Below, piece after piece: positions 1-64,000 of a DNA stretch of 64,000 nt. The notes under the pieces were generated by a model. That model was not told where the DNA came from. It saw only the letters and a list, made by a program, of their open reading frames with translations, and ran no database searches. A program made the translations under genes and the position numbers. The stretch is from Pegea sp. RAD2-039 (Eukaryota > Chordata > Thaliacea > Salpida > Salpidae). The stretch spans positions 35,439 to 99,438 of the forward strand of contig JAQGEQ010000143.1 in NCBI GenBank assembly GCA_034620365.1. The letters are read 5' to 3'. Position 1 is the first letter of the stretch. Each line of letters starts with the position of its first letter.

Positions 1-1850
1 ATTGTTTTCAGATTACCAACAACTAACTAATTAGGATAATTTAAAAATTAAATAAATATAAACGATATATAGAAACAAAAACAAATTCATAATTTCTTAT
101 TCTTATCACCATTTGTAAAAGAAATAAGATTGTCAATAAATCTTAAACTAAAAATAAAACTAATTAAAAGTTATTCTTATTTTGTTTGAAAACTAAATGA
201 TGAGAACATTCTAGAATGAAAAATATTGGAAACAGTTTAAAGTTTGAATATTAAGTAAGAAATTTTTACAAAAATACATTGGTCGATTACATTTAAGTAG
301 AACCAAGAGATTTGATGAGCGCAAGTTTTTTCACATTTTTTTAAGGTGTTTCAAATCAATTATCTTCAGTTATTTCGAAAATGAATCTTCTATCTTAAAG
401 CTTTCTTATAAGATTTTATCTTTACAGTTTTAAATAAAAAATAAAACTTCAAAGAAATCTGCTTTATATTTTGAATACTTTTTAAATAAAGTACAATTTA
501 GTTTACAATTAAGTTATATTTAAGCTAAAATAAGTTTACAATCTATACAATTAGTCAACATTTAAACAACTCCTAACTAACTGAATTTCGTCATCAGTAT
601 TTGTTGAAACAATCTTATTTGATAATGGTTGAAATAGAATACTGATGTCTTGTTAATTAAATATCCCCTTTATAATAACTTTGCCATAAAATTCATAATG
701 TGAGTTAGCCACATAAAAAGCTGACAACACTGCCGGTATCATAGACTTGCTTTGTTGTAACAAGATTGCTGGTCATCTAGCTGTTGGAGAATCAAACCTA
801 CAGCAGATGCAAAGCTTGCAATTGAATATTATGAATATTTGACCCGCTATAACCTGTACTTTATAGCAAGAAACACAATAAAGTGTAGATTACATCGGGA
901 CGAATTGTGACAATTGTACTGAAAGAAAAATTTGGTTTTTATATGCAGTGTATTTAGTTTAATGTTTGTGGTCGGAAGTATTTGCATAAAAATGAATTTA
1001 AGTTTCTATATGTTGCCTACGTTTTATAAACAAAACCGAATTCTTGTTTTATCTTAACTAATAAGAAAGTAAATTACTAATCGTTAAATTGTTTTCAGGT
1101 TACCAACAACTAACTAATTAGGATAATTTAAAAATTAACTAAATATAAACGATGTATAGAAACAAAAATAAATTCTTAATTTCTTATTCTTATCACCATT
1201 TGTAAAAGAAATAAGATTGCCAATAAATCTTAAACTAAAATTAAAGCTAATTAAAAGTTATTCCTATTTTGTTTGAAAACTAAATGATGAGGACATTCTA
1301 GAATGAAAATTATAGCAAACAGCTTAAGGTTTGAATAATAAGTAAGAAAACTTTACAAAAATACATTGGTCGATTACATTTAAGTAGAACCAAGAGATTT
1401 GAAAGGCAGCAAGTTTTTTCACACTGTTTTTTAAGGTGTTTTCAAATCAATTATCTTCAATTATTGTGAATTTTACTCTGCTATCAGATATAAGTTTCAC
1501 TATCTTAGAAGATTTTATTTTCACAGTTTTTAATTAAAAATAATTAATTAAAGGAAATGTGTTTTATATTTTGAATACTTTCTAAATTAAATAAATCAAG
1601 AAAAATTCAGTTTTTATTTTTATTTACTTTTGCAAATTTTACTAAATGTACAATGACACATTATCTAATAAATATTTCAACTTTGTAAATTTACATTTTT
1701 ACACCATTACTTATTAAACTAAATATTAGTTAAATAAATTTCTTAGGAGTTTTATTACATCTATATTAGCAAAACTGCTAGAGGGCGCAACAGACTTTGT
1801 TGTTAATTTTAGAATAAAGTAGTTTTCATGATTGAAATATAAATGATGGA
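1..1850 (+). repeat. Tandem ~1087-bp repeat, first block (one and a half units)
   Basis: A full unit runs 4-1090, and the next starts at 1091 with the same motif (GTTTTCAGGTTACCAACAAC), giving a period of 1087 bp. The second unit keeps only its first half (to about 1600). It then switches to a different end sequence, about 1600-1850, which is also found at 6170-6450 and partly at 59230-59450. Short inverted repeats are built in, for example TAAGATT/AATCTTA at 125-131 and 139-145. No coding potential was seen. Confidence 0.85.
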
Positions 1851-1989
1851 AATTTTATGAAAAATTTTCAAATTTGAATAAATTTCAATAAATTTTTTTT
1901 CAAATAATAAAAAAATTAATTTCAAAAAAAAACTATATAAAATAGGTGATAGGAAACCCTTAACTTTTAACACTAAATAACTGTATATA

Positions 1990-2740
1990 CAATATAGTTA
2001 GATAAATAATTACATAAACATCAATAGCTACTAGATAGTGAGATTTTAACAGCCATATTAGTGGAATACAACGTCTCAATAAACAGATTTATAAATCACT
2101 CTTGCTTCATCACCGTCTAAGTTCTTTAAACGACTTTAATTAATTCCTTAAATAGAGATAATAGTTTCTGATACAATTCAAGATGCTGGATTGGATCAGA
2201 AACACTAAGCATGTTTTTTGTTTGTACATTTTGATGGTACAAATGAAGCTAGTGTGACCTTACCACTGCCTGCAGTAGCTGCTTTGCACAGTTTCCCTAA
2301 GTTATTTGGAGGTTTATATCTGTTAATTTAAATTTTGAGTTTGTGGTTTACTCAAAAAATTGTTTAAAAATAGATTTATTTTGATAATATGAGTTTTATT
2401 CATTGTTATCTTCACATTATTTGTTATCAATTTATTTCTAGATTTCGCTTTCTTAGTAGTTGTTATTATTAGTAGTTGATAAAATGAAATATTTAAAAGC
2501 ATTTATATTTAAAGATGACGTCATCCCTTCCTATCAAAACAAAAACAGCCTCGGGGCATTGAGTCAGGTTTTATCACAATCGAATTTTAACTCAAAATTT
2601 AGGTTTATTCATTTTTCTATTAGAAGATTAAAGATGAAGAAACCTGTTTTATTAGAAAAAATTAATTGCAGAAACCAATTAACAATTTAGTGGATATCAG
2701 ATAACGTTTTATCCTGAAATTTTGATGCAGTTTCTTATAT
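1990..2740 (-). repeat. Dispersed repeat R2, interrupting the tandem array
   Basis: This segment interrupts the ~1087-bp repeat. About 2030-2440 matches 57560-58070 in the same orientation, and matches 36240-36700 and 50990-51430 in inverted orientation. A core near 2220-2300 reads, on the minus strand, GCAAAGCAGCTACTGCAGGC, faintly like a tRNA A box, but no B box was found. The part at about 2400-2690 also has an inverted relative at 15585-15880. A reading frame within it is not preserved there and is not called a gene. Confidence 0.6.
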
Positions 2741-3070
2741 TTAAAGATATATAAATTGAGTCCTTCAACAATCTATGCAATTAGTCAATATTTAAACAAC
2801 TTCTAACTAACTGAATCACGCCATCAGTATTTGTTGAAACAATCTCATTTGATAATGGTTGAAATAGAATACTGATGTTTTGTTAATTAAAAATCCCTTA
2901 ATAAAAACTTTGCCATGAAATTCATAATGTGAGCTAGCCACATAAAAAGCTGACAACACAACCGGTATAATAGACTTGCTTCGTTGTCACATGATTGCTG
3001 GCTGTGAGAGAATCAAACTGACAGCAAATGCAATGCTTGCAATTGAATGTTATGAATATTTGGCCCGCTA

Positions 3071-3113
3071 TAATCTGCACTTTATAGCAAGAAACACAAT
3101 AAAGTGCAGATTA
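3071..3113. repeat. Perfect 15-bp inverted repeat inside the tandem unit
   Basis: The left arm TAATCTGCACTTTAT and the right arm ATAAAGTGCAGATTA are perfect complements, separated by a 13-base loop (AGCAAGAAACACA). The same perfect stem recurs at 4158-4200. It has one G-T pair at 5450-5492. At about 850-892 it has one mismatch and two G-T or T-G pairs. Copies at 28620 and 28972 are degraded. Confidence 0.85.
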
Positions 3114-4456
3114 CATCGGGACGAATTGTGACAATTGTACTGAAAGAAAATTTGGTTGTTATATGCGGTGTATTCAGTTTAATGTTTGTGGTCGGAAGTA
3201 ATTGCATAAAAATGAGTTTAAATTTCTACATGTTGCCTACGTTTTAGAAACAAAATAGAATTCTTGTTTTATCTTAACCAATGAGAAAACTAATTACTAA
3301 TCGTTAAATTGTTTTCTGGTTACCAACAACTAACTAATTAGGATAATTTAAAAATTAAATAAATATAAACGATATATAGAAACAAAAATAAACTCATAAT
3401 TTCTTATTCTTATCACCTTTTGTAAAAGAAATAAGATTGTCAATAAATCTTAAACTAAAAATAAAGCTAATTAAAAGTTATTCTTATTTTGTTTGAAAAC
3501 TATATGATGAGGACATTCTAGAATGAAAATTATTGAAACAGTTTAAAGTTTGAATATTAAGTAAGAAAACTTTACAAAAATAGATTGGTCGATTACATTT
3601 AGGTGGAACCATGAGATCTTACAAGCGCAAGTTTTTTCACATTTTTTTAAGGTGTTTTCAAATCAATTATCTTCAGTTATTTTGAAAATGAATCTTCTAT
3701 CTTAAAGCTTTCTTATAAGGTTTTATCCTCACAGTTTTAAATAAAAAATAAAACTTAAAAGAAATGTGTTTCATATTTTGAATACTTTTTAAATAAAGCA
3801 AAATTTAGTTTACAATTAAGTTAAATTTAAGCTAAAATAAGTTTACAATCATTACAATCAGTCAGCAATTAAACAACCCCTAACTAACTGAATTATGTCA
3901 TCAGTATTCGTTAAAAACAATCTCATTTGATAATGGTTGAAATAGAATACTGATGTTTTTTTAATTAAACATCCCCTTTATAATAACTTTGCCATGAAAT
4001 TCATAATATGAGTTAACCGCATAAAAAGCTGACAACACAGTCGGTATCACCGACTCGCTTCGTTGTCACACAATTGCTGGTCATCTAGCTGTTGGAGAAT
4101 CAAACCGACAGCAGACGCAATGCTTGCAATTGATCATTATGAATATTTGGCCCGCTATAATCTGCACTTTATAGCAAGAAACACAATAAAGTGCAGATTA
4201 CATCGGGACGAGTTGTGACAATTGTACTGAAAGAAAATTTGGTTCTTATATGCAGTGTATTCAGTTTAAAGTTTGTGGTCGGAAGTAATTGCATAAAAAT
4301 GAATTTCAATTTCTACATGTTGCCTGCATTTTATAAACAAAACAGAATTCTTGTTTTATCTTAACTAATAAGAAAATAAATTACTAATCGTTAAATTGTT
4401 TTCAGGTTACCAACAACTAACTAATTAGGATAATTTAAAAATTAAATAAATAAAAA

Positions 4457-4639
4457 TCGTCCTGCTTGGTGGCGAAGCGGTTACTACACCTAGCTACAAG
4501 GTACATCTAGCTTGGAAGTACCGGGTTCGACCCCAGGTAGAGACATATAAAACTCCTGAGAAATAAAAACCATAAAAAACCACTGAGAATGTGTGTTAGT
4601 GAGATGTGCTCTCTTTAGGCACCCTCCTTCGCATTTATA

Positions 4640-4669
<30 letters not shown>
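4457..4669 (+). mobile_element. tRNA-derived SINE, full copy
   Basis: The head carries RNA polymerase III promoter-like boxes: A box TGGCGAAGCGG at 4470-4480 and B box GGGTTCGACCCC at 4523-4534. A short body and a conserved tail follow (about 4590-4640, with GGCACCCTCCTTCGCATTTA), ending in a run of more than 20 A. It sits inside a ~1087-bp repeat unit. Another copy of that unit at about 29230-29310 preserves the uninterrupted site. I do not recognise the family. Confidence 0.8.
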
Positions 4670-4670
<1 letters not shown>

Positions 4671-6449
4671 GATAAATAAAAACAAAAATAAATTCATAAT
4701 TTCTTATTCTTATCACCTTTTGTAAAAGAAATAAGATTGCTAATAAATCTTAAACTAGAAATAAAACTTATTAAAAGTTATTCTTATTTTGTTTGAAAAC
4801 TAAATGATGAGGACATTCTAGAATGAAAATTATTGGAAACAGTTTAAAGTTAGAATAATAAGTAAGAAAACTTTACATAATAGATTGGTCGATTACATTT
4901 AGGTAGAACCATAAGAATTTACAAGCGCAAGTTTTTTCACATTATTTTAAGGTGTTTTCAAATCAATTATCTTCAGTTATTTCGAAAATGAATCTGCTAT
5001 CTTATAGCTTTCTTATAAGATTTTATCTTCACAGTTTTAAATAAAAAATAAATACTTCAAAGAAATGTGCTTTATATTTTGAATACTTTTTAAATAAAGT
5101 AAAATTTCGTTTACAATTAAGTTAAAATTAAGCTAAAATAAGTTTACAATCTATACAATTAGTCAACATTTAAACAACTCCTAACTAACTGAATTATGCC
5201 ATCAGTATTTGTTGAAACAATCTTATTTGATAATGGTTGAAATAGAATACTGATGTTTTGTTAATTAAACATCCCCTTTATAAAAACTTTGCCATAAAAT
5301 TCATAATATGAGTTAGCCACATAAAAAGCTGACAACACAATCGGTATCACCGATTCGCTTCGTTGTCACATGATTGCTGGTTGTTAGAGAATCAAACCGA
5401 CAGCAAATGCAAAGCTTGTAATTGAATATTATGAATATTTGGCCCGCTATAGTCTGCACTTTATAGCAAGAAACACAATAAAGTGCAGATTACATCGGGA
5501 CGAATTGTGACAATTGTACTGAAAGAAAATTTAGTTGTTATATGCAGTGTATTCAGTTTAATGTTTGTGGTCGGAAGTATTTGCATAAAAATGAATTTAA
5601 ATTTCTACATGTTGCCTACATTTTATAAACAAAACAGAATTCTTGTTTTATCTTAACTAATAAGAAAACTAATTACTAATCGTTAAATTGTTTTCAGGTT
5701 ACCAACAACTAACTAATTAGGATAATTTAAAAATTAAATCAATAAAAAGGATATATAGAAACAAAAATAAATTCATAATTTCCTATTCTTATCACCATTT
5801 GTAAAAGAAATAAGATTGTCAATAAATCTTAAACTAAAAATAAAACTTATTAAAAGTTATTCTTATTTCATTTGAAAACTAAATGATGAGGACATTCTAG
5901 AATGAAAATTATAGGAAATAGCTTAAGGTTTGAATATTAAGTAAGAAAACTTTACAAAAATAGATTTGTCGTTTACATTTAGGTAGAACCAAAAGATTTG
6001 ACAGGCGCAAGTTTTCTCACACTGTTTTTTAAGGTGTTTTCAAATCAATTATCTTCAGTTATTTTGAAAATGATATTGCTATCTCGTATGAGTTTCACTT
6101 TCTTAGAAGATTTTATCTTCACAGTTTTCAATTATAAATAAATACTTAAAGGAAATCTGTTTTATATATTTGAATACTTTCTAATATAATTAAATAAAGT
6201 TTTGTTTAGTTTTTATTTCTACTTTTTATTTCAAATTTTATTAACTTTACCATGACTCAAACAATATCAAAAAAATATGTCAACTTTCTAAATTTAGATT
6301 TTCACACTAATCATTATTAAATTAAATAATAATTAAATAACTTTCTTAGGAGTTTTATTACTTCTATATTAATAAAACTGTTAGAGGGCACAATAAAAGT
6401 TGTTGCTATTTTTAGAGAATAAAGTAGTGATTATGATTTAAAGTGGAAA

Positions 6450-7800
6450 TAATAAACAAATATGAATCACTAAGATTATTTATACTAAGATAAAAAATTG
6501 CTTAATAATAATTTTATCAGAAGGTCGTTTTGATTTTTTTTTTCTGGTATTAGCAACTCTAATTATTCATATTTTTTTAGTATTTTCAAATTAAAACATT
6601 TGTTTTTAATATTTATAGTTTACAATTAGTTCCAAATTCTTTATTCTAAAACAAATGTTGTTTCATAAGACTATTTCAACTCAGGAACATTTTATTTATA
6701 GTTATAATCAGTTACTACATCAGTGGTTTGTTTAGACAATTTTATTTCTTATCATTTGAAATAAGTCAATTCAATTTCACCTCATTTATAGTCAATAAAA
6801 GCTAGCACCAAGATATAATTTACTAATAAAAATATTATCCTTAATTTGCTATTTGTGGTATATAAATCATTTCATTTTTACATATTAGTTTTAACAAATC
6901 ACATTTATTAGTTTGTTTGATTTATCTAAAGTAATTTAGGAAAATTAAATTCCGTCTAATTTAGCAACTTAATCTTTGGTCCAAGAATTAGGTTCATCAA
7001 AAGTAATAATCAAAAATTATTTAATTGATTAAATTATGTCATTACATTTCGTTTGAACTAACTGCTCAGTTATTGGACACTTTTTTCGGTTCTAGCGTAA
7101 CTAAAGTATCTGCTAAAGATATAAATAAACATAAATTTTTTTTTTAAATAATTTATCAGAATAATGACAAAAAAATTTAAGTATATTACAAAAACAAAAA
7201 TATTGCTGAAGTCATAAGTTTAAAAAAAAATTTGATAAATTTTTACTATCAAGATAATGATTAGTAAGAAATTTTCAGTTTTTACGTCAGTAGTGTTTTT
7301 ATAAAAATTTTTTAAAAAATGATTTGAAAACATATTAAAAAAAAGTCTGAAAAAACTTGCACTTTTCAAATCTCTTTGTTCATTCTAAATGTAATCGACC
7401 AATTTATTTTTGACAACTTTTCTTACTTATTATTCAAACTTATCAAGGATTTTTTATATCAAACATCAAAACATTTAACGAATTTTTAACCAAAGAATAA
7501 AAACCACCATCAGTTTGCATAGCATTTATTAAGTAAGAAATTACAATTTACGTAGATTAGCGCAAAAATAGAAGAGTTTACAATAACTTATTGTAAGAAA
7601 ATACAATTTTAACAAAATAGATAGTTTCAAACTTTAAGAATTGAGAATGAAAACGAAATAATCATAAAAATCATCATTATACGAGTTTTCCAAAAGATCT
7701 TACATTTGCAGATTAACAGATTCTTTCTCACATTAGAAGAATCTTTCATGGCGTCAAAAGATTGGAAATTTCACTAAAAACTTTTCCACAAAAATTAAAT
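6450..7800. other. Intergenic AT-rich DNA with repeat pieces
   Basis: About 6600-6830 is a copy of repeat R3, also seen at 29700-29930, 59550-59786 and 61862-61990, with relatives downstream of the zinc-finger genes. About 7320-7450 is an inverted piece of the first half of the ~1087-bp repeat. The rest is AT-rich with homopolymer runs and shows no gene. Confidence 0.6.
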
Positions 7801-7808
7801 TTATATGG
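7741..7808 (-). pseudogene. In-frame remnant of a sixth finger beyond the Zf1 stop
   Basis: Reading past the TAG of Zf1 in the same frame gives PYKFNFCGKVFSEISNLLT, then Pro where the first zinc-binding His should be, then TGA. It lines up with PYEC..C...F....LL.H of a normal finger, with the first Cys replaced by Phe. The stop therefore falls in a former TGEKP linker, at the Lys position. The untranslated finger has since decayed. Confidence 0.7.
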
Positions 7809-8513
7809 CTACTCATAGACATGATTTTCTGCATGAGTTAAAAAGTCAGATTTTTCATTAAATTTTTTTCCACAAACAAAACATTCATATGACTTTTCAC
7901 CTGTATGAGTTTTTTCATGAGTTAAAATAGTAGATTTTTGACTAAATTGTTTTCCACAAACCATACCAGCAGATTGCTTCTTATCACTATGAGTTTTTTC
8001 ATGAGTTGAAAGACTAGATTTTTGACTAAATTGTTTCCCACAAACAGTACAATCATATGACTTCTTATCGGTATGAATTTTTTGATGAGTTAAAAGAATT
8101 GATTTTTTAATAAAACTTTTTCCACATTCAAGACATTTATATGGCTTTACACCAGTATGAGTTCTTCTGTGGATGACAAGCTTAGATTTGGATGTAAAAT
8201 GTTTGTTACAAACCAAGCATTCATTCTTGTTTTCCAAAGAAGATTTATTGTTATTTTCAAGTGTGGTTTCTTTTTCTTGGTCTGCTTTTGCATTCTTACC
8301 AACTTCTTCATTAGAGTAACTTGTACTTGGTGTACCTTCTTTTAAACTGTTTAAACTAGTTTGGTCAACGTGATTCTTATGCTTGCTATAAGCTCCACTG
8401 GAAGAGCTTTGCAAATTTGTCTCTTCTGCAGTTTTCTTTTCAAAACTGTTCTTACTATCATCCAATGAAAGTTTTCTTTTTCGATTTAGTTTTTTGTCGT
8501 TCAACAAATTCAT
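7809..8513 (-). CDS. C2H2 zinc-finger protein Zf1 (truncated, 5 fingers)
   Basis: Encodes 234 residues from an ATG (8513-8511). Residues 1-98 form a Ser/Lys/Glu-rich N-terminus with a basic RKRKLSLDD motif (11-19), a likely nuclear localisation signal, and an HVDQTSLN stretch (48-55). Five C2H2 fingers follow with 28-residue spacing (first Cys at 99, 127, 155, expected 183, 211). Finger 4 has Gly in place of its first Cys (AGMVC) and probably cannot bind zinc normally. Linkers depart from TGEKP more than in the other genes. The TAG stop replaces a linker Lys, and a degraded finger follows in frame, so the protein was once longer. By family it should be a nuclear DNA-binding regulator. It is the most divergent member, and its first finger (CLVCNKHF) resembles that of Zf7. 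The start lacks the TTCAG-CCTATTAAC leader of the other copies. It may be functional or a young pseudogene. Confidence 0.75.
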   Translation of the reverse strand: MNLLNDKKLNRKRKLSLDDSKNSFEKKTAEETNLQSSSSGAYSKHKNHVDQTSLNSLKEGTPSTSYSNEEVGKNAKADQEKETTLENNNKSSLENKNECLVCNKHFTSKSKLVIHRRTHTGVKPYKCLECGKSFIKKSILLTHQKIHTDKKSYDCTVCGKQFSQKSSLSTHEKTHSDKKQSAGMVCGKQFSQKSTILTHEKTHTGEKSYECFVCGKKFNEKSDFLTHAENHVYE

Positions 8514-9340
8514 TATTTACTTAATAATCTAAATTTAAATAAAAATTTTTATAATTAAAAACGTCTATTACAAATTTAAAAAAATACTAATGAAACAATA
8601 CATAGTTAATTTAAAGATTTTCATACAGAGTTTTATTCCTTATTAATTTATTTCATGTGATATAGTTTGTATACAAATTGTAGCAGTAAACCATTCTGTT
8701 TAAACAAACGTTTTCTAGAAGGCTAAACCATAAGTTTATCATGTTTCACATACTTAATAGTATTTAAAATGAACTTTACAAAAACAAAATGTTCTTAGCC
8801 TTTTAAACTTTTAAAACTTTAAAATAGTAAAGAAAAGCAATTTTTCATAAAATTAAGCAAGCTAGAAAATATTACATGATATCGAAAACAATTCAGGATT
8901 ATGTAACACCAAATGTAATATTTTATCCACATTAAGCCTACAATCAACTATAAGATGCAAAAGATAATAAAGCACTCCCTTTGAGAAATTTATACAACAC
9001 AGTTCACGTTACCAAGCATACTCTGTTTAAGTATATTTAACAAGACATATATATATATATATATGTTTAATTCATAAAAGTGATTTATTGATCTTCAAAA
9101 ATGTTTGTAGAAATCATAATTTTGAAAGCAATGTTAGAAACATAAAAATATTTGCACGTAAATTATGATGACAGAATCAAAGTTTTAGAAGCTTCTGCTG
9201 TATGGATTTTGTAACTTGTCGATTATTATTTTGATGATTTTACTGCTTTGCTGTTAATATTTGTTGTGCATTAAAATTTTTAGGCAATATTGAGTAGCTG
9301 CAAATCTAAACTTATTAAGAGAATTTGTTAATGCAGCTTG
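8514..9340 (-). repeat. Upstream arm of Zf1, related to the arms of other Zf genes
   Basis: This region upstream of Zf1 is AT-rich and non-coding. About 8570-8800 resembles sequence at 22590-22800 and 37000-37200, upstream of the solo finger relics. About 8870-9340 resembles the arm ends upstream of Zf2 (21900-22400). The block near 9100-9330, containing AAAGCAATGTTAGAAAC, recurs at about 22160-22400, 49480-49720 and 58200-58420, and inverted at 24190-24360, 38660-38760 and 46000-46215. A short TA microsatellite lies at about 9046-9063. Confidence 0.6.
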
Positions 9341-10460
9341 CATTCCTTTTTTGTTTCTTTTAAAGCAACATAAAAGTATTAATTTTCTAGAAGTTTCTTT
9401 TAAATATTAATAATTTTAATATTAATAATGTAAAACACATATAATATTAAGCTGAAAACTCTATCTTAAAAAGTTTAATTCAGATTTAGTTTGAAAAGAA
9501 AACAAAACTTTCAAAAAAACGATATTTGTACAGTTCTATTTTTTGAATGAAGTCTATAATTTTTACTAGAAAGCTCTTAGTAAGGTTTTTTAAAACCATT
9601 TAACTTTGTGATAAAAGATTAACTTTCTAATATTTCTTTATGATTTTTTTACATTTCTTTTATATGTTTAAATACAAACTGTTTTAAATGAGAATGTTTT
9701 AGGTATTCATGACTTAATTAACTATATTAGTAATTTATAACGAGGCTTATAATTTAAAAGAAACTAATGTATAAATAGATGTTTCTTACTAATGGATCAC
9801 AATTTAAAGATTAGTAATTATAGTATTACTAATTATAATATTAATATATAATTATTAATTATATTATAGTATTTTTATTATGATATCTAAGATTTTTTGT
9901 TGTTAATAGTATCTCTCAGTAGGATTTCATTAGCAGATTAATATAGAGATTAGTAACTACATTTGAGTGTAGTTGCAAGAAACTAAAGTTTCGATCTTAA
10001 ACTATCTATTTTTCAATTTAATGAATTCTTTTTATCATTTCATATTAAAAATAAATGCATCTTAATAATACATTTTATCAACAACTACATCATCATAATT
10101 ACTCTCATCTGCTACAGTACTGAGTCATTTATTACCCAAATGTTTACATCAAACTTACAATTATAGGTTGATAAAAAATTAAGTGACTTTTTCATCTTTT
10201 TTAAATTTGGAAAAAAATCAGATGAACCATATTTTGCTGGTTGTTTAGCAGTTAGTTTATTTTAAACTTTTTTATTAAATAAGATCTTTACGACCTATTT
10301 GGTTTTATTATTTATACGTCAGATTTGTTGCTAATCAACAAAACACAATAGTCTAACAATTTGTTTCGCTGTAGTTAATCTTCCCCGCATTGTCTTACTT
10401 CTATAATATTTAAAAGAATTCATCTTTAAATGCCTTTTATGGCTATATGGATTCTCCCAA
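9120..10460. repeat. Segment duplicated in inverted orientation at 44873-46215
   Basis: Successive landmarks, including the aaaagaaacaaaaaaggaatg-type tract, the TAATATTATA palindromic stretches near 9820-9870 and the exon-like block at 10331-10460, reappear in reverse order and strand at 44873-46215. Apart from the exon-like block at its end, no coding sequence was found. Confidence 0.7.
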
Positions 10461-10477
10461 TATAAACGAAGCCAACT
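10331..10477 (-). CDS. Possible orphan terminal exon, function unknown
   Basis: On the minus strand a pyrimidine-rich tract ending in TTTTCAG (ending at 10478) is followed by an open frame of 48 codons closing in TAG. It begins SWLRLYWENPYSHKRHLK and ends KQIVRLLCFVD. The last 42 codons recur at 44873-44998 in the inverted duplicate, still open, with two amino-acid changes (Ser to Asn, Arg to Gly). No upstream exon was found and I do not recognise the protein. Short length and recent duplication mean the open frame may be chance or a relic. Confidence 0.3.
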   Translation of the reverse strand, partial: SWLRLYWENPYSHKRHLKMNSFKYYRSKTMRGRLTTAKQIVRLLCFVD

Positions 10478-10519
10478 CTGAAAATAATAAAAGTATATAA
10501 TTCTCATATCCTCGTCCAA

Positions 10520-13500
10520 CTGTAAGAATATACCTAGTTAACAGTTATCTTTTTAGTTTTTCAATGAAAATTGCTTCCGAATTCTTACTAATTCAATAGT
10601 TTTGTTGATTTTAGAGTTAAAACATAGTTTCAGTAATCAGCAGTTACAAGATCGATAAAAAACGAATATACTCTTGAAGATATTCTTCTAGATATCGTTA
10701 TATGAATATCTAGATATTCTAAATATATTTTAGAGGAAAAGAGTTTTTCAGCAGAACTTTTGTGTAATATATTAAATTTGATGAAAAAATAAATCAACTG
10801 GAGATTAATTAACTAAGATTAACAAAGTCAGTGAAATGTAACATTTGCAACTTAATTTGACTCCAAATTGCTGATAAATTATTACTATATAACTTGATTT
10901 AATGAATTAATAATAAATAAATATAAGAAAATCTCTTTGATTGGAAAAACTCAGGATAGTGAAACAAAAATAATAAACTGGGTTAATGAATTAAAATTTT
11001 CTGATTTTTTGTCACTGCATCGTGTTGCTATATGAAAGCAAAAGAACTTTTTCGTCATCTGCTTGCTTCCATCAACTGATACAACCTTTAAGACTTTCTC
11101 AACAAAATAACCTTTTTTAATAGGTGATCAGAATTTTAATAGTTTTTGCAATATTACTTTAAATAAATTGTTAAACTTTGTTGTGCTCACATAATATACA
11201 ATCATTATCAGTTCAATAGATGTTGACTTCGTAGTTTGTACAAAATTATTTTAATTTAACGATTATTCTTTGGATTTGAATAAAATCAATTTTTTCATTG
11301 AACAATTTTTCGATTGAAATCAGTATGAGTAATTTCAAATATATTTATTAAATAATTAATTTGCCTTCATCGTTTTAAACAACGATTTTTTTTTATTAAT
11401 AACTTCTTATAAAATTTTTCATTAAATCTGTTTTGATGGATGAAACTCATGAAACAAATTTAAAAAAACCTTTAAGAGATTGAACAGTTAAGACTCGTTG
11501 AAAATAATTCAACTTCAAAATATAAAACAATTTCCAAATTTCAGAAAAAATACTTTTCAGAAACATTGTTTAATAACTTTTATGGTTTTCATAAACTTGC
11601 TTCAATTTAGTGTTTGTTGGTTCAATTTTAAAATAAAAAACTTTTCTTACGAAGAATATTATTATACTTAACTCAAATTCATTTCTTCCCAATTAAAGAA
11701 AAGAAACCACCGTTTAGAACAAGAAAATATGATTTATCTTATATATTAAATACGTTGTGTTATTGAATGTATTTTCAAATGTTGGTATTAATGACATGAG
11801 TTGAAAATGATATTTTGCAGAAAGTCAAATCTATTTAAAGTTCATCGACAGATTGTCGATTCCAAAATGTTGAAGGAAAAAAGCTTTCATAGCTGTGCAA
11901 TAACTTGATAACTATTTCTCTGCTTTACGAATTTCATTCGATCTAGTATTTGTCTGGAGGAAAGTATTTTTGTAAACTTTTATTTTTCTCTAAAAGTTTC
12001 ATTTATTAAAAATTTTGAGACAAACTTTATTTCTTTGACATTAGTCTTATAGAAGATTATATCTTACTTATAGTTGCATAAAACTTTTGTTGTAAGTTCA
12101 AAGTCTGTGAGCTAGATTATTTATCTAACAGATTTAAGAATACAAAAATTATAATTTTACAAAATATGAAATAAAACTATTATAGGGTCAGCTTTTTTAT
12201 TTCTTTAAAACTTACACTTAGTTAAAAAACTAATCTGAAACTAATATTTAGGTTTTTTTAGGTTTTTTTAATTCAGTGAAACAATCTGTTAGCTAATTTT
12301 GATCAACTTAAATTGTGTATCAGAATTAATATAATTAAGCAGTGCAATTATCAAAGATAATGATGATGTAATATCTAATATAGAACTTTTACTTCTGCAA
12401 ACATCTTAGATACAGAATTCAACTTAATACTTTCTTTTTTAACTTAGTGAATTACTGAGTTGGAAAAACTATACAAGAACATAGCCTGAAGCAATGCAAA
12501 GTTTTTAAAATTATTTATCATCAGCGACGTCTAGCGTCAGCTTTTACGACTAAAACAATTAAAACTAAAATATTGTTAAATAAATTGTTCTAATTTTATA
12601 GAAAAGTGGTTTTAGTTACACAAAATAAACAATTTTAGATTCGAATTAGTTTTTAAAAATTAAACTAAACTCTTATAACATATATAATAATGATAGAACA
12701 TACAAGAAGAAAGAATAAATACAAGAAGAATACTAATAAGAATAATATTTAGAAGAAAAATAAGGATAGAAACAAGAAGAACATTTACTTATGATAAGAT
12801 ATACAAACAATATTAAAAATTTAAATTATGATAAGATTTGTAGGAAAATAAAATCAAATACTGATTAATATTAAAGACTAAAAAATATAAATCAAAATTA
12901 TCCTTCTCTTTTTATACATTGTAGGTATTTGTAAGTTTTTATCAAACCTAGCATTAAAATTAATAAGCTTAATAAAACATTTAAAATAATTTTAGCAAAA
13001 TCTTAACATCGAATATATTGACTAAATTCTCAAATAATTTTATAAATATAGATCAGTGAACCAGAACCTTTGCAGTTTGTGGCGACGATTTGTTTGATAA
13101 AGTAAAAATACTGAAAAGAAAGATTAATATTTTGATATAACAGCTAAATAAAGAGATAAGATAATTCAAATAAAATTATCATTAATAACCAATATCAAAT
13201 ATTAACAAACTAAAATGATACTTTCATCAAAAGTATTAATCGAAATTAAAAGAATATGAAATTTATTGGCTGGTTAATAAATTTATACATGTCTACAAGT
13301 TGTCTATTTCAAAATCCTGCTCGTTTTCAAGACCTAATACGTCTAATGTTCCATAGTAATTCTTTGACTATCATCTCTTTCGATCTAATAATTGTCAAAA
13401 CAAAAGTTAATTTTAATAATTACATTCTCCTTTATAAGGTTGGTTTGTTTAGAATTCTTACAAAATGTTTCCCTTTTAGAACAATTTTAAATTACTTTTT

Positions 13501-13655
13501 TTACTTAATTAAATTAATTTTCTACAAAAAGTATATCGAAGAGTAGAAAGAAAAAAACTTTTATAAAACAACTAAGTGAAATAATAAATTTATTACAAAT
13601 ATACTAATTGTAGTCTACCAATATTACGATTATTATATTCAAATTTAAAGGTTTT
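10520..13655. other. Long AT-rich stretch without a recognisable gene
   Basis: I see no coding sequence that I trust. A purine-rich patch with repeated AGAAGAA-like words spans about 12695-12785. The segment 11780-12150 is one copy of a direct repeat whose other copy is at 13660-14130. An open frame of 96 codons at 13256-13546 has AT-biased composition and no family resemblance. Confidence 0.5.
11780..12150 (+). repeat. Direct repeat, copy 1 (pair at 13660-14130)
   Basis: The two copies share a hairpin ATCGACA-GAT-TGTCGAT (11844-11860 here), then GATCTAGTATTTGTC.GGAGGAAAGTA and a TTTATTTCT.TGACAT block. They are diverged and AT-rich, with no coding sense. Confidence 0.65.
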
Positions 13656-13659
13656 ATTA

Positions 13660-14130
13660 ACAACAAGAGTTGAAAATAATATATTTTCAGAAATTCAATT
13701 TTTTATAAAGTTTATCGACAGATTGTCGATTTCAAAATATTGCTAGTGTGGTGGACAACTAGCTGAGCAAATTGTTGAATTAAAAAATAGTTCTTTCTTT
13801 TATTAATTTCTTTCGATCTAGTATTTGTCAGGAGGAAAGTACTTTTTCAAACTTTTCTTTTTCTCAATAAGTTTGATTTATTAAAAACTGTTAGACAAAC
13901 TTTATTTCTCTGACATCAATCTTATAGAAGACTGTATCTTATTTCTAGGTGCAAAATACTTTTGAGTTTAAATTTTTCAAGTAATTCGTTAAAACTAAAC
14001 ATATTTTTTATATAAAGATATTTGTATTAGTTTGAATAAAATTTTTACAAATATTAAAAAATAAAGTCTTTCAAGTTCAAAGTCTTAGACTATTTATCAA
14101 ACAGATCTAAGGAGAAATTTACAATTTTAC
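13660..14130 (+). repeat. Direct repeat, copy 2 (pair at 11780-12150)
   Basis: Same order of blocks as copy 1, with the 7-bp-stem hairpin at 13714-13730 unchanged despite differences around it. Function unknown. Confidence 0.65.
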
Positions 14131-14344
14131 AAAATATGAAAATAAAATTATTACAGCGACATGTTGTGGCTGAAAAATAAATATTAAAATCTAATTTTAT
14201 TTGACAATATTTTTTGATTTACAGTCTAATAAAAGAAATTCCAATAAAAGTGAGACAAACTGCAAATAAATTGTTAAGGTCAGTTTTTATCTGACTCTTA
14301 ATTAATTGACATGGTAGAATTTGTTAGATAATATTTTTCTTTAA

Positions 14345-14580
14345 TCTTACTAATGTTATTCTAAACTTATTTAAGTATTTTATGAAAACAGTTGATTAAA
14401 TTTAGTTTTATAATTATTATATAATATTATATACTTACTTATTATTTATATAATTATATACTAGTAGTGAATTATACTTCGCATTATTTGAATATTTTGT
14501 AAAATAATGTTTTTTTGATTACGTCACACATAACCTTTTCAAACACAATTTTTTGTGATGAGTTTTTGAAACTAGTTCAA
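14345..14580 (+). repeat. Segment duplicated at 16263-16500
   Basis: Starts TTCTAAACTTATTTAAGTAT and runs through an AT palindromic stretch to GAAACTAGTTCAAGC. The copy at 16263-16500 is close, so this is a local direct duplication of about 240 bp. Confidence 0.7.
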
Positions 14581-16140
14581 GCTTCAAATTTTAGTAATGA
14601 AGAATTGTCTTTAAGTATAAATAAAGAAATCAAAATATTTTTATTTTATAAGCTATAAGTTGAAATAAAAGAATTCAGTTTAAAATCACTTAAATGTATT
14701 CATTATGAGAACATGCAGAAAATATTTTGGAATGTAAAATTGTTCTAATTTATTTTTGCAATATTTTCATATTGAGAAGAATTTTTCCAACCAATCGAGC
14801 TGCAATTTATGAGTAAAATATACAATACAAGTTTTTTTCAATATTTCTTGAAAACAATTAAATGAATGTAATTACTTTAAAGAAACATTCTTTATTAGAC
14901 AAAGTAATTTAAATTTTTAAGAAATTAGGCAAATTTTTCAACAATGAGAAGAATTTATTTAAACTATGGAATATTAATTTAGCAGCTTTTAGATTGTTAA
15001 TTATATAAATTCTTATTATTAATATGCTATCTGTCAAAAATCAATAAATTGAAATTGTTCCAACACCATTTGGAAAACTCCTTGCTGTTTCAAAAATTTT
15101 CAATTAATGTTACAGCTTTTTTAGGTTTGTTTGTATGATCAATAAGCCTAGAAACTATTAACAGAAGCCACAAAATTTTTTGTTTCAATAAAATAATTAA
15201 ATTTCATTTTTCTGCTTCCATGAATGCTGTTGAGTAAATTATGAATGCATTTTCATTAAATCTAATAATTTTTTTTATTGTTTACCAATAAAACATTCTT
15301 CTAATCTATAGCGACCGTTTTGTAAGACATAAGTAATTATATCAATAAAGCTTTCATTTTTTTCATCATGAATTCATTTTAATATTTGTGGTTATCTGGC
15401 TGTTAGAGAATCGATGGATTCCATAAAAATGAGTTTAGAGTTAATTAAAAAAAATCAAATCAAAACTCAGGATCGTAAAGGATTGTAATGATTAATGAAG
15501 GACTTTATAGACATTTAAATATAAGAAACTGAATCAAAATTTCAGAATAAAAAGTTATATGAAGTCCCCTCAATTAAATTGTTCTCTGGTTTCTGCAATT
15601 AAATTTTTCTATTAAAACAGGTTTCTTCATCTTTATTCTTCTGATAGAAAAATGAATAAAACTAAATTTTGAGCTAATATTCGATTGTGATACAACCTAA
15701 CTCATTGTCCCGAGGCTTTTGTTGTTTTGAGAGGAAGTGATGAAGTCATCTTTAAAAATAAAAGCTTTTTAAAATTTCATTCTATCAACAACTAATAATA
15801 ACAACTACGAAGAAAGCAAAATCTAAAAATAAATTGATAAAAAATAATTTAAAGAAAACAATGAACAAAACTTATATTACCAAAATATATATAAAATATA
15901 TTTTAGAATAGTCATTTAAGTTTTGAAATTCTAAAGTCTTTTTCGAAAAGCACCTCCAGAATTTCCTATCATTTTTCTTTTGAAATTAATTGAAGATAAA
16001 TGATTTGAAAACACATTAAAAAAAATCTGAAAAAACTTGCGCCTATCAAATCTCTTGGTTTTACCTAAAAGTAGTCGACCAAGCTATTTTTGTGACGTTT
16101 TCTTACTTATCCTTTTAAAATATCCTACTAATATCCAATA
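14580..16140. other. Intergenic DNA with inverted repeat fragments
   Basis: About 15585-15880 is an inverted relative of 2400-2690. About 15360-15430 matches a short part of the repeat near 28735-28790. About 16000-16130 is an inverted piece of the ~1087-bp repeat. No gene was seen. Confidence 0.55.
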
Positions 16141-16141
16141 T

Positions 16142-16212
16142 TACCTGGGGTCGAACCCGGTACTTCCTAGCTAGAAGGTAGGTGTAGTAACCGCTTCGCC
16201 ACCAACCAGGAA
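16142..16212 (-). mobile_element. SINE head only (tRNA-like part), 3' part missing
   Basis: On the minus strand it carries the same A box TGGCGAAGCGG and B box GGGTTCGACCCC as the SINE at 4457. It ends just past the B box, without body, tail or A run. SINE copies are usually truncated at the 5' end, so loss of the 3' end points to a later rearrangement. It lies directly beside the duplicated segment 16263-16500. Confidence 0.7.
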
Positions 16213-16499
16213 CTTTCACATGTTTATAAATGCTGTTAAGATGCCGAACCTTTGATTTTTTGATTTTATTCTAAACTTATTTAAGTATTTTAGGAAAACA
16301 GTTGATTAAATTTAGTTTTATAGTTATTATATAATATTATATACTTAGATAATATTTATATAATTATATACTAATAGTGAATTATACTTTGCATTATTTG
16401 AATAATTTGGAAAAGAATGTTTTTTTGATTACGTTACACATAACATTTTCAAACACAATTTTTTTGTGATGAATTTTTGAAACTAGTTCAAGCTAACTA

Positions 16500-19400
16500 T
16501 TCTCTTAAAAATGTATCTGCTAACAATGATATTACTTTACTAATTCAAAAATTGTTCCAAGTTTTATTAGAATTATCCTTTGAAACTGGTTAATAATGGT
16601 TAGTAACTCTAAAAAGCCTTTTATTTCACTTTTTTGGAAACAATTCACAATATTATTTACGTCTTAAGAGGATTGCATATACCGCTGCTGATTTTGAACA
16701 AAAGCTAATTTTTAATTTTATTATCTAAAATAAATTTTATTGATAGATGTTACGATGATATTCAGCTTTTTTTTAGAAACTTTTTTTATACTGCTTTTAT
16801 TCATTTGATGATAAAATGTTTAAATATCCGAGGTAAACAAATCAATGAAAAAGTTGCTTTTAAATTTTAATATCAATTTTTTTCATCTCTACTTTTAACT
16901 TTTTACTACGATTATGTTAATCAATTTTTCTCTTTCAATTTTGAAAACTTTCAGTCAGCCCGTGAATCTCAGATCACTGTTTCTGATATAACTTTTGTCA
17001 GAAATTTCAAACGACGAGATAACGGCGACCCATCTAACTTCTTTTTGAAATGTATATTATTTTGTTGTATTTTTGACACGTTTTATTTGTACAAAAACAA
17101 ATAAAGTAGAACTTGTTTTTCTATCAAATAGCAAAAGTAATTTTACTTAAATGAAATATAACTCAAAAATGATGGCTATTAGCTAAGTGTATCAAACAGC
17201 AAAAATTTATAAAAAAAGTTGCTCTGCTATAACTTTACCTATTAGTGAAACTAAAACTGATCTATACAGTTTAAGTTATTAGATAAAACAAACAAAAAAT
17301 TGACAAAATTATATATTTCTTTTTAAGAACATCAAAATATTTGATAACATAATTTTGTAAACTTTAATTGTCATAAGAGTAAATTATTATTCTTTGTAGT
17401 TTATTTAAAAAAATTAACTTAAAACGTCTGTGATAAACCTTGAAGTAATTCTTTCTAAGTTGAAGGAAGCTTATATACAATTTTATCTAAATATCAATTA
17501 AGATAATTTGATCTTTACCTAATCATTTTTTGCTGGCTTGTAACTTTACTGCTTATGCAGTTTTTTCGAACATTCTTTTAGTCACGGTGGGATTTTGCAA
17601 CTTTAGTTTCTTAGTAATCTGGACTCTTTTTATTGACATTACTTTTTTGATTTTAGAAATTGGTTGTAGATTTCTGGTTTTATCTAATGTAGATTTAATA
17701 TAATAAACCATATAAAAAAATTAGTTGATATATTAAAATTATTATATATAATATGCTGTATGAAATCAAATCATCTCCAATAGTACTAGTCCATAACATA
17801 CCAGATTGGTCTTTTGAAATTAACATCTTCAAAATTAACATATTGAGTTGCTAAGACAGTTTGAATTACTTTCCTTATTTTGTAACTTTATACGTAAAAC
17901 AGGAGAACTAATAAATGCTAATTTGTTACCAGTCCATTTTAATCTAATCGATGAAATTGCTTTAAATTGCTAGAATATTTTTGAACCGTTTTGTTTCATT
18001 ACTTAAACGTCAGATTTGTTTGTATTTTAGTTCCTATTTCTTCCCACATATATTTCTTCACAAATTAATACAGGATTTGTACATTTTAATGTCAGATTTT
18101 TTTTCTGTAGATCCTTTTGAGCGCCTGTGACTTTTGATGGTTTTGCATCTTTAAATCTCGAACAACGGAATAAGTTGCTAAATGAGATAGAATGTTTTTC
18201 CTTTTTTATATTCTTTGTTATATTGTAGTTTTCTTAATCTAATTCCAATACATCAGACGTACTAAGAAATGTTGATTTGTTACATTGATAGTTGTAGGAA
18301 TGATTTTAAAGTAATAATTAATAATTGATAAATCTTCAGAAAAAGAATTACAAAAATCAACGGTACAAAAAGTGCGATGTGTATCTCAAAAAACTATAAA
18401 ATAATATAACTTATAAGAGTATTTCAAATTTGAGGCAAATACTTTTATTTAAATTTTTTAACTTAAAAATACTAACTCATATTGTAAGACTTTATACCAA
18501 GATTAAAAATTGTTTAAAATTCACTCTTTGGAAGGTATCATCCTCAAGATATTTTAGCTGTTTTGTTGGTATTAGGAACTTTAAATAATTATTTTTATTA
18601 TTTATTAGTTCACATTTAGTGGCAAATTCTTCATTCCAAAAAAATGTTATCTCAAAAGACTTTTTCATAAGATTATTTCAACTAAGGATTAATCTGTATA
18701 TAGTTATAATCAGTTACTGCACCGATGGTTTGGTTAGGTGTTTTGGTTTGTTGTGGTTTGTTTGGATAATTAGAGTTCCATTTAAATTAGCAACTTAATG
18801 GTTGGTTCGATAATTAAGGTCATCAAAAGCTGAAATTGAACTACAGTTATATATCTGATGTAAAAGTAGAAAACAGAACAGCTTAAAACACTCTAGCAAC
18901 TTGCTTACAGGAATATTAATCGTAAAGTTTAAAAATGATGGAGTAGTAACCAATAAGAAAATATTAGTTTTTCTGCCGTATTTCTGGTGTTACAAAATTT
19001 TAAAGTAATTTAAACTATTTAAAAAACTCAATCTGTTAACTTTGATATAACTATTTGGGTAAGAAATAGTTAAGTTTTATAGAAGATGATTTATTTATGA
19101 TAATGTAATTGTCAATAATATGAAATGTTAAAAAACTTCTTTTTCTAAATTTATAGTATGAAGAGGATAATAACGTTTATTGTTTTTATCTGCAACAACC
19201 ATTTTAAAAAAGGAAATAGATTTTAAGATTTCAAACATTAGTTTTCTTGTAAAAATTGCAATAATTACTAAAAACTGTAGTTTTACATTCATAAAAAAAA
19301 CAAAACACAAAATTATTCAGTTTTACAAACATATAAGGATTTAACGAATCTTTAGATTGTAACTAAAAAGTTACCACAATTTCCATTGCCTTTATCAACT

Positions 19401-19805
19401 AAAAAGATATAATTACTTTCAAAAACTTGTTGAAAAATAATTCAAGATGTTAATAAATACTTAAAATACAAACTTTGAAAATTAAGGAGTACAAAATTTT
19501 TTTTAATAGTTTACAAAAAAGCTCTACGAGAACAACAACATAAGAATACCAACTTTAGTTTAAAGTAAAAAATTGAATGTAAAACCTTTATTATTTATTG
19601 TAGACTTACACACTATTTCAATAATAGAGTAATCATTAAAATAGTTAATTAAAGCATAAATTGCAACAACCAGCCAAACAAAAAATTATTCTTTTGTTTC
19701 CTTTAAACTCAAAGATCTTTAAATAGTTAAGTTACTTTTTAGTTTAAACATATTTTCATTTACCCTTACTTGAATTGTGAGTATACATTTACCAGCAAAA
19801 TGATT
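16500..19805 (-). repeat. Downstream module of Zf2
   Basis: About 3.3 kb homologous to the DNA downstream of Zf4 (30383-33608), and in the other orientation to that of Zf5 (41351-44460) and Zf6 (54799-57130). It contains conserved but broken coding-like stretches, for example minus-strand SSIRLKWTGNKLAF near 17900-17975 and an FRCSRFKD block near 18040-18210, as well as a 54-codon frame near 19128-19292. Short frames do not survive in all copies, so I annotate no gene here. Confidence 0.7.
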
Positions 19806-20936
19806 TTACTTCTTCTGATTAAAATGAGTTCTTTTGTGGTATGAAAGACTGGAATTTTGAATAAATTTTCTTCCACAAACAGCACATTCATATGGCTTCT
19901 CACCAGTATGAATTCTTTCATGACTTAAAAGATTAGATCTATCACTAAATTTTCTTTCACAAACAACACATTCATATGGTTTCTCACCAGTATGAGTTCT
20001 TTCATGAATTAAAAGACTGGAATTATATGCAAATTTTTTTCCAAAAGCAATACATTCAAATGGCTTCTCACCAGTATGAGTTCTTTCATGACTTAACAAA
20101 TGGGTTTTTTGACTAAATTTTCTTTCACAAACAATACATTCATATGGTTTCTCACCAGTATGAGTTCTTTCATGACATAACAAATGGGTTTTTCGACTAA
20201 ACTTTCTTTTACAAACAATACATTCATATGGCTTCTCACCAGTATGAGTTCTTTCATGACTTAAAAGATTAGATCTATCACTAAATTTTCTTTCACAAAC
20301 AACACATTCATATGGTTCCTCACCAGTATGAGTTCTTTCATGAATTAAAAGACTGGAATTACGTGCAAATTTTTTTCCACAAGCAATACATTCATATGGC
20401 TTCTCACCAGTATGAGTTCTTTCATGGTATAACAACTGGGTTTTTCGACTAAATTTTCTTTCACAAACAATACATTCATATGGTTTCTCACCAGTATGAG
20501 TTCTTTCATGCATTAAAAGATTGGAACTATGTGCAAATTTTTTTCCACAAGCAAAACATTCATATGGCTTCTCACCAGTATGAGTTCTTTCATGATAAAT
20601 AAGCTGAGATTTAAATTTAAATTTCTTGTTACAGTCTAAGCATTCATATTTGATTTTGAAATTGGAAGATTGTTTGTTTTCTTCATTATTTTCTTTCCCT
20701 TTGAATGCTTTTTTATCGCTGTCAGTCTCTTTATAAGGGAAACTTCTAGTTGTTGGAATTTCTTTAGTATTATTTAAAGTAGTTTGATTAGCATGACTTT
20801 TATACAAGCTATATACTCCACAAGAAGTGTTTACCAAAATTTTCTTTTTTGCCGTTTCATTATTAAAACTTTTCTCATCATCATCTAATGACAGTTTTCT
20901 TTTTCGTGCAAAGTTGCTGCCTTGTATCAAGTTCAT
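19806..20936 (-). CDS. C2H2 zinc-finger protein Zf2 (10 fingers)
   Basis: 376 residues from the ATG at 20936-20934, which has A at -3. Residues 1-98 are the family N-terminal module ([20 protein letters not shown] at the start, basic RKRK at 11-14). Ten fingers follow, first Cys at 99 and then every 28 residues, with TGEKPYEC linkers (one TGEEP before finger 5). Finger 8 has Phe instead of its second Cys (CIAFGKKF) and is probably crippled. The last finger ends [12 protein letters not shown], as in Zf5 and almost so in Zf7. Fifteen bases before the ATG an acceptor-like tract TTTTTTTTCAG precedes CCTATTAACTTGAAA, so an upstream exon is likely; the frame stays open through it. The gene lies head-to-head with Zf3, about 4.6 kb away. 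Probable nuclear sequence-specific DNA-binding regulator; target unknown. Confidence 0.88.
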   Translation of the reverse strand: MNLIQGSNFARKRKLSLDDDEKSFNNETAKKKILVNTSCGVYSLYKSHANQTTLNNTKEIPTTRSFPYKETDSDKKAFKGKENNEENKQSSNFKIKYECLDCNKKFKFKSQLIYHERTHTGEKPYECFACGKKFAHSSNLLMHERTHTGEKPYECIVCERKFSRKTQLLYHERTHTGEKPYECIACGKKFARNSSLLIHERTHTGEEPYECVVCERKFSDRSNLLSHERTHTGEKPYECIVCKRKFSRKTHLLCHERTHTGEKPYECIVCERKFSQKTHLLSHERTHTGEKPFECIAFGKKFAYNSSLLIHERTHTGEKPYECVVCERKFSDRSNLLSHERIHTGEKPYECAVCGRKFIQNSSLSYHKRTHFNQKK

Positions 20937-22420
20937 TTTCAAGTTAATAGGCTGAAAAAAAATACTTTTTTAATTTTAAATTGTCCATATAAAATAATTT
21001 TAGTTTTAAGTGATTTATTATTTTTATATGATATACAAAGTTTGTTTAATAATGATAACAATCAAGTTTAGATCAAGTTTTGTAAAAGTCTTATTCAGAA
21101 ACTTGTGATATTCTAAATACATATTTTTATTTAAAACGAATTTGAAGAACAATTTTTTGTAAACTTTTGCAAGTATTTTCATAAATTGTTGGTTATAGTT
21201 CAATGTTTATAACAACAAAATATATAATTCTATATTAAATAAAAAGAAATAAATTCTTCTATAGAAAAGGCATTATTATTTTACATATAGCAGTTATGAG
21301 GGCAAAACACGTTTGCTTGTGAAAATGATAACATGAGTTCAGAAACTATAAATTAAAAAGTATAGTATAATTATAAGATTTAACAGTGTTTAAAATAGAT
21401 CAACAGGATGTTAAACCTTAATTTTACAGATTTTAATCTTCAGTTATTTATCTCATATTCAAGTGTAAAGTCCTCAATAAAATTAACTTGTATGATGTTA
21501 CATTAATAGTGAGCAACAATAAATCAAAAAATATATCAAACTATTTCTAGTTATTTTTAATTACAAATATACTTAATTATATTTATATATATACATTATA
21601 TTTTAGTTATAGTTAGAGAATATTCTAATGAAAATTGAAGAGTTGATTTTGACTTATTGAATTAATTTAAAAATGATAAGCTCAACTAAAAAAATAAATA
21701 CTTTAATATCATGGAAGTGTATAAAGAATTTATAGCTTACAAACCAATATAAACGAACAAAAATTGACTTAAAGTCTAATATTTTGACAGTTATAAACAT
21801 TTACTACAAATTTTTATTTTAAAATGGTTTGAAAATTTAATGTCTAAACGCAATACCTGCAAAAACTTCACAAAAATCAATACTAGCAATTGTCTTATAA
21901 AATTAAGCAAGCTACATAAGTTTACAAAATATCAAAAATCAACATGATCATTTAACACCAATCATTTTTCTATTTTAAAATTAAGTTTACTAGTAACTAT
22001 TCGAGACAAAAGAGAGCAACAAAACCTAATAATTTAAAACAAATTATGATAATATATATAGCACAAATAACGATACTAAACATATAAACTTTTGGTCAAA
22101 GTCTTGTTAAGAATATATATAAATATGTTTGATTTATTAAAGTGATTTATTAATCTTCAAAACAGTTGAGAGAAATTATAATTTCGAAAGCAATGTTAGA
22201 AATAGAAATTTGTTTGTAAGTAAATTATGATGACAGAAACAAAGTTCTAGAAGCTTCTGCTGTTTGGGTTTTGTAGCTTGTTGATTATTATTTCGATGCT
22301 TTTACTGCTTTGCTATTAATATTTGTTGTGCATTAAAATTTTTCAGCAATATTGAATAACTGCAAATCTAAACTTCTTAAGAGGCTATGTTAGTGCAGCT
22401 TGCATTTTTTTTACATATTT
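20937..22420 (-). repeat. Upstream arm of Zf2
   Basis: Contains the acceptor-like tract next to the gene, then about 1.45 kb homologous (inverted) to the arm upstream of Zf3 (24130-25518), and similar to the arms of Zf4, Zf5 and Zf6 and the orphan arm at 48956. Any promoter or 5' exon should lie here, but I could not pick out a convincing donor site or TATA box in such AT-rich DNA. The site matching the SINE insertion at 34704-34873 is empty here (about 21565-21600). Confidence 0.7.
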
Positions 22421-22510
22421 TAACTATTTACATAATATACGGGTTTTCCAAAAGAACATTTACAGATCATCAGATCTTTTTTTTAACTCTTTTTTAACTT
22501 TTTTTTGAAA

Positions 22511-22584
22511 ATTCTTTCATGGCAACGATTTGAATTTCGACTAAACTTTCTTTCACAAACAATATTTTCATATGGCTTTTCATT
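22511..22584 (-). pseudogene. Solo zinc-finger relic 1
   Basis: Minus-strand reading gives [20 protein letters not shown] followed by CHER. This is a single finger whose first Cys is Asn, with its C-terminal end missing. The 3' flank (22440-22510) resembles DNA just beyond Zf1, and the 5' flank (22590-22800) resembles DNA upstream of Zf1. This looks like the remains of a Zf1-like gene after a large internal deletion. Confidence 0.7.
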
Positions 22585-22589
22585 AAACA

Positions 22590-25518
22590 TTTAAAGAAAA
22601 TGTTAATGAAATAATAGATAGTTTATTAAGTTTTGATGGATGAGTTTTTTCATTTTCTTAAGTTGATATATTTAAAGGTTTTTATGCTAATTGTAACTAT
22701 AAATCAATCACGTTTAAAGAAAACTTTTCTAGAACGCAGAAACAGAAACTTATCATGTTTTATAAACAGATTGTATTTAAAATGAATTTTTAAAACACAA
22801 AATTTTGATAATATTTTGCAATAAACAAAAAACATTTGTTACTTATATTTCAATATTGAAATAGTAAAATATTGAGGTTTATATTGTAACAAAAAAGCCT
22901 CTTATATTAGAAAGACATTGTTGTTGTTTTACATGTAACACTTATGAGAACAAAACATCATTTGCTTGTGGAAATATTAAAATGAGTTGTAAATTAAATA
23001 TAATAATGTATGCAAGAAGGTTCAAACAGATGGAAACAAAGTAGACCCTACTCTTAATGATTTCAAGACAACAATTTTAAATAGTTTTATCCAATATCTA
23101 ATTGTTAATTTTTCAATAAAATTTAAATTTATGATGGAACATAGATTGAGAGCAACAATTAATTCAAAAAACGTATTAAAAGTGTTTTTTTATGTTTTAA
23201 TGATAAATATAATAAACTCAATATTTTCAATATACTCAATAAATTCAAATTTAAGTGTTGATTTTGATTTACTTATAATGCAGAAAATAAATGGAAATGA
23301 AAATTGAAACTTTAAAGACAAAATATAATACAGAAGAAGTTAAACATTAAAAGCTCAATTAAAAAAATCAATAATTTAATCACCTTGTAATTTATAAGAA
23401 TTGTATAACAGATAAGTCAATAAAAACTAACAAAATTTTAATTCAAATCTAATATTTTGACAGCCAAAAGCGTTTATCTAAAAATTTTATTTTGAATAGT
23501 ATTGAAAATCTGATATTAAAACTCCATATCTGAAAACTTTCATCTTTAGCTTTATTCAATTTGTAAAAGGAAACTAATAACGAAGATAACTAACAAAACA
23601 CTACTAACCAACCAGTGTTGACTACAGAATGAACTATGTATATAGAGTAATAGGGGATGAAACATTTACGTAAATGGTAAAATATTCTACTATCACTACA
23701 AACAATAACAACACTACTTTTCCACTTATTGTTTGTAGCTTTGTGAACTAAAATGTACTTCTTACTGCTCTTTTGAAATTAAATCTTAGCACATCACTTA
23801 ATCATTGCTTAGTAGGTGGTACATAGTTGTTATATCACTTTAATATTCTTTTTTGTGAAATCAAGTTATTCTAGCAATTAATTACTGTATTCAGTCAAAC
23901 ATACCCACAAACTCATCAAAAAATAATAATACCTTTTAGAATAGCTTTTAGAGGTTTTAAAAAAAAAAAACTTTAAGTGATTAATATCTATAAGTATTTC
24001 TTGAAATTTATTGTTTATTTGTAACTTTAAAAAATAAAAAATACTAAAAATAATAAAAACTGAATGAACAAATACTCTGACAAAGTTTGGATTTTGCAGT
24101 TACTTAATAATAATAAAAAGATTTATTGTACTAAAATATTGAGATCAAAACAGCAAAAGCATCAAAATGTTAATCAGCAAACAACAAAATCATAATAGCA
24201 AAAGCTTCTATTACTTTAATATTATCATCAGAATTTGCGTGCAAAGATTTTTGTGTTTCTAACATTGCTTTCAAAATTATTATTTTTCCAAACTGTTTTG
24301 AAGATTAGAAGATCACTTTTATAAATCAAACATATATATATTCCTAAGAAGACTTTGACCAAAAGTTATTATGTTTGGTAACGTCATTTGTGTTATATAT
24401 ATTATTATAATTTTTTTTAAATTATAAGGTTTTGTTGCTCTCTTTTGTCTCATTTTGTTACTTGCAGACTTAATGCCAACAGAGAAAAATGATTGTTGTT
24501 AGATGATCATGATATGATTTTCGATATTTTGTAAACTTATGTAGCTTGCTTAATTTTATAGGACAATTGTTAGTATTGATTTTTGGGAAGTATTTGCAGG
24601 TATAGCGTTTAAACATGAACTTTTTTAAAATAAAAATTTGTAGTAAATGTTTATAACAGTCAAAATATTAGACTTTAAGTCAATCTTTGTTCGTTTATAT
24701 TGGCTTGTAAGTTATAAATTCTATATAGATTTCCATGATATTTAAATATGTATTTTTTGAGGTTGAGCTTATCGTTTCTAAATTAAATCTAATGTATATT
24801 CAATAAGTCAATATTAAGTCTTGACTTTTGATTAGAATATTCTCTAACTATAACTAAAATATAATTTTATATATAAACATAACTAAGTATATATGTAATT
24901 AAAAATAACTAGAAATAGTTTGATATATTTTTTGATTAATCGTTGCTCACTATTAATGTAACATCATACAAGTGAATTCTATTGAGGACTTTACACTTGA
25001 AAATGAGATAAATAACTGCAGATTAAAATCTGTAAAATTAAGTTTTAACATCTTGTTGATCTATTTTAAATACTGTTAAATCTTACATTTATTACATACT
25101 TTTTAATTTTTAGTTTCTGAACTCATGTTATCATTTTCACAAGCAAACGTGTTTTGCCCTCGAAAATGCTACATGTAAAGCAATAATTCCTTTTCTATAG
25201 AAAATTTTGTTTCTATTTATTTATTATAGAATTGGATATTTTGTTGTCTAGATATTGAACTATAACCAACAATTTGTGAAAATACTTGCTAAAGTTTACA
25301 CAAAATTGTTCTTCAAATTCGGTTGAAATAAAAATATGTAAATACAACATTAAAAGTTTGTGGTTAAGACTTTTACAATACTTGATCTAAACTTGATTGT
25401 TATCATTAGTAAACTAACTTTGTTCATATAAAAATAATATATCACTTAAGACTAAAATTATTTTATACGCACATTTTAAAATTAAAAAATTTTTTTTCTT
25501 CAGCCTATTAACTTGAAA
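22590..25518 (+). repeat. Middle and upstream arm of Zf3
   Basis: About 22590-24130 matches 37005-38650 in the Zf4-Zf5 pair. About 24130-25518 is the inverted partner of the Zf2 arm and ends with the acceptor-like TTTTTTTCTTCAG (25490-25503) before CCTATTAACTTGAAAATG. No gene other than the neighbouring relic was found. The 5' exon of Zf3 is expected here but not located. Confidence 0.65.
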
Positions 25519-26145
25519 ATGAACTTGATACAAGGCAGTAACTTTGCACGAAAAAGAAAACTGTCATCAGATGATGATAAGAAAACTTTTAATAATGAAA
25601 ATGCAAATAAGAAAATTTTGGCAAACACTTCTGGTGTACTATATGGCTTGTATAAAAGTAATGCTGATCAAACTAGTTTAAATAATACTAAAGAAAATCC
25701 AACAACTACAAGTCTCCCTTATAAAGAGACTAACAGCGATAAAAAAGCATTCAAAGGGAAAGAAAATAATGAAGAAAACAAACAATCATCAAATTTCAAA
25801 ATCAAATATGAATGCTTAGACTGTAACAAGAAATTTAAATTCAAATCTCAGCTTGTTTATCATGAAAGAACTCATACTGGTGAGAAGCCATATGAATGTA
25901 TTGTTTGTGAAAGAAAATTTAGTCATAGATCTAATCTTTTACGTCATGAAAGAACTCATACTGGTGAGAAACCATATGAATGTATAGTTTGTGAAAGAAA
26001 GTTTACTCAAAATTCCAATCTTTTAACTCATGAAAGAACTAATACTGGCGAGAAGCCATATGAATGCATTGTTTGTGGAAGACGATTTGCTCGAAATTCC
26101 AATCTTGTAACTCATGAAAGGACTCATACTGGCGAGAAACCATAG
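25519..26145 (+). CDS. C2H2 zinc-finger protein Zf3 (prematurely stopped, 4 fingers)
   Basis: 208 residues from ATG 25519 to TAG 26143-26145. The N-terminal module (1-98) is intact, with [13 protein letters not shown] and [10 protein letters not shown]. Fingers start at Cys 99, 127, 155 and 183. Finger 3 ends HERTN: its last zinc-binding His is Asn. The stop replaces the Tyr codon of the linker to a fifth finger (KPY changed to KP-stop), and a decayed finger continues in frame to 26229. The protein would end right after TGEKP. It is either a shortened active gene or a young pseudogene. A possible poly(A) signal AATAAA lies near 26274. Same leader and acceptor tract as Zf2. Head-to-head with Zf2. 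Confidence 0.75.
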
Positions 26146-26229
26146 GAATATGTTTTTTTGTGAAGAAAATTTAGTCGAAATTCAAGTCGATTACTCCATG
26201 AAATGATGCATGTTTCTCAGAAAAAGTGA
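26146..26229 (+). pseudogene. In-frame remnant of the fifth finger of Zf3
   Basis: After the TAG the same frame gives EYVFL, then TGA, then RKFSRNSSRLLHEMMHVSQKK and TGA. Compared with an intact finger there is a T-run insertion balanced by one lost base, both zinc Cys are gone, and the C-terminus resembles the family's usual end. This is a decayed terminal finger. Confidence 0.75.
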
Positions 26230-28316
26230 GATCATTTTGCTGGTCAAAGTTTACTAACAATTTATAAGAATGAATAAATAGCTTTGTGAAGATCAGAGGG
26301 TTTAAAAATATAGTTTTTAAAATTGTTTTTTCAGTTTAAGTTGATTTTATTTTATTAATAATTGTTTTATTGATCACATGGTGTATGTTACAGTAAATAA
26401 TAATGATTTGAAAAGTTATTTTTTATATTGTTTGTGATCGACGGTACGTATTTTTTTTGTAAACGAACTAAATCTTATTTTGTTTTTATTCCAAGTTTTT
26501 TAAACCCACAAGTTATTTATTGTATTTTATTTATTATTAAAAAGTTTCTGTATTTAGATTTTAATCTCTTAGTTAATCAATGCTGTGGAAACTGCTGATA
26601 GATTTGAGTTTTTGTTTAGAAATTCGTTTAAAACTTTTTAAACTTCTGCAACTTATTACTCTTTGCAATTTGTTTTTATTTTCTGATTGAAACTTCAGTT
26701 TTTAGTAGATACTCAGAATAATTTCAAGAAAATAAAGTTTTAATTCATAAAATCTCTTTTTTCAAACCTAATGCTATTTTGTTTATCATTTCATTTTAGA
26801 AATAAATACTTTTTATCAAATCATATTGCATCATAATTAATCCCTTCTGCTATAGCACTTAGACGTTTATTACCCGAATGGTTAAAACTAACTTAAAAGA
26901 TTGAGTTGATGAAAAATTGAAATAATTATCTAATTTTCTTAAACTTTGTTAGCAAGCCAGTTATTACGTCAGAAAAAGAAATACTTGCCTAACGTTTGCC
27001 AGTAAGTTCAGTTTAAACTATTTTATAATAGTATTATTCTAATTTGTCAAATTAGATTTAATGATATTTCATTTTTCTTAAATTACTTTCAGTATATCTA
27101 AACACAATTACTTTTTCAACTGAATTACTTTCAGCAAAAAAGATAAGACCAAAACATCTAGAAACTTTACTTTGCCGATGTCTTTATATAATGCAATCTA
27201 CAAATTCACCGAATTTTTTGACAAAATCTTTTAGTTTATCTTTAAAATATGTTTCTTAATAATCAGCATAAGTTTGTGGATGACGTAAAAAAACTATTAT
27301 GTAGAATTTAATTCATAAAAAAATTTTTACAAAAATATTTCAGTTTATTGTTTACAATATTAGAAAGCTGGAAATTTTATTAGATAAACGAAAAGTTGAT
27401 TTAACACATCTATCCATACGATGTCTTAGCCAAAAATCATAATGTTTATAATAAACATTATAAATTATGTTTATAATAATAAACATTTTAACTGCAAACA
27501 ATAATCATATATTATTACAAATGTGATAGCAACTTATTAAAACAAATTTTGATTCACAATAACTTTCTTTAGCTTTTAAGAGAAGTCAATTACTAGAAGT
27601 TTTCTAGACTAAATTTTCACATTTATATAATTATACAATAAAGTTTTTGATTAATCTAAACATATAAGATGGTTTGAAATATTGTAGAGAAAAACTGTTA
27701 GACTGATAGATATTTTGTATTTAAGATCACTTTAACACTTACTTTAATCAATTTTCTCAAACAAACTTCTTACTCAAGAAGTATAAGTAATATAAAACGA
27801 CAAATTGAAGATTTCATTTTGAGTACTAAATCAAACCATACAATTTGAAAAAAATTATAGCATAGAATTTACATATAACTATGTTCTAGACAAAATCTAT
27901 CGATTAAATTTATTAAAGATTTTTTTGGCATTTTTTAGGTTTTATGACGGTTTATCGTTTTCCGTTGACAAATTGTTTAATAAAATACAATAAATTTTTA
28001 ATTAAGTCAATAACAGATTACATAAATGTAATTCAATGATAATCTACATTTTTAAAAGCTTTGAATAGGAAATTATATTAGTGGAATTGAAATCTAGGTG
28101 CCTTCGGAGAAATTTTAAAGTAAATTTTAAAGAGTCAAGATGTTTTTTCTAATAAAATAGACCTTTACTAATGAATTAGAGAAGTATTATTAGAAAAATA
28201 ATCACTGAAACCAGTTAACAATTTAGTGGATATCATTTAACTTTTTTTTATTTTAATTTAGTTTAATATTTTCAAATAGTTTTAGATATTTATAATAGTC
28301 CTTCAATAACCCTGCA
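26230..28316. other. DNA downstream of Zf3 with little recognisable content
   Basis: About 26780-26970 is a diverged version of the downstream module seen after Zf5 (near 42030-42120). The rest is AT-rich without convincing coding sequence, RNA gene or repeat shared with other parts of the window. Confidence 0.5.
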
Positions 28317-29640
28317 TTTTTACAATCATTCAACATTTAAACAACTCCTAACTAACTGAATTATGTCATCAGTATTTGTTGAAACAATGTCATTTGATAA
28401 TTGTTGAAAAAAATAATGATGTTTTGTTAATTAAAAATACCTTTTATAACAACTTTGCTATAAAATTTTTAAAGTGGGTTAGCCAGATAAAAAGCAGACA
28501 ACAAAATTTGTATCACAGACTGTCTTCGTTGTCACCTGATTGCTGGTCATCTGGTTGCTAGAGAAACAAACCGACAGCAAATGCAATGCTTGCAATTGAA
28601 TGTTATGAATATTTGACCCGCTATAATCTGCACTTTATAGCAAGAAACACAATATAGTAGAGACTACATCGGGACGAACTGTGACATTTTTATTGAAAGA
28701 AAATTTGGATGTTATATCCAGTGTATTCAGTGTTTTGTTTGTAGTTATATGGCTGTTAGAGAATCGATGGATTCCATAAAAATGAATTTAATTTCTACAT
28801 GTTGACTACATTTTCTATAAATGATAATTATAGCAAACAGCTTAAAGTTTGAATAATAAGTAAGAAAACTTTACAAAAATAGATTGGTCGATTACATTTA
28901 AGTAGAACCAAGTGATTTGATAAGTGCAAGTTTTTTCATACTTTTTTAAGCTGTTTTGAAATCACTGAAATAATCTGCATTTTATAGCAAGAAACACAAT
29001 TTAGTATAAATTACATCGGGACGAATTGTGACAATTCTACTGAATGAAAATTTGGATGTTATATTCAGTGTATTCAGTTTAATGTTTGTGGTTATTTGGC
29101 TGTTAGAGAACGGATGATTCCATAAAAATGAATTTAAATTTCTACATATTGCCTATGTTTTCTAAACAAAAGAGAAATCTATTTTTTTCATAACCAATGA
29201 GAAAAGTAATTGATAATCATTAAATTGTTTTCAGGTTACCAAGAACTAACTAATTAGGATAATTTAAAAATTAAATAAATAAAAAGGATAAATAAAAACA
29301 AAAATAAATTCATAATTTTTTATTCTTATCACCTTTTGTAAAAAGAAATAAGATTGCTAATAAATCTTAAACTGAAAGTAAAAAAAATCAAACGTTATTC
29401 TTCTATTTATGAAAACTATATGATGAGGACATTCTAGAATGAAAATTATAGCAAACAGCTTAAGGTTTCAATAATAAAAAAGAAAACTTTACGTAATAGA
29501 TTGGTCGATTACATTTAAGTAGAACCAAGAGATTTGATAAGCACCAGGTGTTTCACATTTTTTTAAAGTGTTTTCAAATCATTTATCTTCAATTATTCTG
29601 AAAATGATTCTGCTATCAGCTATTTATAATAATTTTACAA
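28317..29640 (+). repeat. Dispersed, rearranged copy of the ~1087-bp repeat
   Basis: The second half (28317-28720) is followed by shuffled pieces: a stretch like 1320-1460 at 28825-28960, a second partial second half at 28970-29215, then a first half from about 29230. The hairpin at 28620 and its copy at 28972 are degraded. The stretch 29230-29310 shows the site in which the SINE at 4457-4669 is inserted, but uninterrupted. Confidence 0.75.
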
Positions 29641-29699
29641 CTACAAAATCACATTATTGTGGTGAGATGTCAACTTTAAACTCTTAAAGTCTGCTAAAT

Positions 29700-29930
29700 A
29701 TTTGTTTTAATTATTTACAGTTTACAATTAGTTTCAAATTCTTTATTCTAAAACAAATGTTGTTTCATAAGATTATTTGAACTCAGCAACAATCTGCTTA
29801 TAGTTATAATCAGTTACATCATCAGTGGTTTGTTTAGACAATTTTAGTTCTTATCATTTGAAATAAATCAATTTGGCTTCACCTTATTTATAGCCTATAT
29901 TAGCTGGGACAAGTCAACTAGCTTACTAAT
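29700..29930 (+). repeat. Repeat R3 copy
   Basis: Begins GTTTACAATTAGTTTCAAAT and continues through AGTTATAATCAGTTAC and CATCAGTGGTTTGTTTAGAC. Close copies are at 6600-6830, 59550-59786 and 61862-61990; more distant ones lie in the Zf downstream modules (18585-18780, 32500-32700, and inverted at 42340-42480 and 55700-55920). Confidence 0.65.
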
Positions 29931-30010
29931 AGTGATGTGCCTCATGAATTAGAGTAGTCGTCTACAGATGCCTAGATTTTTCTATATTTTTGACTAAATA
30001 TATGTTATTT

Positions 30011-30383
30011 GTGAGAATGTGTGTTAGCGAGAGGTTCTCTCTTCAGGCCCTCTCCTTCGCATTTATTGTAACAAATAATACTGAAAAAATTTTCAGGAAA
30101 ATTTAACTTTTCTAAGAATTAAATTAAGTGATGATTACTTTAGCAAGGTTCGGCATCTGGACAACATTGATTGACTTAAAACATCTGGACAACATTGATG
30201 TGCTCTTTTTAGGCACCCTCCTTCGCATTTATATATATAAAAAAAATTGTCTCCTAACAATGATATTACAACTAAAAACATTTATTCACTTAAAAATTTA
30301 TTAAAACCACAAAAACTCGTGAACATGTGTGTTAGCGAGAAGTGCACTCCATAGGCACCCTCCTTCGCAATCATACATATAAA
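30011..30383 (+). mobile_element. Cluster of three SINE tails without heads
   Basis: Tail sequences lie at about 30011-30067, 30200-30245 and 30306-30383. Each carries versions of GTGTGTTAGCGAGA, GGCACCCTCCTTCGCA and a short A-rich or ATATATAAAA end. None has the tRNA-like head, which fits 5'-truncated insertions. An 18-bp word (CATCTGGACAACATTGAT) is repeated at 30154-30171 and 30182-30199. Confidence 0.7.
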
Positions 30384-33300
30384 AAATTTATCTGCTAAAA
30401 TTGATATTGCAACAATGATATTACTTTACTAATTCGAAAACTGCTTCAAGTTTTATTACAAATATCCTTTGAAGCTGGCTAATAATGTTTAGTAACTCTA
30501 AAAAGCCTTTTTTATTTTATTTTTTTAATAATAATTTCCGATATTTTTTACGTCTTAAGAGGATTGCAAAAACCGCTGCTCATTTTGAACAAAAGCTAAT
30601 TTTTAATTTTATTATTTAAAATAAATTTTATTGATAGACATTGTTACGATGATATTTGGCTCTTTTTGTAGAAACATTTTTTATATTACTTTCATTCATT
30701 TGCTGATAAAAGGTTTAAATATCCGCAGTAAACAAATCAAAGAAAAAGTTGTTTTTAAGTTTTGTTATCAATTCTTTTTCATCTCTACTTTTAACTTTCT
30801 ACTAGGAGTTTGTTATTCAAATATTCTCTTTCAATTATGAAAACTTTCAGCAACCCGTGAATCTCAGATCACAGTTTCTGATTTAACTTTTGTCAGAAAC
30901 TTCAAACGACGATATAAAGGCGACTCACCTAACTTCTTTTTGAAATGTATATTATTTTGTTGTATTTTTAACACGTTTTATTTGTACAAATACAAATAAA
31001 GAAGAACTTGTTTTTCTATCAAATAGCAAAAATAATTTTACTTAAATGAAATATAACTCAAAAATGAAGGCTACTAGCTAAGTGTATCAAGGAGCAAAAA
31101 TTTATATAAGAAATTGCTCTGCTTTAACTTTACCTATTAGTGAAACTAAAACTGATCTATACAGTTTAGGTTATTAGATAAAACAAACAAAAAATTGACA
31201 AAATTATATATTTCTTTTTAAGAACATCAAAATATTTGATAACATAATTTTGTAGCCTATAGTTGTCGTAAGAGCAACTTATTGTACTCTGTAGTTTATT
31301 TTAAAAAAATAACTTAAAACGCCTATGATAAAGAGACCCTTGAAGTATTTCTTTCCAACTTGAAGAAAACTATATACAAATTTATCTAAAAATCAATTAA
31401 TATAATATGATCTTTGCCTAATCATTTTTTGCTGGCTTGTAACCATACCACTTATGCAGTTTTTCCGAACCTTCTTTTAGTCACAGTTAGATTTTACAAC
31501 TTTCGTTTCTTAGTAATCTGGACTTTTTTTATTGACATTACTTTTTTCATTTTAGAAATTGGTTTTAGATTTCTGGTTTTATTTAATGTAGATTTTATAT
31601 AACAAACCATTTAAAAAAATTGGTTGATATTCTAAATTTTTATATATAATATACTATATGAAATAAATCATCTCCAAAAGTACTAGTTAATAACTTACCC
31701 GATTGGTTTTTTGAAATTAACATCTTCAGAATTAACATATTGAGTTGCTTAAACAGTTTGAATTGCTTTCCTTATTATCTAACTTTATACGTAAAACAGG
31801 AGAACTAATAAATGCTAATTTGTTACCAGTCCATTTTAATCTAATCGATGAAATTGCTTTAAATTGCTAGAATATTTTTAAACCCTTTTGTTTCATTACG
31901 TATACGTCAGATTTGTTTGTATTTTTAGTTCTTATTTCTTCACACATATATTTTTTCACAAAATAATAGAGGATTTGTACATTTTAATGTCAGATTGTTT
32001 TTATTTTTCTGTAGATCCTTTTGAGCGCCTGTGACTTTTGATGGTTTTTGATCTTTAAATCTCGAACAACGGAATAAGTTGCTAAATGAGATAGAATGAT
32101 TTTCCTTTTTTATATACTTTTTCATATTATAGTTTTCTTAATCTAATTTCAATACATCAGACGTACTGATAAATGTTGATTTGTGATATTGATGGTTTTA
32201 TGAATGATTTCAAAGTAATAATTAAGAATTGATTAATCTTCACAAAAAAAAATTCAAAAAACAACGGTACAAAATGTGCGATGTGTATCTCAAAAATCTA
32301 TAAAATAATATAACTTATAAGAGTATTTCAAATTTGAGGCAAATACTTTTATTAAATTTTTTTAATTTAAAAATACTAACTCATATTGTAAAGCTTTATA
32401 CAAAGATTAAAAATTGTTTAAAATTCACTTTTAGGAAGGTATCATCCTTAAGACATTTTGGCTGTTTTGTTGGTATTAGCAACTTTAAATACTTATTTTT
32501 ATTATTTAAAGTTTACATTTAGTAGTAAATTCTTCATTCCAAACAAATTTTATTTCATAAGACTTTTTCAGGAGATAATTTCGACTAAGGAATAATACTC
32601 TCTTTATAGTTATAATCAGTTACTGTATCGATCGTTTGGTTAGGTGTTTTGGTTTGTTGTGGTTTGTTTTGATAATTAGAGTTCCATTTAAACTAACAAC
32701 TTAATGGTTGGTTCGATAATTAGAATTACCAAGAGCTGAAATGGATATACAGTTATATATCTAACGTAGAAGTAGTAAACCGAATAATTCAAAACATTCT
32801 AGCAACTTGCTTACAAGAATATTAATCGTAAAGTTTTAAAAATGATGGAGTAGTAACCGATAAGAAAATATTAGTTTGTCTGCCGTACTTCTGAGGTTAC
32901 AAAACTATAAAGTATTTTAAACTATTTAAAAAAGTCAATCTGTTAATTTTGATCTAACTATTTGGGTAAGAAATAGTCAAGTTTTATAGAAGATGATTTA
33001 TTTAGGATGATGTAATTGTCGATAATAAGAAATGTTAAAAAACTTCTTTTTCTAAACTTATAGTATGAAAAGGATAACAACGTTTATTGGTTTTATCTCC
33101 AACAAGCATTTTAAGAAAGGAAATAGATTTTAAGATTTCAAAAATAAGTTTTCTCATTAAAATTGCAATAATAACTAAAAACTGTCATTTTACTTTCATA
33201 ATAAAAACAAAACACAAAATTAATCAGTTTTACAAACATATAAGGATTTAACGAATCTTTAGAGAGTAACTAAAAAGTAACCACAATTTGGATTGCCTCT

Positions 33301-33608
33301 ATCAACTAAAAAATATAGTTACTTTCAAAAACTTGTTGAAAAATAATGAAAGATGTTAACAAATACTAAAAATACAAACTTGGAAATTTAAGGAATAAAA
33401 AAGTTTTTTTAATAGTTTACAAAAGAGCTGTACGAGAATAACAACATAAGAATACCAACTTTAGTTTAAAGTAAAAAATTGAATGTAAGACCTTTATTAA
33501 TTATTGCAGACTTACACACTATTTCAATAATAGAGTAATCATTAAAATAGTTAATTAAAGCATAAATTGCAACAACCAATTGAGTAAACGTTTGTCAGCA
33601 AAATGATT
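30383..33608 (-). repeat. Downstream module of Zf4
   Basis: About 3.2 kb, the counterpart of 16500-19805. It holds the same coding-like but broken blocks. On the minus strand these are SSIRLKWTGNKLAF near 31790-31870 and FRCSRFKDQKPSKVTGAQKD at about 31940-32125. On the plus strand there are two hydrophobic frames (near 30631-30840 and 31414-31602). The 54-codon frame near the gene has an internal TGA in this copy. Confidence 0.7.
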
Positions 33609-34067
33609 TTAACTTTTATGATTATTATGAGTTTTTTCATGACATACAAGGCCAGATTTTTGTCTAAATTTTTTTTGACAAACAAGACATTCATATGGTT
33701 TCTCACCAGTATGAGTTCTTTCATGATAAACAAGCTGAGATTTGCATTTAAATTTCTTGTTACAGTCTAAGCATTCATATTTGATTTTGAAATTAGATGA
33801 TTGTTTGTTTTCTTCATTATTTTCTTTCCCTTTGAATGCTTTTCTATCGCTGTTAGTCTCTGTATAAGGGAAACTTGTAGTTGTTGGAATTTCTATAGTA
33901 TTATTTAAACTAGTTTGATCAGCATGACTTCTATACAAGCTATATACTCCACCAGAAGTGTTTACCAAAATTTTCTGTTTTGCAGTTTTATTATTAAAAC
34001 ATTTCTCATCATCATCTGATGAAAGTTTTCTTTTTCGTGCAAAGTTGCTGCCTTGTATCAAGTTCAT
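33609..34067 (-). CDS. C2H2 zinc-finger protein Zf4 (shortest copy, 2 fingers)
   Basis: 152 residues from ATG at 34067-34065 (same leader: acceptor-like TTTTTTTTTCAG, then CCTATTAACTTGAAA). The N-terminal 98 residues are intact, with [13 protein letters not shown] and [10 protein letters not shown]. Only two fingers remain: [21 protein letters not shown] (first Cys 99) and CLVCQKKFRQKSGLVCHEKTH (127), ending NNHKS. All zinc ligands are present. Zf6 ends in the same way (NNHES), so the second finger is this subtype's terminal finger and the internal fingers were probably lost by unequal exchange. Two fingers alone would bind DNA weakly; the protein may act mainly through its N-terminal module. 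Head-to-head with Zf5, about 5.9 kb apart. Confidence 0.85.
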   Translation of the reverse strand: MNLIQGSNFARKRKLSSDDDEKCFNNKTAKQKILVNTSGGVYSLYRSHADQTSLNNTIEIPTTTSFPYTETNSDRKAFKGKENNEENKQSSNFKIKYECLDCNKKFKCKSQLVYHERTHTGEKPYECLVCQKKFRQKSGLVCHEKTHNNHKS

Positions 34068-36860
34068 TTTCAAGTTAATAGGCTGAAAAAAAAATTTTTG
34101 TTAATTTTAAAATATGAATATAAATTAATTTTAGTTTTAAGTGATTTATTATTTTTATATGAACAAAGTTAGTTTACTAATGATAACAATCAAGTTTAGA
34201 TCAAGTTTTTTAAAAGTCTTAACTAGAAACTTATGATGCTCTATATACATATTTTTATTTAAAACGAATTTGAACAACAATTTTTTGTAAACTGTAGAAA
34301 GTATTTTCACAAATTATTGGTTATAATTCAATATTTATATAACAAAATATCCAATTCTGTAAGAAATAAAGAGAAAAAATTCTTCTATAGAAAAGGCATT
34401 ATTGTTTTACATGTAGCAGTTACGAGGGCAAAACACGTTTTGCTTGTGAAAATGATAACATGAGTTCAGAAAATAAAAACTAAAAAGTATATTATAATTA
34501 TAAGAATTAACAGTGTTTAAAATAGATCAACAAGATGTTAAACCTTAATTTTACAGATTTTAATCTGCAGGTTTTTATATCATATTCAAGTGTAAAGTCC
34601 TCAATAGAATTAACTTGTATGTTATATTAATAGGGAGCAACAATTAATTAAAAAAATATATCAAACTATTTCTAGTTATTTTTAATTACAAATATTTATA
34701 TTTATATATAAATGCGAAGGAGGGTGCCTAAAGAGAGCACATCTCACTAACACACATTCTCACGAGTTTTTGATGGTTTTTCTCAGGACTTTTATATGTC
34801 TCCACCTGGGGTCGAACCCGGTACCTCCTAGCTAGAAGGTAGGTGTAGTTGCTGCTTCGCCACTAAGCAGGACTAATATAATTAGTTATAATTATATATA
34901 TATTATATTTTAATTATAGTTAAAGAATATTTTAATGAAAATTCAAGAGTTGATATTGACTTATTAAATTAATTTAAAAATGATAAGTTCTACTTAAAAA
35001 AATAGATATTTAAGTATCATGGAAATCTATAAAGAATTTATAGTTTACAAGCCAACATAAACGAAAAAAAATTGACTCAAAGTCTAATATTTTGACAGTT
35101 ATAAACATTTACTAAAATTTTTAATTTATAAACTTAATGTCTAAATGCAATACCTGCATTTTACTCGATTTTTGTTTGAGGTCGATAATTGTTATTAGAA
35201 AGCTCTTAAAAATATTGTAGAAAAACATTTAACATTGTAATAAAAAAATTATTTTCTTGTATTTCCTAATGACTTATTCATATTTCTTTTATTTTTCAGA
35301 TTTTATTTGATTTATTTATTTTTTAAACTTTAACTAAAAAATAACCTATAAATAAACCAAAAGATAAAATGATTTGCATTACAAAATAAATATTAATCTT
35401 TAACTTTGAGATTACTCATAGTGATTCAATATTAAAAATTACTTTCTATTAATTTTAGTATAAAGCAGAAAATTTACGTGTACTTGTTGTCAACACACGG
35501 CTATATATTATTTCACATTAATCAATCCTACAAACCTAGAATTTTTAGTTTACTATTATACGTTGTCATATGCTTAAGTATGATTAATATATTGTATTTA
35601 CGATTTGGTTAAGCAAGAATGCAAATAAACAGATAAAATAAGCTAACAAGAATAGATGAAATTGGAATTATAATAATCATTTTTAAGTCTACTGATATGC
35701 CAAATGTTACATCTTTTTCTTTCTTAGTTTCCAACTTAATTAAGTATAAAATGTGTTGTTTGTGAGAATGTGGTTTAGCAAGAGGTGCTCTTTTCAGGCA
35801 CCCTCCTTTTCGTTTATTGCAATAAATAAAGAAAAATTATGATTAAAGCATCTTTTATTTAGTATCATTTAGAAATTAAGAATATTTGATTACTTGAGTC
35901 CAAGTAAAAATTGTTATGGAGTTTTATTCTTTTTGCTGTTACGAGCTGTCGAATTTTCTGGTAAACTAAAAAAGATAAATGATTACAAGCTGTTAGTTGT
36001 TAAACGATTATTTTCGAAATGTTTTTGTTTTTCATTTTCTTCAATTTATTAAATGATGCTGTTACTAATTTATTGGTCGTTTTTAAATACTTGCCTTGTT
36101 ATTTTTCGGATTTGCTTAAAAATCAAATTACCAAAAAAGTGATCAAAACGTATAGCTGTTTTAAAATTTAATTAAACAATTTGTTTAGAAATTAAGAACC
36201 TTAAAAAGCAAAACCTAAAAATAAATTTACCTGAAATGATGTAAAAAAAACAATCAATAAAACTTATCTCACCAAAATAAATTTATTTATTTCTATACAA
36301 CCTTTTTGTAAACCACAAACTCAAAACTTAGAATAATCCATAAAACCCCCGAAAAAACGTGAAGATACTGTGCAAAGCGGTTACTGCAGCCAGTGAGAAG
36401 GTCGCTGTGGCCCCATTTGCAACATCAATTTAAACATTTAAAAAAGACCTTTGTCTGCTAGCCTTGCTCAACGCTTAGACAGAGTTAAATGAAGTCTTTT
36501 TCTTACTGAATCAATCCACTGAAATGAATTGTATCAGAAACTGTAATCTATGTTTAGAGAATTGACTAAAGTTATTTATTAGACACTAGACATTGATAGA
36601 GCAAAATTAATTTATATATCTGTTTATTGAGATTTTGTATTCCAGTTATTATGGCTGCTATATTCTCACTATTTATTACCTATTAACGATTATGTAATGA
36701 TTTATCATGTAATTATATTTATTATAATTTTTGATCAAATTTATCAATTTAAGAATAAAAACTAAATAGTTTTTAAAAAGCAAATAAATAGTTCATCTGA
36801 TTTTTAAAACTTTAGATCTTAACCCAGTCACTACTTCATGTTTTTAAATACAATAGCAAC
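34068..36860 (-). repeat. Upstream arm of Zf4
   Basis: About 34068-35160 is the usual arm, interrupted by a SINE at 34704-34873. About 35160-36860 is extra sequence absent from the Zf2 arm but shared with the orphan arm at 49900-51590, including an old SINE tail (about 35757-35825, matched at 50485-50560) and a copy of repeat R2 (36240-36700). No coding sequence was found. Confidence 0.7.
34704..34873 (-). mobile_element. tRNA-derived SINE, near-complete copy
   Basis: On the minus strand it carries a B box GGGTTCGACCCC (34808-34819), an A box near 34851-34862, the AGAGAGCACATCTCAC-type tail and GGCACCCTCCTTCGCATTTA, ending in ATATATAA rather than a long A run. The arms of Zf2, Zf3, Zf5 and Zf6 lack it at the equivalent place, so it inserted after these modules separated. 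Confidence 0.8.
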
Positions 36861-36928
36861 ATAATATACGGGCTTTCTAAAGGATCTTACATTTACAGAT
36901 CAACATATTCTTTTTCACATTTGCAAAT

Positions 36929-37000
36929 TCTATCATGGCAACGATTTGAATTTCGACTAAACTTTCTTTCACAAAAAATATTTTCATATGGCTTTTCATT
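36929..37000 (-). pseudogene. Solo zinc-finger relic 2
   Basis: Minus strand gives NEKPYENIFCERKFSRNSNR, then CHDRIC. It is the duplicate of the relic at 22511-22584, with the same Cys-to-Asn change, so the gene was already broken before the pair was duplicated. Confidence 0.7.
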
Positions 37001-39967
37001 AAACATTTAAATAAAATGTTAATGAAACAATAAATAGTTTATTAAAATTTGATGGATGATTTTCTTCATTTTCTTACGGTGATATATTTAAAGGTTTTTA
37101 TGCTAATTGTAACTATAAATCAATCACGTTTAAAGAAAACTTTTCTAGAACGCTGAAACAGAAACTTATCATGTTTTATAAACAGATTGTATTTAAAATG
37201 AATTTTTAATTCACAAAATCTTGATAATATTTTGCAATAAACAAAATACAATTGTTACTTATATTTCAATATTGAAATAGCAAATTATTGAGGTTTATAT
37301 TGTAACAAAAAAGCCTCTTCTATTAGAAAGACATTGTTGTTGTTTCACATGTAGCACTTATGAGAACAAAACATCATTTGCTTGTGGAAATATTAAAAGG
37401 AGCTGCAAATAAATATTATAATGTATGCAAGAAAGAAAAAGGTTGAAACGGTTCAAACAGATGACAACAAAGATTAGTACAAAGATGACAACCTACTTTT
37501 AAAGATTTTAAATGGTTTTATCCAATATCTAATTGTTAGTTTTTCAATAAAATTTAAATTTATGATGTAACATAGATTGAGAGCAACAATTAATTCAAAA
37601 AACGTATTAAAAGTGTTTTTTATGTTTTAATGATAAATATAATAAACTCAATATTTTCAATATACTCAATAAATTCAAATTTAAGTGTTGATTTTGATTT
37701 ACTTATAATGCAGAAAATAAATGGAAATGAAAATTGAAACTTTAAAAACAAAATAAAATACAGAAGAAAGTTTAACATGAAAAGCTCAATTAAAGAAAAT
37801 CAATAATTTAATACCCTTGTAATTTATAAGAATTTTATAACAGATAAGGCAATTTAAACTAATAACATATATATATATTATTATTATTATTATATTTCAA
37901 ATATAATATTTTGACAGCCAAGAGCATTTTTCTAAAAATTTTATTTTGAGTAGTATTGAAAATCTGATATTAAAACTCCATATCTGAAAACTTTCATATT
38001 TAACTTTATTTAATTGGTAAAAGGAAACTAATAACGAAGAAAACTAACAAAAGACTACTAACAAACCAGTGCCGACTACAGAACGAACTACATATATAGA
38101 GTAATAGGGGATGAAACATTTACGTAAATGGTAAAATATTCTACTTTCACTACTAACAATAACAACACTACTTTTCCACTTATTGTTTGTAGCTTTGTGA
38201 ATTAAAATGTACTTCTTACTGCTCTTTTGAAATTCTATCTTAACACTTCACTTAATCATTGCTTTGTAGGTGGTACATAGTTGTTATATCACTTTAATAT
38301 TCTTTTTTGTGAAATCAAGTTATTCTAGCGATTAATTACTGTATTCAGTCAAACATACCCACAAACTCATCAAAAAATAATAATACCTTTTAGAATAGCT
38401 TTTAGAGGTTTTTAAAAAAAAAACTTTAAATGATTAATATCTATAAGTATTTCTTGAAATTTATTGTTTATTTGTAACTTTAAAAAATATAAAATACTAA
38501 AAATAATAAAAACTGATTGAACAAATACTCTTACAAAGTTTGGATTTTGCAGTTACTTGATAATAATAAAAAGATTTATTGTACTAAAATATTGAGAACA
38601 AAGCAGTAAAGGCATCAAAATGTTAATCAGCAAACAACAAAATCATAATAGCAAAAGCTTCTATAACTTTAATATTATCATCAGAATTTGCGTGCAAAGA
38701 TTTTTGTGTTTCTAACATTGCTTTCAAAATTAGAATTTCTCCAAACTGTTTTGAAGATTTATAAATCACTTTTATAAATCAAACATATATATATTCCTAA
38801 GAAGACTTTGACCAAAAGTTATTATGTTTGGTAACGTCATTTGTGTTATATATATTATCATAACTTATTTTAAATTATAAGGTTTTGTTGCTATCTTTTG
38901 TCTCTTATAGTTACTTGTAAACTTAATGCCAATAGAGAAAAATGATTGTTGTTAGATGATCATGAATGATTTTTGATGTTTTGTAAACTTATGTAGCTTG
39001 CTTAATTTTATAGGACAATTGTTAGTATTGATTTTTGGGAAGTTTTTGCTGGTATAGCGTTTAAACATGAACTTTTTTAAAATAAAAATTTGTAGTAAAT
39101 GTTTATAACAGTCAAAATATTAGACTTTAAGTCAATTTTTGTTCGTTTATATTGGCTTGTAAGTTATAAATTCTATAAAGATTTCCATGATATTTAAATA
39201 TGTATTTTTTGAGGTTGAGCTTATCGTTTCTAAATTAAATCTAATGTATATTCAATAAGTCAATATTAAGTCTTGACTTTTGATTAGAATATTCTCTAAC
39301 TATAACTAAAATATAATTTATATATAAACATAACTAAGTATATATGTAATAAAAAATAACTAGAAATAGTGTGATTTATTTTTTTATTAATCGTTGCTCA
39401 CTATTAATGTAACATCATACAAGTGAATTCTATTGAGGAATTTACACTTGAAAATGAGATAAATAACTGTAGATTAAAACCTGTAAAATTAATTTTATCT
39501 TTTTGTTGATCTATTTTAAACACTGTTAAATCTTATATCTATTAAATACTTTTTAATTTTTAGTTTCTGAACTCATGTTATCATTTTCACAAGCAAACGT
39601 GTTTTGCCCTCGAAAATGCTACATGTAAAACAATAATGCCTTTTCTATAGAATAATTTATTTCTATTTCTTTAATATAGAATTGGAAATTTTGTTGTCTA
39701 AATATTGAACTATCACCAACAATTTGTGAAAATACTCCGAAAAGTTTACAAAAAATTTTTCTTCAAATTCGGTTTAAACAAAAATATGTATATAGAATAT
39801 CAGAAGTTTGTGGTTAAGACTTTTACAAAACTTGATCTAAACTTGATTGTTATCATTAGTAAAGTAACTTTGTTCATATAAAAATAATATATCACTTAAA
39901 AGTAAAATTATTTTATGCACATTTGAAAATTAAGAAAGTTCTTTTTCTTCAGCCTATTAACTTGAAA
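37001..39967 (+). repeat. Middle and upstream arm of Zf5
   Basis: About 37005-38650 matches 22590-24130. About 38650-39967 is the arm facing Zf4, ending in the acceptor-like TTCTTTTTCTTCAG and CCTATTAACTTGAAA. A TA/TTA microsatellite lies at about 37868-37895. No further gene was found; the expected 5' exon of Zf5 was not identified. Confidence 0.65.
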
Positions 39968-41350
39968 ATGAACTTGATACACGGCAGCAACTTTGCACGA
40001 AAAAGAAAACTGTCATCAGATGATGATAAGAAAAGTTTTAATAATGAAACGGCAAAAAAGAAAATTTTGGTAAACACTTCTTGTGGAGTATATAGCTTGT
40101 ATAAAAGTCATGCAGATCAAACTAGTTTAAATAACACTAAAGAAATTCCAACAACTACAAGTTGCCATTATAAAGAGACTAACAGCCATAAAACAGCATT
40201 CAAAAGGAAAGAAAATAATGAAGAAAACAAACAATCATCTAATTTCAAAATCAAATATGAATGCTTAGACTGTAACAAGAAATTTAAATTCAAATCTCAG
40301 CTTGTTTATCATGAAAGAACTCATACTGGCAAGAAGCCATATGAATGTATTGTTTGTGAAAGAAAGTTTAGTCGAAAAACCCATTTGTTATGTCATGAAA
40401 GAACTCATACTGGTGAGAAACCATATGAATGCATTGTTTGTGAAAGAAAATTTAGTCAAAGATCTAGTCGTTTAAGTCATGAAATAACTCATACTGGCGA
40501 GAAGCCATATGAATGTATTGTTTGTGAAAGAAAGTTTAGTCAAAAAACCCATTTGTTATGTCATGAAAGAACTCATACTGGTGAAAGGCCATATGAATGT
40601 ATTGTTTGTGAAAGAAAGTTTAGTCGAAAAACCCATTTGTTATGTCATGAAAGAACTCATACTGGTGAGAAACCATATGAATGCATTGTTTGTGAAAGAA
40701 AATTTAGTCAAAGATCTAATCTTTTAAGTCATGAAAGAACTCATACTGGTGAGAAGCCATATGAATGTATTGTTTGTGAAAGAAAATTTGCACATAATTT
40801 CAGTCTTTTAAATCATGAAAGAACTCATACTGGCGAGAAGCCATATGAATGTATTGTTTGTGAAAGAAAGTTTAGTCAAAAAACCCATTTGTTATGTCAT
40901 GAAAGAACCCATACTGGTGAGAAGCCATATGAATGCATTGTTTGTGAAAGAAAATTTAGTCAAAGATCTAGTCTTTTAAGTCATGAAAGAACTCATACTG
41001 GCGAGAAGCCATATGAATGTGCTGTTTGTGGAAGAAGATTTAGTCATAGATCTAATCTTTTAAGTCATGAAAGAACTCATACTAGTGAGAAGCCATATGA
41101 ATGTATTGTTTGTGAAAGAAAATTTGCACATAATTTCAGTCTTTTAAATCATGAAAGAACTCATACTGGCGAGAAGCCATATGAATGTATTGTTTGTGAA
41201 AGAAAGTTTTGTCAAAAAACCCATTTGTTATGTCATGAAAGAACCCATACTGGTGAGAAGCCATATGAATGTATTGTTTGTGGAAGAAAATTTGCTCGTA
41301 ATTCCAGTCTTTCATACCACAAAAGAACTCATTTTAATCAGAAGAAGTAA
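39968..41350 (+). CDS. C2H2 zinc-finger protein Zf5 (13 intact fingers)
   Basis: 460 residues from ATG 39968. N-terminal module 1-98, then 13 fingers with first Cys at 99 and every 28 residues to 435, ending [12 protein letters not shown]. Every finger keeps both Cys and both His, making this the best preserved copy in the window. Linkers are TGEKPYEC except TGKKP, TGERP and TSEKP once each. Few helix types are reused: RKTHLLC (fingers 2, 5), QKTHLLC (4, 8, 12), QRSSLLS-like (3, 6, 9), AHNFSLLN (7, 11). Fingers 7-8 and 11-12 repeat as a unit, suggesting internal duplication. An AATAAA lies about 46 bases after the stop. An acceptor-like TTTTTCTTCAG lies 15 bases before the ATG and the frame is open through it, so translation could start in an upstream exon. 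Probable nuclear DNA-binding regulator. Confidence 0.9.
   Translation: MNLIHGSNFARKRKLSSDDDKKSFNNETAKKKILVNTSCGVYSLYKSHADQTSLNNTKEIPTTTSCHYKETNSHKTAFKRKENNEENKQSSNFKIKYECLDCNKKFKFKSQLVYHERTHTGKKPYECIVCERKFSRKTHLLCHERTHTGEKPYECIVCERKFSQRSSRLSHEITHTGEKPYECIVCERKFSQKTHLLCHERTHTGERPYECIVCERKFSRKTHLLCHERTHTGEKPYECIVCERKFSQRSNLLSHERTHTGEKPYECIVCERKFAHNFSLLNHERTHTGEKPYECIVCERKFSQKTHLLCHERTHTGEKPYECIVCERKFSQRSSLLSHERTHTGEKPYECAVCGRRFSHRSNLLSHERTHTSEKPYECIVCERKFAHNFSLLNHERTHTGEKPYECIVCERKFCQKTHLLCHERTHTGEKPYECIVCGRKFARNSSLSYHKRTHFNQKK
40258..41344 (+). repeat. 84-bp coding repeats (finger array of Zf5)
   Basis: Each 84-bp repeat is one finger plus linker; thirteen occur in tandem, with near-identical GAAAGAACTCATACTGGTGA linkers. 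Equivalent arrays lie in 19820-20640 and 63075-63960 (minus) and 54050-54785 (plus). The near identity of distant units suggests recent unequal exchange or gene conversion. Confidence 0.85.
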
Positions 41351-44300
41351 AATCATTTTGCTGGTAAATGTTTACTCACAATTCAAGTATGGATAAATAA
41401 AAATATTTTTAAACTAAAAAGTAACTTAACTATATAAAGATCTTGGAGTTTAAAGGAAACAAAATAATGATTTTTTGTTTGGCTAGTTGTTGCAATTTAT
41501 GCTTTAATAAAGCTATTTTAATGATTGCTCTATTATTGAAATAGTGTGTAAGTCTACAATACATAATAATGGTTTTAAATTTAATATTTTACTTTGAATT
41601 AAAGTTGGTATTCTCATGTTGTTATTTTCGTACAGCTCTTTTGTAAACTATTAAAAAATTTGCTTGTTATCCTTAATTTTCGAAGTTTGTATTTTAAGTA
41701 TTTGTTAACATCTTCTATTATTTTTCAACAAGTTTTTGAAAGTAATTATATTTTTTTAGTTGATAAAGGCAATCGAAATTGTGGTTACTTTTTAGTTACC
41801 CTCTAAAGATTCGTTAAATCCTTATATGTTTGTAAAACTGATTAATTTTGTGTTTTTTTATTATTATGAAAGTAAAACTACAGTTTTTAGTAATTATTGC
41901 AATTTTTATGAGAAAACTAATGTTTGAAATCTTAAAATCTATTTCCATTCTTGAAATGCTTGTTGGAGATAATAACAATAAACGTTATTATCCTTTTCAT
42001 ACTATAAATTTAGGAAATGAAGTTTTTTAACATTTCATATTATCGACAATTACATCATCATAAATAAATCATCTTCTATAAAACTTGACTATTTCTTACC
42101 CAAATAGTTAGATCAATACTTTATAATTTTGTAACACCAGAAATACGGCAGAAAAACTGATATTTTCTTATCGGTTACTACTGTATCAATTTTAAACTTC
42201 ACAATTAATATTCTTGTAAGCAAGTTGCTAGAGTGTTTTAAGCTGTTCGGTTTACTACTTCTACATTAGATACATAACTGTAGATCCATTTCAACTCTTG
42301 GTAATTCTAATTATCGAACCAACCATTAAGTTGCTAATTTAAAAAACCATCGGTGCAGTAACTGATTATAACTATATACAGATTATTCCTTAGTTGAAAT
42401 AATCTTATGAAAAAGTCTTATGAAATAAAATTTGTTTGGAATGAAGAATTTACCACTAAATGTGAACTAATAAATGATAAAAATAAGTATTTAAAGTTGC
42501 TAATACCAACAAGACAGCCAAAATGTGTTAAGGATGATACCTTCCAAAAAGTGAATATTAAACAATTTTCATTCTTGGTATAAAGCTTTACAATATGAGT
42601 TAGTATTTTGAAGTTAAAAAAATTTAAACAAAAATATTTGCCTCAAATTTGAAATATTCTTTTAAATTTTATTATTTTATAGTTTTTTGAGATACACATC
42701 GCACTTTTTGTACCGTTGTTTTTTGAATTTTTATTTGTGAAGATTTATCAATTCTTAATTATTACTTTAAAATCATTCATAAAACCATCAATGTAACAAA
42801 TCAACATTTATCAGTACGTATGATGTATTGAAATTAGATTAAGAAAACTATAATATGAAAAAGATTATAAAAAACGAAAATCATTCTATCTCATTTAGCA
42901 ACTTATTCCGTTGCTTGAGATTTAAAGTTCCAAAACCATCAAGATACTAAAGCGCTCAAAAAGATGTACAGAAAAATAAAAAATATCTGATATTAAAATG
43001 TACAAATCCTGTATTATTTTGTAAAGAAATATATTTGTAAAGAAATAAGAACTCAAATTACAAGCAAGTTTGATATAAAAGTAATGAAACAAAACGTTTC
43101 ATCGATTAGATTAAAATCGACTGGTAACAAATTAGCATTTGTTAGTTCTCCTGTTTTACCTATAAAGTTAAAAAATAAGGAAAGTAATTCAAACTGTTTT
43201 AGCAACTCAATATGTTAATTCTGAAGATGTTAATTACAAAAGACCAATCGGGTAAGTTATGGACTAGTTATATTGGAGATGATTTTATTTCATATAGCAT
43301 ATTATATATAATAGTTTTAGAATATCAACTAAATTTTGTATATGGTTTATTATATAAAATCTACATTAAATAAAACCAGAAATCTACAACCAATTTCTAA
43401 AATCAAAAAAGTAATGTCAATAAAAAAAGTCCAGATTACTAAGAAACGAAAGTTGTAAAATCTAACTGTGACTAAAAAAAGGTTCGGAAAAACTACATAA
43501 GTGGTAAGGTAAAAAACCAGCACAAAATGATTAGGCAAAGATCATATTATCTTAATTGATTTTTAGATAAATTTGTATATAAGCTTCCTTCAAGTTAGAA
43601 AGAATTACCTCAAAGTTCTCTTTATCATAGGCGTTTTAAGTTATTTTTTTTAAATAAACTACAGAGTACAATAGTTTGCTCTTACGACAACTATAGGCTA
43701 CAAAATTATGTTATCAAATATTTTGATGTTCTTAAAAAGAAATATATAATTTTGTCAATTTTAGTTTGTTTTATCTAATAACTTAAACTGTATACATCAG
43801 TTTTAGTTTCACTAATAGGTAAAGTTAAAGCAGAGCAACTTTTTATATAAATGTTTGCTGCTTGAAAAACGTAGCTACTAGCCTTCATTTTTGAGTTATA
43901 TTTCATTTAATTAAAATTATTTTTGCTACTTGATAGAAAAACAAGTTCTACTTTATTTGTATTTGTACAAATAAAACGCGTTAAAAATATAACTAAATAA
44001 TATACATTTCAAAAAGAAGTTAGATGGGTCGCCTTTATCTCGTCGTTTGAAGTTTCTGACAAAAGTTAAATCAGAAACTGTGATCTGAGATTCACCGGTT
44101 GACTGAAGGTTTTCAAAATTGAAAGAAAAGATTTAATAACAAAATCGTAGTAAAAAGTTAAAAGTATAGATGAAAAAGAATTGATAAAAAAACTTAGAAA
44201 CAACTTTTTCATTGATTTGTTTACTGTGGATATTTAAACCTTTTATCAGCAAATGAATGAAAGCAATATAAAAAATGTTTCTAAAAAAAGAGCTGAATAT

Positions 44301-44460
44301 CATCTTCAAAATTTCCATTAATAAAATTTATTTTAGATAATAAAATTAAAAATTAGCTTTCGTTCAAAATGAGCAATGGTTTTTACAATCCTCTTAAGAC
44401 TTATTAGAGCCTTTAGTATTAAAAAGCCTTTTTAGAGTTACTAACGTAAAGTTAACGGTA
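41351..44460 (+). repeat. Downstream module of Zf5
   Basis: Inverted counterpart of 16500-19805 and 30383-33608. It contains the 54-codon frame at 41866-42030, the SSPVL-type coding-like relic near 43100-43200, and a hydrophobic minus-strand frame near 43350-43538. Reading frames differ between copies and no gene is annotated. Confidence 0.7.
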
Positions 44461-44870
44461 AAGTTAAAGCAGAGCAACTTTTTTTATAAATTTTTGCTGT
44501 TTGATACACTTAGCTAATAGCCTTCATTTTTGAGTTATATTTCATTTAAGTAAAATTATTTTTGCTATTTGATAGAAAAACAAGTTCTACTTTATTTGTA
44601 TTTGTACAAATAAAACGTGTTAAAAATACAACAAAATAATATACATTTCAAAAAGAAGTTAGATGCGTCGCCTTTATCTCGTCGTCTGAAGTTTCTGACA
44701 AAAGTTAAATCAGAAACTGTGATCTGAGAATCATTGGTTGACTGAAAGTTTTCTTAATTGAAAGAGAATATTTGATTAACTAACTTGTAGTAAAAAGTTA
44801 AAAGTATAGATGAAAAAGAATTGATAAAAAAACTTAGAAACAACTTTTTCATTGATTGGTTTACTTTATT
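43800..44870 (+). repeat. Local tandem duplication of about 640 bp
   Basis: About 43818-44230 and 44458-44870 are near-copies: TAAAGTTAAAGCAGAGCAAC, then the CAAGTTCTACTTTATTTGTA block, then AAGTTAGATG.GTCGCC. The other downstream modules have this once. Confidence 0.7.
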
Positions 44871-44872
44871 AG

Positions 44873-46215
44873 GAGAATCCATATAACCATAAAAGGCATT
44901 TAAAGATGAATTCTTTTAAATATTATAGAAGTAAGACAATGGGGGGAAGATTAACTACAGCGAAACAAATTGTTAGACTATTGTGTTTTGTTGATTAGCA
45001 ACAGATCTGACGTATAAATAATAAAACCAAATAGTTCGTAAAGATCTTATTTAATAAAAAAGTTTAAAATAAACTAACTGCTAAACAACCAGCAAAATAT
45101 GGTTCATCTAATTTTTTTCCAAATTTATAAAAAATTAAAAAGTCACTTAATTTTTTATCAACCTATAATTGTAAGTTTGATGTAAACATTTGGGTAATAA
45201 ATGACTCAGTACTGTAGCAGATGAGAGTAGTTATGATGATTGAATTGTTGATAAAATGTATTATTAAGATGCATTTATTTTTAATATGAAATGATATAAA
45301 GAAACCATTAAATTGAAAAATATATAGTTTAAGATCGAATCTTTAGTTTCTTGCAACTACACTCACAAGTAGTTACTAATCTCTATATTAATCTGCTAAT
45401 GAAATCCTACTGAGAGATTCTTATAGGCACCAAAATCTTAGATATCATAATAAAAATACTAGTTATATAATTAATAATTATAAATTAATAATATAATTAG
45501 TAATACTATAATTACTAATCTTTAAATTGTGATCCATTAGTAAGAAACATCTATTTATACATTAGTTTCTTTTAAATTATAAGCCTCGTTATAAATTACT
45601 AATATAGTTAATTAGGTTATGAATACCTAAGACATTCTCTTTTAAAATAGTTTGTATTTAAACATATAAAAGAAATGTAAACAAATCATAAATAAATATT
45701 AGAAAGTTAATCTTTTATCACAAAGTTAAATGGTTTTAAAAAACCTTATTAAGAGCTTTCTAGTAAAAATTATAGACCTCATTCAAAAATTGAACTGTAA
45801 TAATATCGTTTTTTTGGAAGTTTTTTCTCTTTTCAAACTAAATCGGGATTAAACTTTATAAGATAGAGTTTTCAGCTTAATATTATATGTGTTTTACATT
45901 ATTAATATTTAAATTATTAATATTTAAAAGAAACTTCTAGAAAATTAATACTTTTATATTGCTTTAAAAGAAACAAAAAAGGAATGCAAGCTGCATTAAC
46001 AAATTCTCTTAATAAGTTTAGATTTGTAGTTACTCAATATTGCTGAAAAATTTTAATGCACAACAAATATTAATAGCAAAACGGTAAAATCATCAAAATA
46101 ATAATCGACAAGTTACAAAATCCAAACTGCAGAAGCTTCTAGAACTTTGATTCTGTCATCATAATTTGCGTGCAAACATTTTTATGTTTCTAACATTGCT
46201 TTCAAAATTATGTGC
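44873..46215. repeat. Inverted copy of 9120-10460
   Basis: Begins inside the exon-like block (GAGAATCCATATAACCATAA, frame open to TAG at 44996-44998) and ends in the AAAGCAATGTTAGAAAC block. The left breakpoint cuts the possible exon of 10331-10477, removing its acceptor. Confidence 0.7.
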
Positions 46216-46984
46216 AATAAAAATGTAGATTTTATATAAAAAACCATATGAAAAGATTGGTTGATATTCTAAAATTATTATAAATAATATGCTATATGAA
46301 ATAAAATCATCTCTAAAAGTACTAGTCCATAACTTACCCGATTGGTCTTTTGAAATTAACATCCTTAGAATTAACATATTGAGTTGCTAAGACAGTTTGA
46401 ATTATTTTCCTTATTTTTTAACTTTATACGTAAAACAGGAGAACTAATAAATGCCAATTTGTTACCAGTCCATTTTAATCGAATCGATGAAATTGCTTTA
46501 AATTGCTAGAATGTTTGTGAACTGTTTTGTTTCATTACTTAAACATCAGATTTGTTTGTATTTTAGTTCCTATTTCTTCACACATATATTTCTTCACAAA
46601 TTAATACAGGATTTGTACATTTTATTGTCAGATTTTTTTTTCTGTAGATCCTTTTGAGCGCCTGTGACTTTTGATGGTTTTTCATCTTTAAATCTCGAAC
46701 AACGGAATAAGTTGCTAAATGAGATAGAATGTTTTTCCTTTTTTATATTCTTTGTTATATAGTAGTTTTCTTAATCTAATTCCAATACATCAGACGTACT
46801 GAGAAATGTTGATTTGTTACATTGATGGTTTTATGAATGATTTTAAAGTAATAATTAATAATTGATAAATCTTCAAAAAAAGAATTACAAAAATCAACGG
46901 TACAAAAAGTGCGATGTGTATCTCAAAAAACTATGAAATAATAAAACTTAAAAGAGTATTTCAAGTTTGAGGCAAATATAAATG
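46216..46984 (-). repeat. Truncated Zf downstream module (orphan)
   Basis: Matches about 17690-18440 of the Zf2 module in the same orientation and stops abruptly at GAGGCAAATA (46970-46979). The next 3.25 kb of the Zf2 version, including the gene itself, is absent here. It is the left part of a third head-to-head pair whose minus-strand gene is missing. Confidence 0.7.
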
Positions 46985-47425
46985 ACTACTTAAAAACTCA
47001 ATAAATCATTGGAAAAATCACCAGAAATTAGAAGTAGTTTAAAAGCAATTGATCTTTACAGTAGTTGTTTTTAAGCCCACCTCTCTCAATCCTATTTAAT
47101 TAGCAAAAATAATAAATTATCCAATTTAGATATCTTTTATAAAATATTGCCCTAAATATACTTGTAAATGAAACTTCTTGTAATTGTTATAATAAATATT
47201 CATATCTCAATCTATTTCATTTAATGACTTTAATTTGTAAATAAGAATAACAGAAAATTGTTTCAAATGCTTTAAAAAGAAGTTAAGTAATAAATCCACA
47301 ATTTTCGTTTGATGAGGAGGGCTCTGCTGGTATTGACTACTTCCTGCGCGATTGTTTCTTGTTGGTGCTTCTCCCATTTTTTCTCTTTTTTGCTCGCTTT
47401 TTTTCGTCTGCTGCCATCTGGTGGT

Positions 47426-47990
47426 TTATGTGTTACAATTAATGACATTATCAAATAGAGTAAGCCTGATGTTACTGACCACTGATATTTGCGTACTAGC
47501 TACAGAGGAGTTAGAAGAAAGCGCACAACTTTCGTCAGTGAGAACAGGAGCAAAAAATCTTAATTCACGCAAGAGGTCATCATTTCCTTTTAAAAGTTGG
47601 GACAGCTGTCCGCCAATTAGTGTTTAGCAAGTTATCTTACTTTTTGATTAACTGTTGCTCACCTGACTGTATACTTCAGATTCGGACAAAATCGGGGTAA
47701 AAGTATATTTCGAGATTTTGAGATCATCCTGTTCTTTCATATATTTGTTCAAAATTGCCAAAAACGAGTGAAAGATATCCGGTTGTGATTTAAAACGATT
47801 CTAAGCGACCAAAAATTGTAATACCAAGCTATAAGGTTCATCAGAATCTTACTTTGATCTTGTTAACGAACTTGATAGCATACTCATATGTTATGGGATC
47901 ATTTTGGTCATTCGATACAGAAACAGAATCTGTAAATTCACAGTTAGTCGCAAGGATCAATTTTTCATCAGGTGTGTGTCGATTGTCCAT
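47426..47990 (-). CDS. Small gene for a Sin3-type paired amphipathic helix (PAH2-like) domain, 3 exons
   Basis: Minus strand, three exons joined in phase 0: 47990-47853 (46 codons from ATG), 47800-47663 (46 codons) and 47605-47426 (59 codons and TAA). Introns are 52 bp (47852-47801, GTAAG..CTTAG) and 57 bp (47662-47606, GTGAG..GACAG). The 151-residue product contains AIKFVNKIKNRFKSQPDIF across the first junction, then FLAILNKYMKEQ, SESEVYSQ, and LSQLLKGNDDLLRELRFFAP after the second. These match, in order, the helices of the second PAH domain of Sin3, a histone-deacetylase scaffold whose PAH domains bind short helical peptides of repressors. No other Sin3 domain was found. An in-frame TGA precedes the ATG, so a solo-PAH protein is possible, though an acceptor-like CTGCTGAAG just upstream could join an earlier exon. 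A Lys-rich frame overlaps beyond the TAA (47272-47454). It is either a functional mini-gene or a fragment of a Sin3 gene. Confidence 0.75.
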
Positions 47991-48955
47991 TTTTGTTAAA
48001 CTTCAGCAGATTAAAAAATATGCAGAATTTTCTGTCTGAAAGCAGCATAAGAATAATTTACTTTTCAAAAATTAGAGTTTTCGAGCTTACAGATTAAAAA
48101 CAACTAACCTAAGTAGAAATTACAGATTCAAATGCTTAATTCTAGAATAAAATATATTGCAAAAAGATGTTGACTAAAACAGTATAAAATATTAATTAAG
48201 ACTCAATGGAAGGATTAAATTTAAAATGAAAATATTGCTATTATTCCAGCTTTTTCAGTTTTAAAATAATAATTTAGACTTTTTAAAAACACTAAATGCA
48301 TAGAAGTATTCATGATGTATATATGCTAGTAGTCTATTTGCATCATACAAAATAAGATTTATTAAGAAATACAGAAAAACATTGAAAATGATACTTCAAC
48401 AAAAATTATAGAAAAAGTTTTCGATTTTAAATCAGTTTAAATAACTAATGTATCTAAGAAAATACGAATAGAATAAAAGGATTAAACATTGCTTTTTGCA
48501 GACACAGCTAGTAAGTAAACTGTTAATTTGGATTTGAGATTTAGACTTTTACCTTTGAGAAATAAATATAGTTAACATTTTTAGTAAAAAATAAATTATT
48601 TTGAAGCTTTTGTTGATCAATCTGAAATATTTACTTATTTTCATAACATTTTCTATATTCAAAAAAATATGATTACTATCTAAAAATAGATATACTGAAG
48701 CTACAACTAACACTTAAGGAGAGAAACGATAAAAAAGTCAATAACACGAGATACAGTGAAGACTAAACAAAACATTATTTAGTGATAAAAGGAATGTACA
48801 AAATAGGATCATTAAAACATTACAGAACCGAATTATAGTATAAAAATAACAATCCTAGAAGTAGAAGATTAAAAAAGAATGAAACATCGCCCTTCTAACT
48901 ATATATGTTACAAAAATTTTTATCTAGTAAAAAAAACTCTATTCTCACATAGATG
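47991..48955. other. DNA upstream of the PAH gene, no match elsewhere in the window
   Basis: AT-rich. On the minus strand a TGCTGCTTTCAG acceptor-like site (about 48041-48052) could belong to a 5' untranslated exon of the PAH gene. Nothing coding was recognised and no copy occurs elsewhere in the window. It is part of the 1.97-kb insert that begins at about 46985. Confidence 0.5.
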
Positions 48956-51590
48956 ATAATACATATTTAAGTTTCATGGAAATGTACAAGGAATTTATAA
49001 CTTACAAACCAAGATAATCTAACAAAAATTAACTTAAAGTCTAATACTCTGACAGTGTTAAGCATTCACTTCAAATTTTCATTTGAAAAAGTTTGAAAAG
49101 TTGATGTCTAAACTCTATACCTGCAATAACTTCACAAAAATCAATACTAGCAATTGTCTAATAAAATGAAGCAAGCTACATAAGTTTACAAAACATCAAA
49201 AATCATTCATGATCATCTAACACTAATCATTTTTCTATATTGGCATTAAGTTTACAAGTAACTATAGAGGCAAAAGAGAGCAACAAAACCTTATAATAAA
49301 ATATAATCATAATAATATATTATGAATAATTTATATTTTGAATAATTATAATAAGATATATAACACAAACGACGTTACCAAACATTTAAACTGTTGGTCA
49401 AAGTCTTCTTAAGAATCTATATATATATGTTTGATTTATAAAAGTGATTTATTAATCTTCAAAAAAGTTTGGAGAAATCATAATTTTGAAAGCAATGTTA
49501 GAAACATAAAATTGTTTTTAAGTAAATTATGATGACAGAAACAAAGTTCTAGAAGCTTCTGCAGTTTGGATTTTGTAGCTTGTCGGTTATTATTTTGAGG
49601 CTTTTACTGCTTTGCTATCAATATTTTTGTGCATTAAAATTTTTCAGCAATATTGAGTAACTGCAAATCTAAACTTCTTAACAGGCTATGTTAGTGCAGC
49701 TTGCATTCTTTTTTTGTTTATAATAAAGCTTCATAAAAGTACTAATTTTCCTGAAATTTCTTTGAAACATTAGTCATTTAAAATTTTTTGTAGAAATTTA
49801 AGAAAAACATAAAATCAAGCTGAAATTTTTTATCCTAGAAAAATTTAATCCAGATTAAGTTCTAAAAGATAAAAAACTTCCGAAAAATTGATACTTTTAC
49901 AGTTCGATTTTTGTTTGAGGTCGATAATTGTTATAAGAAAGCTCTAAAAAATGTTTTAGAAAATCATTTGATATTTTAACAAAAATTATTTTATTGTTTT
50001 TACTAATAACTTACTTATATTTCTTTCATTATTCAGATTTTATTTGATTCGTTTATTAAACTTTAACTAAAAAATAACCTATAAATAAACCAAAAGATAA
50101 AATGATTTGAATTACAAAATAATTATTAATCTATAACTTTGAGATTACTCATAGTGATTTAATTTTTAAAAGAATTATCTATTAATTTTGGTATAAAGCA
50201 GAAAGTTTACGTAAATTTGTTGTCAACACACGTCTATAAATTATTTCACATAAATCAATCCTAAAAACCCTGAATTTTTAGTTTACTATCATACGTTGTC
50301 ATATGCTTAAGTGTGATTAGTATATTGTGTTTACGATTTGGTTAAGCTAGAATGCAAATAAACAGATAAAATAAGCTAACAAGAATAGATGAAATTGGAA
50401 TTATAACAATCATTTTTAAGTCTACTGATATGCCAATGTTACATCTTTTTCTTTCTTAATTTCCAACTTAATTAAGTACAAAATGTGTTGTATTTGAGAA
50501 TGTGGTTTAGCAAGAGGTGCTCTTTTCAGACACCCTCCTTTTCGTTTATTGCAATAAATATGGAAAAATTATGATTAAAGCATCTGTTATTTAGTATCGT
50601 TTAGATAATAAAAAACGTTTCATTACTTGAGTCCAAGTCAAAATTGTTATGGAGTTTTGTTCCTTTTGTTGTTACGAGATGTCGAATATTCTTGTAAACT
50701 AAAAAAGATAACCGATTACAAGCTGTTAGTTGTTAAACGATTACTTGTGAAATGATTTTATTTTTCATTTTCTTCAATTTATTAAATAATGCTGTTACTA
50801 ATTAATTGGTCGTTTTTAAATAATTACTTTGTTATTTTTTAGATTTGCTTAAAAATCAAATTAACAAAAAACTGATCAAAACGTATAGCTGTTTTAAAAT
50901 TTCAATTAAACAATTTGTTTAGAAATTAAGAACCTTAGAAAGCAAAATCTAAAAATAAATTGACCTGAAATGATGTAAAAAAACAATCAATAAAACTTGT
51001 TTTACCAAAATTAATTTATTTATTTTTATTCAACCTTTTTGTAAACCACAAACTCAAAACTTAAAATAACCCTTAAAAGCCCCCAAATAACGTGAAGATA
51101 CTTTGCAAAGCGGTTACTGCAGCCAGTGAGAAGGTCACAGTGGCTCCATTTGCAACATCAATTTAAACATTTAAAAACGATCTTTGTCTGTTAGCCTTGC
51201 TCAACGCTTAGAAAGAGTTGAATGAATTCTTTCTCTGACTGAATCAATCCACTGAAATGAATTATATCAGAAACTGTAATCTGTGTTTAGAGAATTGACT
51301 AAGGTTATTTCTTAGACATTGATAAAGCAAAATTAATTTATATATCTGTTTATTGAGATTTTGTATTCCATTTACTATGGCTGCTATATTCTCACTATTT
51401 ATTACTTATTAACGATTATGTAATTATTTATCTTGTAATTATATTTATTATAATTTTTGATCAAATTTATCAATATAAGAATAAAAACTAAATAGTTTTT
51501 AAAAAGCAAATAAATAATTCATCTAATTTTTAAAACTTTAGATCTTAACCCAGTCACTTCTTCATGTTTTTAAATACAATAGCAACATAA
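48956..51590 (-). repeat. Orphan upstream arm without its zinc-finger gene
   Basis: About 48960-49730 matches the arm upstream of Zf2 (21695-22400). About 49900-51590 matches the extra arm sequence of Zf4 (35160-36860), including an old SINE tail at 50485-50560 and repeat R2 at 50990-51430. The gene-proximal part and the gene itself are missing. Confidence 0.7.
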
Positions 51591-53751
51591 TATAAAGTTA
51601 AATATGAAAAGCTCAATTAAAGAAAATCAAAAATTTAATACCCTTGTAATGTATGAGTATTTTATAACAGATAAGGCAATATAAACTAACAAAATTTAAT
51701 TCAAATCTAATAATTTGCAAAGAGTTTTTAGCTAAAACTATTATTTTGAACAGTCTTAAAAATCTGATATTAAAACTCCATATCTGAAAACTTTCATATT
51801 TAGCTTTATTCAATTGGTAAAAGGAAACTAATAACAAAGAAAGCTAACATAACACTGCTAACCAACCACTGTCGAATACATAATGAACTACATATATAGC
51901 GTAATAGGGGATGAAATATTTAAGTAAATATTCTACTTTCACTACTAACAATAACAACACTACTTTTCAACCTTATTGTTTGTAGCTTTGTGAATTAAAA
52001 TATACCTCTTACTGCTCTTCTTGAAATTCTTTCTTAACACTTTACTTAATCATTGCTTTTTAGATGGTACATAAATGTTATATCGCTTTAATACTCATTT
52101 TTGTGAAATCAAGTTTTTCTAGCAATTAAATACTGTATCAGCCAAACAAAACTACGGAATCATCCAAAAATAATAATATCTTTTAGAATAGTTTTTCAGA
52201 GGTTGTATAAAAAAAAATTGAAATGAATCATATTTATAAGTGTTTCTTGAGATTTATTCGTTGTTTGTAACTTTAAAAAATATAAAATATTAAAAATAAT
52301 ACAAAGTGAATGAACAAATATTCTTACAAAGTTGGATTTTGCAGTTACTTTTTAATAATAAAAAATTGAAAAGTACTAAAATACTGAAAACAAAGCATTA
52401 AAAGCATTCAAATAATAATCAACAAGCAACAAAATCATAATAGCAAAAGCTTCTATAACTTTGATATTATCATCAGAATTTGCGTGCAAAGATTGTTTTG
52501 TTTCTAACATTACTTTAAAAATTATAATTTCTCCAAACTGTTTTGAAGATTAAGAAATCACTTTTATAAATCAAATATATATATATATTCTTAAGAAGAC
52601 TTTGACCAAAAGTTTATATGTTTGGTAACGTCCTTTGTGTTATATATACTATCATAATTATTTTTAAATAATAAGGTTTTGTTGGTCTCTTTTGTCTCTT
52701 TTAGTTACTCGTAAACTTAATGCCAATAGAGAGTTACGATTGTTGTTAGATGATCATGAATGATTTTTGATGATTTTTAAACTTATGTAGCTTGCTTAAT
52801 TTTATAAGACAATTGCTAGTATTGATTTTTGTGAAGTTTTTGCTGGTATTCCGTTTAGACATTAAATTTTCAAACTTTTTAAAATAAAAATGATTAGTAA
52901 ATGTTTATAACTGTCAAAATATTAGACTTTAAGTCAGTTTCTGTTTGTTTATGTTGGCTTGTAAATTATAAATTCTATATACCTTTCCATGATATTTAAA
53001 TATGTATTTTTTAAAGTTGAGCTTATCGTTTCTAAATTAAATCTAATGTATATTCAATAAGTCAATAATAAGTCTTGACTTTTGATTAGAATATTCTCTA
53101 ACTATAACTAAAATATAATGTATATATAAATATAACTAATTATTGTTGTAATTAAAAATAACTACAAATAGTGTGATATATTTTTTGATTAATCGTTGCT
53201 CACTATTAACATCATACAAGTTAATTCTATTAAGGACTTTACACTTGAATATTAGATAAATAACTGCAGATTAAAATCTGTAAAATTAAGGTTTAAATTC
53301 TTGTTGATCTGTTTTAAACACTGTTAAATCTTACATTTATTACATAATTTTAAATTTTTATTTTCTGAGCTCATGTTATCATTTTAACAAACAAACGTGT
53401 TTTGCCCTCGTAACTTCTATATGTAAAACAATAATGCCTTTTCTATAGAATAATTTTTTTCTATTTACTTATTAGAACTTATTGAACTATAAACAACAAT
53501 TTGTGAAAATACTTGCAAAAGTTTACAAAAAATTGTTCTTCAAATTCGTTTTAAATAAAATTATGTATATAGAACATCAACAATTTCTGGTTATGAATTT
53601 TACAAAACTTGATCTAAACTTGATTGTCATCATTAGTAAACAAACTTTGTATATCATATAGAAATAATATATCTCTTAAAACTAAAATTATTCTATATGG
53701 ACATTTTAATATTAACAAAGTTCTTTTTTTCTTCAGCCTATTAACTTGAAA
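51591..53751 (+). repeat. Upstream arm of Zf6
   Basis: Picks up at the equivalent of 37770 and follows the Zf5 arm to the gene; the solo-finger part (36870-37770) is absent. Ends in acceptor-like TTCTTTTTTTCTTCAG before CCTATTAACTTGAAA. A 74-codon minus-strand frame at 51613-51837 is AT-biased and not regarded as a gene. Confidence 0.65.
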
Positions 53752-54798
53752 ATGAACTTGATACACGGCAGCAAATTTGCACCAAAAAGAAAACTGTCAT
53801 CAGATGATGATGAGAAAAGTTTTAATAATAAAACTGCAGAAAATAAAATTTTGCTAAATACTTCTGGTGGAGTATATAGCTTGTATAAACGTCATGCTGA
53901 TCAAACTAGTTTAAATAATACTAAAGAAATTCCAACAACTACAAGTTTCCCTTTTAAACACACTAACAGTGATAAAAAAGCATTCAAAGGGAAAGAAAAT
54001 ACTGAAGAAAACAAACAATCATCTAATTTCAAAATCAAATATGAATGCTTAGACTGTAACAAGAAATTTAAATTCAAATCTCAGCTTGTTTATCATGAAA
54101 GAAATCATACTGGTGAGAAACCATATGAATGTATAGTTTGTGAAAGAAAGTTTAGTCGAAAACACCATTTGTTAGGTCATGAGAGAACTCATAATGGCGA
54201 GAAGCCATATGAATGTGTTGTTTGTGAAAGAAAATTTAGTCATAAATCTAGTCTTTTAAATCATGAAAGAACTCATACTGGTGAGAAACCATATGAATGT
54301 ATTGTTTGTGAAAGAAAATTCAGTCAAAAAACCAATTTGTTATGCCATGAAAGAACTCATACTGGTGAGAAACCATATGAATGTATTGTTTGTGAAAGAA
54401 AATTTGCACGTAATTCCAGTCTTTTAATTCATGAAAGAACTCATACTGGTGAGAAGCCATATGAATGTGCTGTTTGTGAAAGAAAATTTAGTCAAAAATC
54501 TAGTCTTTTAAGTCATGAAAGAACTCATACTGGTGATAAGCCATATGAAGGTATTGTTTGTGAAAGAAAATTCAGTCAAAACACCTATTTGTTAAGTCAT
54601 GAAAGAACTCATACTGGTGAGAAGCCATATGAATGTATTGTTTGTGAAAGAAAATTTGCACGTAATTCCACTCTTTTAATTCATGAAAGAACTCATACTG
54701 GTGAGAAGCCATATGAATGTAAAGTTTGTGGAAGAAAATTTAGTCAAAAGTCTGGCCTTGTATGTCATGAAAGAACTCATAATAATCATGAAAGTTAA
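53752..54798 (+). CDS. C2H2 zinc-finger protein Zf6 (9 fingers)
   Basis: 348 residues from ATG 53752. N-terminal module 1-98 ([20 protein letters not shown]; note PKRK where others have RKRK), then nine fingers with first Cys at 99 and every 28 residues to 323, ending CHERTHNNHES. Finger 7 has Gly instead of its first Cys (YEGIVC) and is probably non-functional. Finger 1 ends HERNH; the linker after finger 2 starts NGEKP and that after finger 6 TGDKP. Helix types are ARNSSLLI, SQKSSLLS, SQKTNLLC and SRKHHLLG, partly different from Zf5. The terminal finger is the Zf4 type. AATAAA words follow within about 110 bases of the stop. It is the surviving plus-strand member of a third pair. Probable nuclear DNA-binding regulator. 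Confidence 0.88.
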   Translation: MNLIHGSKFAPKRKLSSDDDEKSFNNKTAENKILLNTSGGVYSLYKRHADQTSLNNTKEIPTTTSFPFKHTNSDKKAFKGKENTEENKQSSNFKIKYECLDCNKKFKFKSQLVYHERNHTGEKPYECIVCERKFSRKHHLLGHERTHNGEKPYECVVCERKFSHKSSLLNHERTHTGEKPYECIVCERKFSQKTNLLCHERTHTGEKPYECIVCERKFARNSSLLIHERTHTGEKPYECAVCERKFSQKSSLLSHERTHTGDKPYEGIVCERKFSQNTYLLSHERTHTGEKPYECIVCERKFARNSTLLIHERTHTGEKPYECKVCGRKFSQKSGLVCHERTHNNHES

Positions 54799-57130
54799 AA
54801 TCATTTTGCTGGTTAACGTTTACTCAATTGGTTGTTGCAATTTATGATTTAATTAACTATTTTAATGATTACTCTATTACTGAAATAGTGTGTAAGTTTG
54901 CAATAAATAATAAAAGTTTTACATTCAATTTTTTACTTTAAACTAAAGTTGGTATTGTTATGTGGTTATTCTCGTACAGCTCTTCTGTAAACTATTAAAA
55001 AAACTTTTTTAATTCCTTAATTTTCGAACTTTGTATATTAAGTATTTGTTAACATCTTTTATTATTTTTCAAAAAGTTTTTGAAAGTAATTATATTATGT
55101 TAGTTGATAAAGGCAATCCAAATTGTGGTTACTTTTTAGTTACTCTCTAAAGATTCGTTATATCCTTATATGTTTGTAAAACTGATTATTTTTGTAATTT
55201 GTTTTTATTATGAAAGTAAAACTACAGTTTTTAGTAATTATTGCAATTTTTATGAGAAAACTTATGTTTGAAATCTTAAAATATATTTCCTTTCTTAAAA
55301 TGCTTGTTGGAGATAAAAACAATAAACGTTATTATCCTCTTCATACTATAAATTTAGAAAATGAAGTTTTTTAACATTTCATATTATCGACAATTACATC
55401 ATCATAAATAAATCATCTTCTATAGCACTTGACTATTTCTTACCCAAATAGTTAGATTAAAAATAACAGATTGAGTTTTTTAAATAGTTTAAATTACTTT
55501 ATAATTTTGTAACCTCAGAGGAACGGCAGAAAAACTAATATTTTCTTATCGGTTACTACTCCATCATTTTTAAACTTTACGATTAAAAGTCTTGTAAGCA
55601 AGTCGTTAGAGTGTTTTAAACTGTTCTGTTTAATACTTTTACATCAGATATATAACTGTATCTATTTCAGCTCTTGGTAATTCTAATTATCGAACCAAAT
55701 ATTAAGTTGCTATTTTAAATGGAACTCTTATTATCCAAACAAATCGCAACAAACCAAAACACCCAGCCAAACCATCGATGCAGTAACTGATTATAACTAT
55801 AAAGAGACTATTCCTTATAAGAAATAATCTTATGAAAAAGTCTTATGAAATAACATTTGTTTGGAATGAGGAATTTACTTTAAAATTTACCAATTTGTAA
55901 ACTAAAATTAATAAAAATAAGTATTTAAAGTTCCTAATACCAGCAAAACAGCCAAAATATCTTAAGGATCATACCTTCCAAAGAATGAATTTTAAACAAT
56001 TTTTATTCTTGGTACAAAGCTTTACAATATGAGTTAGTATTTTTAAGTTAAAAAATTTAATAAAAGTATTTGCCTCAAATCTGAAATACTCTTATAAGTT
56101 ATATTATTTTATAGTTTTTTGAGATACACATCTCACTTTTTATAACGTTGTTTTTTGAATTTTTTTTTGTGAAGATTTATCAATTCTTAATTATTACTTT
56201 GAAATCATTCATAAAACCATCAATGTAACAAATCAACATTTATCAGTACGTTTGATGTATTGAAATTAGATTAAGAAAACTAAGATATAAGAAAGAATTT
56301 AAAAAAGAAATTCATTCTATCTCATTTAGCAACTTATTCCGTTGTTCGAGATTTAAAGATGGAAAACCATCAAAAGTCACAGGCGCTCAAAAGGATCTAC
56401 AGAAAAATAAAAAAAATCTGACATTAAAATGTACAAATCCTCTATTATTTTGTGAAGAAATATATGTTTGAAGAAATAAAAACTAAAAATACAAACAAAT
56501 CTGACGTATAAGTAATGAAACAAAAGGGTTCAAAAACATTCTAGCAATTTAAAGCAATTTCATCGATTAGATTAAAATGGACTGGTAACAAATTAGCATT
56601 TATTAGTTCTCCTGTTTTACGTATAAAGTTACAAAATAAGGAAAGCAATTCAAACTGTCTTAGCAACTCAATATGTTAATTCTAAGGATGTTAATTTCAA
56701 AAGACCAATCGGGTAAGTTATGGACTAGTACTTTTAGAGATGATTTTATTTCATATAGCATATTATTTATAATAATTTTAGAATATCAACCAATTTTTTC
56801 ATATGGTTTTTTATATAAAATCTACATTAAATAAAACCGGAAATCTACAACCAACTTCTAAAATGAAAAAAGTAATGTCAATAAAGAAAAGTCCAGATTA
56901 CTAAGAAACGAAAGTTGTAAAATCTAACTGTGACTACAAGAAAGTTCGGAAAAACTGCATAAGTGGTAAGGTTACACAAACCAGCAAAAAATGATTAGGT
57001 AAAGATTATATTATCTTAATTGATTTTTAGATAAACTTGTATATAAGTTTCCTTCAAGTTAAAAAGAATTACCTCAAAATTAAGACAGTTACTTACCTAC
57101 GATTAACAAAATAGTAGTAAAAAGTTAAAA
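54799..57130 (+). repeat. Downstream module of Zf6
   Basis: Inverted counterpart of the Zf2 and Zf4 modules. It keeps the 54-codon frame (about 55210-55374), the FRCSRFKD-type relic (about 56305-56470, open to a TGA), the SSIRLKWTGNKLAF relic (about 56550-56630), and, inverted, the hydrophobic frame near 56820-57000, here broken by frameshifts. Confidence 0.7.
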
Positions 57131-58900
57131 GTAGAGATGAAAAAGAATTGATATTAAAACTTAGAAACAACTTTAATTAAAAAACTTAGTTTGAAGTAGT
57201 TTTAATTGATTTAAAAAATTAAAATCTTTAAGTTTACTAATTAAAATTAGTTTTCTCATTAATTAATATAATAAGCAATTTATTACGGAATTTTAAATTT
57301 GTTTTATTTATCTAATACAAGCTAATCTTAGGCGGTTGGCCAAATAGGAACAAAATCAAATTTCAATTAATTTGAAATGAAAATGTTTGACTACTGATGA
57401 CTTAACTGACTATATTAAGACCTTATAAGGAGGTTCATACTAAGAAATGAACTTTTCTATACATAGATCATTCATAATAATGGATAATTAAATTGTTTTT
57501 TAATAAAATTAGTTAGAATAAATATAATTACAAAATAAATAATTGCATAAACATCAGCTATAAACATTAGCTACTAGATAGTGAGATTTTAACAGCCATA
57601 TAACTAGAAAACAACATCTCAATAAACAGATTTATAAATCACTTTTGCTTCATCACCGTTTAAGTTCTTTAAACGACTTTAATTAATTACTTAAATAGAG
57701 ATAATAGTTTCTGATACAATTCATGATGCTGGATTAGATCAGCCAGAGAAAGAATTCGTTTAACTCCTTTTAAGCCTTGAGCGAGACTAACTGACTGAGT
57801 CTGTATTTTAGTTGTTTAATTTGATGGTACAAATGGAGCTAGTGTGACCTTGGCACTGGTTGCAGTAGCCGCCTTGCACAGTTTCCCTAAGTTATTTGGA
57901 GGGTTATATGGGCTAGTTTAAGTTTTGAGTCTGTGGTTTACAAAAAGGTTGTATAAAAATAAATAAATTAATTTTGGTGAGAAAAGTTTTATTGATTGTT
58001 TTTTTACATCATTTCATATCAATTTATTTCTAGATTTTGGTTTCTAAGGTTCTTAATTTCTAAACAAATTGTTTAATTGAAATTTTAAAATAGATGATCA
58101 CTTTTTTGTCTTGATCACTTTTTTGGTAATTTGATTTTAAGGCATATTTAGGATTTTGCTTTAGATTAAAGCTGTCAAAGCTCAAGAGGAAAGTAATCGT
58201 CAAAAACCTTTTGAGAAATTATAATTTTTAAAGCAATGTTGGAAACAAAAAAAACTCACTTGCACGTAAATTATGATGACAGGATCAAAGTTGTAGAAGT
58301 TTCTGCTGTTTGGTTTTTGTAGCTTGTCGATTAATAATTTGATGCTACTGCTTTGCTACCAATATATTTTTTCTTAATATTTTGTAACAGAGAAAACTAT
58401 ACTTCTTAAGAAGCTAGTTTTTATTCTTTTCAGTTATTTGTATTTTAAAAGGCTAATACAAAGCAATAATATTAAAGAAAGAACGTACATATTATTCATT
58501 TGAAAATATTTATTTAAAAAACTAATGAAGAATTCTCTAAAATTAATATGAAATGTCTATCTTAATTATGTTTTGAACAAAAAAAAAGCTACTATCGAAA
58601 AATGTTACTTACACAGTTCAGTTTTTGTTTGAGGTCGATTATTGTTAACAGAGAACTCTAACTAATGTTTTGGAAAAATTATTAACTTTGAGAAAGGACG
58701 TTAATTTTCGATTATATTGGTTTGATTTAACTAAAAAATTTTCTTTTTTTGGACTCCTTGAGAGCAATTTATTTATTAAATTTTAACTAAAAGCTTAACT
58801 AAAATCTAAAGATAAAATGATTTCAATGAAAAAATAAATATTAGTCGACAACTATGAGATTACTCATATTAATAACATACTCTAAAAGCAATTATTTGAT
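57131..58900. repeat. Mixed repeats: R2 copy and arm-end block
   Basis: About 57560-58070 is an R2 copy in the same orientation as 2030-2440. About 58190-58430 is the AAAGCAATGTTGGAAAC arm-end block. About 58620-58650 matches the GAGGTCGATTATTGTTA piece of the long arms. No gene was seen. Confidence 0.6.
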
Positions 58901-59450
58901 AATTTTGTTATGAAGCAAAAACCTTACAAATTCTTAATTTCTTATTCTTATCACCATTTGTAAAAAGAAATAAGATTACTAATAAATCTTAAACTAAATA
59001 TAAAACTAAATTAGTACTAAATTTATTCTTATTTTGGTTGAAAACTAAATGATGAGGACATTGTAAAATGAAAATTATTGAAACAGTATAAAGTTTCAAT
59101 ATTAAGTAAGAAAACTTTACAAAAATAGATTAGTCGGCAAGCTTTTTCACAGTTTTTTTAAGGTGTTTTCAAATCAATTATCTTCAATTATTGTGAATAT
59201 TACTCTGCTATCAGATATAAGTTTCACTATCTTAGAAGATTTTATTTTCACAGTTTTGAATTAAAAATAATTAATTAAAGGAAATGTGTTTTATATTTTG
59301 AATACTTTCTAAATTAAATAAATCAAGAAAAATTCAGTTTTTATTTTTATTTACTTTTGCAAATTTTACTAAATGTACAATGACACATTATCTAATAAAT
59401 ATTTCAACTTTGTAAATTTAGATTTTCACACCATTACTTATTAAATTAAA
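58901..59450 (+). repeat. First half of the ~1087-bp repeat with its end variant
   Basis: Starts near TTCTTAATTTCTTATTCTTA and continues into the variant end that also closes the array blocks at 1600 and 6170. It is abutted at about 59450 by R3-associated sequence (CTGCTATCAGCTATTTTTAA). Confidence 0.7.
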
Positions 59451-59451
59451 T

Positions 59452-59786
59452 TTTCTGCTATCAGCTATTTTTAATATTTTTACAATGACTACAATGCCAC
59501 ATTATCGTAGTAAGATGTCAGCTTTAAACTCTTAAGGTCTGTTAAATATTTGTCTTAATTATTTATAGTTTACAATTAGTTTCAAAATCATTATTCTAAA
59601 ACAAATGATGTTTCATAAGATTATTTCAACTCAGGAACATTCTTTTTATAGTTATAATCAGTTACAACATCAGTGGTTTGTTTAGACATTTTTTTTTCTT
59701 ATCATTTGAAATAAATCAATTTGGCTTCACCTTATTTATAGCCTATAATAGCTGGCACAAGTCAACTAACTTACTAATAGTGATGT
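59452..59786 (+). repeat. Direct repeat left of the retrotransposon fragment
   Basis: CTATCAGCTATTTTTAATAT through an R3 copy to TACTAATAGTGATGT. The sequence right of the retrotransposon fragment (61766 to about 61990) starts again with the same series, so the fragment lies between two copies in direct orientation. The copy at 29610-29940 has no insert at the corresponding point. Confidence 0.65.
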
Positions 59787-59789
59787 CCT

Positions 59790-60245
59790 CTACTCTATGT
59801 CTCTTTACTGGACCGGGAGGATAGAGAAAACAATGTCATCATCTTTGGTGTCTCTGAGACTGATAAAGACGATGACATCAAGACTTTTAATCAAATGTGC
59901 ACTCAAAGCCTTGGTGCTGTGGACGCTCCAAAAGTTTCAATGACCAGACTCGGGGCAAAAAGATCAAATCATAAAAGACCGTTAAAAGTGTCCTTTCAGG
60001 AAAGATGGGACAAACGTAAGTTTCTTGCTAAGCTGTATAAGCTTAGACAGGACGAAAAATTCTAGGGCATCACAGTAGCACATGATATGTGTGAAGATGA
60101 TCGCTTAGAAAATAAGCGTCTTCTAAAAGAGGCGTACAGCCAAAATCAGAAAGAGCAACCAACTGATTTCAAATACAAAGTTCGAGGTCCACCATGGGCT
60201 TTAAAGATTGTGAAGGTCTTTTCAAAAAACGGAAGTGCAAAATAA
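59790..60245 (+). pseudogene. ORF1 remnant of the retrotransposon (RRM-like C-terminal part)
   Basis: One frame runs from 59790 to TAA 60243-60245 with a single internal TAG at 60063-60065. It reads DRENNVIIFGVSETDKDDD, then RPLKVSFQ, LAKLYKLR, ITVAHDM and, near the end, YKVRGPPWALKIVKV. This order resembles the RRM-like domain of ORF1 nucleic-acid-binding proteins, including the terminal RGPPW motif. The N-terminal part is missing and the TAG kills the frame. Confidence 0.7.
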
Positions 60246-61740
60246 CCACTGGACCCACATCATCCTTATTCAACCTCTCTTCGCACAAAATTATTAATAC
60301 TATGCTTCCAGCCCAAGATAACAGTACACAGAAGCCTATCACCAAATCTTACAAGTGTCAAAAAGACAATTTTTCCTTTATATTAGGTATGTTTTTCAAC
60401 GCACGGTCAATTGTCAACAAAATTTTCGAATTGAAAGCTCTTTTGCTTTCTCAAGATTTTACATTTGTTTTCATTACCGAAATTTGGTTGAAACCCTTTT
60501 ATCCTGACTCCTTTCTGGATGACAGTGATCTTTTTCGTGCTTTGCGCTGTGACAGACTGTTTGATAGAGGCGGCGGTGTTTGTGTAATCTATAAAACATC
60601 AGTGGCACCCATGATTTCAAGAATTAAGATAAATACCATTAATTGCCCAGGATTTGAGATTATTGATTTCAATTTTCATTACTCAAAGTCTAAGTTTTCC
60701 TGCTTTATATGTACCTACCTACCACCGTCTAAAGTTAACGATGAGGTTACTATTATGGCCTTAATGAAGGTTCTGAAAAGCCTTGTTTGTCCTGAAATTT
60801 ATATTCTCGGGGATTCTAATTTTAGTAGAATTGATTGGAATAACCCAAATTTAGCATTCAATGGAAAATTGTTTAATTTGAATGGAGACAAAACTAATTT
60901 AGCCAATCTGAGTCATGTCTTTGTAAACTTCCTTGATGCCAATAATCTATCTCAGATGGTTATTTTTCAAACCCAAGTTAGTGGTAATACTTTGGATTTT
61001 CTCATCACATCAAAACCTGAGAACGTTATCTACGTTGATCAAAATGAACCTTTTGCTCTGACATGCGATCACAACATGATTGAATTCAAGTTCCATCAAA
61101 CTTTTTCTACGAACGTTAAAACTCCAAGCATACGGAACTTTTATCGTGGAAATTATAACAGTAAAAACAATTTTTTATCAGGTGTTGACTGCATTTCTGT
61201 TTTCAACTCTACCGAAGACATCAATGATATCTACTCGAGGTTTACTAACATTGTTAATGAGTCAATTAAAAAGTTCATACCTTTATATAGAGTCAACAAA
61301 AAACAACACTTGCCAAGATATTTAAGGAATTTACAGCATTTGAAAACCTCTTATTCAAACAAACTAAAGCAGATCCTTCCATCAAACCTCTATACAAAGA
61401 TCTTTGTCTAGTCTACAGGAAATCAGTTTATAGCCTCTATTTAGGAAAAGAAAGTGCAATCTTATCTTCACTTAGCAAGAAAACGTTTTTTTGCTTCATT
61501 AATCACAAGCTTAAGGCGAGATCTCATCTACCTCCCTTGCTTGATAACGCCAATCAGCTGGTGATGGAACCAAAGAATAAAGCTGAATTGCTAAACAAAC
61601 AATTTGAAAAGGTTTTTATAACCGATGATGGCAATACTCCTACTATTTCCTACTCCAATATCCTTTCAAATATCTCTGAGATGGTAGATCTAGACATAAC
61701 AGTTGATATAGTATCTAAGGCTATTTCTTCTCTAAAATCA
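60194..61740 (+). pseudogene. ORF2 remnant: AP-type endonuclease, frameshifted and truncated
   Basis: The first frame (60194-61411, 405 codons) overlaps the end of ORF1 by about 50 bases. It has the apurinic/apyrimidinic endonuclease motifs in order: FNARS (Asn69), TEIWL (Glu96), RGGGV (125-129), TYLPPS, GDSN (206-209, usually GDFN), TLDFLIT (266-272) and CDHNM (Asp292-His293). The fold could therefore have been complete. A frameshift near 61345-61375 moves the sequence to another frame (LYKDLCLVYRKSVYSLYLGK, later NKAELLNKQFEKVF), continuing to about 61740, where the element is cut before the reverse transcriptase core. It cannot encode an active element. Confidence 0.8.
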
Positions 61741-63065
61741 TTTATTTTCAATTATTGTGAAGATGATTCTGGTATCAGTTATTTTTAAAATTTTTACAAC
61801 TACAACACCACATTATCGTACTGAGATGTCAACTTTAAACTCTTAAGGTCTGTTAAATATTTGTTTTATTGTTTATAGTTTACAATTAGTTTTAAATTCT
61901 ATTCTCTAAAACAAATGTTACTTCATAAGATTATTTCAACTCAGAAACAATCTTTTTATAGTTTTAATCAGTTACTGCATCGATGGTTTGGTTAGGTGTT
62001 TTGGTTTTTTGTGATTTGTTTGGATAATTAGAGTTCCATTTAAATTAGCAACTTAACGGTTGGTTCGATAATTAGAATTACCAAGAGCTGAAATGGATCT
62101 ACAATTATGTATCTACCGCAGAAGTAGTAAACCGAACAGTTTAAAACACTATAGCAACTTGCATACAAGAATATTAATCGAAAATTTTAAAATTGATACA
62201 GTAGTAACCGATAAGAAAATATTAGTTTTTCTGCCGTACTTCTGAAGTTGCAAAATTATAAAGTAATTTAAGCTATTTAAAAAACTCAATTTGTTAATTT
62301 TGATCTAACTATTTGGGTAAGAAATAGTCAAGTGCTATAGAAGATGATTTATTTATGATGATGTAAATTGTCGATAATATGAAATGTTAAAAAACTTCAT
62401 TTTCTAAATTTATAGTATGAAGAGGATAATAACATTTATTGTTATCATCTCCAACAAGCATTTTAAAAAAGGAAAAAGATTTTAAGATTTCAAACATTAG
62501 TTTTCTCGTAAAAATTGCAATAATTACTAAAAACTGTAGTTTTACTTTCATAATAAAAAAAAAACACAAAAATAATCAGTTATGTAAACATATAAAGATT
62601 TATCGAATCTTTTGAGGGTAACTAAAAAGTAACCGCGATTTCAAATGCTTTTGTCAACTATAAAAATTTAATTACTTTCAAAAACTTGTTGAAATATAAT
62701 AGAAGATGTTATCAAATACATAAAATACAAACTTTGAAAATTAATGAATACAAGCAAATTTTTTAATAGTTTATAAAAACGATTTACGAAAATAACAACA
62801 TAAGAATACTAACTTTAGTTTAAAGTAAAAAATTAAATGAATAACCTTTATGATTTATTGTAGACTTACACACTATTTCAATAATAGAGCAATCATTAAA
62901 ATAGTTAATTAAAGCATAAATTGCAACAACCAGCCAAACAAAAAATTATTATTTCATTTCCTTTAAACTCCAAGATCTTTATATAGTTAAGTTACTTTTT
63001 AGTTTAAAAATTTTTTTACTTATCCATACTTGAATTGTGAGTAAACGTTTACCAGCAAAATGATT
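61741..63065 (-). repeat. Right flank repeat and downstream module of Zf7
   Basis: About 61741-61990 repeats the left flank of the retrotransposon fragment. From about 61950 the sequence joins the Zf downstream module (counterpart of 18700-19805), including the 54-codon minus-strand frame at 62387-62551. Confidence 0.65.
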
Positions 63066-64000
63066 TTACTTCTTACGATTAAAATGAGTTCTTTTGTGGT
63101 ATGAAAGACTGGAATTTTGACTAAATTTTCTTCCACAAACAGCACATTCATATGGCTTCTCGCCAGTATGAATTCTTTCATGACTTAAAAGACTAGATCT
63201 ATGACTAAATTTTCTTTCACAAACAATGCATTCATATGGCTTCTCACCAGTATGGGTTCTTTCATGACATAACAAATGGGTTTTTTGACTAAACTTTCTT
63301 TCACAAACAATACATTCATATGGCTTCTCGCCAGTATGAGTTCTTTCATGATTTAAAAGACTGAAACTATGTGCAAATTTTCTTTCACAAACAATACATT
63401 CATATGGCTTCTCGCCAGTATGAGTTCTTTCATGATTTAAAAGACTGAAATTATGTGCAAATTTTCTTTCACAAAAAATACATTCATATGGCTTCTCACC
63501 AGTATGGGTTCTTTCATGACTTAAAAGACTAGATCTATGACTAAATTTTCTTTCACAAACAATGCATTCATATGGTTTCTCACCAGTATGAGTTCTTTCA
63601 TGACTTAAAAGACTAGATCTATGACTAAATTTTCTTTCACAAACAATGCATTCATATGGTTTCTCACCAGTATGAGTTCTTTCATGACATAACAAATGGG
63701 TTTTTTGACTAAATCTTCGTTCACAAACTATACATTCAGATGGTTTCTCACCAGTATGAGTTCTTTCATGACGTAGAAGACTAGATCTATGACTAAATTT
63801 TTTTCCACAAGCCATACATACATATGGCTTTTCGCCAGTATGAGTTCTTTCATGACATAACAAATGGTTTTTTTGACTAAATCTTCTTTCACAAACTATA
63901 CATTCATATGGCTTCTCACCAGTATGAGTTCTTTTGTGAATGACAAGCTTAGATTTGAATGCAAAATGTTTGTTACAAACCAAGCATTTATTCTTGTTTT
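63066..64000 (-). CDS. C2H2 zinc-finger protein Zf7 (partial, at least 11 fingers)
   Basis: The frame is open from the stop (63066-63068) to the right window edge; the start and most of the N-terminal module lie beyond it. The visible N-terminal end reads [19 protein letters not shown], closer to Zf1 ([12 protein letters not shown]) than to the CLDCNKKF of the other copies. Eleven fingers with all zinc ligands follow, ending [12 protein letters not shown]. Helix types [14 protein letters not shown] and AHNFSLLN or AHSFSLLN are those of Zf5, and the last fingers follow the same order as fingers 7-9 of Zf5. Finger 4 has a KPSEC linker. Zf7 thus joins a Zf1-like front to a Zf5-like finger array, possibly by recombination. 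Intact as far as visible. Confidence 0.88.

What the first reader, a model, noticed from the sequence alone, without database searches (positions are those of the whole stretch)
47426..47990. Solo Sin3-type PAH2 domain encoded by a three-exon mini-gene
Seen: three short exons with consensus splice ends and phase-0 joints rebuild a continuous domain (VNKIKNRFKSQPDIF, EVYSQLSQLLKGNDDLL). Known: this is the pattern of the second PAH domain of Sin3 corepressors. Inference: with an in-frame stop before the ATG, it may be a stand-alone PAH protein that could compete with or bridge to Sin3 partners. A solo PAH2 protein inside a zinc-finger array would be unusual. The alternative is a fragment of a duplicated Sin3 gene.
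Basis: partly seen in the sequence, partly recalled or inferred. Interest (0 to 1): 0.8.

Follow-up and report, generated by a model that had tools for sequence, protein, structure and literature searches.

The report
Truncated Sin3 copy in zinc-finger cluster
A small gene in this animal-like genome is a shortened copy of the gene-silencing protein Sin3 that keeps little more than one partner-binding domain; it sits where a zinc-finger gene would normally be and is present in four copies, so it may act as a natural decoy for Sin3 partners.

Summary
Three exons on the minus strand (47990-47853, 47800-47663, 47605-47426), with GT-AG introns of 52 and 57 nt, rebuild a 151-aa protein with a Sin3 PAH2 domain (best PDB match Sin3A, E 1.8e-22). 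The gene is an internally deleted, truncated DNA copy of the one Sin3 gene detected in the genome (contig C15). It keeps Sin3's start (MDNR..PDEK), part of its 5' flank, and both PAH2 introns at the same positions and lengths; PAH1 is missing and the homology stops before PAH3. The last 17 residues come from a former Sin3 intron whose acceptor is lost. The copy occupies the ZNF-gene slot of a repeat unit in a cluster of about 140 ZNF genes; the genome holds four near-identical copies. An intact frame and splice sites at about 29% intron divergence, and conservative PAH2 changes, suggest selection for a protein, but this is not proven; a sister copy on C198 has decayed. The likeliest function, inferred, is a PAH2-only protein that binds Sin3-recruiting repressors but cannot recruit HDAC: a competitor or tuner of Sin3. 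Expression is untested.

The parts
47853..47990 (-). Exon 1: Sin3-type start (MDNRHTPDEK...), joined at about 47882/47881 to the start of PAH2 (EYAIKFVNKIK)
   Evidence: both parts align to the Sin3 gene on C15, about 1.46 kb apart there
47801..47852 (-). Intron 1, 52 nt, phase 0; same position and length as in Sin3
   Evidence: 36 of 52 bases identical to the Sin3 intron
47663..47800 (-). Exon 2: PAH2 core
47606..47662 (-). Intron 2, 57 nt, phase 0; same position and length as in Sin3
   Evidence: 41 of 57 bases identical
47426..47605 (-). Exon 3: end of PAH2 and linker, then a tail read from former intron 3, stop TAA
47428..47479 (-).
   Evidence: copy L020 has a 2-bp deletion at its end
47310..47427 (-). 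Remnant of Sin3 exon 4 with length differences of 2, 6 and 34 nt; probably no longer coding. Local alignment with Sin3 ends near 47346; the part to 47310 is a weaker match in the global alignment
47991..48957 (-). 5' flank; parts are homologous to the Sin3 5' flank, and 47991-48162 (with the first 86 nt of exon 1) matches 15 further places in the genome
46974..48957 (-). Insert with no other copy in the window (mini-gene plus flanks); four copies in the genome, one of them (L021) partly deleted at its right end
46301..46973 (.). Left flank: repeat that elsewhere lies about 1.3 kb downstream of ZNF genes (4 other places in the window: 17765, 31665, 42640, 56072)
   Evidence: found behind 4 of the 5 ZNF genes compared
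48958..49788 (.). Right flank: repeat that elsewhere lies upstream of ZNF genes
   Evidence: 82.8-86.8% identity over 231-234 nt with four ZNF genes; 76% over 168 nt with the fifth

Best explanation
The feature is a small protein-coding gene that arose by DNA duplication of the 5' half of the organism's Sin3 gene. Shown by sequence: it keeps the Sin3 start, part of the 5' flank and the PAH2 exons with their introns; about 1.46 kb of Sin3 DNA including PAH1 is missing; it ends soon after PAH2; it sits in the same orientation and slot as a ZNF gene in a repeat unit; and it exists in four near-identical copies. Inferred: it is expressed, and the product is a PAH2 domain that binds SID-type helices of DNA-bound repressors but lacks the HID, so it cannot bring in HDAC. 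It would compete with full Sin3 for those partners and so relieve or tune repression, as a gene-encoded decoy.
For: Origin: shared start MDNR..PDEK and 5' flank; both introns at the same positions and of the same lengths as in Sin3, 36 of 52 and 41 of 57 bases identical; 73% DNA identity over 465 nt across exons and introns. One HID match in the genome, on C15. Slot: upstream and downstream ZNF-unit repeats flank the insert. Protein-level selection: no stop, ATG and four splice dinucleotides kept at about 29% intron divergence; simulated neutral probability 0.005 for substitutions alone at an assumed 0.18 per site, 4e-5 with frame kept. PAH2 changes are conservative (BLOSUM sum +7 against a neutral mean of -22 or -20, P 0.002-0.0025). 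dN/dS 0.27 in exon-1 tail plus exon 2 (57 codons) and 0.40 in 75 PAH2 codons. No net length change in exons 1-2, exon 3 or introns 1-2, but three length differences just beyond. Three copies differ at 5 of 873 sites in gene plus 310 nt upstream, against 26 of 969 in the unique ends of the same insert (P 4e-4).
Against: No expression data, so transcription and splicing are unshown. dN/dS over all 134 codons is 0.53, and 1.14 in exon 3, which also fits one free and one constrained lineage. In PAH2 the number of hydrophobic positions changed (12) equals the neutral mean (12.0), and their change to non-hydrophobic residues (2 against 4.6) is not significant (P 0.07-0.11). Low divergence among the copies includes introns and 5' flank, so gene conversion explains it as well. 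Related Sin3-like 5' fragments occur at 15 places, and the 6 examined have no ATG at the start, so multiplication alone shows no function. No SID-like motif was found in the six ZNF proteins of the window (motif recalled), so the ZNFs are not shown to be its partners. The end of PAH2 carries less conservative changes (EFGQFLP to ELRFFAP).
Confidence: 0.6

Rival explanations
1. A pseudogene fragment of Sin3 that hitchhikes in the ZNF cluster; its open frame is luck plus copying among the four units.
For: A sister copy on C198 is clearly broken; Sin3-like 5' fragments occur at 15 other places and the 6 examined lack the ATG; the acceptor of intron 3 is lost and exon 4 has decayed; overall dN/dS 0.53, exon 3 1.14.
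Against: All four copies keep the exon 1-3 frame up to the former intron and the dinucleotides of introns 1 and 2. Chance retention is improbable at this divergence under the assumed rates, and the amino-acid changes are conservative (P 0.002).
Confidence: 0.27
2. An expressed PAH2 protein that acts as an adaptor instead of a decoy: it joins a complex with the cluster's ZNF proteins, or keeps repressing without HDAC, as reported for mammalian SIN3B-SF.
For: It occupies a ZNF slot and shares distal upstream DNA with ZNF genes. SIN3B-SF, with PAH1 and PAH2 but no HID, does not bind HDAC yet still represses basal transcription (PMC5902990, passage seen).
Against: No SID-like motif in six ZNF proteins (motif recalled). 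The proximal 5' flank resembles that of Sin3, not that of ZNF genes.
Confidence: 0.1
3. A question within the reading that it is a gene: there is a fourth exon, and intron 3 is still removed with a cryptic acceptor 10-20 nt downstream, giving a basic or Sin3-like tail.
For: The donor GTCAGT is kept and AGs follow at CCACCAG, GGCAG and CAG; the 2-bp deletion of copy L020 would then be harmless.
Against: The exon-4 remnant has length differences that break the Sin3 frame (2 and 34 nt), so it shows no sign of constraint.
Confidence: 0.3

Closest known systems
Sin3 corepressor (SIN3A/SIN3B, Drosophila Sin3A, yeast Sin3)
   Same: PAH2 sequence (E 1.8e-22 to the Sin3A PAH2 of 2l9s); start and intron positions of the local Sin3
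   Different: PAH1 missing, homology ends before PAH3, no HID match on its contig; 151 aa; four copies; in a ZNF cluster
SIN3B short form, SIN3B-SF / SIN3B(293)
   Same: PAH without HID, so no HDAC docking; PAH2 present; ends in a unique stretch of 19 residues, here 17 intron-derived residues (PMC5902990, passage seen)
   Different: SIN3B-SF is an alternative form of one gene with PAH1 and PAH2; this is a separate locus with PAH2 alone
C. elegans SIN-3
   Same: A single PAH domain (PMC5902990 and PMC9217932, passages seen)
   Different: C. elegans SIN-3 also has a HID and a Sin3a_C domain (same passages)
MicroProteins / truncated dominant-negative paralogs (recalled; one search found no paper holding 5 of its 6 terms)
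   Same: A paralog reduced to one interaction domain, expected to titrate partners
   Different: Known cases, as I recall, are mostly dimerisation domains of transcription factors; a corepressor PAH example is not known to me

Membership tests
PAH domain (Pfam PF02671) | Profile match over the curated cut-off | tested here: met
   35 bits against 21.3 for the joined protein. The genome-wide six-frame PAH search did not list the mini-gene, whose exons are short
PAH domain (Pfam PF02671) | Four-helix fold with a hydrophobic groove | not testable with these tools
   The spliced protein is not a contiguous translation and so falls outside the stated rule of the structure tool; no job was run. The sequence aligns without gaps to the PAH2 structures 2l9s and 1g1e
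Sin3 family, as a full corepressor | HDAC interaction domain (PF08295) | tested here: not met
   Single match in the genome, on C15; DNA of the C15 Sin3 region (L023, 9.9 kb) matches the window only at the mini-gene and at one unrelated 90-bp piece
Sin3 family, as a full corepressor | Several PAH domains including PAH1 | tested here: not met
   The Sin3 DNA between exon 1 and PAH2, with PAH1, is absent; one PAH stretch in the protein
Sin3 family, by descent | Homologous exons, introns and start | tested here: met
Functional protein-coding gene | Transcribed and spliced mRNA | not testable with these tools
   No RNA data held
Functional protein-coding gene | Reading frame under purifying selection | tested here: inconclusive
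   Supporting: (BLOSUM). Ambiguous: dN/dS 0.53 overall, 1.14 in exon 3, 0.27 in exon-1 tail plus exon 2; hydrophobic positions changed at the neutral rate

The most novel reading that the evidence does not exclude
A very large ZNF cluster has built in its own Sin3 decoy genes: PAH2-only proteins that occupy ZNF gene slots, multiply with the cluster and set how strongly Sin3-HDAC can be recruited, so that repressors and a modulator of their corepressor evolve as one unit.
Probability: 0.15. Interest if true: 0.75.

Novelty: new variant of a known kind. Interest (0 to 1): 0.47.

Why it matters
If expressed, it is a corepressor paralog cut down by an internal deletion and the loss of one splice acceptor to little more than the domain that binds repressors, with the parental gene, a decayed sister copy and four open copies all in one genome. 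That makes it a testable natural experiment in how decoy proteins arise, and in whether ZNF clusters can carry modulators of their own corepressors.

Tried and rejected
Rejected: an exon set of a full Sin3 gene next door (HID only on C15; Sin3 homology ends soon after the gene). Rejected: retrocopy (introns kept). Not supported: cargo of a simple transposon. The insert ends at 46974 and about 48957 meet ZNF-unit repeats, and I saw no terminal repeats or target-site duplications by eye at the L021 joints; no dedicated search for them was run. Not supported: SID motifs in the ZNF proteins (0 of 6; motif recalled). Led nowhere: naming the organism. No COX1 (that search rang in 8 of 14 control genomes), no arthropod RR cuticle domain, no nematode cuticle collagen, and no match to a rotifer spliced leader recalled from memory, with 0 or up to 3 mismatches. 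The two cuticle searches rang in no control genome, so they exclude nothing firmly, and the recalled leader may be wrong. The promoter scan is for bacterial patterns and was not used. Paper searches for a truncated Sin3 paralog or a PAH/ZNF chimera: no such gene seen in the listings (0 papers; 11; 2; 0; 1); open-licence papers only. Listings were not read further. In one search the DNA alignment of exon 4 failed through a slicing slip and was redone.

Full report
What was checked. The window is contig C89:35439-99438 of an unnamed 105.7-Mb assembly; its GC content is 22-34% in 2-kb steps. The protein matches Pfam PAH at 35 bits and the Sin3A PAH2 of 2l9s over residues 26-112. An in-frame TGA begins 15 nt before the ATG.

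Where it comes from. A PAH profile search of the genome finds two stretches, both over cut-off and both on C15; it does not list the mini-gene, whose exons are short, so it is not a complete census. One HDAC-interaction domain is found, also on C15. With PAH1 and PAH2 read there, this is the one Sin3 gene detected; I did not annotate all of it. The mini-gene aligns with it at 73% over 465 nt, across exons and introns. Both PAH2 introns lie at the same codon joints with identical lengths, and 36 of 52 and 41 of 57 bases match. The Sin3 gene starts MDNRPKPDEK and the mini-gene MDNRHTPDEK, and homology runs from this start into the 5' flank. In the mini-gene the exon-1 part and the PAH2 part abut at about 47882/47881; in Sin3 they are about 1.46 kb apart with PAH1 between them. 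So it is a DNA-level, internally deleted copy of the 5' half of Sin3.

The C-terminus. In the Sin3 gene the PAH2 exon ends at ..SSVATPQLPA, followed by a 52-nt intron GTCAGT..ACAG and an exon that continues TPPQKPPHSSEPEKTVEAPTR (the intron is my reading of the frames, no RNA). Copy L020 has a 2-bp deletion at its end that removes the stop. Beyond it, the exon-4 remnant has length differences of 2, 6 and 34 nt relative to Sin3, whereas exons 1-3 and introns 1-2 show no net length change. Intron retention with the TAA stop is favoured; cryptic splicing is not excluded.

Where it sits. A search with the N-terminus of a window ZNF gene gives 142 matches (150 of 161 candidates scored), 141 of them on C60, C254, C255 and C89 and one on C93. 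The mini-gene insert, 46974-48957, is flanked on its 3' side by a repeat that elsewhere lies about 1.3 kb downstream of ZNF genes (4 of 5 ZNF genes compared), and on its 5' side by a repeat that lies upstream of ZNF genes (5 of 5), in the same orientation. It therefore occupies a ZNF gene's slot. The genome holds four copies: C89, C60 and two on C255. The fourth, L021, has another left flank and a deletion on the right.

Is it kept by selection? The four copies keep exons 1 and 2, exon 3 up to the former intron, and the splice dinucleotides of introns 1 and 2; the window and L020 are identical over residues 1-134, L019 and L021 each differ by one residue. Three copies (window, L019, L020) differ at 5 of 873 aligned sites from 47426 to 48300, against 26 of 969 in the unique ends of the same insert (P 4e-4). 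Over 47300-48300 the figure is 6 of 999, against 155 of 2674 in 44950-46973 plus 48617-49284. Introns and 5' flank share the low divergence, so gene conversion or regulatory constraint may contribute. Against Sin3, dN/dS is 0.27 in exon-1 tail plus exon 2 (57 codons), 0.40 in 75 PAH2 codons, 1.14 in exon 3 (42 codons), 0.55 in the 5' part of exon 1 (35 codons) and 0.53 over all 134 codons. Neutral simulation from the Sin3 sequence keeps ATG, frame without stops and splice dinucleotides in 0.5% of runs at 0.18 substitutions per site (4.4% at 0.10, 0.03% at 0.33), and in 0.004% at 0.18 if frame-breaking indels at a tenth of the substitution rate are added; the rates are assumptions. Thirty-five amino-acid changes in 82 PAH2 residues have a BLOSUM sum of +7 against a neutral mean of -22 or -20 for two base compositions (P 0.002, 0.0025), while hydrophobic positions are changed as often as under neutrality (12 against 12.0) and to non-hydrophobic residues not significantly less (2 against 4.6, P 0.11; 0.07 for the other composition). 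Of the 35, taking the Sin3A of 2l9s as reference, 25 are on the mini-gene side, 1 on the Sin3 side and 9 cannot be assigned. I judge selection for a protein likely, not proven.

Sister fragments. C198 holds a broken copy with the same start region and PAH2 remnants. Its PAH2-side junction lies within a few bases of that of the mini-gene in local alignments, so both may descend from one PAH1-less duplicate (inference). A shorter 5' piece, flank plus about 29 codons, matches at 15 further places on C275, C286, C261, C267, C273 and C274; in the 6 of 15 examined the ATG reads ATA or ATT. Sin3-like 5' DNA has thus been copied repeatedly, and copy number alone proves nothing.

What it probably does. 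PAH2 is the docking site of SID-bearing repressors, and the HID docks HDAC (established knowledge of the Sin3 family). A protein with PAH2 and no HID should compete with Sin3. The nearest precedent, SIN3B-SF with PAH1 and PAH2 only, does not bind HDAC but still represses basal transcription (PMC5902990, passage seen), so a decoy is not the only outcome. No SID-like motif was seen in six ZNF proteins of the window, so the partners are open.

Judgement. The finding is real and better explained than at first reading: a truncated, PAH2-only Sin3 paralog, multiplied in a ZNF cluster. It is a new variant of a known kind, with moderate interest until expression is shown.

Noticed in passing
genome-wide; Sin3 gene in L023: The palindrome TGATGACGTCATCA occurs 1972 times in the genome, control 0. 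Its core TGACGTCA occurs 11 times in 9.9 kb around Sin3 (about 0.1 expected; control ACTGCAGT 0); 8 of the 11 lie in candidate GT-AG introns of 47-52 nt, three times as pairs 19-24 nt apart. Introner-like or CRE-like; no paper in the held library contains the 14-mer.
   Followed up: partly
L022:4994-5292 (C198): The broken Sin3 copy keeps three TGACGTCA sites and a nearly unchanged intron 3 (4 mismatches in 52), although its reading frame is lost; the mini-gene has none of these sites.
   Followed up: partly
C275, C286, C261, C267, C273, C274 (e.g. L037:2947-3207): A Sin3-like 5' fragment matches at 15 places. Five of these loci, compared, share long stretches at 85-93% identity, so they are units of another multicopy region; 2 of the 5 (L040, L041) hold C2H2 motifs.
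   Followed up: partly
window 7809-54798; C60, C254, C255, C89: A ZNF cluster of about 140 genes with one conserved N-terminal region ([16 protein letters not shown]..), spread over about 1.07 Mb of four contigs, mostly without stops in the matched stretch.
   Followed up: partly
60167-61788, + strand: Overlapping open frames that look like a piece of a LINE-type retroelement (recalled likeness).
   Followed up: no
47991-48300: The 310 nt upstream of the mini-gene vary at only 3 of 310 sites among the four copies, and 48095-48287 has no substitution in any pair, only small length differences: a conserved promoter or a conversion tract.
   Followed up: partly
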